Source: a virus. Taken from it: 41,980 bases of DNA. The notes beneath the pieces are model-generated. The model worked only from the letters and a program-made list of their open reading frames with translations, ran no database searches and was not told the DNA's origin. This document shows, one piece after another, positions 1-41,980 of this stretch. The position numbers were made by a program, and so were the translations under genes. Every line of letters begins with the position of its first letter. The first letter of the stretch is position 1. Location: IMG/VR virus record IMGVR_UViG_3300022744_000422, positions 1 through 41,980 of that record, one strand, 5' to 3'.

Positions 1-47
1 GCACCACTTCGATTCTCTTAGTGAACCACTACGATAAGTAACTGGGT

Positions 48-59
48 GTAACCGGTTAC
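48..59. promoter_or_regulatory. 12-bp perfect palindrome, candidate operator
   Basis: GTAACCGGTTAC is a perfect palindrome, repeated at 41880-41891 in the right terminal copy. A related half-site (GGTTAC) follows at 65-70. Perfect short palindromes near the start of the early operon are typical binding sites for dimeric regulators; the HTH protein at 277-522 is the obvious candidate partner. The sequence symmetry is direct, the binding role is inference. Confidence 0.4.
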
Positions 60-78
60 GCGGTGGTTACGAATTTAA

Positions 79-118
79 AACATTAACAACCCTGCACTTT
101 GTTAGAGTTGTTAATGTT
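79..118. repeat. Perfect 12-bp inverted repeat with 16-nt loop
   Basis: AACATTAACAAC at 79-90 is the exact reverse complement of GTTGTTAATGTT at 107-118. The copy at 41911-41950 is identical. The stem is A/T-rich and not followed by a T-run in either direction, so it is not a classic terminator. It could be a protein-binding site, a cruciform at the origin or packaging region, or an mRNA hairpin. Confidence 0.6.
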
Positions 119-127
119 AAGGACAAT

Positions 128-163
128 AAAAAACCGCACCAAAAGATTACTCTACTGATGCGG
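128..163 (-). terminator. Rho-independent terminator on the minus strand
   Basis: Read on the minus strand, CCGCATC (163-157) pairs with GGTGCGG (140-134) with one G-U pair and a 16-nt loop, followed directly by T6 (133-128). No minus-strand protein gene lies upstream of it, so it either ends a short antisense RNA or stops stray transcription across the genome junction. Confidence 0.5.
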
Positions 164-190
164 CTATGTAGACAGATTCACATTCTTAAA
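128..190 (-). ncRNA. Possible short minus-strand RNA
   Basis: A minus-strand TATTTTTG (203-196) matches the Bacteroidota -7 consensus TAnnTTTG and is identical to the -7 box seen at 17860-17867. A start about six bases downstream would give an RNA of roughly 63 nt that ends at the terminator at 163-128. A good -33 element is missing on this strand (only T-rich sequence), so this is a weak candidate. Confidence 0.2.
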
Positions 191-229
191 CATTACAAAA
201 ATAAATATCCTAAAAATAATTAAAAAATA

Positions 230-262
230 TTTGGAAATAAATAAAACATGATATTATATTTA
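230..262 (+). promoter_or_regulatory. Candidate early promoter
   Basis: TTTG at 230-233, a 21-base spacer and TATATTTA at 255-262 fit the Bacteroidota promoter pattern (TTTG/TTG, N19-21, TAnnTTTG) except for the last base. Predicted initiation near 268 leaves a short leader before the ATG at 277 or 289. It sits where the first rightward operon must start. The spacer length equals that of the promoter at 15847-15878. Confidence 0.5.
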
Positions 263-276
263 TATTCCAATCGAAA

Positions 277-522
277 ATGGAAATAATTATGTCAGAAACA
301 TTATTAAAGTTGAAGGCCGAAATGGAACGAATAAGCCCCGACATCACCCCGCGAGATCGCAAGTTAGCCATCGAAAAGCTCGGATACATGCAATCCACCA
401 TCTCCCATTACATAAATGGGAATGATAAAGCAGTAAATGCCGATGTGTATTATGATCTGATCAAATTCTTCCGTGAATGCATATCCAAAAGAATGTCAAT
501 CCTCGAACCTCAACACGCGTAA
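277..522 (+). CDS. Small helix-turn-helix DNA-binding protein
   Basis: This 81-residue protein carries an HTH-like segment around residues 28-50, in which a regular helix, a turn at GYMQ and a recognition helix STISHYINGND can be recognised. It resembles the short Cro/XRE-type regulators of phages, although the family match is by eye only. The ATG at 289 (residue 5) has a better A-rich upstream sequence and is an alternative start. It is the first gene after the predicted early promoter and close to the palindrome at 48-59, so autoregulation or control of early genes is plausible. No opposing repressor gene or integrase is present, so it is not clear evidence of lysogeny. Confidence 0.7.
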   Translation: MEIIMSETLLKLKAEMERISPDITPRDRKLAIEKLGYMQSTISHYINGNDKAVNADVYYDLIKFFRECISKRMSILEPQHA

Positions 523-544
523 CAATTAATACCCTATAATAATC

Positions 545-1168
545 ATGAAGAAAATATTATACTTATTCGTTATCGGTGAAGGTTGGAAACCCTTTGAATA
601 CACCGAATTATCCGAACTAAAACATGAGCTTAAAAATAGATCAATAACGATCGGTGATAATTCAACGATCGGTTATAATTCAACGATCGGTTATAATTCA
701 AGGATCGGTGATAATTCAAGGATCGGTGATAATTCAACGATCGGTTATAATTCAACGATCGGTTATAATTCAACGATCGGTTATAATTCAAGGATCGGTG
801 ATAATTCAACGATCGGTTATAATTCAACGATCGGTTATAATTCAAGGATCGGTGATAATTCAAGGATCGGTGATAATTCAACGATCGGTTATAATTCAAG
901 GATCGGTGATAATGTCCGAGTAAAATCAATATATATCAATGGATCCAAGCACCATGTAGCCTATTGGGGTGAAAATCGCATACAGATTGGATGTAAGTCA
1001 ATGACTATTTCTCAATGGAAGGATAAGTATAATGAAATAGGCTCTGACCAAGGATATACCGAATCTCAAATCCAAGAATACAAAGGCTATATCGAACTAA
1101 TAGCCTCATGGCACGAAGCGGGAATGTTTGCGCCAATTCAATTACCTGAAATCCAAAAACCATGCTAG
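545..1168 (+). CDS. Hexapeptide-repeat (left-handed beta-helix) protein
   Basis: The protein has 207 residues. Residues 35-124 are fifteen hexapeptides of the form S-T/R-I-G-Y/D-N, which fits the left-handed beta-helix motif [LIV]-G-x-N-[ST]-x; three hexapeptides make one coil, so fifteen would make five coils. A conserved-looking C-terminal region (about 125-207) contains an HHVAYWGENRIQIGC segment and a helical tail; similar tails occur in small hexapeptide proteins of Bacteroidota phages as I remember them. Acyltransferases use this fold, but here no active-site histidine loop is obvious, so a structural or binding role is as likely. Within the repeat, codons are invariant even at silent positions, which points to recent tandem duplication. 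It is followed by a gene starting inside its own stop (ATGCTAG). Confidence 0.75.
   Translation: MKKILYLFVIGEGWKPFEYTELSELKHELKNRSITIGDNSTIGYNSTIGYNSRIGDNSRIGDNSTIGYNSTIGYNSTIGYNSRIGDNSTIGYNSTIGYNSRIGDNSRIGDNSTIGYNSRIGDNVRVKSIYINGSKHHVAYWGENRIQIGCKSMTISQWKDKYNEIGSDQGYTESQIQEYKGYIELIASWHEAGMFAPIQLPEIQKPC
647..916 (+). repeat. Fifteen 18-bp tandem repeats in two alternating versions
   Basis: Units begin every 18 bases from 647 to 899. Type Y reads ACGATCGGTTATAATTCA and type D reads AGGATCGGTGATAATTCA; only two bases differ. Order: hybrid, Y, Y, D, D, Y, Y, Y, D, Y, Y, D, D, Y, D. The first unit combines ACG with GAT, and the last ends GTC instead of TCA. All other units keep the pairs ACG/TAT and AGG/GAT together. 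The array has no stop in several other frames, which explains the long spurious open frames on both strands here. Confidence 0.97.
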
Positions 1169-1386
1169 TACAAGTAATTGAAGAAACCTACCGCCTATTC
1201 GATGCCTTCGCGGGTTACGATGGCAGTGAGCTTTTCCTTGAAACTCGCACATGTGGATGCAGCGGCTCCGATACCTGTTCACGATGTAGAACGGAGGAGG
1301 AGAATGAAGAGTACCACCGCGAAAAGAGCCGTGAAGAATGCGAGGGATACGATGAGCGGGATTATGAATTTGATGAAGAAGAATAA
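1162..1386 (+). CDS. Small acidic protein with clustered cysteines
   Basis: The ATG at 1162 overlaps the stop of the preceding gene (ATGCTAG), a typical coupled arrangement. The 74-residue product has a cysteine cluster around residues 31-42 (C-x-C-x5-C-x2-C) that could bind a metal, and a strongly acidic C-terminal third rich in Glu and Asp. The function is unknown. A second frame at 1178-1423 overlaps it, but lacks the coupled start and has a less protein-like composition. Confidence 0.55.
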   Translation: MLVQVIEETYRLFDAFAGYDGSELFLETRTCGCSGSDTCSRCRTEEENEEYHREKSREECEGYDERDYEFDEEE

Positions 1387-1461
1387 AAAAGCCCCCGAAT
1401 GTCAAACGAAGGCTTTCCAGTAACCATAACGATTACCAATTAAATCCAATACAAAGATATC

Positions 1462-1788
1462 ATGAACCTCTCAAACGAACAACAGCAGATCTATCTAACC
1501 ATCGCTGCCAATGCATTGGAGACCATTCAGATGGCAAAGAGGCAACTACTATTTGCCAACAGTGTAGACGATAGATCCATGTGGCGACTGTTCCAGCAAC
1601 GTGGTGAAGCCCTATTCATCGACTCCATGAAAATGCTAGGGATGACCAACAAAGTGCCTTATTCATTACTAAATATGAACAGAGATGAAATCCTCCACTA
1701 CCTCACCAATAGACAAGTAATTCACATCGCCCGAAAAAAATCATATCAACGTCAAAAAGAATACAAAAATGCCACAGCAAACAGCTAA
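1462..1788 (+). CDS. Hypothetical early protein, 108 aa
   Basis: No family is recognised. The sequence is mostly predicted helix: an amphipathic N-terminal helix (SNEQQQIYLTIAANALETIQMAKRQ), a middle segment with a WRLFQQRGEALFIDSMKMLG stretch, and a basic C-terminus. It starts 75 bases after the preceding stop and its 3' end overlaps the next start by 20 bases, so it belongs to the early operon. Confidence 0.65.
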   Translation: MNLSNEQQQIYLTIAANALETIQMAKRQLLFANSVDDRSMWRLFQQRGEALFIDSMKMLGMTNKVPYSLLNMNRDEILHYLTNRQVIHIARKKSYQRQKEYKNATANS

Positions 1789-2002
1789 ACACTACATCGA
1801 CTACTACTCCGACTGGTCGCTATCACTGATGAAGGCTAACCGTTTGCTCGACATGGTAGACGTGGTGAATAAAGCAGACCGATTCATAGGAATCATCACC
1901 GAGTTAAAGGATGCCGACCGTATCACGACCAAGCTAGCCGCCATGTATGTAACCGAAGTCAATCAATTAACCGCCAAAAAGCACAATCAATTTTTAAACT
2001 AA
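1769..2002 (+). CDS. Hypothetical early protein, 77 aa
   Basis: The gene overlaps the one before it by 20 bases and is followed by the next ATG after a single base, showing tight operon packing. The product is a helical small protein with alternating hydrophobic and charged residues (for example DWSLSLMKANRLLDMVDVV). No motif identifies its function. Confidence 0.65.
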   Translation: MPQQTAKHYIDYYSDWSLSLMKANRLLDMVDVVNKADRFIGIITELKDADRITTKLAAMYVTEVNQLTAKKHNQFLN

Positions 2003-2003
2003 C

Positions 2004-2276
2004 ATGAAACTCAACGCCATACAAACTCATGAAGTAATCTGTGGATGGATCGCCACAGCAAAGACCGAACAACAACTTGCCGTATGTCAAATGTTCATCG
2101 TCGACACCTTCTCAAAGAGATTCCCTATTGATATCAATACGTTGCACAAACAGATGGTGGACAATATGCTCAACAAGATCGACCAACGACAGGCATTCAT
2201 TGGGTGCAATCCTGAAGGCGCTCACCAACGATTCCCGGCGTCAGACGAACACCCGAATAATGAACACGGCCATTAA
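2004..2276 (+). CDS. Hypothetical early protein, 90 aa
   Basis: This is a small, mainly helical protein with a polar, proline- and histidine-containing tail. It starts one base after the preceding stop. A competing frame at 2041-2283 has a serine/arginine/threonine-rich composition and no coupled start, so this frame is preferred. Its position directly upstream of recT suggests early expression; nothing indicates its role. Confidence 0.6.
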   Translation: MKLNAIQTHEVICGWIATAKTEQQLAVCQMFIVDTFSKRFPIDINTLHKQMVDNMLNKIDQRQAFIGCNPEGAHQRFPASDEHPNNEHGH

Positions 2277-2303
2277 TTTTTAAACAATTAAATCCTATAT
2301 AAA

Positions 2304-3152
2304 ATGTCACAGACAAACAATGCACTCGAAGTGCTAAAGCAACAACAGCCTACGCTACAGGCAATTACCATGTTCAACTATGGACCGGACAGGGATGTAA
2401 GCTCTATTGTTATGAACGAAATTTCATGCCTTGAAAATCTATCAATCGCTAAGCCTGAACTCTTATCCTGCGAGCCTATTTCTATCATCATGGGAATGAA
2501 GTATGTTCTGAAAAACAACCTCACACTCGATAGTAATGCAGGGCTTGTATATACTACTACCCGCAATGTAGCAATGGCCAAAGACCAATTGGGGAACGTA
2601 ACCAAGTGGGGCAAGGTGATGGAAGTGCAACCAACCTGCGAAGGACTTCTCTCCATAGCATACCAATGCGGTAAGATCATCGATCATGAAAGACCCACCG
2701 TGAAGAAGGATGGCAATGGAAAAGTAATTGAAGTAACATTCAAATACATGAAGCCATCACCGGCCGGTCCAAGATGGGTAGAGGTAACATTCGACGAATC
2801 AGACTTCGGACGATGGAAGAATGCGTCCGCGAAACAAAATAAAGGGAACGCGAATGCCAACTACACTTCGTTCAATGGGGGCCTCGATCCTGAATTTGCC
2901 CGTGCGAAATCCATCAAGCACGCCTTGAAGAAACTCGGTACCAACCCGAACGAAAGACTGATGGTAAATATTCAGCCAACAATCAAACAAACGATCGACC
3001 CGGCTATCGAGAATGAAATAGCCAAGGAAGAAATCACTTTCACCGAAGCCGTTGAAGTGCCAAACGAACAGCCACAACCAACCGAACCACAGCCTCAAGC
3101 AACTCAACCACAGCAACCCACATCTAATAACTTTTCAATCCCTAACCTATAA
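2304..3152 (+). CDS. recT: RecT-family single-strand annealing protein
   Basis: The 282-residue protein has the layout of RecT: a short N-terminal arm, then a core in which LLSCEPISIIMGMKYVLKNN and GLLSIAYQCG correspond to the conserved annealing-core regions, and DPEFARAKSIKHALKKLG near residues 195-212. The C-terminal 50 residues are a Q/P/T-rich flexible tail ending in FSIPNL. RecT proteins coat single-stranded DNA and pair it with complementary strands, here in partnership with the exonuclease at 4246-4914. Length fits the family. The gene starts after an A-rich leader (TATATAAAATG). Confidence 0.88.
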   Translation: MSQTNNALEVLKQQQPTLQAITMFNYGPDRDVSSIVMNEISCLENLSIAKPELLSCEPISIIMGMKYVLKNNLTLDSNAGLVYTTTRNVAMAKDQLGNVTKWGKVMEVQPTCEGLLSIAYQCGKIIDHERPTVKKDGNGKVIEVTFKYMKPSPAGPRWVEVTFDESDFGRWKNASAKQNKGNANANYTSFNGGLDPEFARAKSIKHALKKLGTNPNERLMVNIQPTIKQTIDPAIENEIAKEEITFTEAVEVPNEQPQPTEPQPQATQPQQPTSNNFSIPNL

Positions 3153-3154
3153 TC

Positions 3155-4249
3155 ATGACTACCGATATCCAATTAACACCGGAACAGGCCCAAGTGATCA
3201 CGCAGAAACGTGAAGCATGGGCACAAATGGGCGAAGCCGTTTACCGTCAGGAAATTAGCCTACAACTTCGCGCTCAACAGGCTCTTTCAGATATCGTACT
3301 TCCTTCCACGATCGAGGAAGTACCGGAGGCCGAAAGCAGGCTGAAAGAAATTAAAGCTGCGGCAACAGCCATAAGCAATGATCGTAAAGCCATCACAACA
3401 AAGTTTGATGATGTAACCGCTCGATTGATGCAACCGGAAAAATCATTTGCCGAACCGGTTAAGCAATTGTCCGATGCGATCATTTCAGTGAAGAAAACAT
3501 ACGAAGCCAGCCAATCCGAGACTCGGGCCAAACAACAAGAGCTTGCATCATGTGAAGGACATTGGCAACGTGAGCAGATTCGAGTGAAAGCGGACTGCGA
3601 TAGATTGGTGAATGAATTGGTTGATCGTGCTTATACCCATGCGCTGAATACAGACGTAAGACCGGAAGCAATCTTAGAGTATAAAGACAAGTGCTTTGGA
3701 TCAGTTACCGCTGCCCGTTTTGAGATTAAAGAGCAACCGTTCATCCCTACTAAAATCACCTCCGAAGAATCACTACAAGTATGGAAGAAGTATTTCCCAA
3801 TTGACGTTTCCCCTTACGTTCAATCCTTCCGTGATGGACTTGCCGCTAAGTTGAGTGATTACCCCGTTGCTTTTGCTAATAAGGAGCAAGCCTTGAAAAT
3901 CCAACAGGATGAAGCCAAGGCTACTGCCGATGCTCTTGCGCTAAAACAGCAACAAAGCGAACTGGCAAGTAAGATGCAACAAGCCGCACAACCTGTTAGT
4001 GTTGAGCCAGTTATAACCAAAGCGTTGAAGAAATCATACGAAGTGGATATGCCGGATAGTGTAGAATCCATCTTACAGGTAATGGCTGCATTCAGCGCGA
4101 ACATTCACTTGTGTATGCCTAAACTGAAGGTGACTAAGTGGTGGTCATTCACTCCCTTACAAGCGGCCAACGCATTAGGTAAGGTGAAATCGGATAATAA
4201 TTCATTTGAAGTAACCGGAATCACATTTAAAGAAGTAGACAAACTGTGA
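3155..4249 (+). CDS. Coiled-coil recombination-associated protein (DUF1351-like)
   Basis: The 364-residue protein lies between RecT and its exonuclease, starting two bases after recT stops. Residues about 40-135 and 235-275 are heptad-rich (for example ESRLKEIKAAATAISNDRK), suggesting long coiled coils, with a globular C-terminal part (about 290-364). Phage genes placed this way often belong to DUF1351, whose members are found beside RecT and nuclease genes but have no established activity. The assignment is by context and architecture. Its stop overlaps the next gene's GTG start. Confidence 0.65.
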   Translation: MTTDIQLTPEQAQVITQKREAWAQMGEAVYRQEISLQLRAQQALSDIVLPSTIEEVPEAESRLKEIKAAATAISNDRKAITTKFDDVTARLMQPEKSFAEPVKQLSDAIISVKKTYEASQSETRAKQQELASCEGHWQREQIRVKADCDRLVNELVDRAYTHALNTDVRPEAILEYKDKCFGSVTAARFEIKEQPFIPTKITSEESLQVWKKYFPIDVSPYVQSFRDGLAAKLSDYPVAFANKEQALKIQQDEAKATADALALKQQQSELASKMQQAAQPVSVEPVITKALKKSYEVDMPDSVESILQVMAAFSANIHLCMPKLKVTKWWSFTPLQAANALGKVKSDNNSFEVTGITFKEVDKL

Positions 4250-4914
4250 TCACCTACACCAACATACAACGTCACGATAACCTCGACTTCGATCAGTATC
4301 TGAAGTTGCCCGGCTATTCTCATTCCTTCCTAAAGAGTAATGTGAATGGAGTTCGTAAGCACTTTGATGTTACAGAGAATGTTCGGGTTGGGGCTATCGT
4401 CGACGGGATCCTAACCGATCCGACCAGAGTAGATATGTCCGATCCATTATACCCTGAATGTAAGGCCTTGGCTCATGAACTGATGAAGGTATATGGTGAT
4501 GCAATCAATCTATTCGAGAAACAAGTAAGCTACACCGCTACAATGGAAATGCAAGGGCTTTCCATGCCTGTTACCGGTCGGCTCGACTTCTTACTTCCCG
4601 GCCATGCGGTGATTGATTTGAAGGTAACATTTGCCACGGAAGTAGATGCACTGATTGACTTCATGGGATATGGTAATCAGCTATGGCACTATTGCCGAAT
4701 GGCGAAGGTCCCGAAGGCTTACCTTATGATTTGCCAAGTGAAGAAGAAGAAACTACCTAACGGCAAGCTCATTAACAATCCGAAGATATTTCTCAAAGAA
4801 GTTGATGTGAGTAATGATACGAATAGCTTTTGGATATCTAAGCTGCTCGACTTCGGGAACGCAACAGGATCCGATGTTGACGGAAACAAACTAATCCCTG
4901 GGCTAATATTTTAA
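4246..4914 (+). CDS. PD-(D/E)XK exonuclease, RecT partner
   Basis: The start is a GTG that overlaps the previous stop (GTGA). The 222-residue product carries the nuclease core: GRLDFLLPGHAVIDLKVT places an Asp at about residue 112 and a D-L-K about eleven residues later, the D...(D/E)xK signature of RecB/Cas4-type exonucleases. A following Gln in GNQLWHYC suits motif QxxxY. An N-terminal YSHSFLKS segment is also typical of phage RecE/DUF3799-like enzymes. It probably resects double-stranded ends to give RecT its substrate. Confidence 0.82.
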   Translation: MITYTNIQRHDNLDFDQYLKLPGYSHSFLKSNVNGVRKHFDVTENVRVGAIVDGILTDPTRVDMSDPLYPECKALAHELMKVYGDAINLFEKQVSYTATMEMQGLSMPVTGRLDFLLPGHAVIDLKVTFATEVDALIDFMGYGNQLWHYCRMAKVPKAYLMICQVKKKKLPNGKLINNPKIFLKEVDVSNDTNSFWISKLLDFGNATGSDVDGNKLIPGLIF

Positions 4915-4925
4915 ACCACATCCCC

Positions 4926-5132
4926 ATGTCCGACTTCGAGAAAAAATACTACGATCTCCTCAATCTTGTTGCAGATATGAGAGTGAAACAAAAAAAGTAC
5001 TTCCGTATGAGAACATCTACCGATTTGCGATTCGCAAAAAATGCGGAGGAAAAGATCGACAACGTAATCAAAGAAGAGGTATTGAAGATCGAGAACATGA
5101 AGAAGATACAAACGGAATTATTCCCAAAATAA
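4926..5132 (+). CDS. Small coiled-coil protein, 68 aa
   Basis: The protein is highly charged and predicted almost wholly helical. The first half (YYDLLNLVADMRVKQKKYF) and the last third look like two helices of a hairpin or dimer. It lies between the exonuclease and two further small genes in the same operon. Similar short proteins accompany recombination genes in Bacteroidota phages in my recollection. No activity can be assigned. Confidence 0.65.
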   Translation: MSDFEKKYYDLLNLVADMRVKQKKYFRMRTSTDLRFAKNAEEKIDNVIKEEVLKIENMKKIQTELFPK

Positions 5133-5145
5133 AAATCAAACAAAA

Positions 5146-5565
5146 ATGAATATTACACAACAAATGGAGATGCTAACTCCGAAAGAAAAAGCAAACTTTT
5201 TGCGTGACAACGCTACCGAGGTAAAGCGAGGTTTTTACTTCCGTAAATTTTCCGAAGACGAGGTTAATGAACGTAAGGATATTTTAGTTGATACCTGCAT
5301 TCAAATAGCTGCGAAGGAATCTGAATTTTCGGATGTAAAAAAGAAATATGCTGATGATCTTAAAGTTCAAAAATCTGCAAGATCAGAGTTAACAAGGATT
5401 ATCAAGCAAAAAGGAGAAGACGCTGAAGGTGAAATATATGATTTTGCCGATACAGAATCAGGGTTCATGATTTCATTCGACATTGAAGGTAATGAAATTA
5501 GCCGTCGCCGATTAAGACCTGAAGAAAAACAAGCAAATTTATTCTTAACATCTAAACAAGCATAA
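5146..5565 (+). CDS. Hypothetical protein of the recombination cluster, 139 aa
   Basis: The start follows an A-rich leader (CAAACAAAAATG). Residues about 45-90 form a long charged helix, and about 95-125 look like short beta strands (GEIYDFADTESGFMISFDIE) followed by an SRRRLRPEE turn. The pattern suggests a helix plus small beta sheet. It is separated by seven bases from the next gene and likely co-expressed. The family is not identified. Confidence 0.65.
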   Translation: MNITQQMEMLTPKEKANFLRDNATEVKRGFYFRKFSEDEVNERKDILVDTCIQIAAKESEFSDVKKKYADDLKVQKSARSELTRIIKQKGEDAEGEIYDFADTESGFMISFDIEGNEISRRRLRPEEKQANLFLTSKQA

Positions 5566-5572
5566 TCCACAC

Positions 5573-6283
5573 ATGGAAAATCTAAATTTAAAATTAGACG
5601 CCACTAACGGCAGCACATTGATCGTACTAGAAGGCCAAGCACCTAAACAACCGGAAATATCATCCGTAAAAATAACCGGGAATATATATTCGGTAAGAGA
5701 TTACCTTTTGCAAAGAAAACCCAATAAAGAAACATCGCATATTGAGGTCGATCGGGAAAATGGTAGTATTGATTTATACGAGAATCAAAACTCCTCGCAT
5801 AAAATTAATGTTTTTGGCAAAATCGAAATGAACAAAAGGCTTCAATCTTTGGGCATTAATCGGGATAAAAAATATACTCCTAAAGAATTGGTTAGAACAT
5901 TGAAATTTAACAAATTTCTATTTGATAGCCCTCAAGAAGTAGATACGGTTATTGACAAAATAACAAAACTGCAAATAAAAGTTAGTTCTAACATCGGGAA
6001 AACGCAAGCCGATCAAACCGGTAGTTTCAAAAATGAATTTTCACGATCTATTGAAGCAGAAACACATTCTCTAGTAATGAAGTGCCCAATATATTCAGGT
6101 GGGACGTCAGAAAAATTCACCATTGAATTATGGTTAGATGTAGAAGGTCAAAATGTAATCTATTGGTTAGAATCAGTATCCTTTAACGACTTGGAGATAA
6201 CAATGGCAGAAGCATTGGTCGATGATGTGATAGGTGAAATAAAAGAGATTGAGGGATTTGATTTGCCTGTTATTACCAAATAA
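5573..6283 (+). CDS. Conserved phage protein of unknown function, 236 aa
   Basis: The protein begins with a beta-rich segment (residues 1-30), continues with a VRDYLLQRK helix, and contains a central NKRLQSLGIN...YTPKELVRTLKFN region and a C-terminal beta-rich half ending in a helix. From memory this arrangement matches a family common in Bacteroidota phages next to recombination genes, with no known activity. It is the last protein gene before the RNA island. Confidence 0.65.
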   Translation: MENLNLKLDATNGSTLIVLEGQAPKQPEISSVKITGNIYSVRDYLLQRKPNKETSHIEVDRENGSIDLYENQNSSHKINVFGKIEMNKRLQSLGINRDKKYTPKELVRTLKFNKFLFDSPQEVDTVIDKITKLQIKVSSNIGKTQADQTGSFKNEFSRSIEAETHSLVMKCPIYSGGTSEKFTIELWLDVEGQNVIYWLESVSFNDLEITMAEALVDDVIGEIKEIEGFDLPVITK

Positions 6284-6299
6284 CTACCCCAATCCGAGA

Positions 6300-6338
6300 C
6301 GGGCGGTATATCCCGGAGCAGTTCTTTTTCTGTTTTTT
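6300..6338 (+). terminator. Weak terminator-like element after the early operon
   Basis: CGGG at 6300-6303 can pair with CCCG at 6312-6315 (8-nt loop), followed after a few bases by T-rich sequence to 6337. The stem is short and the T-run is displaced, so efficiency is doubtful. A second hairpin (GCAGCTC/GGGCTGC around a GAAA tetraloop, 6345-6362) precedes the tRNA and may be a processing or structural element. Confidence 0.25.
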
Positions 6339-6367
6339 ATGACACGCAGCTCGAAAGGGCTGCACAT

Positions 6368-6507
6368 CGGGAGGTGGCGGAATTGGTAGACGCCAAGATT
6401 CAAGTGAACGCCTAAAATAGCGGTAAAAGGCGACGATAAGCTGTTCTGGTTTCTTGCCACAATACGAAGTACAAGTATTGATACATGTTCGAATCCTGTT
6501 CTCCCGG
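6368..6507 (+). tRNA. tRNA-Leu(CAA)-like gene with expanded anticodon loop
   Basis: The acceptor stem is CGGGAGG (6368-6374) with TCTCCCG (6500-6506), including one G-U. U8 and G9 follow, then a Leu-type D arm (GCG, GAATTGGTAGA loop, CGC). The long variable arm is CAATAC/GTATTG (6460-6465, 6475-6480), and the T loop TTCGAAT has one mismatch in its stem. The anticodon stem CAAGA (6394-6398) pairs with TCTTG (6452-6456), but the loop between them is 53 nt rather than 7. It begins TTCAAGT, which would place CAA as the anticodon. The extra 46 nt fold into nested stems (GAA/TTC, CGCCT/AGGCG). It may be an intron, an expanded arm or a decaying gene. Position 26 also appears to be missing, and CCA is not encoded. 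Confidence 0.6.
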
Positions 6508-6510
6508 CAA

Positions 6511-6702
6511 CCTTTATGATGCGAGCCCGTAATAGAACGGGATCAGGAGCAAGCCTTAATAAAAACGTACATCAATCTTGCTTAGGATGTACTTAGGAAG
6601 CTGACACCGAAATGTAAGCGAATCGCAAACAACATAGCAGATGTGAGTGTGCGAGGAATAGGTTTCATCTGACTGCTGGCATACCAGAATGTATGCCAAC
6701 AT
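6511..6702 (+). ncRNA. Structured non-coding spacer with a pseudoknot
   Basis: The stretch between the two tRNAs has no convincing reading frame but many perfect helices: CCCGT/ACGGG (6526-6530, 6537-6541); AGCAAG/CTTGCT (6548-6553, 6577-6582) interleaved with GTACATC/GATGTAC (6567-6573, 6586-6592), an H-type pseudoknot pattern; CAGATG/CATCTG (6638-6643, 6666-6671); and TGGCATAC/GTATGCCA (6677-6684, 6691-6698). It may be an independent RNA or part of a tRNA-containing precursor. Confidence 0.35.
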
Positions 6703-6775
6703 AGCGCGGTAGAGCAGTTGGTAGCTCGTTGGGCTCATATCCCAAAGGTCGCAGGTTCGAATCCTGTCTGCGCTT
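6703..6775 (+). tRNA. tRNA-Met (anticodon CAT)
   Basis: This is a canonical cloverleaf of 73 nt. The acceptor AGCGCGG/CTGCGCT has one G-U, the D arm is GAGC/GCTC, and the anticodon stem TTGGG/CCCAA surrounds loop CTCATAT (CAT at 6736-6738). The variable loop is AGGTC, and T arm GCAGG/CCTGT surrounds TTCGAAT. CCA is not encoded. The CAT anticodon could also be a lysidine-modified Ile tRNA, but the first acceptor pair being A-U does not settle this. It lies 32 bases upstream of the methyltransferase gene. Confidence 0.93.
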
Positions 6776-6807
6776 CAAAATATTATAACTGATAAACCAA
6801 ATGTCAA

Positions 6808-9324
6808 ATGACCCAAAATAAATATAACACATTTCTAAAGTCTAAGATTATAGCGGCTGAATCTTATGGATTTAAGATTGAATATGAACAACTAAACCCA
6901 ATGCTAAAACCGCATAACAAGGATGTGGTAAAATGGGCTATCAATGGAGGTCGTAGAGCTATGTTCTTAAATTTTGGCCTACACAAAACATTTACCCAGC
7001 TAGAGATAGCAAAGCAGGTAATTGGCAAAACAAATAAGCCGTTCCTGATCGTTTGCCCATTAGCCGTATCGGTGGAATTTAAAAAAGATAAGGCCCAATT
7101 TTATGTCCCGTATGACATTGAATACATTACCGATACAGATAAGATCAACGATTACAATAAGCAGATATACATAACCAATTACGAGCGGGTTAGAATGGGC
7201 GATATTAACCCGAAAAAATTCGGTGGTGTATCGTTTGATGAGGCTAGCATTTTAAGAAACCTTAAAACCGAAACAACAGACTTTGTAATAAAACACTTTC
7301 AAAAAGTACCGTACCGATTTGTAGCCACAGCTTCACCAGCACCGAATGATTATATTGAATTACTTAACTATGCCGTATTCCTTAATGTGGCTTCGCGTGG
7401 GCATTTATTGACAAGGTTCTTTCAGCGAGATAGCACAAAGGCCGGCAGCCTTACACTTTACCCAAACAAAGAAAAAGAATTTTGGCAATGGGTTAGCACA
7501 TGGGCAGTTTTCGTTAGCAATCCTTCTGACTTGGGGCATAGTGACGACGGGTATATACTACCGCCGTTGAATATATCTGAGCATATAGTTGACAGCTTGC
7601 AATCTGAAAGCCATGTGAATCAGTACGGCGAATTGGTAATGTTCCGGGACACTAAAAACGATTTCACCGAAAAAGCGAAAGAGAAAAGAGAGTCTATAAA
7701 AGAACGATGCGATAAGGCCTTTGAATTAGCTATACAATGTAAATCCGCTATCATTTGGCATGAACTTGAATCGGAGCGTCACTACCTTGAAAAGTTATTT
7801 AAAGGGTATAATTCACGTTCTATTTATGGCAGCCAAACCCTTAAACAGAAAGAGGAATTATTATTAGGATTTGCGAACGGTGAATATCCGTATTTGATCA
7901 CTAAAAAGAGGATCGCCGGGTCAGGTTGCAACTTTCAACACCACTGTAATGATATGATCTTTTGCAGCCTCGATGAAAAATTTAACGACTTCATTCAGGC
8001 GGTGCATAGATGTTACCGATTTGGACAGCAGAATGAAGTGAATGTAAAGGTCATCTACACCAATGAACAATATAAAATCATGCAGACCCTTTACCGAAAA
8101 TGGAAACAGCATGAAAATCTACAATCTGAAATGGTTGATATAGTAAAAGAATACGGTTTAAACTCTGAAATAATAAAAGCACAAATGGAAAGACAAATAT
8201 TCGCCAACGGCAAAAAAATTACCTACGATAACTGCACCCTCTACAATAACGATACGGTTATAGTTCATGAAGATCGTAACGAGATGCCGGATAATTCGAT
8301 TGATATGTATTTGACCTCTATCCCCTTTGGAGATCATTACGAATACTCCGATAATATTAACGATTTCGGACACAATCACGGTAACGAGAAATTCTTTGAG
8401 CAGATGGATTTTTTAACGCCTAATATGTTAAGGTGCTTAAAGCCCGGCCGTATCGCCGCCATTCATGTAAAGGATAGGATTAGATATAGTTATCAGAATG
8501 GCACATCATTCACAACCATATCTGATTTTAGCGGGCAAACGGTCGCCCATTACACAAAACATGGCTTTCACCTGATCGGTAAAATAACGGTGACAACCGA
8601 TGTTGTTGCCGAGAATAATCAAACGTATAGACTAGGGTGGAGTGAGCAATGTAAGGATGCAAGTAAAATGGGCGTTGGCTTACCTGAATACATTTTGCTA
8701 TTCCGAAAAGCACCAACCCACATGGATAACAGCTATTCAGATACACCGGTTCAGCATGATAAGAAAGACTACACTAAAGCCCTCTGGCAATTAGATGCAC
8801 ATGCCTACGAAAGAAGTTCAGGAGATAGATTTATGACAGGCGACGAGTTGAAAGGATTGGATATGAAAAAAATAGTTGCCGCATGGAAGAAACATAACGA
8901 ATCATCTATTTACGATTTTCAGGAACATTTGAGGATATGTGAGGAATTAGACGAAGCCGAAAAGTTAAGTTCTACATTCATGACCCTGCCGGTTCATAGT
9001 AATAATGATATGGTTTGGACGGATGTAAACCGAATGAGAACACTAAACGCAAATCAAGTAAGTACTAAAAAGGAGAAACATATTTGCCCTCTTCAGTTTG
9101 ATATCATCGAGCGATTGATAAACCGGTATACTATGAGGGGGGAAACGGTTTGCGACCCATTCGGAGGATTATTCAGCACCGCATATAAAGCACTTGAGCT
9201 AGGCCGTAAATCAGTATCAATCGAATTGAATTCCGAGTATTTTAATGATGGCCTTTACTATGTAAAGGCAATGCTTCACAAACTATCCGTACCCACATTA
9301 TTTGATTTGGCCGAGGTAGCGTAA
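6808..9324 (+). CDS. SF2 helicase - DNA N-methyltransferase fusion
   Basis: The 838-residue protein has two modules. Residues 1-470 are SNF2-like SF2 helicase: Walker A region FGLHKT (56-61, canonical GLGKT altered to GLHKT), motif Ia IVCPLAV, DEAS at 144-147, ATASPAPND at 173-181, and motif VI QAVHRCYRFGQ at 397-407. Residues about 480-838 are an N6-adenine or N4-cytosine methyltransferase in circularly permuted beta order: motif IV TSIPF at 503-507 (instead of the usual S/D/N-P-P-Y/F) and the SAM-binding DPFGG at 783-787, with about 275 residues between that may hold target recognition. No restriction nuclease is nearby, so it probably modifies phage DNA for protection or replication control. 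It begins the replication block after the tRNAs. Confidence 0.85.
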   Translation: MTQNKYNTFLKSKIIAAESYGFKIEYEQLNPMLKPHNKDVVKWAINGGRRAMFLNFGLHKTFTQLEIAKQVIGKTNKPFLIVCPLAVSVEFKKDKAQFYVPYDIEYITDTDKINDYNKQIYITNYERVRMGDINPKKFGGVSFDEASILRNLKTETTDFVIKHFQKVPYRFVATASPAPNDYIELLNYAVFLNVASRGHLLTRFFQRDSTKAGSLTLYPNKEKEFWQWVSTWAVFVSNPSDLGHSDDGYILPPLNISEHIVDSLQSESHVNQYGELVMFRDTKNDFTEKAKEKRESIKERCDKAFELAIQCKSAIIWHELESERHYLEKLFKGYNSRSIYGSQTLKQKEELLLGFANGEYPYLITKKRIAGSGCNFQHHCNDMIFCSLDEKFNDFIQAVHRCYRFGQQNEVNVKVIYTNEQYKIMQTLYRKWKQHENLQSEMVDIVKEYGLNSEIIKAQMERQIFANGKKITYDNCTLYNNDTVIVHEDRNEMPDNSIDMYLTSIPFGDHYEYSDNINDFGHNHGNEKFFEQMDFLTPNMLRCLKPGRIAAIHVKDRIRYSYQNGTSFTTISDFSGQTVAHYTKHGFHLIGKITVTTDVVAENNQTYRLGWSEQCKDASKMGVGLPEYILLFRKAPTHMDNSYSDTPVQHDKKDYTKALWQLDAHAYERSSGDRFMTGDELKGLDMKKIVAAWKKHNESSIYDFQEHLRICEELDEAEKLSSTFMTLPVHSNNDMVWTDVNRMRTLNANQVSTKKEKHICPLQFDIIERLINRYTMRGETVCDPFGGLFSTAYKALELGRKSVSIELNSEYFNDGLYYVKAMLHKLSVPTLFDLAEVA

Positions 9325-9345
9325 AAAAAATTCATAATCTATAAT

Positions 9346-9831
9346 ATGTCCCACACAATCACAGGTCGCCTCCACCTTAAAGGAGCAACAACACAAGTAA
9401 GTGAGAAGTTCGTAAAACGTGACTTCGTTATCATTGACGATAGCAATCCTCAATACCCGCAGTACATATCGTTGCAGTTAGCGCAGGATAAGTGTTCCAT
9501 ACTGGATAATATCCTCGAAGGAACAACCCTAACCGCTCATTTCAACATCCGTGGTCGTGAATGGAACGGGCCGCAAGGGTTGAAGTATTTCAATACGTTG
9601 GATGCTTGGAAGATTGAGACGGCAAGCCAAACGCAGCAGGGAGGATCGAATCCGCAGTATGGCAATCCAGCGCAAGGCCAACAACAATACAGCACAGCAG
9701 CGCAAGGCCAACCGACCCCGACCGGATCAACAGTACAAGCCCCGGCGAATACATCACAACAGGCAAGGCCAGCAGCAGCGCAACCGGTTGTACATAATAA
9801 TCAACCAATAGCCGACGATCTGCCGTTCTAA
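9346..9831 (+). CDS. Single-stranded-DNA-binding-like protein (DUF3127)
   Basis: Residues 1-85 look like a compact beta-barrel of the DUF3127 type (ITGRLHLKG, KRDFVIID, YPQYISLQLAQDK, LTAHFNIRGREW), a family largely confined to Bacteroidota and resembling the OB fold of SSB. A Q/G/P/A-rich linker (about 95-150) leads to a DDLPF tip, the acidic hydrophobic tail through which SSB proteins recruit replication partners. It probably serves as the phage SSB. It sits 21 bases after the helicase-methyltransferase and upstream of the candidate origin. Confidence 0.82.
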   Translation: MSHTITGRLHLKGATTQVSEKFVKRDFVIIDDSNPQYPQYISLQLAQDKCSILDNILEGTTLTAHFNIRGREWNGPQGLKYFNTLDAWKIETASQTQQGGSNPQYGNPAQGQQQYSTAAQGQPTPTGSTVQAPANTSQQARPAAAQPVVHNNQPIADDLPF

Positions 9832-10022
9832 TCAACAGAATATCACAGTAGCAACGATCAATCGAATACAATGAGCATAACCCCTTCATCATGCCGTACA
9901 TCTGTCCTAAGTGTCTTTTCAGCACTACCTATGTGGCATGGATATAACCCTTTACAGGGGGCCGTTTCAGAGGTTTATGGACAGTTAGACACATTGAAGT
10001 GCTACTTTGTTGCTATAGGTGA

Positions 10023-10056
10023 ACGATTTTTCAAAAAAAATACGATTTTTCAAAAA
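10023..10056 (+). repeat. Two 15-bp direct repeats, 19 bp apart
   Basis: ACGATTTTTCAAAAA occurs at 10023-10037 and again at 10042-10056. The A/T-rich tract they form could act as a DNA-unwinding element next to the iteron-like motifs downstream. Confidence 0.85.
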
Positions 10057-10117
10057 TGGCAATTTTTGGTGGGTAAGTGTCAGGATGCCCGTAAACATTG
10101 GATTTTTTGCCGTTTCG

Positions 10118-10173
10118 ATGTGTCTTTTTCGCCCTTACAAGTGTCTTTTTTAGCTCACAAGTGTCCATTTTTT
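10118..10173 (+). repeat. Iteron-like motifs spaced 20-21 bp
   Basis: ATGTGTC, AAGTGTC and AAGTGTC begin at 10118, 10139 and 10159, each followed by a T-run, so equivalent bases lie on the same face of the helix two turns apart. A further AAGTGTC at 10075 is 43 bp upstream, about twice that spacing, and another with the same T-run lies at 9909. An inverted copy (GACACT) occurs near 10204. This periodicity is typical of initiator-binding iterons. Confidence 0.5.
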
Positions 10174-10399
10174 CTCGCAAAAACTACCTTTTTAGGCTTT
10201 TCCGACACTCAAAAAACGCAAAAAGTACCGAAAAAGAGCCTTTTGAACTTGTGTATTTCGCCATTTGCCACCCCTTCGAACTGCATTTCCCAAGATAGGC
10301 ACTACTCAATACAGCTTTCGACCTTCATTTTATCACTAATCGCTACACCTGCACTGCCATTACTCCCCCATTAAACTCACCCAAAAACACCATTTAAGA

Positions 10400-12751
10400 A
10401 TGAACGTGACCATTTACCGATCTTTTGGAGACATCTCAACCGGATTCGTGCGCCCGGTGGAAAGTGTTCTTGCTCGTATTAAATCAGGAAGATCGAAGGC
10501 TATTGTTGACCAAGTGCGAAGTAAGGAATCAAAACAAGAGGCCGACGTTATCAAAAGGACTCTTCCGGCTATTCTGTTTAGTGGTAGCTTCCGGCAGCGA
10601 AATGATGCCAGTATCATCGAACATAGTGGGTTGATATGCCTTGATTTTGACAAATTCAAATCTTTAGATGATTTAAGCCAGTTTAAGAAGGGGATTGAAT
10701 CGGATGAGTATACGTTCAGCTCATTCATTTCCCCAAGCGGTAACGGTCTGAAAGTATTGGTTAAGATACCGCCGGAGAAGGAGAACCATAAACTTTATTT
10801 CGAATCACTAAAGCACAAGTATAACTCCCCTTACTTTGATCCTTCCTGTTCCAATGTTAGCCGGATATGTTTTGAATCTTACGATCCTGAAATTTATATC
10901 AATACAAACAGCACTGTATGGGATATTATCGCTGAGCCTGATATATACGATGAACCGGTACGCCCAATAGAGATACCGGTAAGAAGTGAGAATATAATCG
11001 TTGAGAATCTTATGAAATGGTTCCGACGTTTCCCAATGGTAAAAGGAGAACGGAACGCAAACCTTTTTAAACTGGCCGCAGCTTTCAATGATTATGGAGT
11101 AGCTAAGAATGTAGCGGAACAACAATGTATGGAATTCCTAACGATGGATTTCGGGGCCCGTGAGATTAGAAGTCTTGTCAATTCAGCATACAAGAAAACC
11201 GCATCATTTGGAACCAAGTTCTTTGAGGATAACTACACGAAAGGGAAACTATCCGAGATGGTGCGAAGTGGGTCCACTATCAAGGATATCAAACGGAATA
11301 TCCCTGAGTTAAAAGAGGATGAGATAGAGAAGGCGATAACCGGATTGAATGCCGCCGTATCAGTAAGTGATTTTTGGCAATATTCTGAAAAAGGAATCAT
11401 TTCAATTCTACATCATAAATTCAAATACTTCCTTCAGGAGAGAAACTATTTCAAGTACTACCCAAGTGGAACGAATGCCTTTATTTTCATTAAGATTAAT
11501 GAGAACCTGGTCGAGGAAACGAATAAGGATCAGATAAAAGACTTCACACTAAGCTACCTTGAAAGGAACAATGAAATAGGCATGAAGCCATTTAATTACA
11601 TGGCTGAAAAAACAAAGTATTTCTCTTATGAATACCTATCATTTCTCGATACTAAAGAAGTAAAATTATTAGAAGATACACCGGAACTATGCTATCTGTA
11701 TTTTTCCAATAAGATCGTTCAGATTAGTAAGAATGCGATCACTGAAATAGATTACATCGATTCGAACGGCTATGTATGGAAGAACCAAATTATAAACCGT
11801 TCATACATCAAATCAGATTTCACCAACTGTGTATTCAGTAAGTTCTTACTGTATGTAGCCGGAGAGAATCAGAACAGATATAACAGCCTGAGAAGTGTGA
11901 TAGGGTACCTATTACACAGCTTCAAAACAAGTGCGAATAATAAAGCTATCATTCTGAATGATGAAACTATTTCCGATACTCCTAATGGGGGAAGTGGGAA
12001 GGGGATATTTTGGAATGCACTAAGTCAAATGAAGAAGTTAAATTCATTGGATGGAAAATCATTCTCCTTTCACGATCAGTTTAAATATCAAACGATCTCT
12101 ACCGACTGTCAGCTATTGGTATTTGATGATGTGAAAAAGAACTTTGATTTTGAGAGTTTATTTAGTCTCATCACCGAGGGAATTATTATTGAGAGAAAAC
12201 AACAACTAGCCATCAAACTACCTGTCAGCCGGTCGCCAAAGATTCTGATCACAACAAACTATACTGTAGGCGGTAGTGGTGGTAGTTTCGATAGAAGAAA
12301 ATTCGAAGTTGAGTTCTCCTCGTATTTCAACGCGCAACATACGCCGTTGATGGTATTCGGGCATCTATTGTTTGATGAATGGAGCCAAATAGAATGGGCC
12401 AAGTTTGACAGCTTTATGATCGACTGTGTTCAACACTATCTAACACATGGTCTTGTACAGCATGAGTTTAAGAATCTTGAGGTAAGAAAGTTTATAAATA
12501 AGACATCGAGTGAATTCTATGAGTATACCAATGATGAAGACCACCTTCCTCATGCTACAAGGATTTATAACTCTGTTTTCATGGAGGATTTAATGAAAGA
12601 ATACCCTGATTTGAAAAAATGGCTAACGGCAAAGAGATTGAAAATGTGGATCGATGAATACGCTAATTATAAGGGCCTGACGATCAAAAGAGATAAGGAT
12701 CAACTAGGTAGATACTTTGAGTTGTTCAAGTTTGAGAAGGCCCCGTTTTAA
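10400..12751 (+). CDS. Primase-helicase replication protein
   Basis: The 783-residue protein combines an N-terminal BT4734/VirE-type primase-polymerase-like domain (about 1-180) with an acidic DFD at residues 82-84 and the SPSGNGLKVLV and FDPSCSNVSRICF stretches. A PriCT-like helical segment follows (about 195-275). The C-terminal half is a superfamily 3/D5-like helicase (about 480-700): Walker A GGSGKG at 530-535, Walker B VFDD around 574-577, sensor ITTN, and a following SFDRRKFEVEF arginine-finger region. It would unwind and prime the phage genome, and is the only replicase-type enzyme here, so DNA synthesis must rely on host polymerase. It lies directly after the candidate origin. Confidence 0.8.
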   Translation: MNVTIYRSFGDISTGFVRPVESVLARIKSGRSKAIVDQVRSKESKQEADVIKRTLPAILFSGSFRQRNDASIIEHSGLICLDFDKFKSLDDLSQFKKGIESDEYTFSSFISPSGNGLKVLVKIPPEKENHKLYFESLKHKYNSPYFDPSCSNVSRICFESYDPEIYINTNSTVWDIIAEPDIYDEPVRPIEIPVRSENIIVENLMKWFRRFPMVKGERNANLFKLAAAFNDYGVAKNVAEQQCMEFLTMDFGAREIRSLVNSAYKKTASFGTKFFEDNYTKGKLSEMVRSGSTIKDIKRNIPELKEDEIEKAITGLNAAVSVSDFWQYSEKGIISILHHKFKYFLQERNYFKYYPSGTNAFIFIKINENLVEETNKDQIKDFTLSYLERNNEIGMKPFNYMAEKTKYFSYEYLSFLDTKEVKLLEDTPELCYLYFSNKIVQISKNAITEIDYIDSNGYVWKNQIINRSYIKSDFTNCVFSKFLLYVAGENQNRYNSLRSVIGYLLHSFKTSANNKAIILNDETISDTPNGGSGKGIFWNALSQMKKLNSLDGKSFSFHDQFKYQTISTDCQLLVFDDVKKNFDFESLFSLITEGIIIERKQQLAIKLPVSRSPKILITTNYTVGGSGGSFDRRKFEVEFSSYFNAQHTPLMVFGHLLFDEWSQIEWAKFDSFMIDCVQHYLTHGLVQHEFKNLEVRKFINKTSSEFYEYTNDEDHLPHATRIYNSVFMEDLMKEYPDLKKWLTAKRLKMWIDEYANYKGLTIKRDKDQLGRYFELFKFEKAPF

Positions 12752-12770
12752 AATCACAACCCAACATAAC

Positions 12771-13379
12771 ATGAATACATCCATTACAATAGAAACATTC
12801 ACCACAATGTACAACGCTCGAAGAAAAGAGCGCATGGGAGATATATACTACCCGAAGTCATTCCCGTTGATGAAAACGAAAGTGATCACGAAGGGGAAGA
12901 AAGAATACAAGTCAAATGGGAACGGCATCCCAGTACTTGATACATACACCCCTCCAGTTACTAAAAAGGTTTTCGACACCAATAAATTCAACGACTTGTG
13001 TCAGGCCGTATGGGAGTATTATTTAGGAACTAAACTAAAGAGAATTAGTTCAGAAGGTAAGTATAGGCCGGAGTTAGGAAGATTCATTCAATCTACGAAC
13101 AAAGGGTTTGCCGACCTACACGGAATCCATGAAGGACGAGCCGTTTACATCGAAACAAAACAGCCGAAAGAATCGCAATTAAAGAGCCAAAGGGACTTTC
13201 AGAAGTGGGTGCAAGATGGAGGTGGATATTATTTCATTGTCCGGTCGTTTGATAGCATAATGAATGTGGTGGGGATGTTGTGTAATGTGTCGAAAGCAGG
13301 GGCAACGAATATAGAGCCGACATCTACGGAGTTGCCCAACCCGATCACTGCACTACAAACAGAATCGCAGCCCGTATAA
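12771..13379 (+). CDS. VRR-NUC-like PD-(D/E)XK nuclease
   Basis: The ATG at 12771 (ACAACATAACATG) is chosen over an in-frame TTG at 12717 that lies inside the primase-helicase gene. The 202-residue protein has GFADLHGIHEGRAVYIETKQ, giving an Asp and an E-x-K about twelve residues apart, then QRDFQKWVQDGGGYYFIV, the QxxF...GG.y.vv pattern of VRR-NUC enzymes. Such phage nucleases cut branched DNA (Holliday junctions, flaps) before packaging. It closes the replication block. Confidence 0.8.
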   Translation: MNTSITIETFTTMYNARRKERMGDIYYPKSFPLMKTKVITKGKKEYKSNGNGIPVLDTYTPPVTKKVFDTNKFNDLCQAVWEYYLGTKLKRISSEGKYRPELGRFIQSTNKGFADLHGIHEGRAVYIETKQPKESQLKSQRDFQKWVQDGGGYYFIVRSFDSIMNVVGMLCNVSKAGATNIEPTSTELPNPITALQTESQPV

Positions 13380-13442
13380 TCGCCACCACTTACAAGAACA
13401 TCCTCCATGACCTTAAACTAAAAACCGATAAAGTGTAAGAAA

Positions 13443-13634
13443 ATGTCAGAAAAATTAAAAACCATCCGTCCCGGTCAACCGATAACACATGAGCAGTTCG
13501 TAACTGCATTGGAGGAGAAGATTCGATTGGAGAAATACGTTGAGTATCTCACCAAGATCACACGAGCGTACATGTACCAAGAAGAAGCTGAACGAGTACA
13601 GCACCGGAAGAAAAGAGAAATTTCAAATCAATAA
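13443..13634 (+). CDS. Small charged helical protein, 63 aa
   Basis: The product is dominated by a long charged helix (about residues 17-60) and has a short TIRPGQPIT head. It follows a 63-base gap containing nothing else recognisable. It may be a small DNA- or protein-binding accessory factor; no family is recognised. Confidence 0.55.
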   Translation: MSEKLKTIRPGQPITHEQFVTALEEKIRLEKYVEYLTKITRAYMYQEEAERVQHRKKREISNQ

Positions 13635-13672
13635 AAAACTTAACGGCCACCTCCGATAATGGTGAAAAAATA

Positions 13673-13963
13673 ATGAATGAAGAAAAAAAAGAGAAAGGTA
13701 CCCCCGCTATTGCAAAACCGATGTTAGGCGATGTTGAATCGCTTTGGTTAGGTAGATTGAAAAAATACCTGTCTGATTATAAATACGACTATGTATATAG
13801 TTGGTGGCTTCGATGTGAATATCAACACGAAGGAATAACTACACCAAAGATTAATGCCATATTGTCAAAATTGGTTGCAAAAGGCATATTGAAAAAAGAA
13901 AAAACTGGTTCATATACGAAGTTCTCACTCAATTACCCCCCCCCCACCCACACACATCCCTAA
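13673..13963 (+). CDS. Winged-helix-like protein ending in a poly-C tract
   Basis: The 96-residue protein has a Lys/Glu-rich N-terminus, a helix-rich middle (SLWLGRLKKYLSDYK) and, at residues 58-86, a TTPKINAILSKLVAKGILKKE-like segment followed by a GSYTKFSL wing, which suggests a winged helix. The last codons lie in a run of ten C (13936-13945) followed by ACCCACACACA, giving a Pro/Thr/His tail. A change of one C would swap the final 8-13 residues, since all frames stop soon after. Confidence 0.55.
   Translation: MNEEKKEKGTPAIAKPMLGDVESLWLGRLKKYLSDYKYDYVYSWWLRCEYQHEGITTPKINAILSKLVAKGILKKEKTGSYTKFSLNYPPPTHTHP
13936..13945 (+). repeat. Homopolymer of ten C within a coding end
   Basis: Ten consecutive C are followed by ACCCACACACA. 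This is the longest G/C homopolymer in the window and is prone to slippage during replication and to sequencing error. It is located eight codons before the stop of the 13673-13963 gene. Confidence 0.95.
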
Positions 13964-14020
13964 TTTAAACAAAAAGTAAGGCTGCTTAAAGCCGAATCGT
14001 AAACAATCAAAATAAATAAT

Positions 14021-14371
14021 ATGGAAAAGAAAAATAAAAAAGGGTTCTGTATAAAATGCGAATTAGCATTACGAAATTCTGATTCAGTTGGATTGTGTGA
14101 ATATTGTGCTGATAAAGAATATGAAAGGTTGACGGCAAAAACTCCGCCCAAATACGAAGGTAAAATTGAACCGCTAAGAGATACTACACCGTTTTATATG
14201 GTAGTGGTTGCAGGTGATAGATTGAGCATAGATCCTGTTGTGTACAAATCATACGAAAAGGCTTATGAGGAATGTTTGCGCCTATCCAAAAAAGAAAACA
14301 AACCCGCTTACGTCGTTAAGTCCGTGACCCAAGTGGAACAAATACCAAATGTTACACAATTTAAACCTTAA
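14021..14371 (+). CDS. Zinc-ribbon protein, 116 aa
   Basis: Residues 10-30 contain C-x2-C (FCIKC) and, 14 residues on, C-x2-C (LCEYC), a likely structural zinc finger. The rest (about 55-116) looks like an alpha/beta domain with FYMVVVAGD, a helix around YKSYEKAYEECLRLSKKE and a final strand YVVKSV. The start follows AAATAAT, the A-rich leader common here. The partner or target is unknown. Confidence 0.65.
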   Translation: MEKKNKKGFCIKCELALRNSDSVGLCEYCADKEYERLTAKTPPKYEGKIEPLRDTTPFYMVVVAGDRLSIDPVVYKSYEKAYEECLRLSKKENKPAYVVKSVTQVEQIPNVTQFKP

Positions 14372-14375
14372 TAAT

Positions 14376-14804
14376 ATGCAACAAGAAAAACAACCCTACA
14401 CTTTCACCCCGCACGATCTTAGGATTGGGAATGTGGTGAATTCTCATTCATCGGAAGATGGATTATTACCAAAGACGATAGACGGACAAGATATAGTCAT
14501 ATTGGAGGTTCATCCAAATTACTTCAACGATCACCACTCCCCCATCCCGATCACGGTTGAGATGTTGGTGGAGGAATTGGGGTATAATTGCTTAAACCCT
14601 CATGAATATTATTACCATGAAACGGCAGAGTATGGTGGTATCAAGTTTCATGAAGGGAGGTTTTATCTATGTTTCGTTAGTGAAAAAAGGAAGAATAAAT
14701 TTACATTTTTATTAAGTCGTGACTTCACCTACCTCCACGAACTGCAAAACCTTCACTACGATTTTACACGCGAAATGTTAACCTTAAAAAGTAAAGAGAA
14801 ATGA
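14376..14804 (+). CDS. Conserved Bacteroidota phage protein (LRIGN family by pattern)
   Basis: The ATG at 14376 after CTTAATAAT is preferred to the in-frame ATG at 14349, which lies inside the preceding gene. The 142-residue protein has DLRIGNVV near its N-terminus, ITVEMLVEELGY in the middle and YLHELQNLHYDFTREMLTL near the end, a pattern I associate with a family frequent in Bacteroides-type phages and mobile elements. No biochemical function is known. The last four bases (ATGA) overlap the next gene. Confidence 0.65.
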   Translation: MQQEKQPYTFTPHDLRIGNVVNSHSSEDGLLPKTIDGQDIVILEVHPNYFNDHHSPIPITVEMLVEELGYNCLNPHEYYYHETAEYGGIKFHEGRFYLCFVSEKRKNKFTFLLSRDFTYLHELQNLHYDFTREMLTLKSKEK

Positions 14805-15259
14805 AAAGAGAAATAATGTTCAGGTGCTTCCAAAATGGGAAGATGTTAAAAATAGAAGGTAATCACCATGTATCATTAGACTACAATGATATATCAGGGT
14901 GGAATGTAGCACAAAAACCATTTGACAAAAAAGAACCGTGGTTAATAGGAGAAAGTAGTAGAGATAGTGCCGATTTTGTCCTCATGCAAAAAACAGGGCT
15001 AAAAGACATTAACGAAAACGACATATACGAAGGGGATATTGTCAAGTGCGGTTACGGTATAGGTGAAGTTATCTACCACTTAGGTGCCTTTATGATTCAA
15101 TGGATTTCGGATAAACAGGCAGATATGGAATTTTTATTTAGCCGAAAAGGTAGGTATATAAGAACTGGCGATGAGTGCTTAGATATAATTGGTAATGTTT
15201 ACCAAAGCGATATAGAAACACTTCTTTTTCAATATCAAGAATTAAATAATAAACCTTAA
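14801..15259 (+). CDS. YopX-family protein
   Basis: The 152-residue protein has the YopX signature: an FRCFQNGKM start, the central VLMQKTGLKDINENDIYEGDIVK region (approximately 66-88), a GEVIYHLGAF strand and a closing DIIGNVYQ. YopX proteins are widespread in phages of Firmicutes and Bacteroidota; their role is unknown. It overlaps the preceding gene by ATGA, so the two are translationally coupled. Confidence 0.85.
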   Translation: MKREIMFRCFQNGKMLKIEGNHHVSLDYNDISGWNVAQKPFDKKEPWLIGESSRDSADFVLMQKTGLKDINENDIYEGDIVKCGYGIGEVIYHLGAFMIQWISDKQADMEFLFSRKGRYIRTGDECLDIIGNVYQSDIETLLFQYQELNNKP

Positions 15260-15273
15260 AAAATAACCCCACA

Positions 15274-15831
15274 ATGAACACAGAAACAATTTTAGCCGTA
15301 GTAATCGCGGTGGTAGTATTAATAGACATCGCATTTAGAATATATATTATTCGTAACATCAACAAACGCCTTTCAAAGTTGGAAGAGAGGCAAAAGAAAC
15401 AAGCGGAGGATATAGATTTTCAAAAAAGACGTATAAAGTATTTACGTGAAAGACTACAACCTACCCACGACCAACCCGAAGTGAAGGCCGGGTATGATGA
15501 TGGGGCGACAACATACGAACCAACGTACTATCCTCTATGGATTCAATCCGAGGAGTTCAAAAGGCTTTTGGTAATCCAAAGCAATCCCGAAGTGAAGTAT
15601 TGGTTCAAAAACAAAGAGGTCACATTTGAACAATTGAAAGATATTTTAGAGTCATTGAATGGTTTGTCCGAACCTAGAATTTTTGTGAATGTGTATAAGG
15701 ACGATTCTGGCAGGTATATAAGCATGGCAGATTATTCATCCACCAAAGAGGCTTATGATGAGCGAGATAATCTTTCAACATACCTCGAAACCGTTGAGAT
15801 CATCAGACATAAAAAAGCCCCTCGGACATAG
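15274..15831 (+). CDS. Membrane-anchored coiled-coil protein, 185 aa
   Basis: Residues 6-27 are a single hydrophobic span, followed by a long basic coiled coil (about 31-68) and a soluble alpha/beta domain (about 85-185). With only Asn, Thr and Glu before the membrane span and Arg/Lys after it, the bulk should face the cytoplasm. It is the last gene before the late promoter at 15847. It might act at the cell envelope, for example in host takeover or exclusion, but there is no motif to prove this. Confidence 0.65.
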   Translation: MNTETILAVVIAVVVLIDIAFRIYIIRNINKRLSKLEERQKKQAEDIDFQKRRIKYLRERLQPTHDQPEVKAGYDDGATTYEPTYYPLWIQSEEFKRLLVIQSNPEVKYWFKNKEVTFEQLKDILESLNGLSEPRIFVNVYKDDSGRYISMADYSSTKEAYDERDNLSTYLETVEIIRHKKAPRT

Positions 15832-15846
15832 ATTTAAGTAATTTAT

Positions 15847-15878
15847 TTGCCTACATATTCCGCAAAATGCTAATTTTG
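15847..15878 (+). promoter_or_regulatory. Late promoter upstream of terminase genes
   Basis: TTG (15847-15849, within TTTGC), a 21-base spacer and TAATTTTG (15871-15878) match the Bacteroidota consensus. The ATG of TerS is only seven bases beyond the -7 box, so the mRNA would be leaderless or have a 1-3 base leader. The ATTCCGCAAAATGC just upstream is nearly repeated in front of 17860. Confidence 0.65.
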
Positions 15879-15885
15879 TAAACAA

Positions 15886-16353
15886 ATGGGGAAGTCGAAA
15901 ACACCCGCCCAAATTGAATTTGTCAAAAGAGAATTGGCCAAAGGGACGCCACGTGCCAATATTTTGACATTATTTGTCCAAAATTGGCCAAAGACATCTA
16001 CAAGGACGTTCACAAGACGTTTAAGTATAGCTACTGATGAATACGAGTCAGAAATGGCCGAAAAAGAAAGAATTAGGAAGGAGAACATGCCGGCGGAAGT
16101 TAAGGCCGAAATAATGGCTAATATCGCCACAGAGACGGAACTCGATTTAATACTTTCTAAAATAGCCTATGGAGATGTGACAGTAGAAGAGTACATAAAG
16201 GGGATAGCGGTTGTAAGAGGGGTGACACCAACGGAACAGATCGCAGCGATTGACAAGCTTTACAAAAGGAAGGGAAGTTATGCCACTATCAAAAACGAAA
16301 CAACCCTTAAAGGGTCTTTAGATGCGAGTATCACTATTGAGTATACCGAGTAA
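15886..16353 (+). CDS. Terminase small subunit (TerS)
   Basis: The 155-residue protein begins with an HTH-like DNA-binding region (TPAQIEFVKRELAKGTPRANILTLF, then TSTRTFTRRLSIA), followed by a long helix (about 56-90) suitable for oligomerisation and a C-terminal segment that could bind TerL. Position immediately before the large subunit, with stop and start overlapping (TAATG), makes TerS the natural call; the family match is moderate. It selects phage DNA for packaging. Confidence 0.7.
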   Translation: MGKSKTPAQIEFVKRELAKGTPRANILTLFVQNWPKTSTRTFTRRLSIATDEYESEMAEKERIRKENMPAEVKAEIMANIATETELDLILSKIAYGDVTVEEYIKGIAVVRGVTPTEQIAAIDKLYKRKGSYATIKNETTLKGSLDASITIEYTE

Positions 16354-17831
16354 TGCCAACATTTAAATTCTCTAAAAAATTCTTCAATAACGTATACTTC
16401 CACTTACTGAAGTCGTTTGAAGATGTATCCATCCGGTATATATGGATATATGGAGGATCTTCAGCAAGTAAAACATATTCTGTATGTCAGCTCATTGTTA
16501 TTCTCATGCTTCAAAAGAAGGATGATAATACCTTAGTATTGAGAAAATACGGAACCGATATAAGAGATTCAATCTATTCAGATTTTAAAAGCGTTATAAG
16601 CAAGTGGGGGCTATCTGAATACTTCCTATTCCAACAGAATTACATCGAATGCCTACTTACAAAGTCTTACATCCGTTTTCGTGGATTGGATGATAGTGAA
16701 AAAGTAAAAGGTATTTCAGGATTTAAAAGAGTAGTGCTGGAGGAGGTCTCGCAATTCGATGAGGTGGATTTCAAACAGATAAGAAAACGTCTCAGAGGGT
16801 TGACAGGACAGCAGATCATAAGCCTATTCAATCCGATTAGCGAAGATCATTGGATAAAAACAAATGTCTTTGATAAAGAAGTACTTACCGAGATCGATAC
16901 AAAAGAAGAGGCTCTAAAGTTATCAGTTGCACCTGAGCAATGGCAGCTAACCGGCAAGTGGGTTAATGATAGCGGCAACACTGTTATTTACAAAACCAAC
17001 TACACCGATAATAAGTTCATTGTCGGCCCGTACAAGGTAGATCAACACGTAATTGACGACTTCGAAAAGGATAAGATCGATGATTATAACTATTATCAGA
17101 TTTACGGCCTTGGTAATTGGGGGAAACTTCGTACCGGTGGCGAGTTTTGGAAAGATTTCAACAGCAATAAACATAGCCGGAATCTTGTATGGGATGAAGC
17201 CTACCCTATACACATCACTTGGGATGAGAACGTGAACCCCTACCTCACTTGTCTTGTATGGCAAGGGATTGGCAAACACATTCAACAAATTGATGAGATA
17301 TGTTTAGAAGACCCACGTAACAGAGTACATGATGTTTGTGCTGAGTTCATAAAACGCTATCCGGTGGCAAGGGTTAAAGGGTTATTTGTGTATGGTGATC
17401 GTACATCAGTGAAAGAGGATAGCAAGATGGAAAAGGGTGAGAATTTCTTCACCAAGATATTACAGCACCTCCGGGAATATCATCCGAAATTAAGGCTTCA
17501 AACATCAAACCCTAGTGTAGTACAGTCAGCCGGATTTATAAATGAAATCTATGCCGGCAAGATTGAAGGCATTGAAATTGCCATAGGGACCAACTGTAAG
17601 AAATCCCTTAACGACTACTCCTATGCCCTTGAGGATAGCGACGGGACACTGAAGAAAACTAAGAAAAAACACCCTGTTACCGGAGTAACATATGAGGAAT
17701 ACGGGCATCCTTCCGACGCTAAAAGATACTTTGCTATTATGTATTTCGCCCAGGAGTATAGCGATTATCTACGTGGCGGCCGTCACAAGTCGATTATGAC
17801 CGGGGGAAACGCCGCAAAAAATAAATATTAG
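16353..17831 (+). CDS. terL: Terminase large subunit
   Basis: The 492-residue packaging motor has a Walker A GGSSASKT at 34-41, Walker B VVLEE at 127-131, and a coupling-type region GLTGQQIISLFNP. The C-terminal nuclease has acidic TWDEN and VYGDRT motifs. The Walker A variant with Ser rather than Gly before Lys is common among phage terminases. The gene overlaps terS by one base. It cuts concatemers and pumps DNA into proheads through the portal at 18711-20033. Confidence 0.92.
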   Translation: MPTFKFSKKFFNNVYFHLLKSFEDVSIRYIWIYGGSSASKTYSVCQLIVILMLQKKDDNTLVLRKYGTDIRDSIYSDFKSVISKWGLSEYFLFQQNYIECLLTKSYIRFRGLDDSEKVKGISGFKRVVLEEVSQFDEVDFKQIRKRLRGLTGQQIISLFNPISEDHWIKTNVFDKEVLTEIDTKEEALKLSVAPEQWQLTGKWVNDSGNTVIYKTNYTDNKFIVGPYKVDQHVIDDFEKDKIDDYNYYQIYGLGNWGKLRTGGEFWKDFNSNKHSRNLVWDEAYPIHITWDENVNPYLTCLVWQGIGKHIQQIDEICLEDPRNRVHDVCAEFIKRYPVARVKGLFVYGDRTSVKEDSKMEKGENFFTKILQHLREYHPKLRLQTSNPSVVQSAGFINEIYAGKIEGIEIAIGTNCKKSLNDYSYALEDSDGTLKKTKKKHPVTGVTYEEYGHPSDAKRYFAIMYFAQEYSDYLRGGRHKSIMTGGNAAKNKY

Positions 17832-17839
17832 CAAATGGG

Positions 17840-17867
17840 TTGTATTATTCGCAATACGCTATTTTTG
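17840..17867 (+). promoter_or_regulatory. Candidate late promoter before the connector gene
   Basis: TTG at 17840-17842, a 17-base spacer and TATTTTTG at 17860-17867. The spacer is shorter than the usual 19-21 bases, but the upstream block ATTCGCAATACGCTA nearly repeats that of the 15871 promoter (ATTCCGCAAAATGCTA), suggesting a shared element. The ATG is 16 bases downstream of the -7 box. Confidence 0.5.
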
Positions 17868-17883
17868 TAGCCAAATCAATAAA

Positions 17884-18711
17884 ATGAGCTATTTGATTCG
17901 CGCTGATTATAACGCACTCATACAGACGGACAATCTGAATCAAATCATTGGCTCAAAACAAGCGATACTAGATCAAATAGAATCGGTAGCACAGCAGGAA
18001 ATCATTAGTTATCTTAGGCAGAAATACAACGTAGATAAGGAGTTCACCGACACGAATCTATACGCCTACAATGTCGCTACATTCAATGCTAAAGATCGTG
18101 TATATCTTGATGCAACGGCTTACAGTGCTACAGCTACTTATGCGCTCAATACCCTTGTTACGTATAACAGTAAGGTGTATAGATGCTCAACAGCCGTAAC
18201 AGTTGCGGAGGCTTTCAACGCTGCTAAATGGACATTGTTAGGCGATCAGTACCAAATATTCAACGTAACAACCCCTAAAAATGATTGGGATTATTATACC
18301 GAGTATTCTACGGGGGATGAAGTATTTTATGAGAACAAAACCTATACGGCAGTAGTTGGTAGTACCGGTATCATTCCGAGTAGTAGCCCTGCAATATGGG
18401 GCACCGGTACGGCATACACCATTCCTGCGGCAACATGGGTAACGGATACAGCAAAATGGACAGCCGGTGACAACAGAACATCGCAGTTGGTTGCTTACAT
18501 GATCGATATAGTGTTGTACCATGTCCACAGCCGAATAGCGCCGATGAATATCCCTGACCTAAGGGTTAAGCGTTATGATGATGCGATCAAATGGCTTAAA
18601 TCATGCGCTCAAGGTGATTTTATCACTTCCAATATCCCACTCATCCAACCAAGATCCGGTAAGCGTATACGGTGGGGATCCTTAAATGAAAAAAACAATA
18701 ACAACTACTAA
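17884..18711 (+). CDS. Head-tail adaptor (Mu gp36/DUF1320-like) with inserted beta modules
   Basis: Residues 1-60 (SYLIRADYNALIQTDNLNQI, then helix ILDQIESVAQQEIISYLRQKYNV) and 203-260 (SQLVAYMIDIVLYHVHSR...RYDDAIKWLKSC..GDF) match the helical adaptor fold of Mu gp36/DUF1320. Between them lie about 140 extra residues with two modules resembling carbohydrate-binding type 5/12 domains (YALNTLVTYNSKVYRC...KW and YSTGDEVFYENKTYTAV...IW). The adaptor would sit below the portal, with the insertions projecting outward. The stop overlaps the portal start (TAATG). Confidence 0.7.
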   Translation: MSYLIRADYNALIQTDNLNQIIGSKQAILDQIESVAQQEIISYLRQKYNVDKEFTDTNLYAYNVATFNAKDRVYLDATAYSATATYALNTLVTYNSKVYRCSTAVTVAEAFNAAKWTLLGDQYQIFNVTTPKNDWDYYTEYSTGDEVFYENKTYTAVVGSTGIIPSSSPAIWGTGTAYTIPAATWVTDTAKWTAGDNRTSQLVAYMIDIVLYHVHSRIAPMNIPDLRVKRYDDAIKWLKSCAQGDFITSNIPLIQPRSGKRIRWGSLNEKNNNNY

Positions 18712-20033
18712 TGAACAGGATCCAAACATTATGGAATAAGGCTATTGGTAAGGATATTAGCAAGACTCCAAAGGAAGGTAAAAGAGTTCCTATTGCTAAG
18801 ACTAAACTAAACCGGATTCGTCAGGATGCCGCCACACGAAAGGCAGCAATTGAGGAGGCTGAGTTAGCTCTTTTCCCTTTTCGTGTTAAGCTCCAACAAC
18901 TATACCTCAACACTGCTGAGAATGGCTATATAAAATCATGTATTGAAAGAAGAAATGATCTAACCTTGTTGCGTAAATGGGCTTTCAAAGATGCAAACGG
19001 TAATGTAAGCCAATCAGTAATGGATTATTTCTTTGATACTGTTGATGGCAAGTCAACGAAAAAAGAATGGTTCAATAATTTCATCACATATTGCTTAGAT
19101 GCTCAGTACTATGGGTATTCACTTATCTACCTTGGTGATGTGGTTAATAATTCATTCCCATGTGTAGAGGTGGTGAAGAGGTGGCATATTTCGCCGGATA
19201 GGTTTTTGGTTAGCCGTTATGAGTATATCACAACTGGGTGCAAGTTCATGGAGGAAGAGGGGGTAAAAGACTTCCATGTCTATGTGTCAACCCCTAACCG
19301 TATAGGCACTTCAATCTGTGGTTATGGCTTGTTCTACGAGTTGTCGGTGTATGAAAATTTGATGAGGAACTTATTAGGTTTCAATGGGGATTATGTGGAG
19401 GTGAATGTTGTTCCCTTTCGACAAATTAAGACCTATAAAACAGAAGAATCAGAACGTGAGGAACTATTCCAAACGGCTTTAAATATTGCGAGTTGTGGAG
19501 TGGCTATTACAGATCCAACGGATGAGATAATCTTCCATCAATCAGGTGCAAGCGGCACCGGGTACAATGCCTATGATAACTTTGAGTCACGGTTAAAGAA
19601 GTTCATTTCCCAGTTGATTTTAGGCCATGCCGATGCGATGGAATCAATACCGGGTAAATTGGGGAATGATAGTGAAGAATCGCCTGCACAACAAGCATTA
19701 GAGGATAAGCAGACTAAGGACGGTGAGTTTATCCTAGCCATCGTGAATAAAATGCTCATCCCGAAGATGCGGGCCCTAGGTTTTAGCATACCCGAAGGCG
19801 TTACGGCTTGTCTGCTCAATGATAACGAGGATATTGATAATGCTGATAATGTGGTGAACTTGGCGGTTAAAATGAAGAGTGCAGGGTTACAAATGGAGCC
19901 TAAATTCTTTACAGAGAAAACAGGTATTCCGGTAGCAGAACCAATACTACCAACGGTACTACCTAAGATGCCTCAATCAGTTCAGAATAAGTTGAAAACA
20001 ATGTATAATCGGATAGAGTGTAATCATGACTAA
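18711..20033 (+). CDS. Portal protein (DUF935, Mu gp29-like)
   Basis: The 440-residue protein has the DUF935 pattern: an IKSCIERRNDL segment near residue 80, SLIYLGDV, HISPDRFLVSRYEY, YGLFYELSVYENLMRNLLGFNGDYVEVNVVPFRQIKTY and FISQLILGHADAME, with an Asp/Glu-rich tail. Portals form the dodecameric ring at one prohead vertex through which TerL moves DNA. Position between the adaptor and the Mu F-like gene fits this role. Confidence 0.85.
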   Translation: MNRIQTLWNKAIGKDISKTPKEGKRVPIAKTKLNRIRQDAATRKAAIEEAELALFPFRVKLQQLYLNTAENGYIKSCIERRNDLTLLRKWAFKDANGNVSQSVMDYFFDTVDGKSTKKEWFNNFITYCLDAQYYGYSLIYLGDVVNNSFPCVEVVKRWHISPDRFLVSRYEYITTGCKFMEEEGVKDFHVYVSTPNRIGTSICGYGLFYELSVYENLMRNLLGFNGDYVEVNVVPFRQIKTYKTEESEREELFQTALNIASCGVAITDPTDEIIFHQSGASGTGYNAYDNFESRLKKFISQLILGHADAMESIPGKLGNDSEESPAQQALEDKQTKDGEFILAIVNKMLIPKMRALGFSIPEGVTACLLNDNEDIDNADNVVNLAVKMKSAGLQMEPKFFTEKTGIPVAEPILPTVLPKMPQSVQNKLKTMYNRIECNHD

Positions 20034-20050
20034 TAATAGTTAAGTAATTA

Positions 20051-20848
20051 ATGGGTAAAATCCAATATTCAGATAAGCAGATAGAATCCATGATAAAGGG
20101 GATTGAAAACGGTACTATTACCGTTGAGGATCTTCCTGTGGATTACTATACGGCTTTCACCAACTATCTGAAAAAAGCCATATTTGAAGGCTTTGGAGCT
20201 ACATTGGAGACAGTCTCACAGCTTGATTTACCGTTACTGGAGGAACTGTGTACGAATGCTTATATGTTCGGTGCTGCAAAGACTTTCCAACAAACAGCAG
20301 AAATAACATCATTGCTTGTTGATCAAGAAACGGGAGAGGTTAGAAGTAGTAGAGAGTTCAATAAGTTAGCTCGTGAAACGTATGATAATTGGAATGATAA
20401 TTGGGGCGTAACCGAGTACAATACAGCCATTGCACAGGCTGACAGTGCAGCGAAGTGGAATGAGATAGAGAAGCAAAAGGATGTGATGCCGGTACTGAAA
20501 TATTCAGCTATTGGTGATGCTTGTGATATATGTCAACCCCTTGATGGGCTTACGGCTGTTGTTGATGATCCTATTTGGGATTCGGTAGCCCCAACGAACC
20601 ATTTTAATTGCCGGTGCCTTGTCACACAAGAAACTGAAGGTACGGAATTAACCAATGATCCCGAATCAATAACGGGACCCGTGATAGATAAAATGAAGGA
20701 TAAGGGACAAGATATTTTCATCAATAACGTAGGGAAGACGGGGGAAATATTTACAAAGGATCATCCATATTTTGATGTATCGAAAGAATACCGTGAGTAT
20801 GCCAAAGCCAATTTCAATTTACCAATACCTGAATTTAGCGAAAAATGA
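20051..20848 (+). CDS. Minor head protein (Mu gpF-like)
   Basis: The 265-residue protein has an N-terminal helical region and, at about 145-200, the Mu F-like core: ALKYSAIGD-like VLKYSAIGDACDICQPLDG followed by APTNHFNCRCLV. The C-x2-C and H-x2-C-x-C residues probably bind a metal. These proteins attach around the portal inside the head in Mu and SPP1-type phages. It overlaps the next gene by ATGA. Confidence 0.85.
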   Translation: MGKIQYSDKQIESMIKGIENGTITVEDLPVDYYTAFTNYLKKAIFEGFGATLETVSQLDLPLLEELCTNAYMFGAAKTFQQTAEITSLLVDQETGEVRSSREFNKLARETYDNWNDNWGVTEYNTAIAQADSAAKWNEIEKQKDVMPVLKYSAIGDACDICQPLDGLTAVVDDPIWDSVAPTNHFNCRCLVTQETEGTELTNDPESITGPVIDKMKDKGQDIFINNVGKTGEIFTKDHPYFDVSKEYREYAKANFNLPIPEFSEK

Positions 20849-21135
20849 GTTTAATCCTCACATCAAACAGACAGCGTAAAGCAAACCTAGCCATCGATAT
20901 GGTAAAGGCTGCATTGAATCATTATGCACGTTTCGAAAGACCAGTGCAGGACATTGTATTATCTCAACGGTTATGGAATCAGTTCGTAAAAGGTATGATT
21001 GAAAAAGATCCTGAGAAGGAATATGATCTCCTAATGACTGATGAAATAGTTTTCAAGAACTGTACCGTAAAGAAGGGGTCTACTTTCATGTTGAAATCTA
21101 TGTATGTAACTTTAAAACAGCGAGTACTTGAGTAA
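20845..21135 (+). CDS. Hypothetical head-region protein, 96 aa
   Basis: The small alpha/beta protein begins with helices (RKANLAIDMVKAALNHY) and ends in beta strands (FKNCTVKKGSTFMLKSMYVTL). It is coupled to the gpF-like gene by ATGA at its start, and the next gene starts inside its end. Such a position suggests a head-completion or connector role, but no family is recognised. Confidence 0.6.
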   Translation: MSLILTSNRQRKANLAIDMVKAALNHYARFERPVQDIVLSQRLWNQFVKGMIEKDPEKEYDLLMTDEIVFKNCTVKKGSTFMLKSMYVTLKQRVLE

Positions 21136-21565
21136 ATGGAACTTTGATATTGTCCAAAAGAAGATAGCAGATACTAAACGGAATTTGCCTATCATCCTTG
21201 CAAAGCAAGCAGAGAATCATTTCACCGATTCTTTCAAGAAAGGGGCTTTGGATAGTCATAAGTGGCAGGAAGTGAAGAGACGAATTCCCGGAACGTATGA
21301 ATACAAGTACCCAAAGAAGAAAGGGTTAAGCAGAAGAATTACCCCTATTCTTGTTCGTACGGGCAATCTAAGAAGGAAAGTATCAAGGTCTATTCACGAG
21401 GCTACATTCGCTCGTGTTAGGCTTGTGGTTGACTTGCCGTATGCCGAAGCACATAACGAAGGAACAGATAATATCCCCGCCCGCCCATTTATGATACAAA
21501 CACCACAATTAGCGGCAAAACAGAAAACAACTATTGAAAAAGAGATCGACAAAATTTGGAAATAA
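21128..21565 (+). CDS. Tail completion protein (Mu gpG/phage virion morphogenesis)
   Basis: The 145-residue protein has the family pattern: AENHFTDSFKK, WQEVKRR, a middle ILVRTGNLRRKVSRSI, and YAEAHNEGT..IPARPFM, typical of Mu gpG and P2 gpS-like proteins that finish the tail end for head joining. There is no in-frame ATG near the start; the TTG at 21128, overlapping the previous stop, is the likely initiator. The stop overlaps the next ATG. Confidence 0.82.
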   Translation: MSKWNFDIVQKKIADTKRNLPIILAKQAENHFTDSFKKGALDSHKWQEVKRRIPGTYEYKYPKKKGLSRRITPILVRTGNLRRKVSRSIHEATFARVRLVVDLPYAEAHNEGTDNIPARPFMIQTPQLAAKQKTTIEKEIDKIWK

Positions 21566-22428
21566 TGGCAAGAACAGTTCAGGAGTGCAACTCATACATT
21601 GTAAGTAATCTAGTGACACAGTTCGCGGCTGTTGGGATCACTATTAACCCAACGAACTGGAGTAAGGCTAATCTATTGCGGTTGATATGCTATACCGTTG
21701 CCATCGCTCAAAGTTTAGGCGAGCAATTCATGGATGATTACATAACTAAGGCCGAAGAGATACAAAGCAAATCAGCAGCCGGATCGCTCAAGTGGATTCA
21801 GGATAAGATGTTTAAATTCCAATATTCATCCACCAATCCGCAAACGGTTGTCTATAACGATGGGGTACCAGGATATGCCGAAGTGAACGAAACGCTTCAG
21901 ATAATTACCGCATGCGCAGTGCTATCTACATTGCCGAATCAGGTACTTGTGAAAGTAGCTAAAGGAAGTCCGTTGAGTATCTTGTCAGGGGCTGAATTGT
22001 CAGCAGCACAGAGTTATATTGATTACATAGGTACAGCCGGTATTGTCTATACCGTTTCTTCTCAAAATCCTGATCGTTTATATCTTAAAGGAGAAATATT
22101 CTATGTCGGTTCCTACAGTGCTGTGATCGCCGATGCTGTTATTGATGCTTTGGATAATTATCTTGCTACGTTGAGTGTTGAGAGGTTTGGAGGTGATATT
22201 CTTGTCAGTGGGATAAAGGCCGTAATTCTAAGTGTTGAGGGGGTGAATGATGTTCAGTTAGAAGAGGTGAAGTGTAGATATAGTTCGCAATCATTCGGGA
22301 CCGGCACCACCCTTGTAACAGGGTTTGACCTTCAACAACGCAAGTACAACGCAAGTGCAGGGTATCTTATTCAAGAGGATACCGCTACTCATACATTCGC
22401 TGACGAACTAACTTTTACCGCTGAATAA
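21565..22428 (+). CDS. Baseplate J-like protein
   Basis: The ATG at 21565 overlaps the preceding stop (TAATG), preferred to an in-frame TTG nine bases upstream. The 287-residue product has an N-terminal helical domain (residues 1-80), then a repeating beta/alpha part with PQTVVYNDGV, a LYLKGEIFYVGSYSAVIADAVIDALDNYLATL segment and SGIKAVILSVEGVNDV, as in the J-like wedge proteins of contractile tails. It builds the inner baseplate. It is unusually placed upstream of the capsid genes. Confidence 0.68.
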   Translation: MARTVQECNSYIVSNLVTQFAAVGITINPTNWSKANLLRLICYTVAIAQSLGEQFMDDYITKAEEIQSKSAAGSLKWIQDKMFKFQYSSTNPQTVVYNDGVPGYAEVNETLQIITACAVLSTLPNQVLVKVAKGSPLSILSGAELSAAQSYIDYIGTAGIVYTVSSQNPDRLYLKGEIFYVGSYSAVIADAVIDALDNYLATLSVERFGGDILVSGIKAVILSVEGVNDVQLEEVKCRYSSQSFGTGTTLVTGFDLQQRKYNASAGYLIQEDTATHTFADELTFTAE

Positions 22429-23102
22429 TGGACAACCTTCACGTTATAGATACATCGATGCTTGTAAAGGATATATTCCCCAAGGACGAGCAAAGTAGCG
22501 AAAATATCGCGGGGGCGAAAGGCTTGTTATCCGGGTTCAACTACATGTGGAATATCGTAGGAGGTATTATTCATGGTGCCGATAATTTCGCGTCTCTTTC
22601 GCTATGGTCAGCAGGGACTTACAACGCAGGTGATCAGGTGATATATTTACTCGATGGGGCCGTATATGAATGCACAGCGACAAGCACAACCACTACTCCA
22701 AACACGGTAACTGATTGGAAGAAGATAGCAAAATCATTCATAGGCGGTGAAGAATGGAGTCTATTTGGCGGCGGCAAATTACAGTTAGAATATGCACTCA
22801 ACCGTAGATTCTTTACGAGCTTTTTAAACCCTCCAAGCACTTCGGATATATACTTAGCGAACAATGTTCTTACCGCGAATTGTTTCATTGCGGGAGGCCC
22901 AGATAATAGCTCATGGGTGTACAGCGATCATAGTAGTGAATCAGTAAAAGACAGCTATTCATGGACAGGGATAACACAGTTTACTATTTTCATCCCGAAT
23001 GCTACTTATACCGCCTTAGGGACATACCCTGATGATGTAGTCAGTCAGTTTGTAGATCAAATTATTCCCGCAGGGATCACTTATTCAATAGTCAATTACT
23101 AA
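22428..23102 (+). CDS. Baseplate/tail protein (I-like position) with CBM-like module
   Basis: The gene is coupled to the J-like gene by TAATG. The 224-residue protein contains, at residues 57-101, WSAGTYNAGDQVIYLLDGAVYEC...DWKKI, the pattern of a carbohydrate-binding type 5/12 module similar to those in the 17884-18711 protein. The remainder is beta-rich and aromatic. The position after J corresponds to the tail protein I / fibre-connecting role in Mu-like phages. Function is inferred by context. Confidence 0.55.
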   Translation: MDNLHVIDTSMLVKDIFPKDEQSSENIAGAKGLLSGFNYMWNIVGGIIHGADNFASLSLWSAGTYNAGDQVIYLLDGAVYECTATSTTTTPNTVTDWKKIAKSFIGGEEWSLFGGGKLQLEYALNRRFFTSFLNPPSTSDIYLANNVLTANCFIAGGPDNSSWVYSDHSSESVKDSYSWTGITQFTIFIPNATYTALGTYPDDVVSQFVDQIIPAGITYSIVNY

Positions 23103-23103
23103 T

Positions 23104-23907
23104 ATGTCAAAAACATTATTAACAACAAACATTACGTCAACCGTTGCGATGCCGGTGCAAGGGAAGACGCTTAAATTCATCCAAGATGCTCATTCGGAAC
23201 TTACGCCGGGACTTGGTAAAGCTCTCATAGGATCAACTTATGATGCTGCCAAATATTATGCACTTTCTGGGTGTAATGATACAGGGGCCGGGGGTGGCGC
23301 TGTTACCATCCAAAGTGGTATCGTACTTTACAACAATACACTATATCGATTAACTGGAGGTTCGTTCACGTTGGTAGGCGCAAATGTCACAATAATAAAC
23401 CTTACAACGGCCTATTTATCCGGTGTGGATCCTGTTACGTTTAGCGATCTAAATACTTACAATGTTCATAAGGATGAATACTTTGCAGTAACTCAAGGGG
23501 CTAGTGGTTCAGGAACTTTAAATCACTCTGCATTGGTATTCATCAGCAATAAAGTAGATCTCACAAGTGCTTTGGCGGTGCCGAATAAGTTCACCGCCGC
23601 AGGTGATGCGAACTTCGGTACCCCAAGGGCCATTCTTGATAATGACCGAGTGTATTTGTATGGTGCTGCTTTTGCGAAAACAGGAACCGTTGCAGGTGAT
23701 TACATCTGTCAATTGCCCGCAGGAATGAGGCCATCCAATTACCGCCGATTATCATGCCATGTAGTAACTGGAACAACCGGAACAACGACTACTCATTGTT
23801 GGTTAGGGATTGATACAAGTGGGAACATTCAGGTTGAGATATTCGATACTGGCTATACGGCCAATTCATCGTATGTATTCTTCAATGGGATTTCGTTTCT
23901 TTTATAA
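23104..23907 (+). CDS. Tail fibre or baseplate appendage protein, 267 aa
   Basis: The protein is Gly/Thr/Ser-rich and beta-rich throughout, with a baseplate-binding-like N-terminus (about 1-60) and a C-terminal domain (from about 190) ending in FNGISF, as in trimeric fibre tips. It follows the J- and I-like genes, as fibres do in Mu-like tails. It may be a short fibre or receptor-binding protein, alongside the large fibre at 34573-38478. Confidence 0.6.
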   Translation: MSKTLLTTNITSTVAMPVQGKTLKFIQDAHSELTPGLGKALIGSTYDAAKYYALSGCNDTGAGGGAVTIQSGIVLYNNTLYRLTGGSFTLVGANVTIINLTTAYLSGVDPVTFSDLNTYNVHKDEYFAVTQGASGSGTLNHSALVFISNKVDLTSALAVPNKFTAAGDANFGTPRAILDNDRVYLYGAAFAKTGTVAGDYICQLPAGMRPSNYRRLSCHVVTGTTGTTTTHCWLGIDTSGNIQVEIFDTGYTANSSYVFFNGISFLL

Positions 23908-23957
23908 TTAGTGATTTTTATAATAACCGCCTTTCGTAATAATAGGACCACTCCACC

Positions 23958-24233
23958 ATGAAAAAACTACTATTCATATTCGCTATATTGTTCGCTTCAT
24001 GTGAAAAGGATTATTCTTTGGAATATTTCAAAACATATAACGCCGCAGCTCCATGTATTGTACTCAAACAATCACAAGGATTTAAGACTTTGAAATGTAT
24101 TTTGTGGGAGAAAACAGGAAGAGACTTATTCAAGGTAACGGTATTGTATATAGAAGGCAATATGACCGATCATGAATCATTTTCATTGTTCAATCACAAC
24201 GGCAAACAAATAGCATTTAAGCAAGTAAAATGA
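23958..24233 (+). CDS. Phage-encoded lipoprotein
   Basis: The 91-residue protein has a signal peptide: KK, a hydrophobic core LLFIFAILF and lipobox FAS-C at Cys15. The residues after the cysteine, E-K-D, resemble the lipoprotein surface-export signal described in Bacteroidota (charged K-D/E residues just after Cys), so the mature protein may be exposed on the host surface. Two further cysteines (about 33 and 47) could form a disulfide. Small phage lipoproteins often block receptors or DNA entry by related phages; this role is inference. It overlaps the next gene by ATGA. Confidence 0.72.
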   Translation: MKKLLFIFAILFASCEKDYSLEYFKTYNAAAPCIVLKQSQGFKTLKCILWEKTGRDLFKVTVLYIEGNMTDHESFSLFNHNGKQIAFKQVK

Positions 24234-24415
24234 ACGATAATTCACGCAAGCGTTACAGGGAAACAACTAACCTAACTCCGTCTGAAAAGGTAATCATTCA
24301 GCGCTATTCAGAGATTACAGGAGAGAGCAAAAGTAGTTTCATCCATATTGCTATTAAGAAGGCTATCAAGGGTATTCCTGAGCCTATCATGAATCAAATC
24401 AAAAAGCAGCGTTAG
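24230..24415 (+). CDS. Ribbon-helix-helix-like small regulator
   Basis: The 61-residue basic protein has a short strand (TTNLTPSE) followed by KVIIQRYSEITGESKSSFI and HIAIKKAIKGI, the two-helix arrangement of CopG/Arc-type regulators. It overlaps the lipoprotein gene by ATGA and directly precedes the promoter-like element at 24457-24484, so it may control capsid expression or its own operon. Confidence 0.6.
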   Translation: MNDNSRKRYRETTNLTPSEKVIIQRYSEITGESKSSFIHIAIKKAIKGIPEPIMNQIKKQR

Positions 24416-24456
24416 GGCATTAGCATATTGCCTATAAAATGGGCAGCCCATTCACA

Positions 24457-24484
24457 TTGTTTACATTTAAGCATTTCACTTTTG
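24457..24484 (+). promoter_or_regulatory. Candidate late promoter before protease-capsid genes
   Basis: TTG at 24457-24459, a 17-base spacer and CACTTTTG at 24477-24484, then TA. The first base of the -7 box deviates from TAnnTTTG, but the spacing equals the 17840 element and both are followed by TTTTGTAG. The start codon is seven bases past the -7 box, predicting a leaderless mRNA. The flanking ATTTCACTTTTGTAGTGAAAT is an imperfect inverted repeat (ATTTCAC/GTGAAAT). Confidence 0.45.
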
Positions 24485-24494
24485 TAGTGAAATG
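24475..24494. promoter_or_regulatory. 7-bp inverted repeat over promoter and start
   Basis: ATTTCAC at 24473-24479 and GTGAAAT at 24487-24493 are exact reverse complements with a 7-base spacer that contains the TTTTG of the -7 box. The second arm runs into the ATG. A dimeric repressor bound here, such as the adjacent ribbon-helix-helix protein, would block initiation; in RNA, the start codon would be partly masked only if transcription began upstream. Confidence 0.4.
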
Positions 24495-25616
24495 TATACC
24501 GTCGATTATAGCGTTGATGTTCCGGTGATGTTGCTGAATAAGCAAATAGGGCCATCGTATAACGAAGACGGTACTCCTGATTACTCTCCATATATTGACG
24601 GTGCGGCATTCCAAGAGGAAATAATGAATTTAGATTCTTTAGGGAAGAAAGCTATTCAGATATGGATATGTTGTGAAGGCGGTAGTGTGATGGATGCAAT
24701 GAAGATATGTTCCGCAATCCTTAGGTGCAAAACACCTGTTGATACTGTCAATACTGGTGTGTGTGCATCCTCCGCAGGCATGGTGTTCATGTGTGGCCGA
24801 AATCGTATCATGATGGACTATGCTACGTTCATGGCTCATCCGGTTTCCGGTCCCGACGATAAGGCGAAGGCCGCACTAACAAAGTGTATTGCAGACCTAG
24901 CGAGTGCAAATGCAAATTTCAACTCCGAATTCTTCGCAAGCATGATGAGTGTTACCACATGGTTAGATGCTCAGAAGTGTTTGGATATGGGAATCTGCAC
25001 ATCCATTGAAGCCACAGCGCCACAAAATAAAAAGTACATGCCTAAGAGTAATCGAGCGGCAATCATGGAGTACTGCAACAAGTTGACTGAAGACTTACTC
25101 TCAAATATTCAAAAAACAAATCTCATGGATTTAAAATCAATTACCAACAAGTTGAATCTTGTTGATGGTGCCGATTTAAACGTAATCAATAGCGCGATAG
25201 ATGCGCTTATCACAGCCCGAAATCAGGCCGAAACAACTGCATCGAATCTCACCGAGCAATTAACGCAAGCACAATCAGAATTGCAAGCCGCTACCAATAA
25301 AGTAACGGAATTACAGGCCGCTGTTGATGCTGCTAATGCTGAAAAGAAAGCTGCCGAAGATGCCGCCCTTGAAACGTCCGCTACTGAAATGGTGAACAAG
25401 TATACCAACAAAATCGGTAAGGATGCCACGGTGATCGCCAAGTTCGTGAACATGGCCAAGGCTGATATGGAAGGGACTAAAACCATCCTCGAAGCCATCC
25501 CATTAAACAAAGTTGGGGCACGAGCTACGGACAATACAACGCCGGAGGCTAAGTCTCTGAATGTGACAAACATCATGGCCGAAATCAAAAACCGTATTAC
25601 CAAGAAAACAGCATAG
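24492..25616 (+). CDS. Prohead protease (ClpP-like) with scaffold domain
   Basis: The 374-residue protein has a ClpP/S14-like N-terminal domain (1-185): CEGGSVMDAMKI around 58-69, nucleophile Ser93 in GVCASSAG and His116 in MAHPV. The position of the catalytic Asp in ClpP (GLVD-S-I) is Thr170 here (GICTSI), so a different third residue must be used or activity is reduced. Residues 212-374 form a coiled-coil, Ala/Glu/Gln-rich scaffold ending in a Lys-rich tail. Protease-scaffold fusions cut the scaffold and capsid ends during head maturation. An internal ATG at 25125 may make the scaffold alone. Confidence 0.83.
   Translation: MYTVDYSVDVPVMLLNKQIGPSYNEDGTPDYSPYIDGAAFQEEIMNLDSLGKKAIQIWICCEGGSVMDAMKICSAILRCKTPVDTVNTGVCASSAGMVFMCGRNRIMMDYATFMAHPVSGPDDKAKAALTKCIADLASANANFNSEFFASMMSVTTWLDAQKCLDMGICTSIEATAPQNKKYMPKSNRAAIMEYCNKLTEDLLSNIQKTNLMDLKSITNKLNLVDGADLNVINSAIDALITARNQAETTASNLTEQLTQAQSELQAATNKVTELQAAVDAANAEKKAAEDAALETSATEMVNKYTNKIGKDATVIAKFVNMAKADMEGTKTILEAIPLNKVGARATDNTTPEAKSLNVTNIMAEIKNRITKKTA
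25125..25616 (+). CDS. Nested scaffolding protein (internal start)
   Basis: An in-frame ATG at residue 212 follows ATTCAAAAAACAAATCTC, an A-rich leader like those at other starts in this genome. It lies exactly at the linker between protease and scaffold domains. The 163-residue product would hold the whole coiled coil (about 240-300 of the parent) and the C-terminus. Nested scaffolds are known in lambda (Nu3 within C), so separate production in excess of protease is plausible. Evidence is positional. Confidence 0.5.
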   Translation: MDLKSITNKLNLVDGADLNVINSAIDALITARNQAETTASNLTEQLTQAQSELQAATNKVTELQAAVDAANAEKKAAEDAALETSATEMVNKYTNKIGKDATVIAKFVNMAKADMEGTKTILEAIPLNKVGARATDNTTPEAKSLNVTNIMAEIKNRITKKTA

Positions 25617-25698
25617 ATCGACCACAATAAAGCCTACTACTACTGCTACCACAATAAAATTCAAAAACTACATACCCATCATTTATAAAAATAGAGAA

Positions 25699-26838
25699 AT
25701 GAAAAATCAAAGAAAAATCTTAATCTCAATCCTCGCCATTGCTCTGATCAGTACGTGCTTATCCGCAGCGACAGGAGTAAGCCCAATGTTATTCTCCATG
25801 ATGCTGTTCGGCATTGGTATGGGGGTTGGTGTAATGAAACACTATTTAGGTGCTTTCGATACATCCGGCCAGTTAAATACCGGTATCACATTGACCGATA
25901 CAACCTATGCAGGTGAAGCCGCAGCAGGATTCATCGTTCGGGCTATGACCGACAATGTAATGGTGAACGGTGGTCACATGTATGTTAAGGACGGAATCAA
26001 AAAGCAATACACTATTCCACGTTGGGATATAACTTTTGAGGATTTCGTACAAGATGTAAAAGCTACCCCTACTCCCGGTATTGAAAAAGAAACGGTAACC
26101 GGTCAGCAATTGGTAACTAAAGAGTATATGGTTTATCATGAATTTAATCCTCGTGATTTTGAAGATCATTGGTTCGCCACACAGTTACAAGGGAATACGT
26201 TGTTGGATACATCGTTACCTACTACTGTTGAGTCTGTAATGGTTCAAGAGGTATTAAAACGTAATGGAGCATTCGTAAACAAATTGGCATGGAACGGGAA
26301 TACAACCCTTACTACCAAGATGAAGTATGTGGATGGGTTTAAAACAAAAGCTACAGCCGCTTCAGGGACGGTAAAAACAGGTTCAACTACAACATTGACC
26401 AGTTCAAACATTGCAGGTGAATTGCAGAAAGGGTATGATGTTATTCCTACGGCATTGAAGTATGAATCATACGGCAACAATGACGGAACGGTAAACAGCC
26501 GATTGAAAATATTCGTATCTCCTAAAACATTTGATTTGTTCTGTCAATATCAAATTGCACAAACAAACAAAGGGGTAGATATTACTCAAGTTGGTATCAA
26601 TAAGTTTCGCGGTATTACGGTAGTTCCAATCCCGGATTTACCTAATGATTATTACGCTATTGCCGTTGGACAGCCTGATATGGGGTCTAACCTGTGGATG
26701 GGGATGAATTCAATGGCTGATGATAGCTCCATTCAGCTTGCCAAGTTGCAAGCAAATAGCGAATTATACTTCGTTAAGATGTTGGCAAAAATAGACTTCC
26801 AAATTGGTTGGAACGAAGAGATGGTAACCTACGAATAG
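25699..26838 (+). CDS. Major capsid protein with hydrophobic N-terminus
   Basis: The 379-residue protein directly follows protease-scaffold, as expected for the capsid. The body (about 60-379) has HK97-like composition with a long DWHFATQLQGN-like region, GYDVIPTAL helix and GINKFRGITVVPIPDL near the end. Residues 6-24 and 29-46 are two hydrophobic spans starting with a basic KNQRK, resembling a signal peptide or membrane anchor. This extension probably forms the cleaved delta region or guides assembly; its membrane-like nature is unusual. The call rests on context and overall pattern. Confidence 0.75.
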   Translation: MKNQRKILISILAIALISTCLSAATGVSPMLFSMMLFGIGMGVGVMKHYLGAFDTSGQLNTGITLTDTTYAGEAAAGFIVRAMTDNVMVNGGHMYVKDGIKKQYTIPRWDITFEDFVQDVKATPTPGIEKETVTGQQLVTKEYMVYHEFNPRDFEDHWFATQLQGNTLLDTSLPTTVESVMVQEVLKRNGAFVNKLAWNGNTTLTTKMKYVDGFKTKATAASGTVKTGSTTTLTSSNIAGELQKGYDVIPTALKYESYGNNDGTVNSRLKIFVSPKTFDLFCQYQIAQTNKGVDITQVGINKFRGITVVPIPDLPNDYYAIAVGQPDMGSNLWMGMNSMADDSSIQLAKLQANSELYFVKMLAKIDFQIGWNEEMVTYE

Positions 26839-26883
26839 TAGGAATTCAATAATCTTTTTTAAACATAACTAAGAAGAATCACA

Positions 26884-27234
26884 ATGGCTAAAGTAGTAAA
26901 ATCAAATTCAGAAAATTCAATTATCAATTCAGAAAATAAAGAGTTGATAGGTAATTATCTGAATGCCTACCCCGAAGTAAAGATTGTGTATTTCAATTCT
27001 GATGGCGCATGGTCATTCCATGCACGTACTGGGTTTGATACACAGGTAACACGGGATGAGGTGCTTGGAACACCGACCATTTCGGAGGCCCCAATGGATG
27101 AAACACCGGCCGATGCCATCATCGAAGAAGCACCAACGGATGAAGAGTCTATAACGGAAGAATCTACAACGGATGAACAACCGACCGAAGAGCCAGCAAC
27201 CAACAAACCACCTACTAAAGGAAACAAAAAATAA
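26884..27234 (+). CDS. Capsid-associated protein with acidic repeat tail
   Basis: Residues 1-60 form a small alpha/beta part with VKIVYFNSDGAWSFHA. Residues about 62-110 are low-complexity repeats of A/E-P-T-D-E and E-S-T-T-D-E type, ending in a basic tip (TKGNKK). It lies between capsid and the next virion gene. Proteins with a short domain plus charged tail after the capsid gene are common in Bacteroidota phages; their role (head decoration or connector) is unknown. Confidence 0.6.
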   Translation: MAKVVKSNSENSIINSENKELIGNYLNAYPEVKIVYFNSDGAWSFHARTGFDTQVTRDEVLGTPTISEAPMDETPADAIIEEAPTDEESITEESTTDEQPTEEPATNKPPTKGNKK

Positions 27235-27261
27235 TTTTTCAACACAAAATAATTCATAATC

Positions 27262-27645
27262 ATGAGTACTAATGTAAGATTAGGTTCAGGAAATTCACAA
27301 GACAACACCGGACGCACTCTCCAATACGATTGGCAAGAGGTAGCGTATGCCGCAAGTGTTGCTATCACAACGAAACAAAACGTATCCAATACAACCGTTC
27401 GTGTTGCTCAGGCAACGGGGGCACTTGCATTGACCGTAAGTACTGGTTCCGCTACTACCGACCCGCAAGTGGGTGATCGTCTGACCATCCTTGCTTCTTC
27501 GGATGCTACGGGCCGTGTTATCACATTCTCCACCGGGTTTGCATCCGCAGGAACGCTTACCATGGTTGCCAGTAAAAAGGCATCCGCACAGTTCGTGTTC
27601 GACGGGACTGCATGGGTTGAACTTCAGCGTTCAATTGGAGCGTAA
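27262..27645 (+). CDS. Head decoration-like beta protein, 127 aa
   Basis: The protein is rich in Thr, Ala, Ser and Val with regularly alternating strands (VRVAQATGALALTVST, VGDRLTILASS, RVITFSTGF, KASAQFVFDGTAWVEL), a pattern like phage decoration proteins or fibre-tip modules. Its place between capsid and sheath suggests a surface decoration of the head. No family is recognised. Confidence 0.5.
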   Translation: MSTNVRLGSGNSQDNTGRTLQYDWQEVAYAASVAITTKQNVSNTTVRVAQATGALALTVSTGSATTDPQVGDRLTILASSDATGRVITFSTGFASAGTLTMVASKKASAQFVFDGTAWVELQRSIGA

Positions 27646-27675
27646 TCAGAATTACTAACAACTCAAAATTAATCA

Positions 27676-29241
27676 ATGAGTTTACCACAAATTACGTTTG
27701 TTGAAGGTCAGGGCGGGTTAGGTCGCGCCCTACCTTCAAACGACCATATATCAGCTCTGTTGTTCTATACAGGAACTCTACCATCAGGATTTGCTACTAC
27801 ATCGGTAGCTACTCGATGCAAAGCCCTATATAGTTTACAGGATGCTGTAACAGCCGGGATACTTGGCGACTTTTCAGACGCTACCGCAGCAACTGGGAAG
27901 TATACCGTATCAACAGCAGGCGCCACGGGTGACACAATAGAAATATTCGTTACCGACCTTACGCCATATACGGGAATTGTAAGAACCCTATCATTAGGCA
28001 AAACAACGCTTGCAACAGGTTCGCCAACCACAACTACCACCGCAGCAGAGATAGCGGCTACAATCAACGCAGGTACAGCTACACATGGTTATACGGCGAG
28101 TGCTGCCGTTGCTGTTTGTACGATTACCGCCCCAAAATCTCAAGGGGCCTATCTGAATTCGGGGACACCACTTACGGCAACGATTAGCGGGACTATCGCG
28201 GGAGCCTTTGTTCAGTTCGGGGGGTCAGGCATGACAGCCGGAGTAACATCGGTTCTTATGAGTTATTACTATCATGTTGCTGAGTTCTTCCGTATGCAGC
28301 CTAAAGGAAAATTATGGGTTGGGTTCTTCGCGGTACCAGGGACATATACATACACTGAGATCACCGACATGCAGAATAATTCACTTGGTGAAATTCGTCA
28401 AATCGGGATCTATAAAAATGGCACTTGGGCTAGTGGGGACCTTTCAACGATCAATACCATTTGCAATACCAATAAGACTGTAAATTATCAACCATTACAG
28501 GCTATTTATGCTGCAAATCTTCAGGCCACTACCGACATCACAACCGTTACCGATCTGTCTACATTGACTTATAACAATGTATTGAACCTTATAAGTCAGG
28601 ACGGCCAAGGATTAGGGGCATTTTATTACAAGTCTCTTGGTTCAGGTATCAAATCGATCACCAACTTAGGTACTGTCCTTGGATCCGTTGCTCTTCGCAA
28701 AGTAAGTGAAAGTATTGGATGGGTAGCTCAAACAAACATATCCAACGGCAAAGAAAATGAAGTACCGGCCTTCTCTAATGGGCAACTTGTATCGGCGCTA
28801 TCTGTTACTGCTTTGAACGCATTGGACACTAAACGCCATGTATTTGGCATTAAGTATATCGGCGTGAATGGTACCTATTGGAACGGTGGCCATATGGCTG
28901 TATCTCCATCGAGTGATTATGCTTACATGGAAGACAACCGCACTATTTGTAAATGTGAGCGATTGTTATACGCTGCCCTTATCCCTTTCCTAAATTCTCC
29001 CATCGTTTTTAACTCCAATGGAACTTTGAAAGATACTACGGTAGCGCAGTTTGAAACTGTTGCATCTAGCTGTCTTGATCAGATGGTCCGTGATGGGGAG
29101 TTGAGCGATAAGAAAGCAACCGTAGACCCATCTCAAAATGTATTATCAACCAATACGCTAACCGTATCCGTTAAATTGGTAAAGAATGGTGTTGCTCGCA
29201 ATATCAGCGTACCGATCGGATTTAACCCATCAATAAGCTAA
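27676..29241 (+). CDS. Contractile tail sheath protein (DUF2586-like)
   Basis: The 521-residue protein shows the sheath plan: an N-terminal conserved part with ISALLFYTG and CKALYSLQDAV, an inserted Thr/Ala-rich beta domain (about 70-180), a central KGKLWVGFFAVPGTY, TTDITTVTDLSTL region, and a C-terminal part with a SDYAYMEDNRTICKCERLLYAALIPFLNSP segment. It polymerises around the tube and contracts on infection, so this is a myovirus. Its stop overlaps the tube gene start. Confidence 0.85.
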   Translation: MSLPQITFVEGQGGLGRALPSNDHISALLFYTGTLPSGFATTSVATRCKALYSLQDAVTAGILGDFSDATAATGKYTVSTAGATGDTIEIFVTDLTPYTGIVRTLSLGKTTLATGSPTTTTTAAEIAATINAGTATHGYTASAAVAVCTITAPKSQGAYLNSGTPLTATISGTIAGAFVQFGGSGMTAGVTSVLMSYYYHVAEFFRMQPKGKLWVGFFAVPGTYTYTEITDMQNNSLGEIRQIGIYKNGTWASGDLSTINTICNTNKTVNYQPLQAIYAANLQATTDITTVTDLSTLTYNNVLNLISQDGQGLGAFYYKSLGSGIKSITNLGTVLGSVALRKVSESIGWVAQTNISNGKENEVPAFSNGQLVSALSVTALNALDTKRHVFGIKYIGVNGTYWNGGHMAVSPSSDYAYMEDNRTICKCERLLYAALIPFLNSPIVFNSNGTLKDTTVAQFETVASSCLDQMVRDGELSDKKATVDPSQNVLSTNTLTVSVKLVKNGVARNISVPIGFNPSIS

Positions 29242-29672
29242 TGGCATTACCACTGATTAATGGAGTGAATTACTCCTCCGCAAGCGTTAACGTAATTATT
29301 CCGGCTCTCCCTTCGCAGTTGGCGATAGGTGTAGTTTCGATCGATTACGATAAAATGCAAGAGGTGACCGACAACTATGGGTTGTCTCAGGACCCAATTA
29401 GCCGTGGATTCGGGCAAAACAAATACACAGGCTCTATCGAATTGATGAAGGATACATGGAACCAAATCATTGATGCTTCTCCCCTTCGAGATCCTGCGAA
29501 ACTTCCGTTGTTTGACATCACTGTAACCTATGCAGGATCAACAACCGGAGGCATTTTCAAAAAGGAAGTTCTTCGAGCTGTAACCTTTAAGAATAACCCA
29601 TCCGGTGTAAAGATGGGAGACACGAAGATTACTTGCAAGATTGAACTTGCTGTTGGAAATATTGATTACTAA
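29241..29672 (+). CDS. Tail tube protein
   Basis: The 143-residue protein, coupled to the sheath gene by TAATG, has beta-rich sequence with a short helix (MKDTWNQIIDAS) and strands FDITVTYAG, VLRAVTFKN and DTKITCKIELAVG, which fits the small tube proteins of contractile tails. It forms the inner channel. Identification relies on the conserved sheath-tube-chaperone-tape order and length. Confidence 0.78.
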   Translation: MALPLINGVNYSSASVNVIIPALPSQLAIGVVSIDYDKMQEVTDNYGLSQDPISRGFGQNKYTGSIELMKDTWNQIIDASPLRDPAKLPLFDITVTYAGSTTGGIFKKEVLRAVTFKNNPSGVKMGDTKITCKIELAVGNIDY

Positions 29673-29725
29673 TTCGGCATGAGGTGACTATCGTGGTTAC
29701 CTCATTGCTTAAACATACACCACCG

Positions 29726-30130
29726 ATGAATGAAGAAAAACCCACAAACAAATTACCGGTAATTGAGAAGAGTGTAATTACCGAGGAGGAACAAAAAGGC
29801 TATGACGCAAAGTGTATTGAACTTGGGAAGAAGTACAATACCAAAGTTCATGCCTGCGTAATGTTCAAATCCAACGACCCTGAATTTACTAGAATTGTTG
29901 CCTATATCCGTGAGCCGGAATATGTGAATAAATTGGCTTACATGGATAAGGTGGCGAATTTGAGTATGCGTATAGTAGCCGATGAAATCCGTGAGAAGTA
30001 TTTGATCCGTGAGGAGAGTTCACCGGAAACATACAGCGATCACCAGGAGAATGACCGTTATAAAATGGGCGTATCCGAGGAATGTCTAAACATCATTCAG
30101 ATTAGTACCAATCAACTTAAAAAAAAATAA
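29726..30130 (+). CDS. Tail assembly chaperone (G-like, zero frame)
   Basis: The ATG at 29726 is preferred to an in-frame GTG at 29684. The 134-residue acidic protein lies between tube and tape measure, ends in LKKK followed by TAA, and carries nine A just before its stop, an ideal slippery site. Such chaperones bind the tape measure and guide tail assembly in the same way as lambda gpG. Confidence 0.8.
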   Translation: MNEEKPTNKLPVIEKSVITEEEQKGYDAKCIELGKKYNTKVHACVMFKSNDPEFTRIVAYIREPEYVNKLAYMDKVANLSMRIVADEIREKYLIREESSPETYSDHQENDRYKMGVSEECLNIIQISTNQLKKK

Positions 30131-30303
30131 TTGAAATACAAGAGGCTTATGATTCGGAAGAACTGAATTACAAACAAATGGCCGCCATTATTCGCGGCGT
30201 AAGTGCGTATCGGTTGAACCCCGACGAGATGAATGAGGAAGAGTTAGCAATAGCTTTTTGTGAATCGAGATACTTTCTAAAAACAACCGCACGCATTGCC
30301 TAG
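29726..30303 (+). CDS. Tail assembly chaperone, -1 frameshift product (GT-like)
   Basis: Ribosomes slipping back one base on A9 (30119-30127) continue at 30127 and read 58 further codons (starting I-I-E-I-Q-E-A and containing YRLNPDEMNEEELAIAFCESRYF) to TAG at 30301. The product is 192 residues. The +1 frame stops at once. Without slipping this extension has no good start of its own (first ATG 30178 gives 41 residues), so the gene is easily missed. Frameshifted G/GT chaperones before the tape measure are conserved in many tailed phages. Confidence 0.78.
30119..30127 (+). other. Programmed -1 frameshift slippery site
   Basis: CTT-AAA-AAA-AAA-TAA provides A-AAA-AAA heptamers directly before the zero-frame stop. 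The adjoining stop codon would pause the ribosome and favour slipping. No strong downstream hairpin is obvious in the next 40 bases. Confidence 0.75.
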
Positions 30304-31819
30304 TATAGTTGAATACATATTGAAATTGCAAAGCAACGAATTTGATTCGGGCATTGAGAAGGCGAATAAATCTACCTCAGCTCTCGATCATTCCTTTGCA
30401 AGTTTAAAAAGTACTATTGGTGGTGTTGTTGCTGGCCTTGCTTCATTCGAATTTCTAAAAAGTTCCGTTGAATCCTTTAACAGTGCAGCTCAAGCATCTG
30501 CACAACTTGACGCATCATTACGATCAACGGCTAACGCTGCGGGGCTTAACCGAAAAGCATTGGATGAACAATCAGCGGCCCTCATGCGAGCAAGTTTATT
30601 CGATGATGATGAAATAACAGCATCACAGGCATTACTCGCCACATTCACTCAGATTCATGATACCGTATTTATGAAGGCTATTCCTGCGATCACCGACCTA
30701 GCGACAAAGATGGGAGGAGATTTGCAGGGGGCAACTGTTCAGGTAGGTAAGGCCCTTAATGATCCAATCAAAGGTATTAACGCATTACAAAGAGTAGGCG
30801 TTTCATTTACCGAATCGCAAAAGCAGACTATCAAAACACTTGTTGAAACCAATAAAGTTGCCGAAGCTCAAAGCCTTATTTTAAAAGAACTTACAAACGA
30901 ATTCGGAGGGTCTGCATTGGCAGCAAGTCAGGCAGGTACCGGAGGATTTACCGTGCTTGGTCATGAATTCGGTAATGTAAAAGAAGCCGTTGGAGCCTTG
31001 GTTGTTTCGTTCGTTGAAAAACTTAAACCGCAACTTGAATGGTTGGTGGGAGCGTTGCAACGTGGAGTAGATTGGTTGAGTAAACATACCGACCAAATCA
31101 AAGAAACCGGTAAGGCCCTAGCGGTTGCCTACGGTGGATTTATGCTATTAAAAACCGGCATTGCGCTTGCCACAGCCGAAACAATTAGCCTTAACGCTGC
31201 TTTTGCCGTATCGCCAATAGGGTTAGTAACAACGGCGGTAATTGGATTAGCCACGGCTTACGGTTATTTGGCATCATCCGCAGAACGTGCGAATAATGCG
31301 ATGGCGGTGAGCGCAAATGCTGCCCAAGAGAATCAAATAAAAGCTGCGGACGAACTGAAGAAAGGATATGAGCAGTTGGGGATGAAATCGGAAGCAGCTA
31401 GTAAAAGCGTGTACGAATTCTTCCAAAAGGAGAATGACCAGAAGATACAACGATATGAAGAGCTTATACGCTTAACTCCTCCCGGCGAAACTGAAAAGAT
31501 CAGCGACTATGAGCAGATGATCCTTGATTCGTATAACCGAAAAAGAGCTATATCGCAATGGTATGACGCATCAGGCAAATCGCCTATTACAACGAAGTCG
31601 GGGTTAGGCAGCGTTGCGGCAAATAATAATTCGCCATCAATTAAACGCATATCATCCCCTGCCGGACAAAAAGCAACGACCATCAATGTTTCGATAAAAG
31701 AATTTGGGAAAGTGACCGTGAATGCAACGACTATAAAAGAAGGTGCGCAAAAGATACATGATGAAATTCTCAAAGCTCTCACCGGCGCCATTAATGACTT
31801 TCAAATCATAGCAAGATAA
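30296..31819 (+). CDS. Tape measure protein
   Basis: The 507-residue protein starts with TTG (30296), overlapping the frameshift product's stop; there is no ATG before residue 89. It shows the usual tape-measure layout: N-terminal helical domain with SALDHSFASLKSTIGGVVAGL, a minor-tail GIEKANKS-type segment, central DPIKGINALQRVGVSFTESQKQ, hydrophobic segments at about 270-330, and a charged C-terminus. Its length sets tail length; with about 0.15 nm per residue, the tail should be about 75 nm long. The stop overlaps the next start. Confidence 0.9.
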   Translation: MPSIVEYILKLQSNEFDSGIEKANKSTSALDHSFASLKSTIGGVVAGLASFEFLKSSVESFNSAAQASAQLDASLRSTANAAGLNRKALDEQSAALMRASLFDDDEITASQALLATFTQIHDTVFMKAIPAITDLATKMGGDLQGATVQVGKALNDPIKGINALQRVGVSFTESQKQTIKTLVETNKVAEAQSLILKELTNEFGGSALAASQAGTGGFTVLGHEFGNVKEAVGALVVSFVEKLKPQLEWLVGALQRGVDWLSKHTDQIKETGKALAVAYGGFMLLKTGIALATAETISLNAAFAVSPIGLVTTAVIGLATAYGYLASSAERANNAMAVSANAAQENQIKAADELKKGYEQLGMKSEAASKSVYEFFQKENDQKIQRYEELIRLTPPGETEKISDYEQMILDSYNRKRAISQWYDASGKSPITTKSGLGSVAANNNSPSIKRISSPAGQKATTINVSIKEFGKVTVNATTIKEGAQKIHDEILKALTGAINDFQIIAR

Positions 31820-32307
31820 TGTTACTCAATAGCGCAAAAGCATCCATAACATTTAAAGCTAAGACTTACACCAAGTCCGATGGTTCGCAAATTTCATTTG
31901 ACGATATAAAATTGTATAGCGTTTTATTGAGCGTGTCACAAAATAAAAACATCGTCAAAACTCAACGAACAGGCGCGAATGGTACGGTGAAAGAATACAT
32001 CGGTATGGACGATTATAAGATTGCTATTGAAGGAGTATTAACAGGAACAAACGGGAATCCCCCATCCACATCTTTTAACGTATCCGGTACATCTGTTGTT
32101 GTGAGCGATGTGATTGCGCTGAGAAGAATGTTAGAGTGTCCGGTAGCGATTGACGTAGTGAATTCTCATCTTCAGAATTTCGGCATCTATCAGGTAGTGG
32201 TAGATAGTTATGAATTCCCGGAAGAAGCGGGCGGCGTATCATATCAAAACTTCAGAATTGATCTATCCTCAACTACTCCGGTTGAACTTAAAATATTAAG
32301 CACTTAA
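31819..32307 (+). CDS. DUF6046-like baseplate/tail protein
   Basis: The 162-residue protein follows the tape measure (TAATG overlap). It has beta-rich sequence with IVKTQRTGANGTVKEYIGMDDYKIAIEGVL near residues 45-75 and a C-terminal QVVVDSYEFPEEAGGVSYQNFRIDL, as in DUF6046 proteins of Bacteroidota phages. These occupy the position of hub-initiating proteins with LysM-like roles in other contractile tails. The exact structural place is inferred. Confidence 0.7.
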   Translation: MLLNSAKASITFKAKTYTKSDGSQISFDDIKLYSVLLSVSQNKNIVKTQRTGANGTVKEYIGMDDYKIAIEGVLTGTNGNPPSTSFNVSGTSVVVSDVIALRRMLECPVAIDVVNSHLQNFGIYQVVVDSYEFPEEAGGVSYQNFRIDLSSTTPVELKILST

Positions 32308-33518
32308 TGTATAACGTAACAATCAATATAGCCATCACGCAAACGCCATCGGATCAATATCCGAAACGTAACCGTGCGCTATTGATTGATGGGTGCGAGT
32401 CTTATTTTTGGACAAGCTCATGGGAGCAAATGACAGATACCGGAACAATTACTCTCCCTAGGAATATTGTTGTTTCGGACGACAAAGGCCAACCGCAGCC
32501 GTTGTATGGTAGTAATGTTTCGGTGGGGGGATTTAGTGGCGACCCGTTATTTATGCGGGGGGATCGAGTGACATTATCATCAGGGTATACTTATTTCAAA
32601 TACGATGGTACTCAGGTAACAGAGGTATCTGAAATTATCAACGGGTTCATTTCCAAAGTAGGGACTAATGTGCCGCTTGAGTTAAGCATTGAGGATAATA
32701 TGTGGCTACTAAAACAAACACCGGTAGCAAATAAGACATTCAGCGAAACGCAAACACTTGAGGATATTCTACAATACTTAATCGATCAGGTTAATAAACT
32801 GCATGGTGTTAGGTTAACTTTTAAATCAGTAGGTAAAACAGAATTCGGGCAACAGTTTATTCTTCGCAATGAAACGGCGGCTCAAGTGCTGAATCGTTTA
32901 CATAATCTATTTGGGTTCGTGCCTTATTTCGTTGGTGATGTTCTATCCTGCGGTACAATTATTCAATACCCTAACGAGGCAGGAAATCATTATTTTATTT
33001 TAGACGGCGAAAAATCAAATGTTCCGGCCCAAGGTAGTGAGTTGGAATATCAACGATTGGATGATGTGGTACTATCCGCTATCGCTCACAATACATTGAC
33101 GGAAGAGACCGGATCCACAACCAAGGACGGTCAACCAAAAACAAAAAGAACACGATTAGAAGTATTGGTCACATTGAAAGGTGGTAAGGTTGAAAGTAAA
33201 GTGATAGGCCAAGGCGAACGAGCGCCGGAGAATGATGAAGGGGAACGAAGATCATTTTTCTTCCCTTGGGCGAAGACAACGGACGAACTAATCACAGCAA
33301 CAAAAGAAAAGCTCACACAATATGCTTATACAGGTCTTAAAGGGTCATTCCAATGTTACGGAATACCTTATGTAAAGCATGGGGATAATGCCAATATAAA
33401 CAGCGATAAATTCCCGGAACAAAACGGGATCTATCGAGTGAAGGCCGTGAAATATTCATACGGGGGGGACATAGGATTAAAACAACAAGTTGAACTCTAT
33501 TATAAATTATTACAATGA
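32307..33518 (+). CDS. Baseplate hub protein (Mu gpP / T4 gp27-like)
   Basis: The 403-residue protein has the gpP-like arrangement: an N-terminal barrel (SSWEQMTDTGTITLPRNI), FMRGDRVTL and ISKVGTNVPLELSIEDNMWLL, a middle QTLEDILQYLIDQVNKLHGV...FVLRN-type domain with AAQVLNRLHNLFGFVPYFVGD, and a C-terminal beta domain with NGIYRVKAVKYSYGGDIGLKQ. It forms the hub that carries the spike. Coupled by one-base overlap on its 5' side and ATGA on its 3' side. Confidence 0.8.
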   Translation: MYNVTINIAITQTPSDQYPKRNRALLIDGCESYFWTSSWEQMTDTGTITLPRNIVVSDDKGQPQPLYGSNVSVGGFSGDPLFMRGDRVTLSSGYTYFKYDGTQVTEVSEIINGFISKVGTNVPLELSIEDNMWLLKQTPVANKTFSETQTLEDILQYLIDQVNKLHGVRLTFKSVGKTEFGQQFILRNETAAQVLNRLHNLFGFVPYFVGDVLSCGTIIQYPNEAGNHYFILDGEKSNVPAQGSELEYQRLDDVVLSAIAHNTLTEETGSTTKDGQPKTKRTRLEVLVTLKGGKVESKVIGQGERAPENDEGERRSFFFPWAKTTDELITATKEKLTQYAYTGLKGSFQCYGIPYVKHGDNANINSDKFPEQNGIYRVKAVKYSYGGDIGLKQQVELYYKLLQ

Positions 33519-34045
33519 ACGGGAAATTACTACAGCTACTAAGAAAAGCAAGTGGTCATAATACCGACCATGTAATGATGTTTGATGCGGAAGTTTTGAG
33601 CGTTGATACGAACAAGCGAACAGCATTGGTACGAATGATTAACGGCAATAGCTCCAATGATATTACCGTTCGATTGATGGCGGCTGTTGACGATGGGGCC
33701 TTGTATATCCCATCGGTAGGGTCTACGGTTCTTGTCATGGCGTCCGATTATGTACAGCCTGTGATTGCTATGTATTCAGGAATTGATTCTATTATATGGC
33801 TTGGAGGTGATTATGATGGGGTGCCTATTGTAACCCATCCAACGAATGCGAATAAGGGGCTGCTGAAGAAGATCAACAACCTTGAGGATATCGTAAAGGA
33901 TCTTATCACGAAGTACAACGCCCATACGCATGTTACTACATGCGCAGCCGGCCCTGGTACTGCAAACGCAACCACGACACAAGAAACTGGAACTATCACC
34001 AACACAACCCAATCCGACATTGAACACCCATACATAAAGCACTAA
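33515..34045 (+). CDS. Baseplate spike protein (gp45/gpV-like)
   Basis: The 176-residue protein has an OB-like N-terminal domain (FDAEVLSVDTNKRTALVRMI, VGSTVLVMASDYVQPVIAMYSGID) and a short beta-helical tail with the AHTHVTT motif (residues about 138-142) followed by AAGPGTANATTT, typical of contractile spikes. The H-x-H residues could bind a metal ion at the tip, as in P2 gpV. It pierces the outer membrane during injection. Confidence 0.85.
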   Translation: MNGKLLQLLRKASGHNTDHVMMFDAEVLSVDTNKRTALVRMINGNSSNDITVRLMAAVDDGALYIPSVGSTVLVMASDYVQPVIAMYSGIDSIIWLGGDYDGVPIVTHPTNANKGLLKKINNLEDIVKDLITKYNAHTHVTTCAAGPGTANATTTQETGTITNTTQSDIEHPYIKH

Positions 34046-34335
34046 TGAGATACGATATACGATTTGATAAAACATACATGAACGCTCATAATGATGCGGA
34101 GTGGTACCAATCTGATACAACTCATGTTAAGCGTATCATTCAGGCTTCTCCAAATGCGTATAAAGAAACTCCAACCATGGGTGTAAATATTGAAACCTAT
34201 CGAAATGCTCAAGCTGTAGAAAGTGAACTAAGAAGATCCGTGATGCTGAATTTACAAGCTGATCAATATGAATGCTACAACCCTATTGTGACACAAGATT
34301 CATCCGGGAACTTAACCATTGACCCTAATTTATGA
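34045..34335 (+). CDS. Baseplate wedge protein (gp25/gpW-like)
   Basis: The 96-residue protein lies after the spike (TAATG overlap) and shows HVKRIIQASPNAYKETPTMGVN...ELRRSVMLNLQADQY, which resembles the H..I..A..G.yke.P..GvG...L...i...L..dg pattern of small gp25/W-like wedges. It is a structural part of the baseplate. The match is from memory and moderate. Confidence 0.6.
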   Translation: MRYDIRFDKTYMNAHNDAEWYQSDTTHVKRIIQASPNAYKETPTMGVNIETYRNAQAVESELRRSVMLNLQADQYECYNPIVTQDSSGNLTIDPNL

Positions 34336-34583
34336 AACAGTTTATAGCCATATCAGGAAGTTCCATTTTTGACGTATGTATGAATACATACGGGACACTA
34401 AACCATTTGGTGAAACTTATGGTAGATAGTGAGCATGATGGGATTACAACGGCACCGGTACCGGGGCAAGTATTTCTATATGATGAAAACTTAGTAAATA
34501 CACAAACCGACCAATCATTATTTCAAAATTATTCCGTTGCCGCTGGCGACGCTCAAATAAAATTCGCAACTCGTGGGGCTTAA
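34332..34583 (+). CDS. LysM-like tail protein, 83 aa
   Basis: The protein starts inside the preceding stop (ATGA). The N-terminal SGSSIFDVCMNTYGTLNHLVKLM followed by APVPGQVFLYDENL matches the LysM-like pattern (W/F-D-...-YG....l..L....L.pGq.L.) of phage tail protein X and similar hub adaptors. It probably links baseplate parts or binds peptidoglycan. Confidence 0.6.
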   Translation: MKQFIAISGSSIFDVCMNTYGTLNHLVKLMVDSEHDGITTAPVPGQVFLYDENLVNTQTDQSLFQNYSVAAGDAQIKFATRGA

Positions 34584-37500
34584 ACAAGGAATAACCGAAC
34601 TTATTGCAGCACTCTCAACGGTAGAGGTTATTACGCCTGATTTAGAGACGGTGAATTTGTTTGTGCAGATGTATAACAACCAACCGGAACGTAAATCAGA
34701 AGGTAACGGCTATACATACCAAACCCCTGCTCTATTCATTGAACCACAATTAAGCGAAGGGCAGCCAATAGGTGGTGGAGCTACTAAATACGAATGTGTG
34801 ATCCGATTATTATTGGAATGCACGTTGATGAATGATGAGGGGAGCCTCGATCAGAATCTAATCGTAATTGATACGAAGGATAAGATCCACCGTGTAATGA
34901 ATGGGTTGAAAGTATATGGCTTTTCTCCATTTTACTCCAACGGGATGACCTTCGACACTCAACACGGGAATATGTATCTCATGGCCATGGAATACAAATC
35001 GTATTTCGTGGACATGACCGGAACAAGTGGAGACGTTTTCAATACAGGATTGATTACGGATTCTATAACGGGAGTTGTAGTAGATGGCGAATTTACTATT
35101 GGGGGGCCGGGGCTAAGTCCTATGTATGTCCCTCAAGGTGGTACCGCTGGCCAAGTGCTTACCGTTGATGGAGATGGTGTGACAAGGATATGGGCGGATC
35201 CGACCGGCGGGACCGGTGGAAGAAATAGATTGATCGTTAATGTGAATGGTAGTCATTCCCCAGGATCACCAACCGATGTAGACGCAGGTGATGCAGCCGA
35301 TACCGATTATGTCTACATCGTAACGGGCCAAGAGGTTACTATCATACTCCCAACAGCGGTTGGGAATAATAACCTATACACCATTATCCGCTATGATGCG
35401 TATGATGTGGATGTTAAATTCACAGGTGCAGAAACGGCAAACGGATTAACATCGGTAACGCTTACAAGTATTTTCCAATCATTAGACTTTATTTCGGATG
35501 GAACTAACTACTCAATGAGCCATTCGTATAATGGTGATGTAGAAGGTCCGGCAGCGTCTATAGATTCCGAGGTAGCGTTATTTTCAGGGACATCAGGTAA
35601 AGTGATCAAAAGAGCAACGGCAACGGGGATTCCTGTTTTGACATCAGGTGTTATGAGCGTGTCTGCACCATTGACACAAATCCATGGTCTTACACCTTCC
35701 AACGATGATATTATTCAGCGTAAAGGTGGGGCATGGGTTAACCGTTCAATTGCTCAACTTAGTTCTGATTTAGGGCTTACAGCATGGGCAACAAAAGCCT
35801 ATCCAACGAATGCGGCGGGGATGCTTCGAAATGATGGTAGCGGTGTATTGTCGTGGGATAATACGGCTTATTTAACCGCAAATCAAACGATCACTTTAAG
35901 CGGCGAAGCATCAGGAAGTGGAGCTACATCCATTGCCGTAACGCTTAGTAATAGTGCGGTAATCGGTAAAGTATTAACGGGGTTAAATCTGTCAGGCGGT
36001 GGAACGATTGCTGCAACGGATAGCATATTACAGGCATTCGGGAAAGTTCAGAATCAGATATCGGCGTTACTTGGCGGGGTATTATACCAAGGGGTATGGA
36101 ATGCAAGCACGAACAGCCCATCCATCACAAGCTCGGTAGGTACGAAGGGAAATTATTATGTTGTAAATACGGCAGGGTCTACCAATATTGATGGTATTAC
36201 CGATTGGAAGGTAGGTGATTGGATTATCTTCAATGGTACCACATGGGATAAGGTAGACAATACCGATGCGGTTAGTTCTGTTAATGGCTTTACAGGAGCT
36301 GTATCGCTTACCACAAGTAACATATCAGAAGGGTCAAATCTTTACTATACCGATGCCCGTGCGCGAGCGGCTGTAAGTTCATCCGCAACAGGGTTGACAT
36401 ATACAAGTGCAACAGGGGTGTTTAGTTTTACTTCGGGGTATTCCATCCCTACAAATGCTTCTCAAACTAATTGGGATACGGCGTATACAAATCGCATTAC
36501 AAGCCTTACAACAACAGGGACTAGCGGGCCTGCCACATTGGTAGGCAATGTGTTGAACATCCCTCAGTATAGCGGAGGCGGTGGTACTCCAGGCGGTTCG
36601 AACAAGCAACTCCAATACAACAATTCGAGCGCATTTGGTGGTGCAAATCTGTATTTCGATTCTGCGAATGATCGGTTTGGTTTTTGGCAAGCATCGCCTA
36701 CACATAAAATTGAGGCGGTAGTTGGAACGTTGGCGGATGGGCAGAATGCTTTTAGCTTAACGGCAACCATGCCGACTACTATAACGGCAGCGAGTAGTGC
36801 TATTGATATTCAAGTAACAAGCGCGGGTAGTAGTGGACAACAAAATAGAGTATTGAACATTGCATATCTTGCTGGATATACGGGGAGTAGTACAACTTCT
36901 TGCATGAATATCAATAATTCAGCAGCAGGAACGGGAACAGATATATTCGGGAATAGGAATCAAGGGTTCTTTTCGCAAGCTAATGGTACAACAACAGGTA
37001 CTAACGTAGGGGTATACGGAGCGGGGGCTAATGGGGATATAAATTATGGAGTACTGGGTAGAGCCATTGTGGTTAAAAATAGCGCAACAAATGTGGGTGT
37101 CGCAGGTTTTGCGATAAACACAGGTACAACACCTATACAGGTAGCGGGGTATTTCGGGCTACAAAGTTCCGCGCCTTCGCTCACCTCCGCAGCACTGATG
37201 TGCGACAACGGTAGCACAACGAGCGATATATTTGTGGTAAGGGATAATGGAACGATTTTACACGCTGTAATTGACGGCGGTAATTTCGGTATATTCCAAC
37301 GAACGCCAACGAGCCGACTACAACTGAACTACGATCAGAATAGCGTATCAACGGCCGATTCTAACGGATTCCTTTTAGCGAACGCAACAGGAGCGACTAA
37401 CGGTACTCAATCGATTTCTCCTCCGTTCATTCAACAAGGGAACGGATGGGGAACAACAGGTAGTGCAAGTCAGGATGTAAGGTTTAGACAGAATGTGTTA

Positions 37501-38478
37501 CCCGTACAAGGAACCACAGCATCGGGGACATGGCAGTTAGCGGCTTCGATAAATGGTGGTGCTTATTCGAATGTGGTAACGGTTACGAGCGCTGGGGTTA
37601 TGACTGTCAACACGGTAAACGGGACTACTTTAACCGCATCCTCACAATTCTACGTCGGGAGCAGTACCATTGCAGGGAACTTGGTAGTAGGTTCGGCAAA
37701 CGGGACAATGGGAACGAACGGTTCTAGTTGGGTTTACGGATCACCTACAAGTGGATTTGTACAAGTAAGAACGGGAATAGTTGGAACTACCAACATAACA
37801 CTTGGTGCCGGCGATAACTATGCTTCATTTGTTGTAGGGGGTCAAGGGACGATTACAGAAGCTGCATCAGGAACACATAACTTTATTGCCAATGTAGTTA
37901 TCAAGGCTCTTTCTTTGACTAATGGTGCAGGCGCGACAGCCAATACCGCATCATTATACATAGCGGGCGCCCCTTCAGGGGTAACGCCAACAGGTGGGAA
38001 TTACGCCATCTATGTGGCTGCGGGGGATAGCTACTACGGTGGATATATCGTGCAAGCCAATAACCTTAGAACAACGGCTCAATTTGACAAAACAAATACT
38101 ACCCTTGCCGACATTACAGGGCTTTCGGGGAGTTTATCAGCAAGTGGGGTATATAAGTTCAAGGCTTTGTTACATGCCCGTCCTGATTCAACGGGAGGAT
38201 TCAAAGTAGCTATTGGTGGGACATGCACCGCAACAAGTATAATCTACCAAACGATCGTGGTTGACAATGCCACAAAATCAATCATAAATGCCGACCCATA
38301 TACAGCGTTGGCAGGTACATCTACAGGATCAGGAACCACAGCAGCGTTAATAACTATCGAGGGAACGATTGTAGTAAATGCGGCAGGTACTTTAACCGTT
38401 CAGTTTGCTCAAAATTCAGCAAGTGGAACAAGTTCAATAATTGCAGGATCAACATTTGAAATCGAAAGAATTTTATAA
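34573..38478 (+). CDS. Giant tail fibre with tail-terminator-like N-terminal domain
   Basis: The 1301-residue protein starts with GTG (34573) overlapping the previous stop. Residues 1-150 are alpha/beta with TPALFIEPQL, KYECVIRLLLECT and TQHGNMYLMAMEY, resembling tail-terminator/neck-type domains. Residues about 155-1170 are repetitive Gly/Thr/Ser/Asn-rich fibre sequence, including an AWATKAYP..AGMLRNDGSGVLSW module, a VLYQGVWNAS...GNYYVVNTAG...WKVGDWIIFNGTTW module (about 505-560), and fibre repeats of G-x-x-T-N type. The C-terminus (about 1165-1301) ends in a jelly-roll-like VYKFKALLHARPDSTGGFKVAIGG, IEGTIVV..GTLTVQFAQNS, EIERIL domain. It probably binds the host. The N-terminal identity is tentative. 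Confidence 0.75.
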   Translation: MGLKQGITELIAALSTVEVITPDLETVNLFVQMYNNQPERKSEGNGYTYQTPALFIEPQLSEGQPIGGGATKYECVIRLLLECTLMNDEGSLDQNLIVIDTKDKIHRVMNGLKVYGFSPFYSNGMTFDTQHGNMYLMAMEYKSYFVDMTGTSGDVFNTGLITDSITGVVVDGEFTIGGPGLSPMYVPQGGTAGQVLTVDGDGVTRIWADPTGGTGGRNRLIVNVNGSHSPGSPTDVDAGDAADTDYVYIVTGQEVTIILPTAVGNNNLYTIIRYDAYDVDVKFTGAETANGLTSVTLTSIFQSLDFISDGTNYSMSHSYNGDVEGPAASIDSEVALFSGTSGKVIKRATATGIPVLTSGVMSVSAPLTQIHGLTPSNDDIIQRKGGAWVNRSIAQLSSDLGLTAWATKAYPTNAAGMLRNDGSGVLSWDNTAYLTANQTITLSGEASGSGATSIAVTLSNSAVIGKVLTGLNLSGGGTIAATDSILQAFGKVQNQISALLGGVLYQGVWNASTNSPSITSSVGTKGNYYVVNTAGSTNIDGITDWKVGDWIIFNGTTWDKVDNTDAVSSVNGFTGAVSLTTSNISEGSNLYYTDARARAAVSSSATGLTYTSATGVFSFTSGYSIPTNASQTNWDTAYTNRITSLTTTGTSGPATLVGNVLNIPQYSGGGGTPGGSNKQLQYNNSSAFGGANLYFDSANDRFGFWQASPTHKIEAVVGTLADGQNAFSLTATMPTTITAASSAIDIQVTSAGSSGQQNRVLNIAYLAGYTGSSTTSCMNINNSAAGTGTDIFGNRNQGFFSQANGTTTGTNVGVYGAGANGDINYGVLGRAIVVKNSATNVGVAGFAINTGTTPIQVAGYFGLQSSAPSLTSAALMCDNGSTTSDIFVVRDNGTILHAVIDGGNFGIFQRTPTSRLQLNYDQNSVSTADSNGFLLANATGATNGTQSISPPFIQQGNGWGTTGSASQDVRFRQNVLPVQGTTASGTWQLAASINGGAYSNVVTVTSAGVMTVNTVNGTTLTASSQFYVGSSTIAGNLVVGSANGTMGTNGSSWVYGSPTSGFVQVRTGIVGTTNITLGAGDNYASFVVGGQGTITEAASGTHNFIANVVIKALSLTNGAGATANTASLYIAGAPSGVTPTGGNYAIYVAAGDSYYGGYIVQANNLRTTAQFDKTNTTLADITGLSGSLSASGVYKFKALLHARPDSTGGFKVAIGGTCTATSIIYQTIVVDNATKSIINADPYTALAGTSTGSGTTAALITIEGTIVVNAAGTLTVQFAQNSASGTSSIIAGSTFEIERIL

Positions 38479-38480
38479 CC

Positions 38481-38780
38481 ATGTCAGAAAAACTAATACA
38501 ATTAACAGCAACAGGGAACTACTACGAAAGTACAATTGATGCATTCGCAACCTTCGAAGGGTATCAGGAATTGGTACATATACCTGATGGCTCAATCCCT
38601 AACCCTCAAAGCAAAAAGGAATTCATTTGTGAGAAGATCAGGGCGGTGATAGCTGAATACATCGCACGGATGCCGATAGCGAGCAAGGTTCAGGAAATCG
38701 CAGCCGAACACCAAAACATTGAGGAAGCTATTAAAACAGAAATTTTAGAAGGCATCACCGTAACAAGTACAACAATTTAA
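38481..38780 (+). CDS. Hypothetical protein after the fibre, 99 aa
   Basis: The small protein begins with a beta-rich half (LIQLTATGNYYESTIDAFATFEGYQELV) and ends in two helices (KKEFICEKIRAVIAEYIARM and SKVQEIAAEHQNIEEAIKTEI). It starts two bases after the fibre's stop. Small genes here often encode fibre chaperones or fibre-linked proteins, but nothing proves it. Confidence 0.6.
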   Translation: MSEKLIQLTATGNYYESTIDAFATFEGYQELVHIPDGSIPNPQSKKEFICEKIRAVIAEYIARMPIASKVQEIAAEHQNIEEAIKTEILEGITVTSTTI

Positions 38781-38785
38781 AAACT

Positions 38786-39223
38786 ATGAGTAATAAAAAC
38801 CCCGTGGCTAAGGCCAGCACACAAAAGAAAGAAAAAGGAACTGTTTATCCAATGGATTTAGCTGAGCGATGGAGATTGTTAATTCTATTGCCACAGGAAC
38901 ACGACCCTGTCGAGTTGATTGTAATTCGGGATATAAAATCCAAAATTTATTTCACGCAAAAGGAAATATCGGACTTCAACATCCACGATGAAAGATATGC
39001 TGATGGTCGTGTAGGAGTGGCGTGGAACAAAGAAGGTATTGACTATGTCAAGGATGTTGTATTCACGGACTTAGAGTTAACGACTTTGAAAAATGTCTTT
39101 GATAAGCCAACAATCAAACCGCATTTTCCCGAACTTCTTTTGCCATTATACGAGATCGCCAACGGACTCAAGAAAACGAAAGAAGCCTTGCCCTCCTCAC
39201 CGATGAACAAAAGCAGCTATTGA
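38786..39223 (+). CDS. Hypothetical protein, 145 aa
   Basis: The N-terminus is basic and disordered (about 1-20). Residues about 23-115 look globular, with WRLLILLPQEHDPVELIVIRDIKSKI followed by a DFNIHDERYADGRVGVAW region. A helical C-terminus carries a PHFPELLLPLYEIANGLKK stretch. There is no membrane span or lysis motif. The gene lies between fibre and lysis modules and its function is unknown. Confidence 0.6.
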   Translation: MSNKNPVAKASTQKKEKGTVYPMDLAERWRLLILLPQEHDPVELIVIRDIKSKIYFTQKEISDFNIHDERYADGRVGVAWNKEGIDYVKDVVFTDLELTTLKNVFDKPTIKPHFPELLLPLYEIANGLKKTKEALPSSPMNKSSY

Positions 39224-39271
39224 ATTTGACTGAACAATAATAGACACGATTAACTATTAACCATAAATAAA

Positions 39272-39574
39272 ATGTCAAGAACAACACAACAAATCAATTT
39301 TCAACCGGGCGATATAGCCACAGTTGTACTCATGAACGGGATTGGTTACGTTACCAATACATCGAACCCATCCTTACCTATCAATTCCAATGGGGAACCG
39401 ATAGAATGCGAATTGGTTCAGCATATTGTCGAGGCTGAAACCAATGTAACAGTATTCGATGATACGGATGAAAACACACCGCAAAGTGATAACGCTATCA
39501 CATTCCTAGAATTTGAAGGCACAGCAGACGAAGAGACAGAGTTTTGGGGGTCAATACCGGTAAGACCTCACTAA
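39272..39574 (+). CDS. Hypothetical acidic protein, 100 aa
   Basis: The start follows TTAACCATAAATAAAATG, an A-rich leader. The product is acidic, beta-rich at the N-terminus (DIATVVLMNGIGYVTNTSN) and low in complexity at the end (FDDTDENTPQSD, ADEETEFWGS). It overlaps the next gene by one base (TAATG), so it belongs to the lysis-side operon. No family is recognised. Confidence 0.55.
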   Translation: MSRTTQQINFQPGDIATVVLMNGIGYVTNTSNPSLPINSNGEPIECELVQHIVEAETNVTVFDDTDENTPQSDNAITFLEFEGTADEETEFWGSIPVRPH

Positions 39575-39939
39575 TGAAATGGATTGAATCCATAGTAGGG
39601 CTATTGGCATTCGCCGCCGTGGTATTTGTTTTTCATTCGGATAAAACAGATGCTGAGTATTGGTATTATATCCATGATCGGGTAATCTATCTCTATTGCT
39701 TTGTGATGACATCGCTATGGTGTTTGACGAGTTACCGAATAGCGTATAAGGATAGATCATTTGCGAATAAAGTACAACTGTACTTATCCGGCGTGTTCTC
39801 CTTTGCAACCGCATGGAACCTGAAAGATATACTCATTGGAGATCCATACAGTACATCACAATCCGAAATCGTATTTGGAATTATTTTATTAGTCATTTTT
39901 TTAACCCTTATAAATGCAGCCTACTCCCGACACACATAG
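39574..39939 (+). CDS. Multi-pass membrane protein, 121 aa
   Basis: The ATG at 39574 overlaps the preceding stop, chosen over an in-frame TTG 30 bases upstream. Four hydrophobic spans are seen near residues 4-20, 37-54, 67-85 and 98-115. It immediately precedes the holin candidate and overlaps it by 26 bases. It may be a holin, antiholin or another envelope factor, with no sequence family to decide. Confidence 0.6.
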   Translation: MKWIESIVGLLAFAAVVFVFHSDKTDAEYWYYIHDRVIYLYCFVMTSLWCLTSYRIAYKDRSFANKVQLYLSGVFSFATAWNLKDILIGDPYSTSQSEIVFGIILLVIFLTLINAAYSRHT

Positions 39940-40288
39940 CCTTTGGATTGAAATGTTCAATAAGTTCATGGAGAAAGCTCTAGTGATAGGGGTATTCATA
40001 TTCTCTATGCTTGCCAAGTTATACATCATGGTCACGGATCCACGTAAGACCTCGAAACTTGAAAAACTCTTAAACCTGATCCTAACCGGGTTCGGGAGTT
40101 CATTGGTGATCTATTGCCTATGCTTCATGAAGCTACCCATGTGGCTATTTTGTTCCATTGGTGGATTCAGTGGCATAGTAGTAACCCCCATTGCGCTTGT
40201 TCTTTCCCGTGAAATAACACCATTCCTAAACATATGCGCTGAAGGGGTAGAAACCTTGGCAAAAAAATGGTTCTCAAAAAAGAAATAG
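39914..40288 (+). CDS. Holin (LydA-like)
   Basis: The 124-residue protein has three membrane spans (near 22-40, 54-72 and 78-96) separated by short charged loops (DPRKTSKLEKL) and a basic tail ending KKK, the pattern of LydA-type phage holins (about 100-130 aa). Holins permeabilise the inner membrane so that the endolysin at 41018-41539 can reach the wall. It starts inside the preceding gene. Confidence 0.7.
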   Translation: MQPTPDTHSLWIEMFNKFMEKALVIGVFIFSMLAKLYIMVTDPRKTSKLEKLLNLILTGFGSSLVIYCLCFMKLPMWLFCSIGGFSGIVVTPIALVLSREITPFLNICAEGVETLAKKWFSKKK

Positions 40289-40292
40289 TAAA

Positions 40293-40529
40293 ATGAAAGA
40301 CTACATCAGAAACCTACTCGCTATCATTTGGAGCCTTGCCGCAATTGGTATGCTTGCCTATATCCTTGTGGAGCATGGCGATCAGACAGAGATTCTAACG
40401 CTAGTCATTGGGATTAATGGAGGGACCATTGTAGGCGGTCTATTCGGGTTCTACTTTTCAGCATCTCACAATTCAAAACCGCAAATAAATAATTCACCAA
40501 AAGAACCGACAAATGAGCCAACCACTTAA
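40293..40529 (+). CDS. Two-span membrane protein, possible holin partner
   Basis: The 78-residue protein has two hydrophobic spans (about 7-25 and 34-54) joined by a short acidic loop (EHGDQTE), and a polar Pro/Asn/Ser-rich tail. Small two-span proteins next to a holin often act as a second holin or antiholin. It overlaps the next start by 17 bases. Confidence 0.6.
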   Translation: MKDYIRNLLAIIWSLAAIGMLAYILVEHGDQTEILTLVIGINGGTIVGGLFGFYFSASHNSKPQINNSPKEPTNEPTT

Positions 40530-40710
40530 GAACCTTCCACCGGAAGTAAAGGACGAAATTATCAAGGCAGGGGAGGAAGTCTTAGAGGATTACTCGAAGA
40601 CCGATTCAACTACTAACATGGGCGCAATTCTTCGGAAGATAGCTAAAGTAGTGCGTCGGTTCCTGCCATTTGCGAAATACGTTAAAATCAATAAAAATGC
40701 CAAAATTTGA
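40513..40710 (+). CDS. Small amphipathic protein, 65 aa
   Basis: The start lies inside the two-span membrane gene. The N-terminal half is acidic and helical (PEVKDEIIKAGEEVLEDYSK); the C-terminal half is a basic amphipathic helix (AILRKIAKVVRRFLPFAKYVK). The charge asymmetry resembles membrane-acting lysis or toxin-like peptides, but no family is known. It overlaps the DUF6527 gene by 14 bases. Confidence 0.55.
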   Translation: MSQPLKNLPPEVKDEIIKAGEEVLEDYSKTDSTTNMGAILRKIAKVVRRFLPFAKYVKINKNAKI

Positions 40711-40996
40711 AAAAGTTGTAGATAAACAACAGTTCCAGCCTGACTATTTATTCGATTGTCCCGGTTGCGGGAATAGCCATGGAGTTTGGACCTCTTCGCC
40801 AAATCATAATGGTGCGAAATGGAATTTTAATAACGACATGAATAAGCCTACCGTAAGTCCCTCTATTGTAGTCCACGGCGAGAAGAATAATGTGATTTGC
40901 CACTCATACATATCTAATGGAATGATTCAATTCCTAGTTGACTGCACTCACCACCTTGCCGGGCAAACAGTTGAATTGCCTGAGATAAATCAATAA
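40697..40996 (+). CDS. DUF6527-family zinc protein
   Basis: The ATG at 40697 (AATAAAAATG) is chosen over an in-frame TTG inside the preceding gene. The 99-residue protein matches the DUF6527 pattern: FDCPGCGNSHGV, WNFNN...KPTVSPSI, VICHSYISNGMIQFLVDCTHHLAGQTVELPEI. Cys and His residues probably bind zinc. Homologues occur in many phages near lysis or tail genes and are sometimes mislabelled as ammonia monooxygenase. The function is unknown. Confidence 0.8.
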   Translation: MPKFEKVVDKQQFQPDYLFDCPGCGNSHGVWTSSPNHNGAKWNFNNDMNKPTVSPSIVVHGEKNNVICHSYISNGMIQFLVDCTHHLAGQTVELPEINQ

Positions 40997-41017
40997 ATCA
41001 ATCAATAAAAAATAATC

Positions 41018-41539
41018 ATGCCCACAGAAACAAAACTAACCACCGGCAAAGTAATTCCACCTACCGGAGTGGAAATGACACTTGGTTTGCGTTCCATCAA
41101 TGTAGCACGTTCACAGCTCGGATGCTGCGAAATACCCAAGGGAAGTAATTGGGGCAAGGATGTACAAAAGTACCTTGCATCGGTCGGGATTACATTCCCT
41201 GCATCGTGGTGCATGGCCTTTGTGTATTGGTGTACCGAGCAGGCTGCTAAAGAAATGAAGGTGGCCAACCCATTATTCAAAACTGGTGGTGTACTTGCTC
41301 AATGGAATAATACTAGGCCGATGATGCGAGTGAAGCAACCACAACCGGGAGACATATTCATTATGGATTTTGGGTCCGGGCACGGCCATACCGGATTCGT
41401 TACAGCGGTAAAAGGCGATCGTATTGAAACGATTGAGGGGAACTCAAATTCCGTTGGAAGCAGAGAAGGAATAGAAGTTTGCCGTAAGCCAGGAGGCCGT
41501 CCGATATCATCAATTAAAGGATTTATTCGGCTTACATAA
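41018..41539 (+). CDS. CHAP-domain endolysin (peptidoglycan hydrolase)
   Basis: The 173-residue protein has the CHAP/NlpC-type layout: ARSQLGCCEIPKGSNWGKDVQKYLASVG, catalytic Cys65 in ASWCMAFVYW, a GDIFIMDFGSGHGHTGFV stretch with catalytic His124, and EGNSN with Asn142 as the third residue. It cuts peptide bonds in peptidoglycan at the end of infection. No signal peptide is present, so release depends on the holin. It is the last gene before the terminal terminators. Confidence 0.88.
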   Translation: MPTETKLTTGKVIPPTGVEMTLGLRSINVARSQLGCCEIPKGSNWGKDVQKYLASVGITFPASWCMAFVYWCTEQAAKEMKVANPLFKTGGVLAQWNNTRPMMRVKQPQPGDIFIMDFGSGHGHTGFVTAVKGDRIETIEGNSNSVGSREGIEVCRKPGGRPISSIKGFIRLT

Positions 41540-41569
41540 AGATTTTCTTCATAGGTGTTTTTTAATTGG

Positions 41570-41596
41570 CCCGGCTGTTTCTACAGCTGGGTTTTT
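41570..41596 (+). terminator. Rho-independent terminator of the lysis operon
   Basis: CCCGGCTG (41570-41577) pairs with CAGCTGGG (41584-41591), eight pairs with one G-U and a TTTCTA loop, followed by T5. It lies 31 bases after the endolysin stop. Confidence 0.85.
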
Positions 41597-41599
41597 ATT

Positions 41600-41607
41600 T
41601 ATCTTTG
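41600..41607 (+). promoter_or_regulatory. -7-type promoter element of a possible small RNA
   Basis: TATCTTTG matches the Bacteroidota -7 consensus TAnnTTTG exactly. A -33 TTG is not present at the usual spacing, only TGTTTC inside the terminator loop, so promoter strength is uncertain. It is the only recognisable start signal for the terminated transcript that follows. Confidence 0.4.
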
Positions 41608-41612
41608 TCATA

Positions 41613-41707
41613 CATTGAATGATAAGGGCAGGTGGTAATAGCCATAATTCAAGTGTAGACTTAGTTACCATATACTACCCACTTAGCAGCAACTAGGTGG
41701 GTTTTTT
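41613..41707 (+). ncRNA. Possible independently transcribed small RNA
   Basis: Between the -7 element at 41600 and the terminator at 41678-41707 lie about 95 bases with no reading frame of note. TGGTAA (41632-41637) and TTACCA (41665-41670) can pair, enclosing a loop of about 27 bases, before the terminator hairpin. The size, own start signal and own terminator fit a phage small RNA. Confidence 0.35.
41678..41707 (+). terminator. Second rho-independent terminator
   Basis: CCCACTTAG (41678-41686) pairs with CTAGGTGGG (41693-41701), nine pairs with one G-U and loop CAGCAA, followed by T6. With no gene between it and the terminator at 41570, it either serves the candidate small RNA or backs up the first terminator. 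Confidence 0.85.
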
Positions 41708-41733
41708 ATTTCAGTAATCCGGGAATTCAGGAT

Positions 41734-41769
41734 AAGTGGATTTGGTGGTTGAAAAAGTGGTTTTGGCGG
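41734..41769 (+). repeat. G/T-rich direct repeats, 21 bp apart
   Basis: AAGTGGATTTGGTGG (41734) and AAGTGGTTTTGGCGG (41755) differ at two positions; a partial copy TTTTGGTGG follows at 41770. Their AGTGGTT core is the reverse complement of the AACCACT core in the downstream repeats at 41806-41861. Confidence 0.7.
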
Positions 41770-41805
41770 TTTTGGTGGACGGCCCGTCTTTATTGAGTTT
41801 GCGGC

Positions 41806-41861
41806 CTTAGTGAACCACCTCCATCCCTTACTGCACCACTTCGATTCTCTTAGTGAACCAC
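41806..41861 (+). repeat. Three CTTAGTGAACCAC-type iterons, 21-22 bp apart
   Basis: CTTAGTGAACCAC (41806), CTTACTGCACCAC (41827) and CTTAGTGAACCAC (41849). Copies one and three are identical; the middle has two changes. The last copy lies inside the terminal repeat (matching 17-29). Regular two-turn spacing suggests cooperative binding by an initiator, a packaging protein or a repressor. Confidence 0.7.
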
Positions 41862-41980
41862 TACGATAAGTAACTGGGTGTAACCGGTTACGCGGTGGTT
41901 ACGAATTTAAAACATTAACAACCCTGCACTTTGTTAGAGTTGTTAATGTTAAGGACAAATTAAAAACCGCACCAAAAGAT
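41833..41980. repeat. Right copy of the terminal direct repeat
   Basis: Matches 1-147 with exact identity over the first 126 bases (to 41958) and a small A/T difference after it. It includes the palindrome (41880-41891) and inverted repeat (41911-41950) described at the left end. Joining the two copies places the endolysin terminator region directly upstream of the early promoter. Confidence 0.93.

Follow-up and report, generated by a model that had tools for sequence, protein, structure and literature searches.

A phage tRNA-like gene with an enlarged interior is by its architecture a member of a widespread group of phage RNAs in which another folded RNA replaces the anticodon arm

The tRNA genes of phages are usually read as an aid to codon usage or as replacements for host tRNAs that have been cut. 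The gene described here belongs to a group widespread among phage RNAs, in which a tRNA frame (the chassis) bears another folded RNA (the payload) in place of the arm that reads the code. tRNA-shaped RNAs thought to work outside decoding also include the pseudo-tRNAs of Bacillus cereus, for which Rogers et al. reportedly described non-translational roles in 2012; to our knowledge these have no replaced arm and no payload, and the phage elements differ from them in forming a large and diverse set. In tmRNA (SsrA), as in the phage class, a tRNA-like end domain is joined to a larger folded insert that replaces the anticodon arm, and the RNA is non-decoding. However, the chassis of the phage class is of leucine and other types rather than alanine, and its payloads are short and hugely diverse. 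In the engineered tRNA scaffold the acceptor, D and T arms likewise serve as a frame, and a foreign RNA replaces the anticodon loop and is protected in E. coli (PMC3753655), whereas the phage class is natural, phage-encoded, equipped with many payloads, subject to cassette exchange and known here from sequence alone. E. coli LeuRS charges tRNA-Leu without the anticodon and variable arms (Larkin et al. 2002, in review PMC9976931), its determinants being A73, A15-U48, G18G19, A20a and D/T-loop contacts (PMC9976931), and the A73G change alone turns human tRNA-Leu into a serine acceptor, as worded in the title of a reference in PMC9976931. Such minimal leucine acceptors (PMC9976931) have A73, A15-U48, G18G19 and the D/T-loop contacts in common with the phage class, which differs in being natural, in that its charging is predicted and in that the copy analysed here lacks A73. 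Neither a description of such a class in the literature searched, the coverage of which was incomplete, nor a dedicated Rfam family was found. The class is apparently undescribed; its nearest kinds are tRNA mimics and tmRNA, and what is new is the modular, cassette-like variety of the payloads.

The window, that is the whole 41,980-base stretch of viral DNA analysed, contains BT4734-like and DUF3127 domains as well as helicase-methylase and terminase genes, which together suggest a phage of Bacteroidota. The tRNA-like gene sits in the gap between a gene at 5573-6283 upstream, the protein of which had no relatives among viral contigs, and the helicase-methylase gene at 6808-9324 downstream (Table 1). 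The structured spacer that separates it from an ordinary tRNA-Met is possibly a separate RNA that would be freed through tRNA processing.

Table 1. Features of the tRNA-like gene (6368-6507) and its surroundings, in window coordinates.
Feature	Position	Strand	Remarks
Acceptor stem, 5' strand CGGGAGG	6368..6374	+	7/7 pairs with 6500-6506; aligned by Rfam tRNA model
T8, G9 and Leu-type D arm TGGCGGAATTGGTAGACGC	6375..6393	+	Direct reading; Rfam tRNA model
Helix at anticodon-stem position, 5' strand CAAGA	6394..6398	+	Pairs with 6452-6456
Payload, 53 nt replacing the 7-nt anticodon loop	6399..6451	+	Begins TTCAAGT; CAA at 6401-6403
Helix at anticodon-stem position, 3' strand TCTTG	6452..6456	+	Pairs with CAAGA
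Variable-arm hairpin CAATAC-GAAGTACAA-GTATTG	6460..6480	+	Ends two nt 5' of T stem
U48, Levitt partner of A15 (6382)	6482	+	
T arm ACATG-TTCGAAT-CCTGT	6483..6499	+	One mismatch, T6486 x C6496; Rfam tRNA model
Acceptor 3' strand TCTCCCG and discriminator G73	6500..6507	+	Acceptor strand 6500-6506, G6507; no encoded CCA
Structured spacer, tRNA-like gene to tRNA-Met	6508..6702	+	195 nt; fold -50.2 kcal/mol, z -2.19 compared with dinucleotide shuffles
Ordinary tRNA-Met (CAT)	6703..6776	+	ARAGORN; Rfam 67 bits; beside tRNA-like gene

The D arm, long variable arm and T arm recognised in the initial annotation were all recovered in position, the coordinates of the 53 nt between the two stem halves were re-derived exactly, and the CAA of the loop start was located. 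When applied to the window stretch alone, the Rfam tRNA model matched the gene end to end at 22.2 bits (E 0.011), below its gathering score of 29, and aligned the acceptor, D arm and T arm, with 85 nt left unaligned against 18 expected. At default thresholds ARAGORN and Rfam missed the gene and reported the tRNA-Met alone, and neither found a tmRNA in the window. The D arm has a GCG/CGC D stem, A14, A15, G18 G19 and A20a. As in bacterial class II tRNA-Leu, a 7-bp acceptor, this Leu-type D arm, the T arm, the variable-arm position and A15:U48 within the tertiary core are present. In contrast to bacterial tRNA-Leu, the 5-bp stem and 7-nt loop of the anticodon arm are absent, the interior is 85 rather than ~18 nt long, one T-stem pair is mismatched and the discriminator is G rather than the A73 that leucine identity requires (PMC9976931). 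Relative to the phage class, the acceptor, D arm with GG, T arm (with its one mismatch) and Levitt pair are all present, and a payload replaces the anticodon arm, with a 5-bp closing stem left; the acceptor sequence differs from AGTCAGG, the commonest type in the class. The gene belongs to the class by architecture only. The nested stems previously described in the insert proved no stabler than shuffles (z -0.23), and an inner helix, GAAC 6406-6409 with GTTC 6443-6446, is a candidate only.

The extent of the class was determined from a scan of 2.9 million viral contigs, anchored on the end of the Leu D arm (GGTAGACGC) and the T loop (GTTCGAATC), the two set further apart than a normal tRNA-Leu allows, and with the acceptor stem outside the pattern. 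The window D arm is identical to the D-arm anchor that defines the class. At least 120 stretches matched. Because chance anchor matches were expected, by estimate, in so large a collection, the acceptor stem was used as the test. Among the matches listed, a perfect 7-bp acceptor stem was present in 82 of the 95 elements without a D-loop insert, with 52 distinct stems, whereas random swapping of acceptor partners gave 7/7 pairs in ~4%. A general frame detector returned 128 elements of at least 100 nt in 1.44 Mb and 0 in reversed sequence. Further scans were added, one of them at canonical spacing, and the resulting catalogue holds at least 587 distinct tRNA-shaped elements, at least 287 of which lack a canonical anticodon arm.

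The commonest frame, with the acceptor AGTCAGG/CCTGACT-A, was found in at least 229 distinct elements. Among the matches listed, four or more of five pairs at the anticodon-stem position were present in 10% of the 229 AGTCAGG-type elements, compared with 77% of other tRNAs on the same DNA and an inferred ~7% by chance. A wider extraction gave at least 290 distinct sequences on 172 contigs, with up to 12 per contig, and 166 interiors that fell into 140 clusters among the matches listed. Elements of the class are interspersed with ordinary tRNA genes that bear their own acceptor stems, and range in total length from ~66 nt to more than 200 nt, the short ones being likewise without an anticodon arm. 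Only three of 84,980 cellular genomes matched the long-spacing pattern, which indicates that the elements are mainly viral. In cultured phage records no AGTCAGG-type element was found, either at 31 nt or as a whole element.

Despite the replaced arm, the core of a tRNA is kept. Among the matches listed, A15:U48 was present in 243 of the 262 A15-bearing elements without a canonical anticodon arm, and G15:C48 in 13 of the 15 elements with G15 and no anticodon arm; this covariation is that of the Levitt pair in a predicted folded tRNA elbow. In 152 AGTCAGG-type elements outside the selection imposed by the search pattern, A73 was found in 136, the D-loop GG in 144 and A15:U48 in 110. A helix ending within 3 nt of the T stem was present in 33% of interiors and in 9% of shuffles, and usually ended exactly two nt before the T stem, the position at which a class II variable arm ends; the window gene shares this helix. 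The Rfam tRNA model recognised one class member (L084) as a tRNA at 36.3 bits, with 68 nt skipped. At ~2938-3028 of L266 (LR756501, a 735-kb phage) lies a tRNA-Leu(CAG) that keeps its anticodon arm intact but has a variable region of at least 40 nt; it is perhaps an intermediate.

The elements also move as units. A 138-nt element was 99-100% identical on contigs with unrelated flanks: in 56 of 66 pairs the element exceeded 90% identity while both 60-nt flanks were below 65%, random sequence giving 51%. Between L084 and L161 this element was the sole shared DNA found in the stretches compared. L108 and L114 have a common D-loop insert of ~66 nt and different interiors, whereas L114 and L080 have a common interior with the D-loop insert in L114 only, a pattern which indicates that frame, D-loop insert and interior recombine independently.

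Other frames carry comparable interiors. When a class I D arm served as the scan pattern, 37 stretches were returned, 25 of which combine a perfect acceptor with a lengthened interior; nearly all of these 25 are without a canonical anticodon arm, and some encode the CCA end. Cultured phages provide examples. Tenacibaculum phage pT24 (LC168164) has two near-identical genes annotated 'tRNA-Undet' (2790-2868 and 3157-3235 of L265), in which a 23-nt hairpin replaces the anticodon arm. Like the class, these genes have a tRNA frame with a hairpin instead of an anticodon arm, and they differ from the window gene in their class I chassis and short payload. The genome paper of pT24 counts just 4 tRNAs (PMC5502841); the 'tRNA-Pro' between the two genes likewise looks non-canonical. 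In Flavobacterium phage immuto a gene annotated 'tRNA-Cys' (20246-20331 of L260) has a D-loop hairpin and no normal anticodon arm. The DNA polymerases of immuto and of L080, a contig with several AGTCAGG-type elements, share 72% identity. Three further observations were made on individual records. In L027, a viral record with an isolate-type genome number, two expanded tRNA-like genes (9637-9742 and 9834-9936) lie beside tRNA-Phe and tRNA-Glu, and one of them contains a second T-arm-like hairpin, GCAGTTCGAATCTGT. Crassphage cr4_1 (crAssphage, L264) has an unannotated tRNA-like gene with a 9-nt anticodon loop at ~1290-1530, with a stretch resembling the 5' end of tmRNA just ahead. A tRNA-rich contig filed as viral (L276) holds a class A RNase P RNA at 2375-2772 (162.5 bits), which is either phage-encoded or a sign that a cellular contig was misfiled.

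Taken with moderate confidence, the window gene would encode a non-decoding, tRNA-like RNA, a chassis that carries a payload and a member of this large phage class, and the RNAs of this class probably serve some purpose other than codon reading. A non-translational tRNA mimic was among the readings first suggested, and the comparative evidence supports it for a large class but not as the case of a single gene. What the sequences show across the class is a tRNA frame that is kept, the loss of the anticodon arm, payloads that are diverse and constrained by base pairing, and a cassette-like distribution. The outer frame (acceptor, D arm with GG, T arm and Levitt pair) would be kept for the host tRNA enzymes, and RNase P, 3' processing and CCA addition would, by analogy, trim and stabilise the RNA. 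A different folded RNA would take the place of the anticodon arm and would, as the payload, be the presumed working part, with the same few tRNA frames carrying many unrelated payloads that are swapped between phages as cassettes. By analogy with the minimal acceptors, Leu-type members with A73 may be chargeable by the host LeuRS without an anticodon arm. Given that the Leu-type class keeps the LeuRS determinants, leucylation of many members is plausible; for the window gene it is doubtful and the charging state unpredictable because of G73, with the T-stem mismatch adding doubt. A more elaborate proposal is advanced only tentatively, as somewhat short of probable: a natural, modular 'tRNA scaffold', in which frames, chiefly Leu-type AGTCAGG, would carry a library of RNA effectors as ~130-nt cassettes, the effectors being maybe leucylated.

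Candidates for the role of the payload are a decoy for tRNA-directed defence, a sponge for synthetases or nucleases and a regulatory RNA; because payloads diversify while the frame stays constant, counter-defence or decoy roles are leaned towards. In its specific form, in which tRNA-like ends would bait host RNases or immune nucleases that cut tails or anticodons and the payload would be engaged in an arms race, the decoy role is possible, though on the unlikely side. It is favoured by the constancy of the frame around hypervariable interiors, by the numerous copies that one genome holds amid its ordinary tRNAs and by the exchange of cassettes; however, some payload families are strongly conserved, which would suit a specific binding partner equally.

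Decay of an ordinary phage tRNA-Leu(CAA) that acquired an insertion and is now eroding is an unlikely account of the window gene. The T-stem mismatch, G73, the score below the Rfam tRNA cut-off and an insert without a detectable relative are consistent with erosion, but the acceptor with its 7/7 pairs, the D arm, the variable arm and the Levitt pair are intact. Across the class, helices vary by compensatory change. In family A1 (six members) an interior helix is 100% paired despite 6 double changes, with three pair types at two positions, a covariation reached in 0 of 500 shuffles; in A2, 4 of 7 pairs of the A1-family helix are changed on both sides between L172 and L206. In another family, with a near-constant payload, acceptor pair 4-69 changes from C-G to G-C and a T-stem pair from G-C to A-U in two members. 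Two crossing 6-bp helices can form in the interior of this family and are invariant, a possible pseudoknot. These compensatory changes in acceptors, T stems and interior helices strongly disfavour decay as a general explanation, as do near-identical cassettes in unrelated surroundings, since intact elements spread between phages are not what is expected of pseudogenes. Decay is thus a possibility confined to the window copy, with its mismatch and its lack of a relative.

Relatives of this copy were sought in several ways. Of those examined among 30 relatives of the neighbouring helicase (L002-L031), most had no tRNA gene at this place, the nearest ones had none, and no match to the element was found, so that synteny offered no direct comparison. 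A scan for the window acceptor and D arm gave no relative, the sole return being a fragment of tRNA-Leu that precedes a tRNA in L081, and the payload had no detectable relative in the viral contig scans. The window payload and L036 have 11 nt, AAGTGAACGCC, in common, a match dropped as near chance, by estimate, for the amount of sequence compared. Scanning for the variable-arm loop beside a T arm brought up three further tRNA-like elements, whose payloads differ. The loop GAAGTACAA occurs in 4 interiors against 0.16 expected; no universal payload motif was found, only weak enrichment of GAAGTACAA and TCCGATAC. As a hairpin loop closed by a C-G pair it lies at 6465-6475 of the window, at 1078 of L043, at 4699 of L056 and at 5842 (minus strand) of L038, and it recurs both within several tRNA-like RNAs and between them. 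This loop is a possible shared binding motif. Beside the helicase relative, a tmRNA-like gene was seen by eye and not called by ARAGORN in L008 (~7966-8306) and L011 (~8036-8326), running GGGGTCGAAAGGTATCGACAG ... GGTTCGAATCCCGCCGACTCC, with an inner reading frame that would give a tag ending QVSA. Right after it ARAGORN places a small tRNA (L008 8312-8381, L011 8333-8403) with a two-base anticodon (ca) and an anticodon loop that is too short.

The remaining readings keep a decoding tRNA. A tRNA-Leu(CAA) with a miniature intron of ~46 nt near the canonical position 37/38, spliced by an unknown activity, is decidedly unlikely. CAAGA/TCTTG with CAA in the loop has the look of an interrupted tRNA-Leu(CAA): a 5-bp anticodon stem brackets the loop starting TTCAAGT, this stem is expected by chance in ~1.3% of shuffled interiors, and a few class I elements (L273, L295) have an anticodon-like loop ahead of the insert. 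The spliced product would, however, still bear G73, against leucine identity (PMC9976931). No group I core was detected in the window region, even at E values of up to 5-10, nor any other Rfam family besides tRNA, and the insert measures only 46 nt. In 16 related loci Rfam found tRNAs and one RNase P RNA only, with no tmRNA match. The archaeal bulge-helix-bulge (BHB) geometry, in which the splice sites lie in two 3-nt bulges that flank a 4-bp helix, is absent by inspection: between the helices CAAGA/TCTTG and GAAC/GTTC lies an internal loop of 7 x 5 nt. Many class members are without an anticodon stem, D-loop inserts occur too, and members of only 70-78 nt have no anticodon arm and nothing that could be removed by splicing.

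Phage tRNAs counter host anticodon nucleases, and the CAA in a stem-closed loop would fit a tRNA that still decodes and evades them through an enlarged anticodon arm, as was also first suggested; but this is highly improbable, given G73, the absence of an anticodon stem-loop from most of the class and a 53-nt anticodon loop, presumably too large for the ribosomal A site.

The preferred reading, a non-decoding RNA in which a tRNA frame carries a payload, has consequences for how phage tRNA genes are annotated and understood. A tRNA frame without an anticodon, present as a large phage set, would form a class of non-coding RNA in its own right. Standard tRNA finders miss its members, or label them 'undetermined' or with the wrong amino acid. 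The payload families are all candidates for aptamers or decoys directed at host factors, and cultured phages carry examples. Charging of the Leu type, should it occur, would represent natural aminoacylation without decoding, outside tmRNA.
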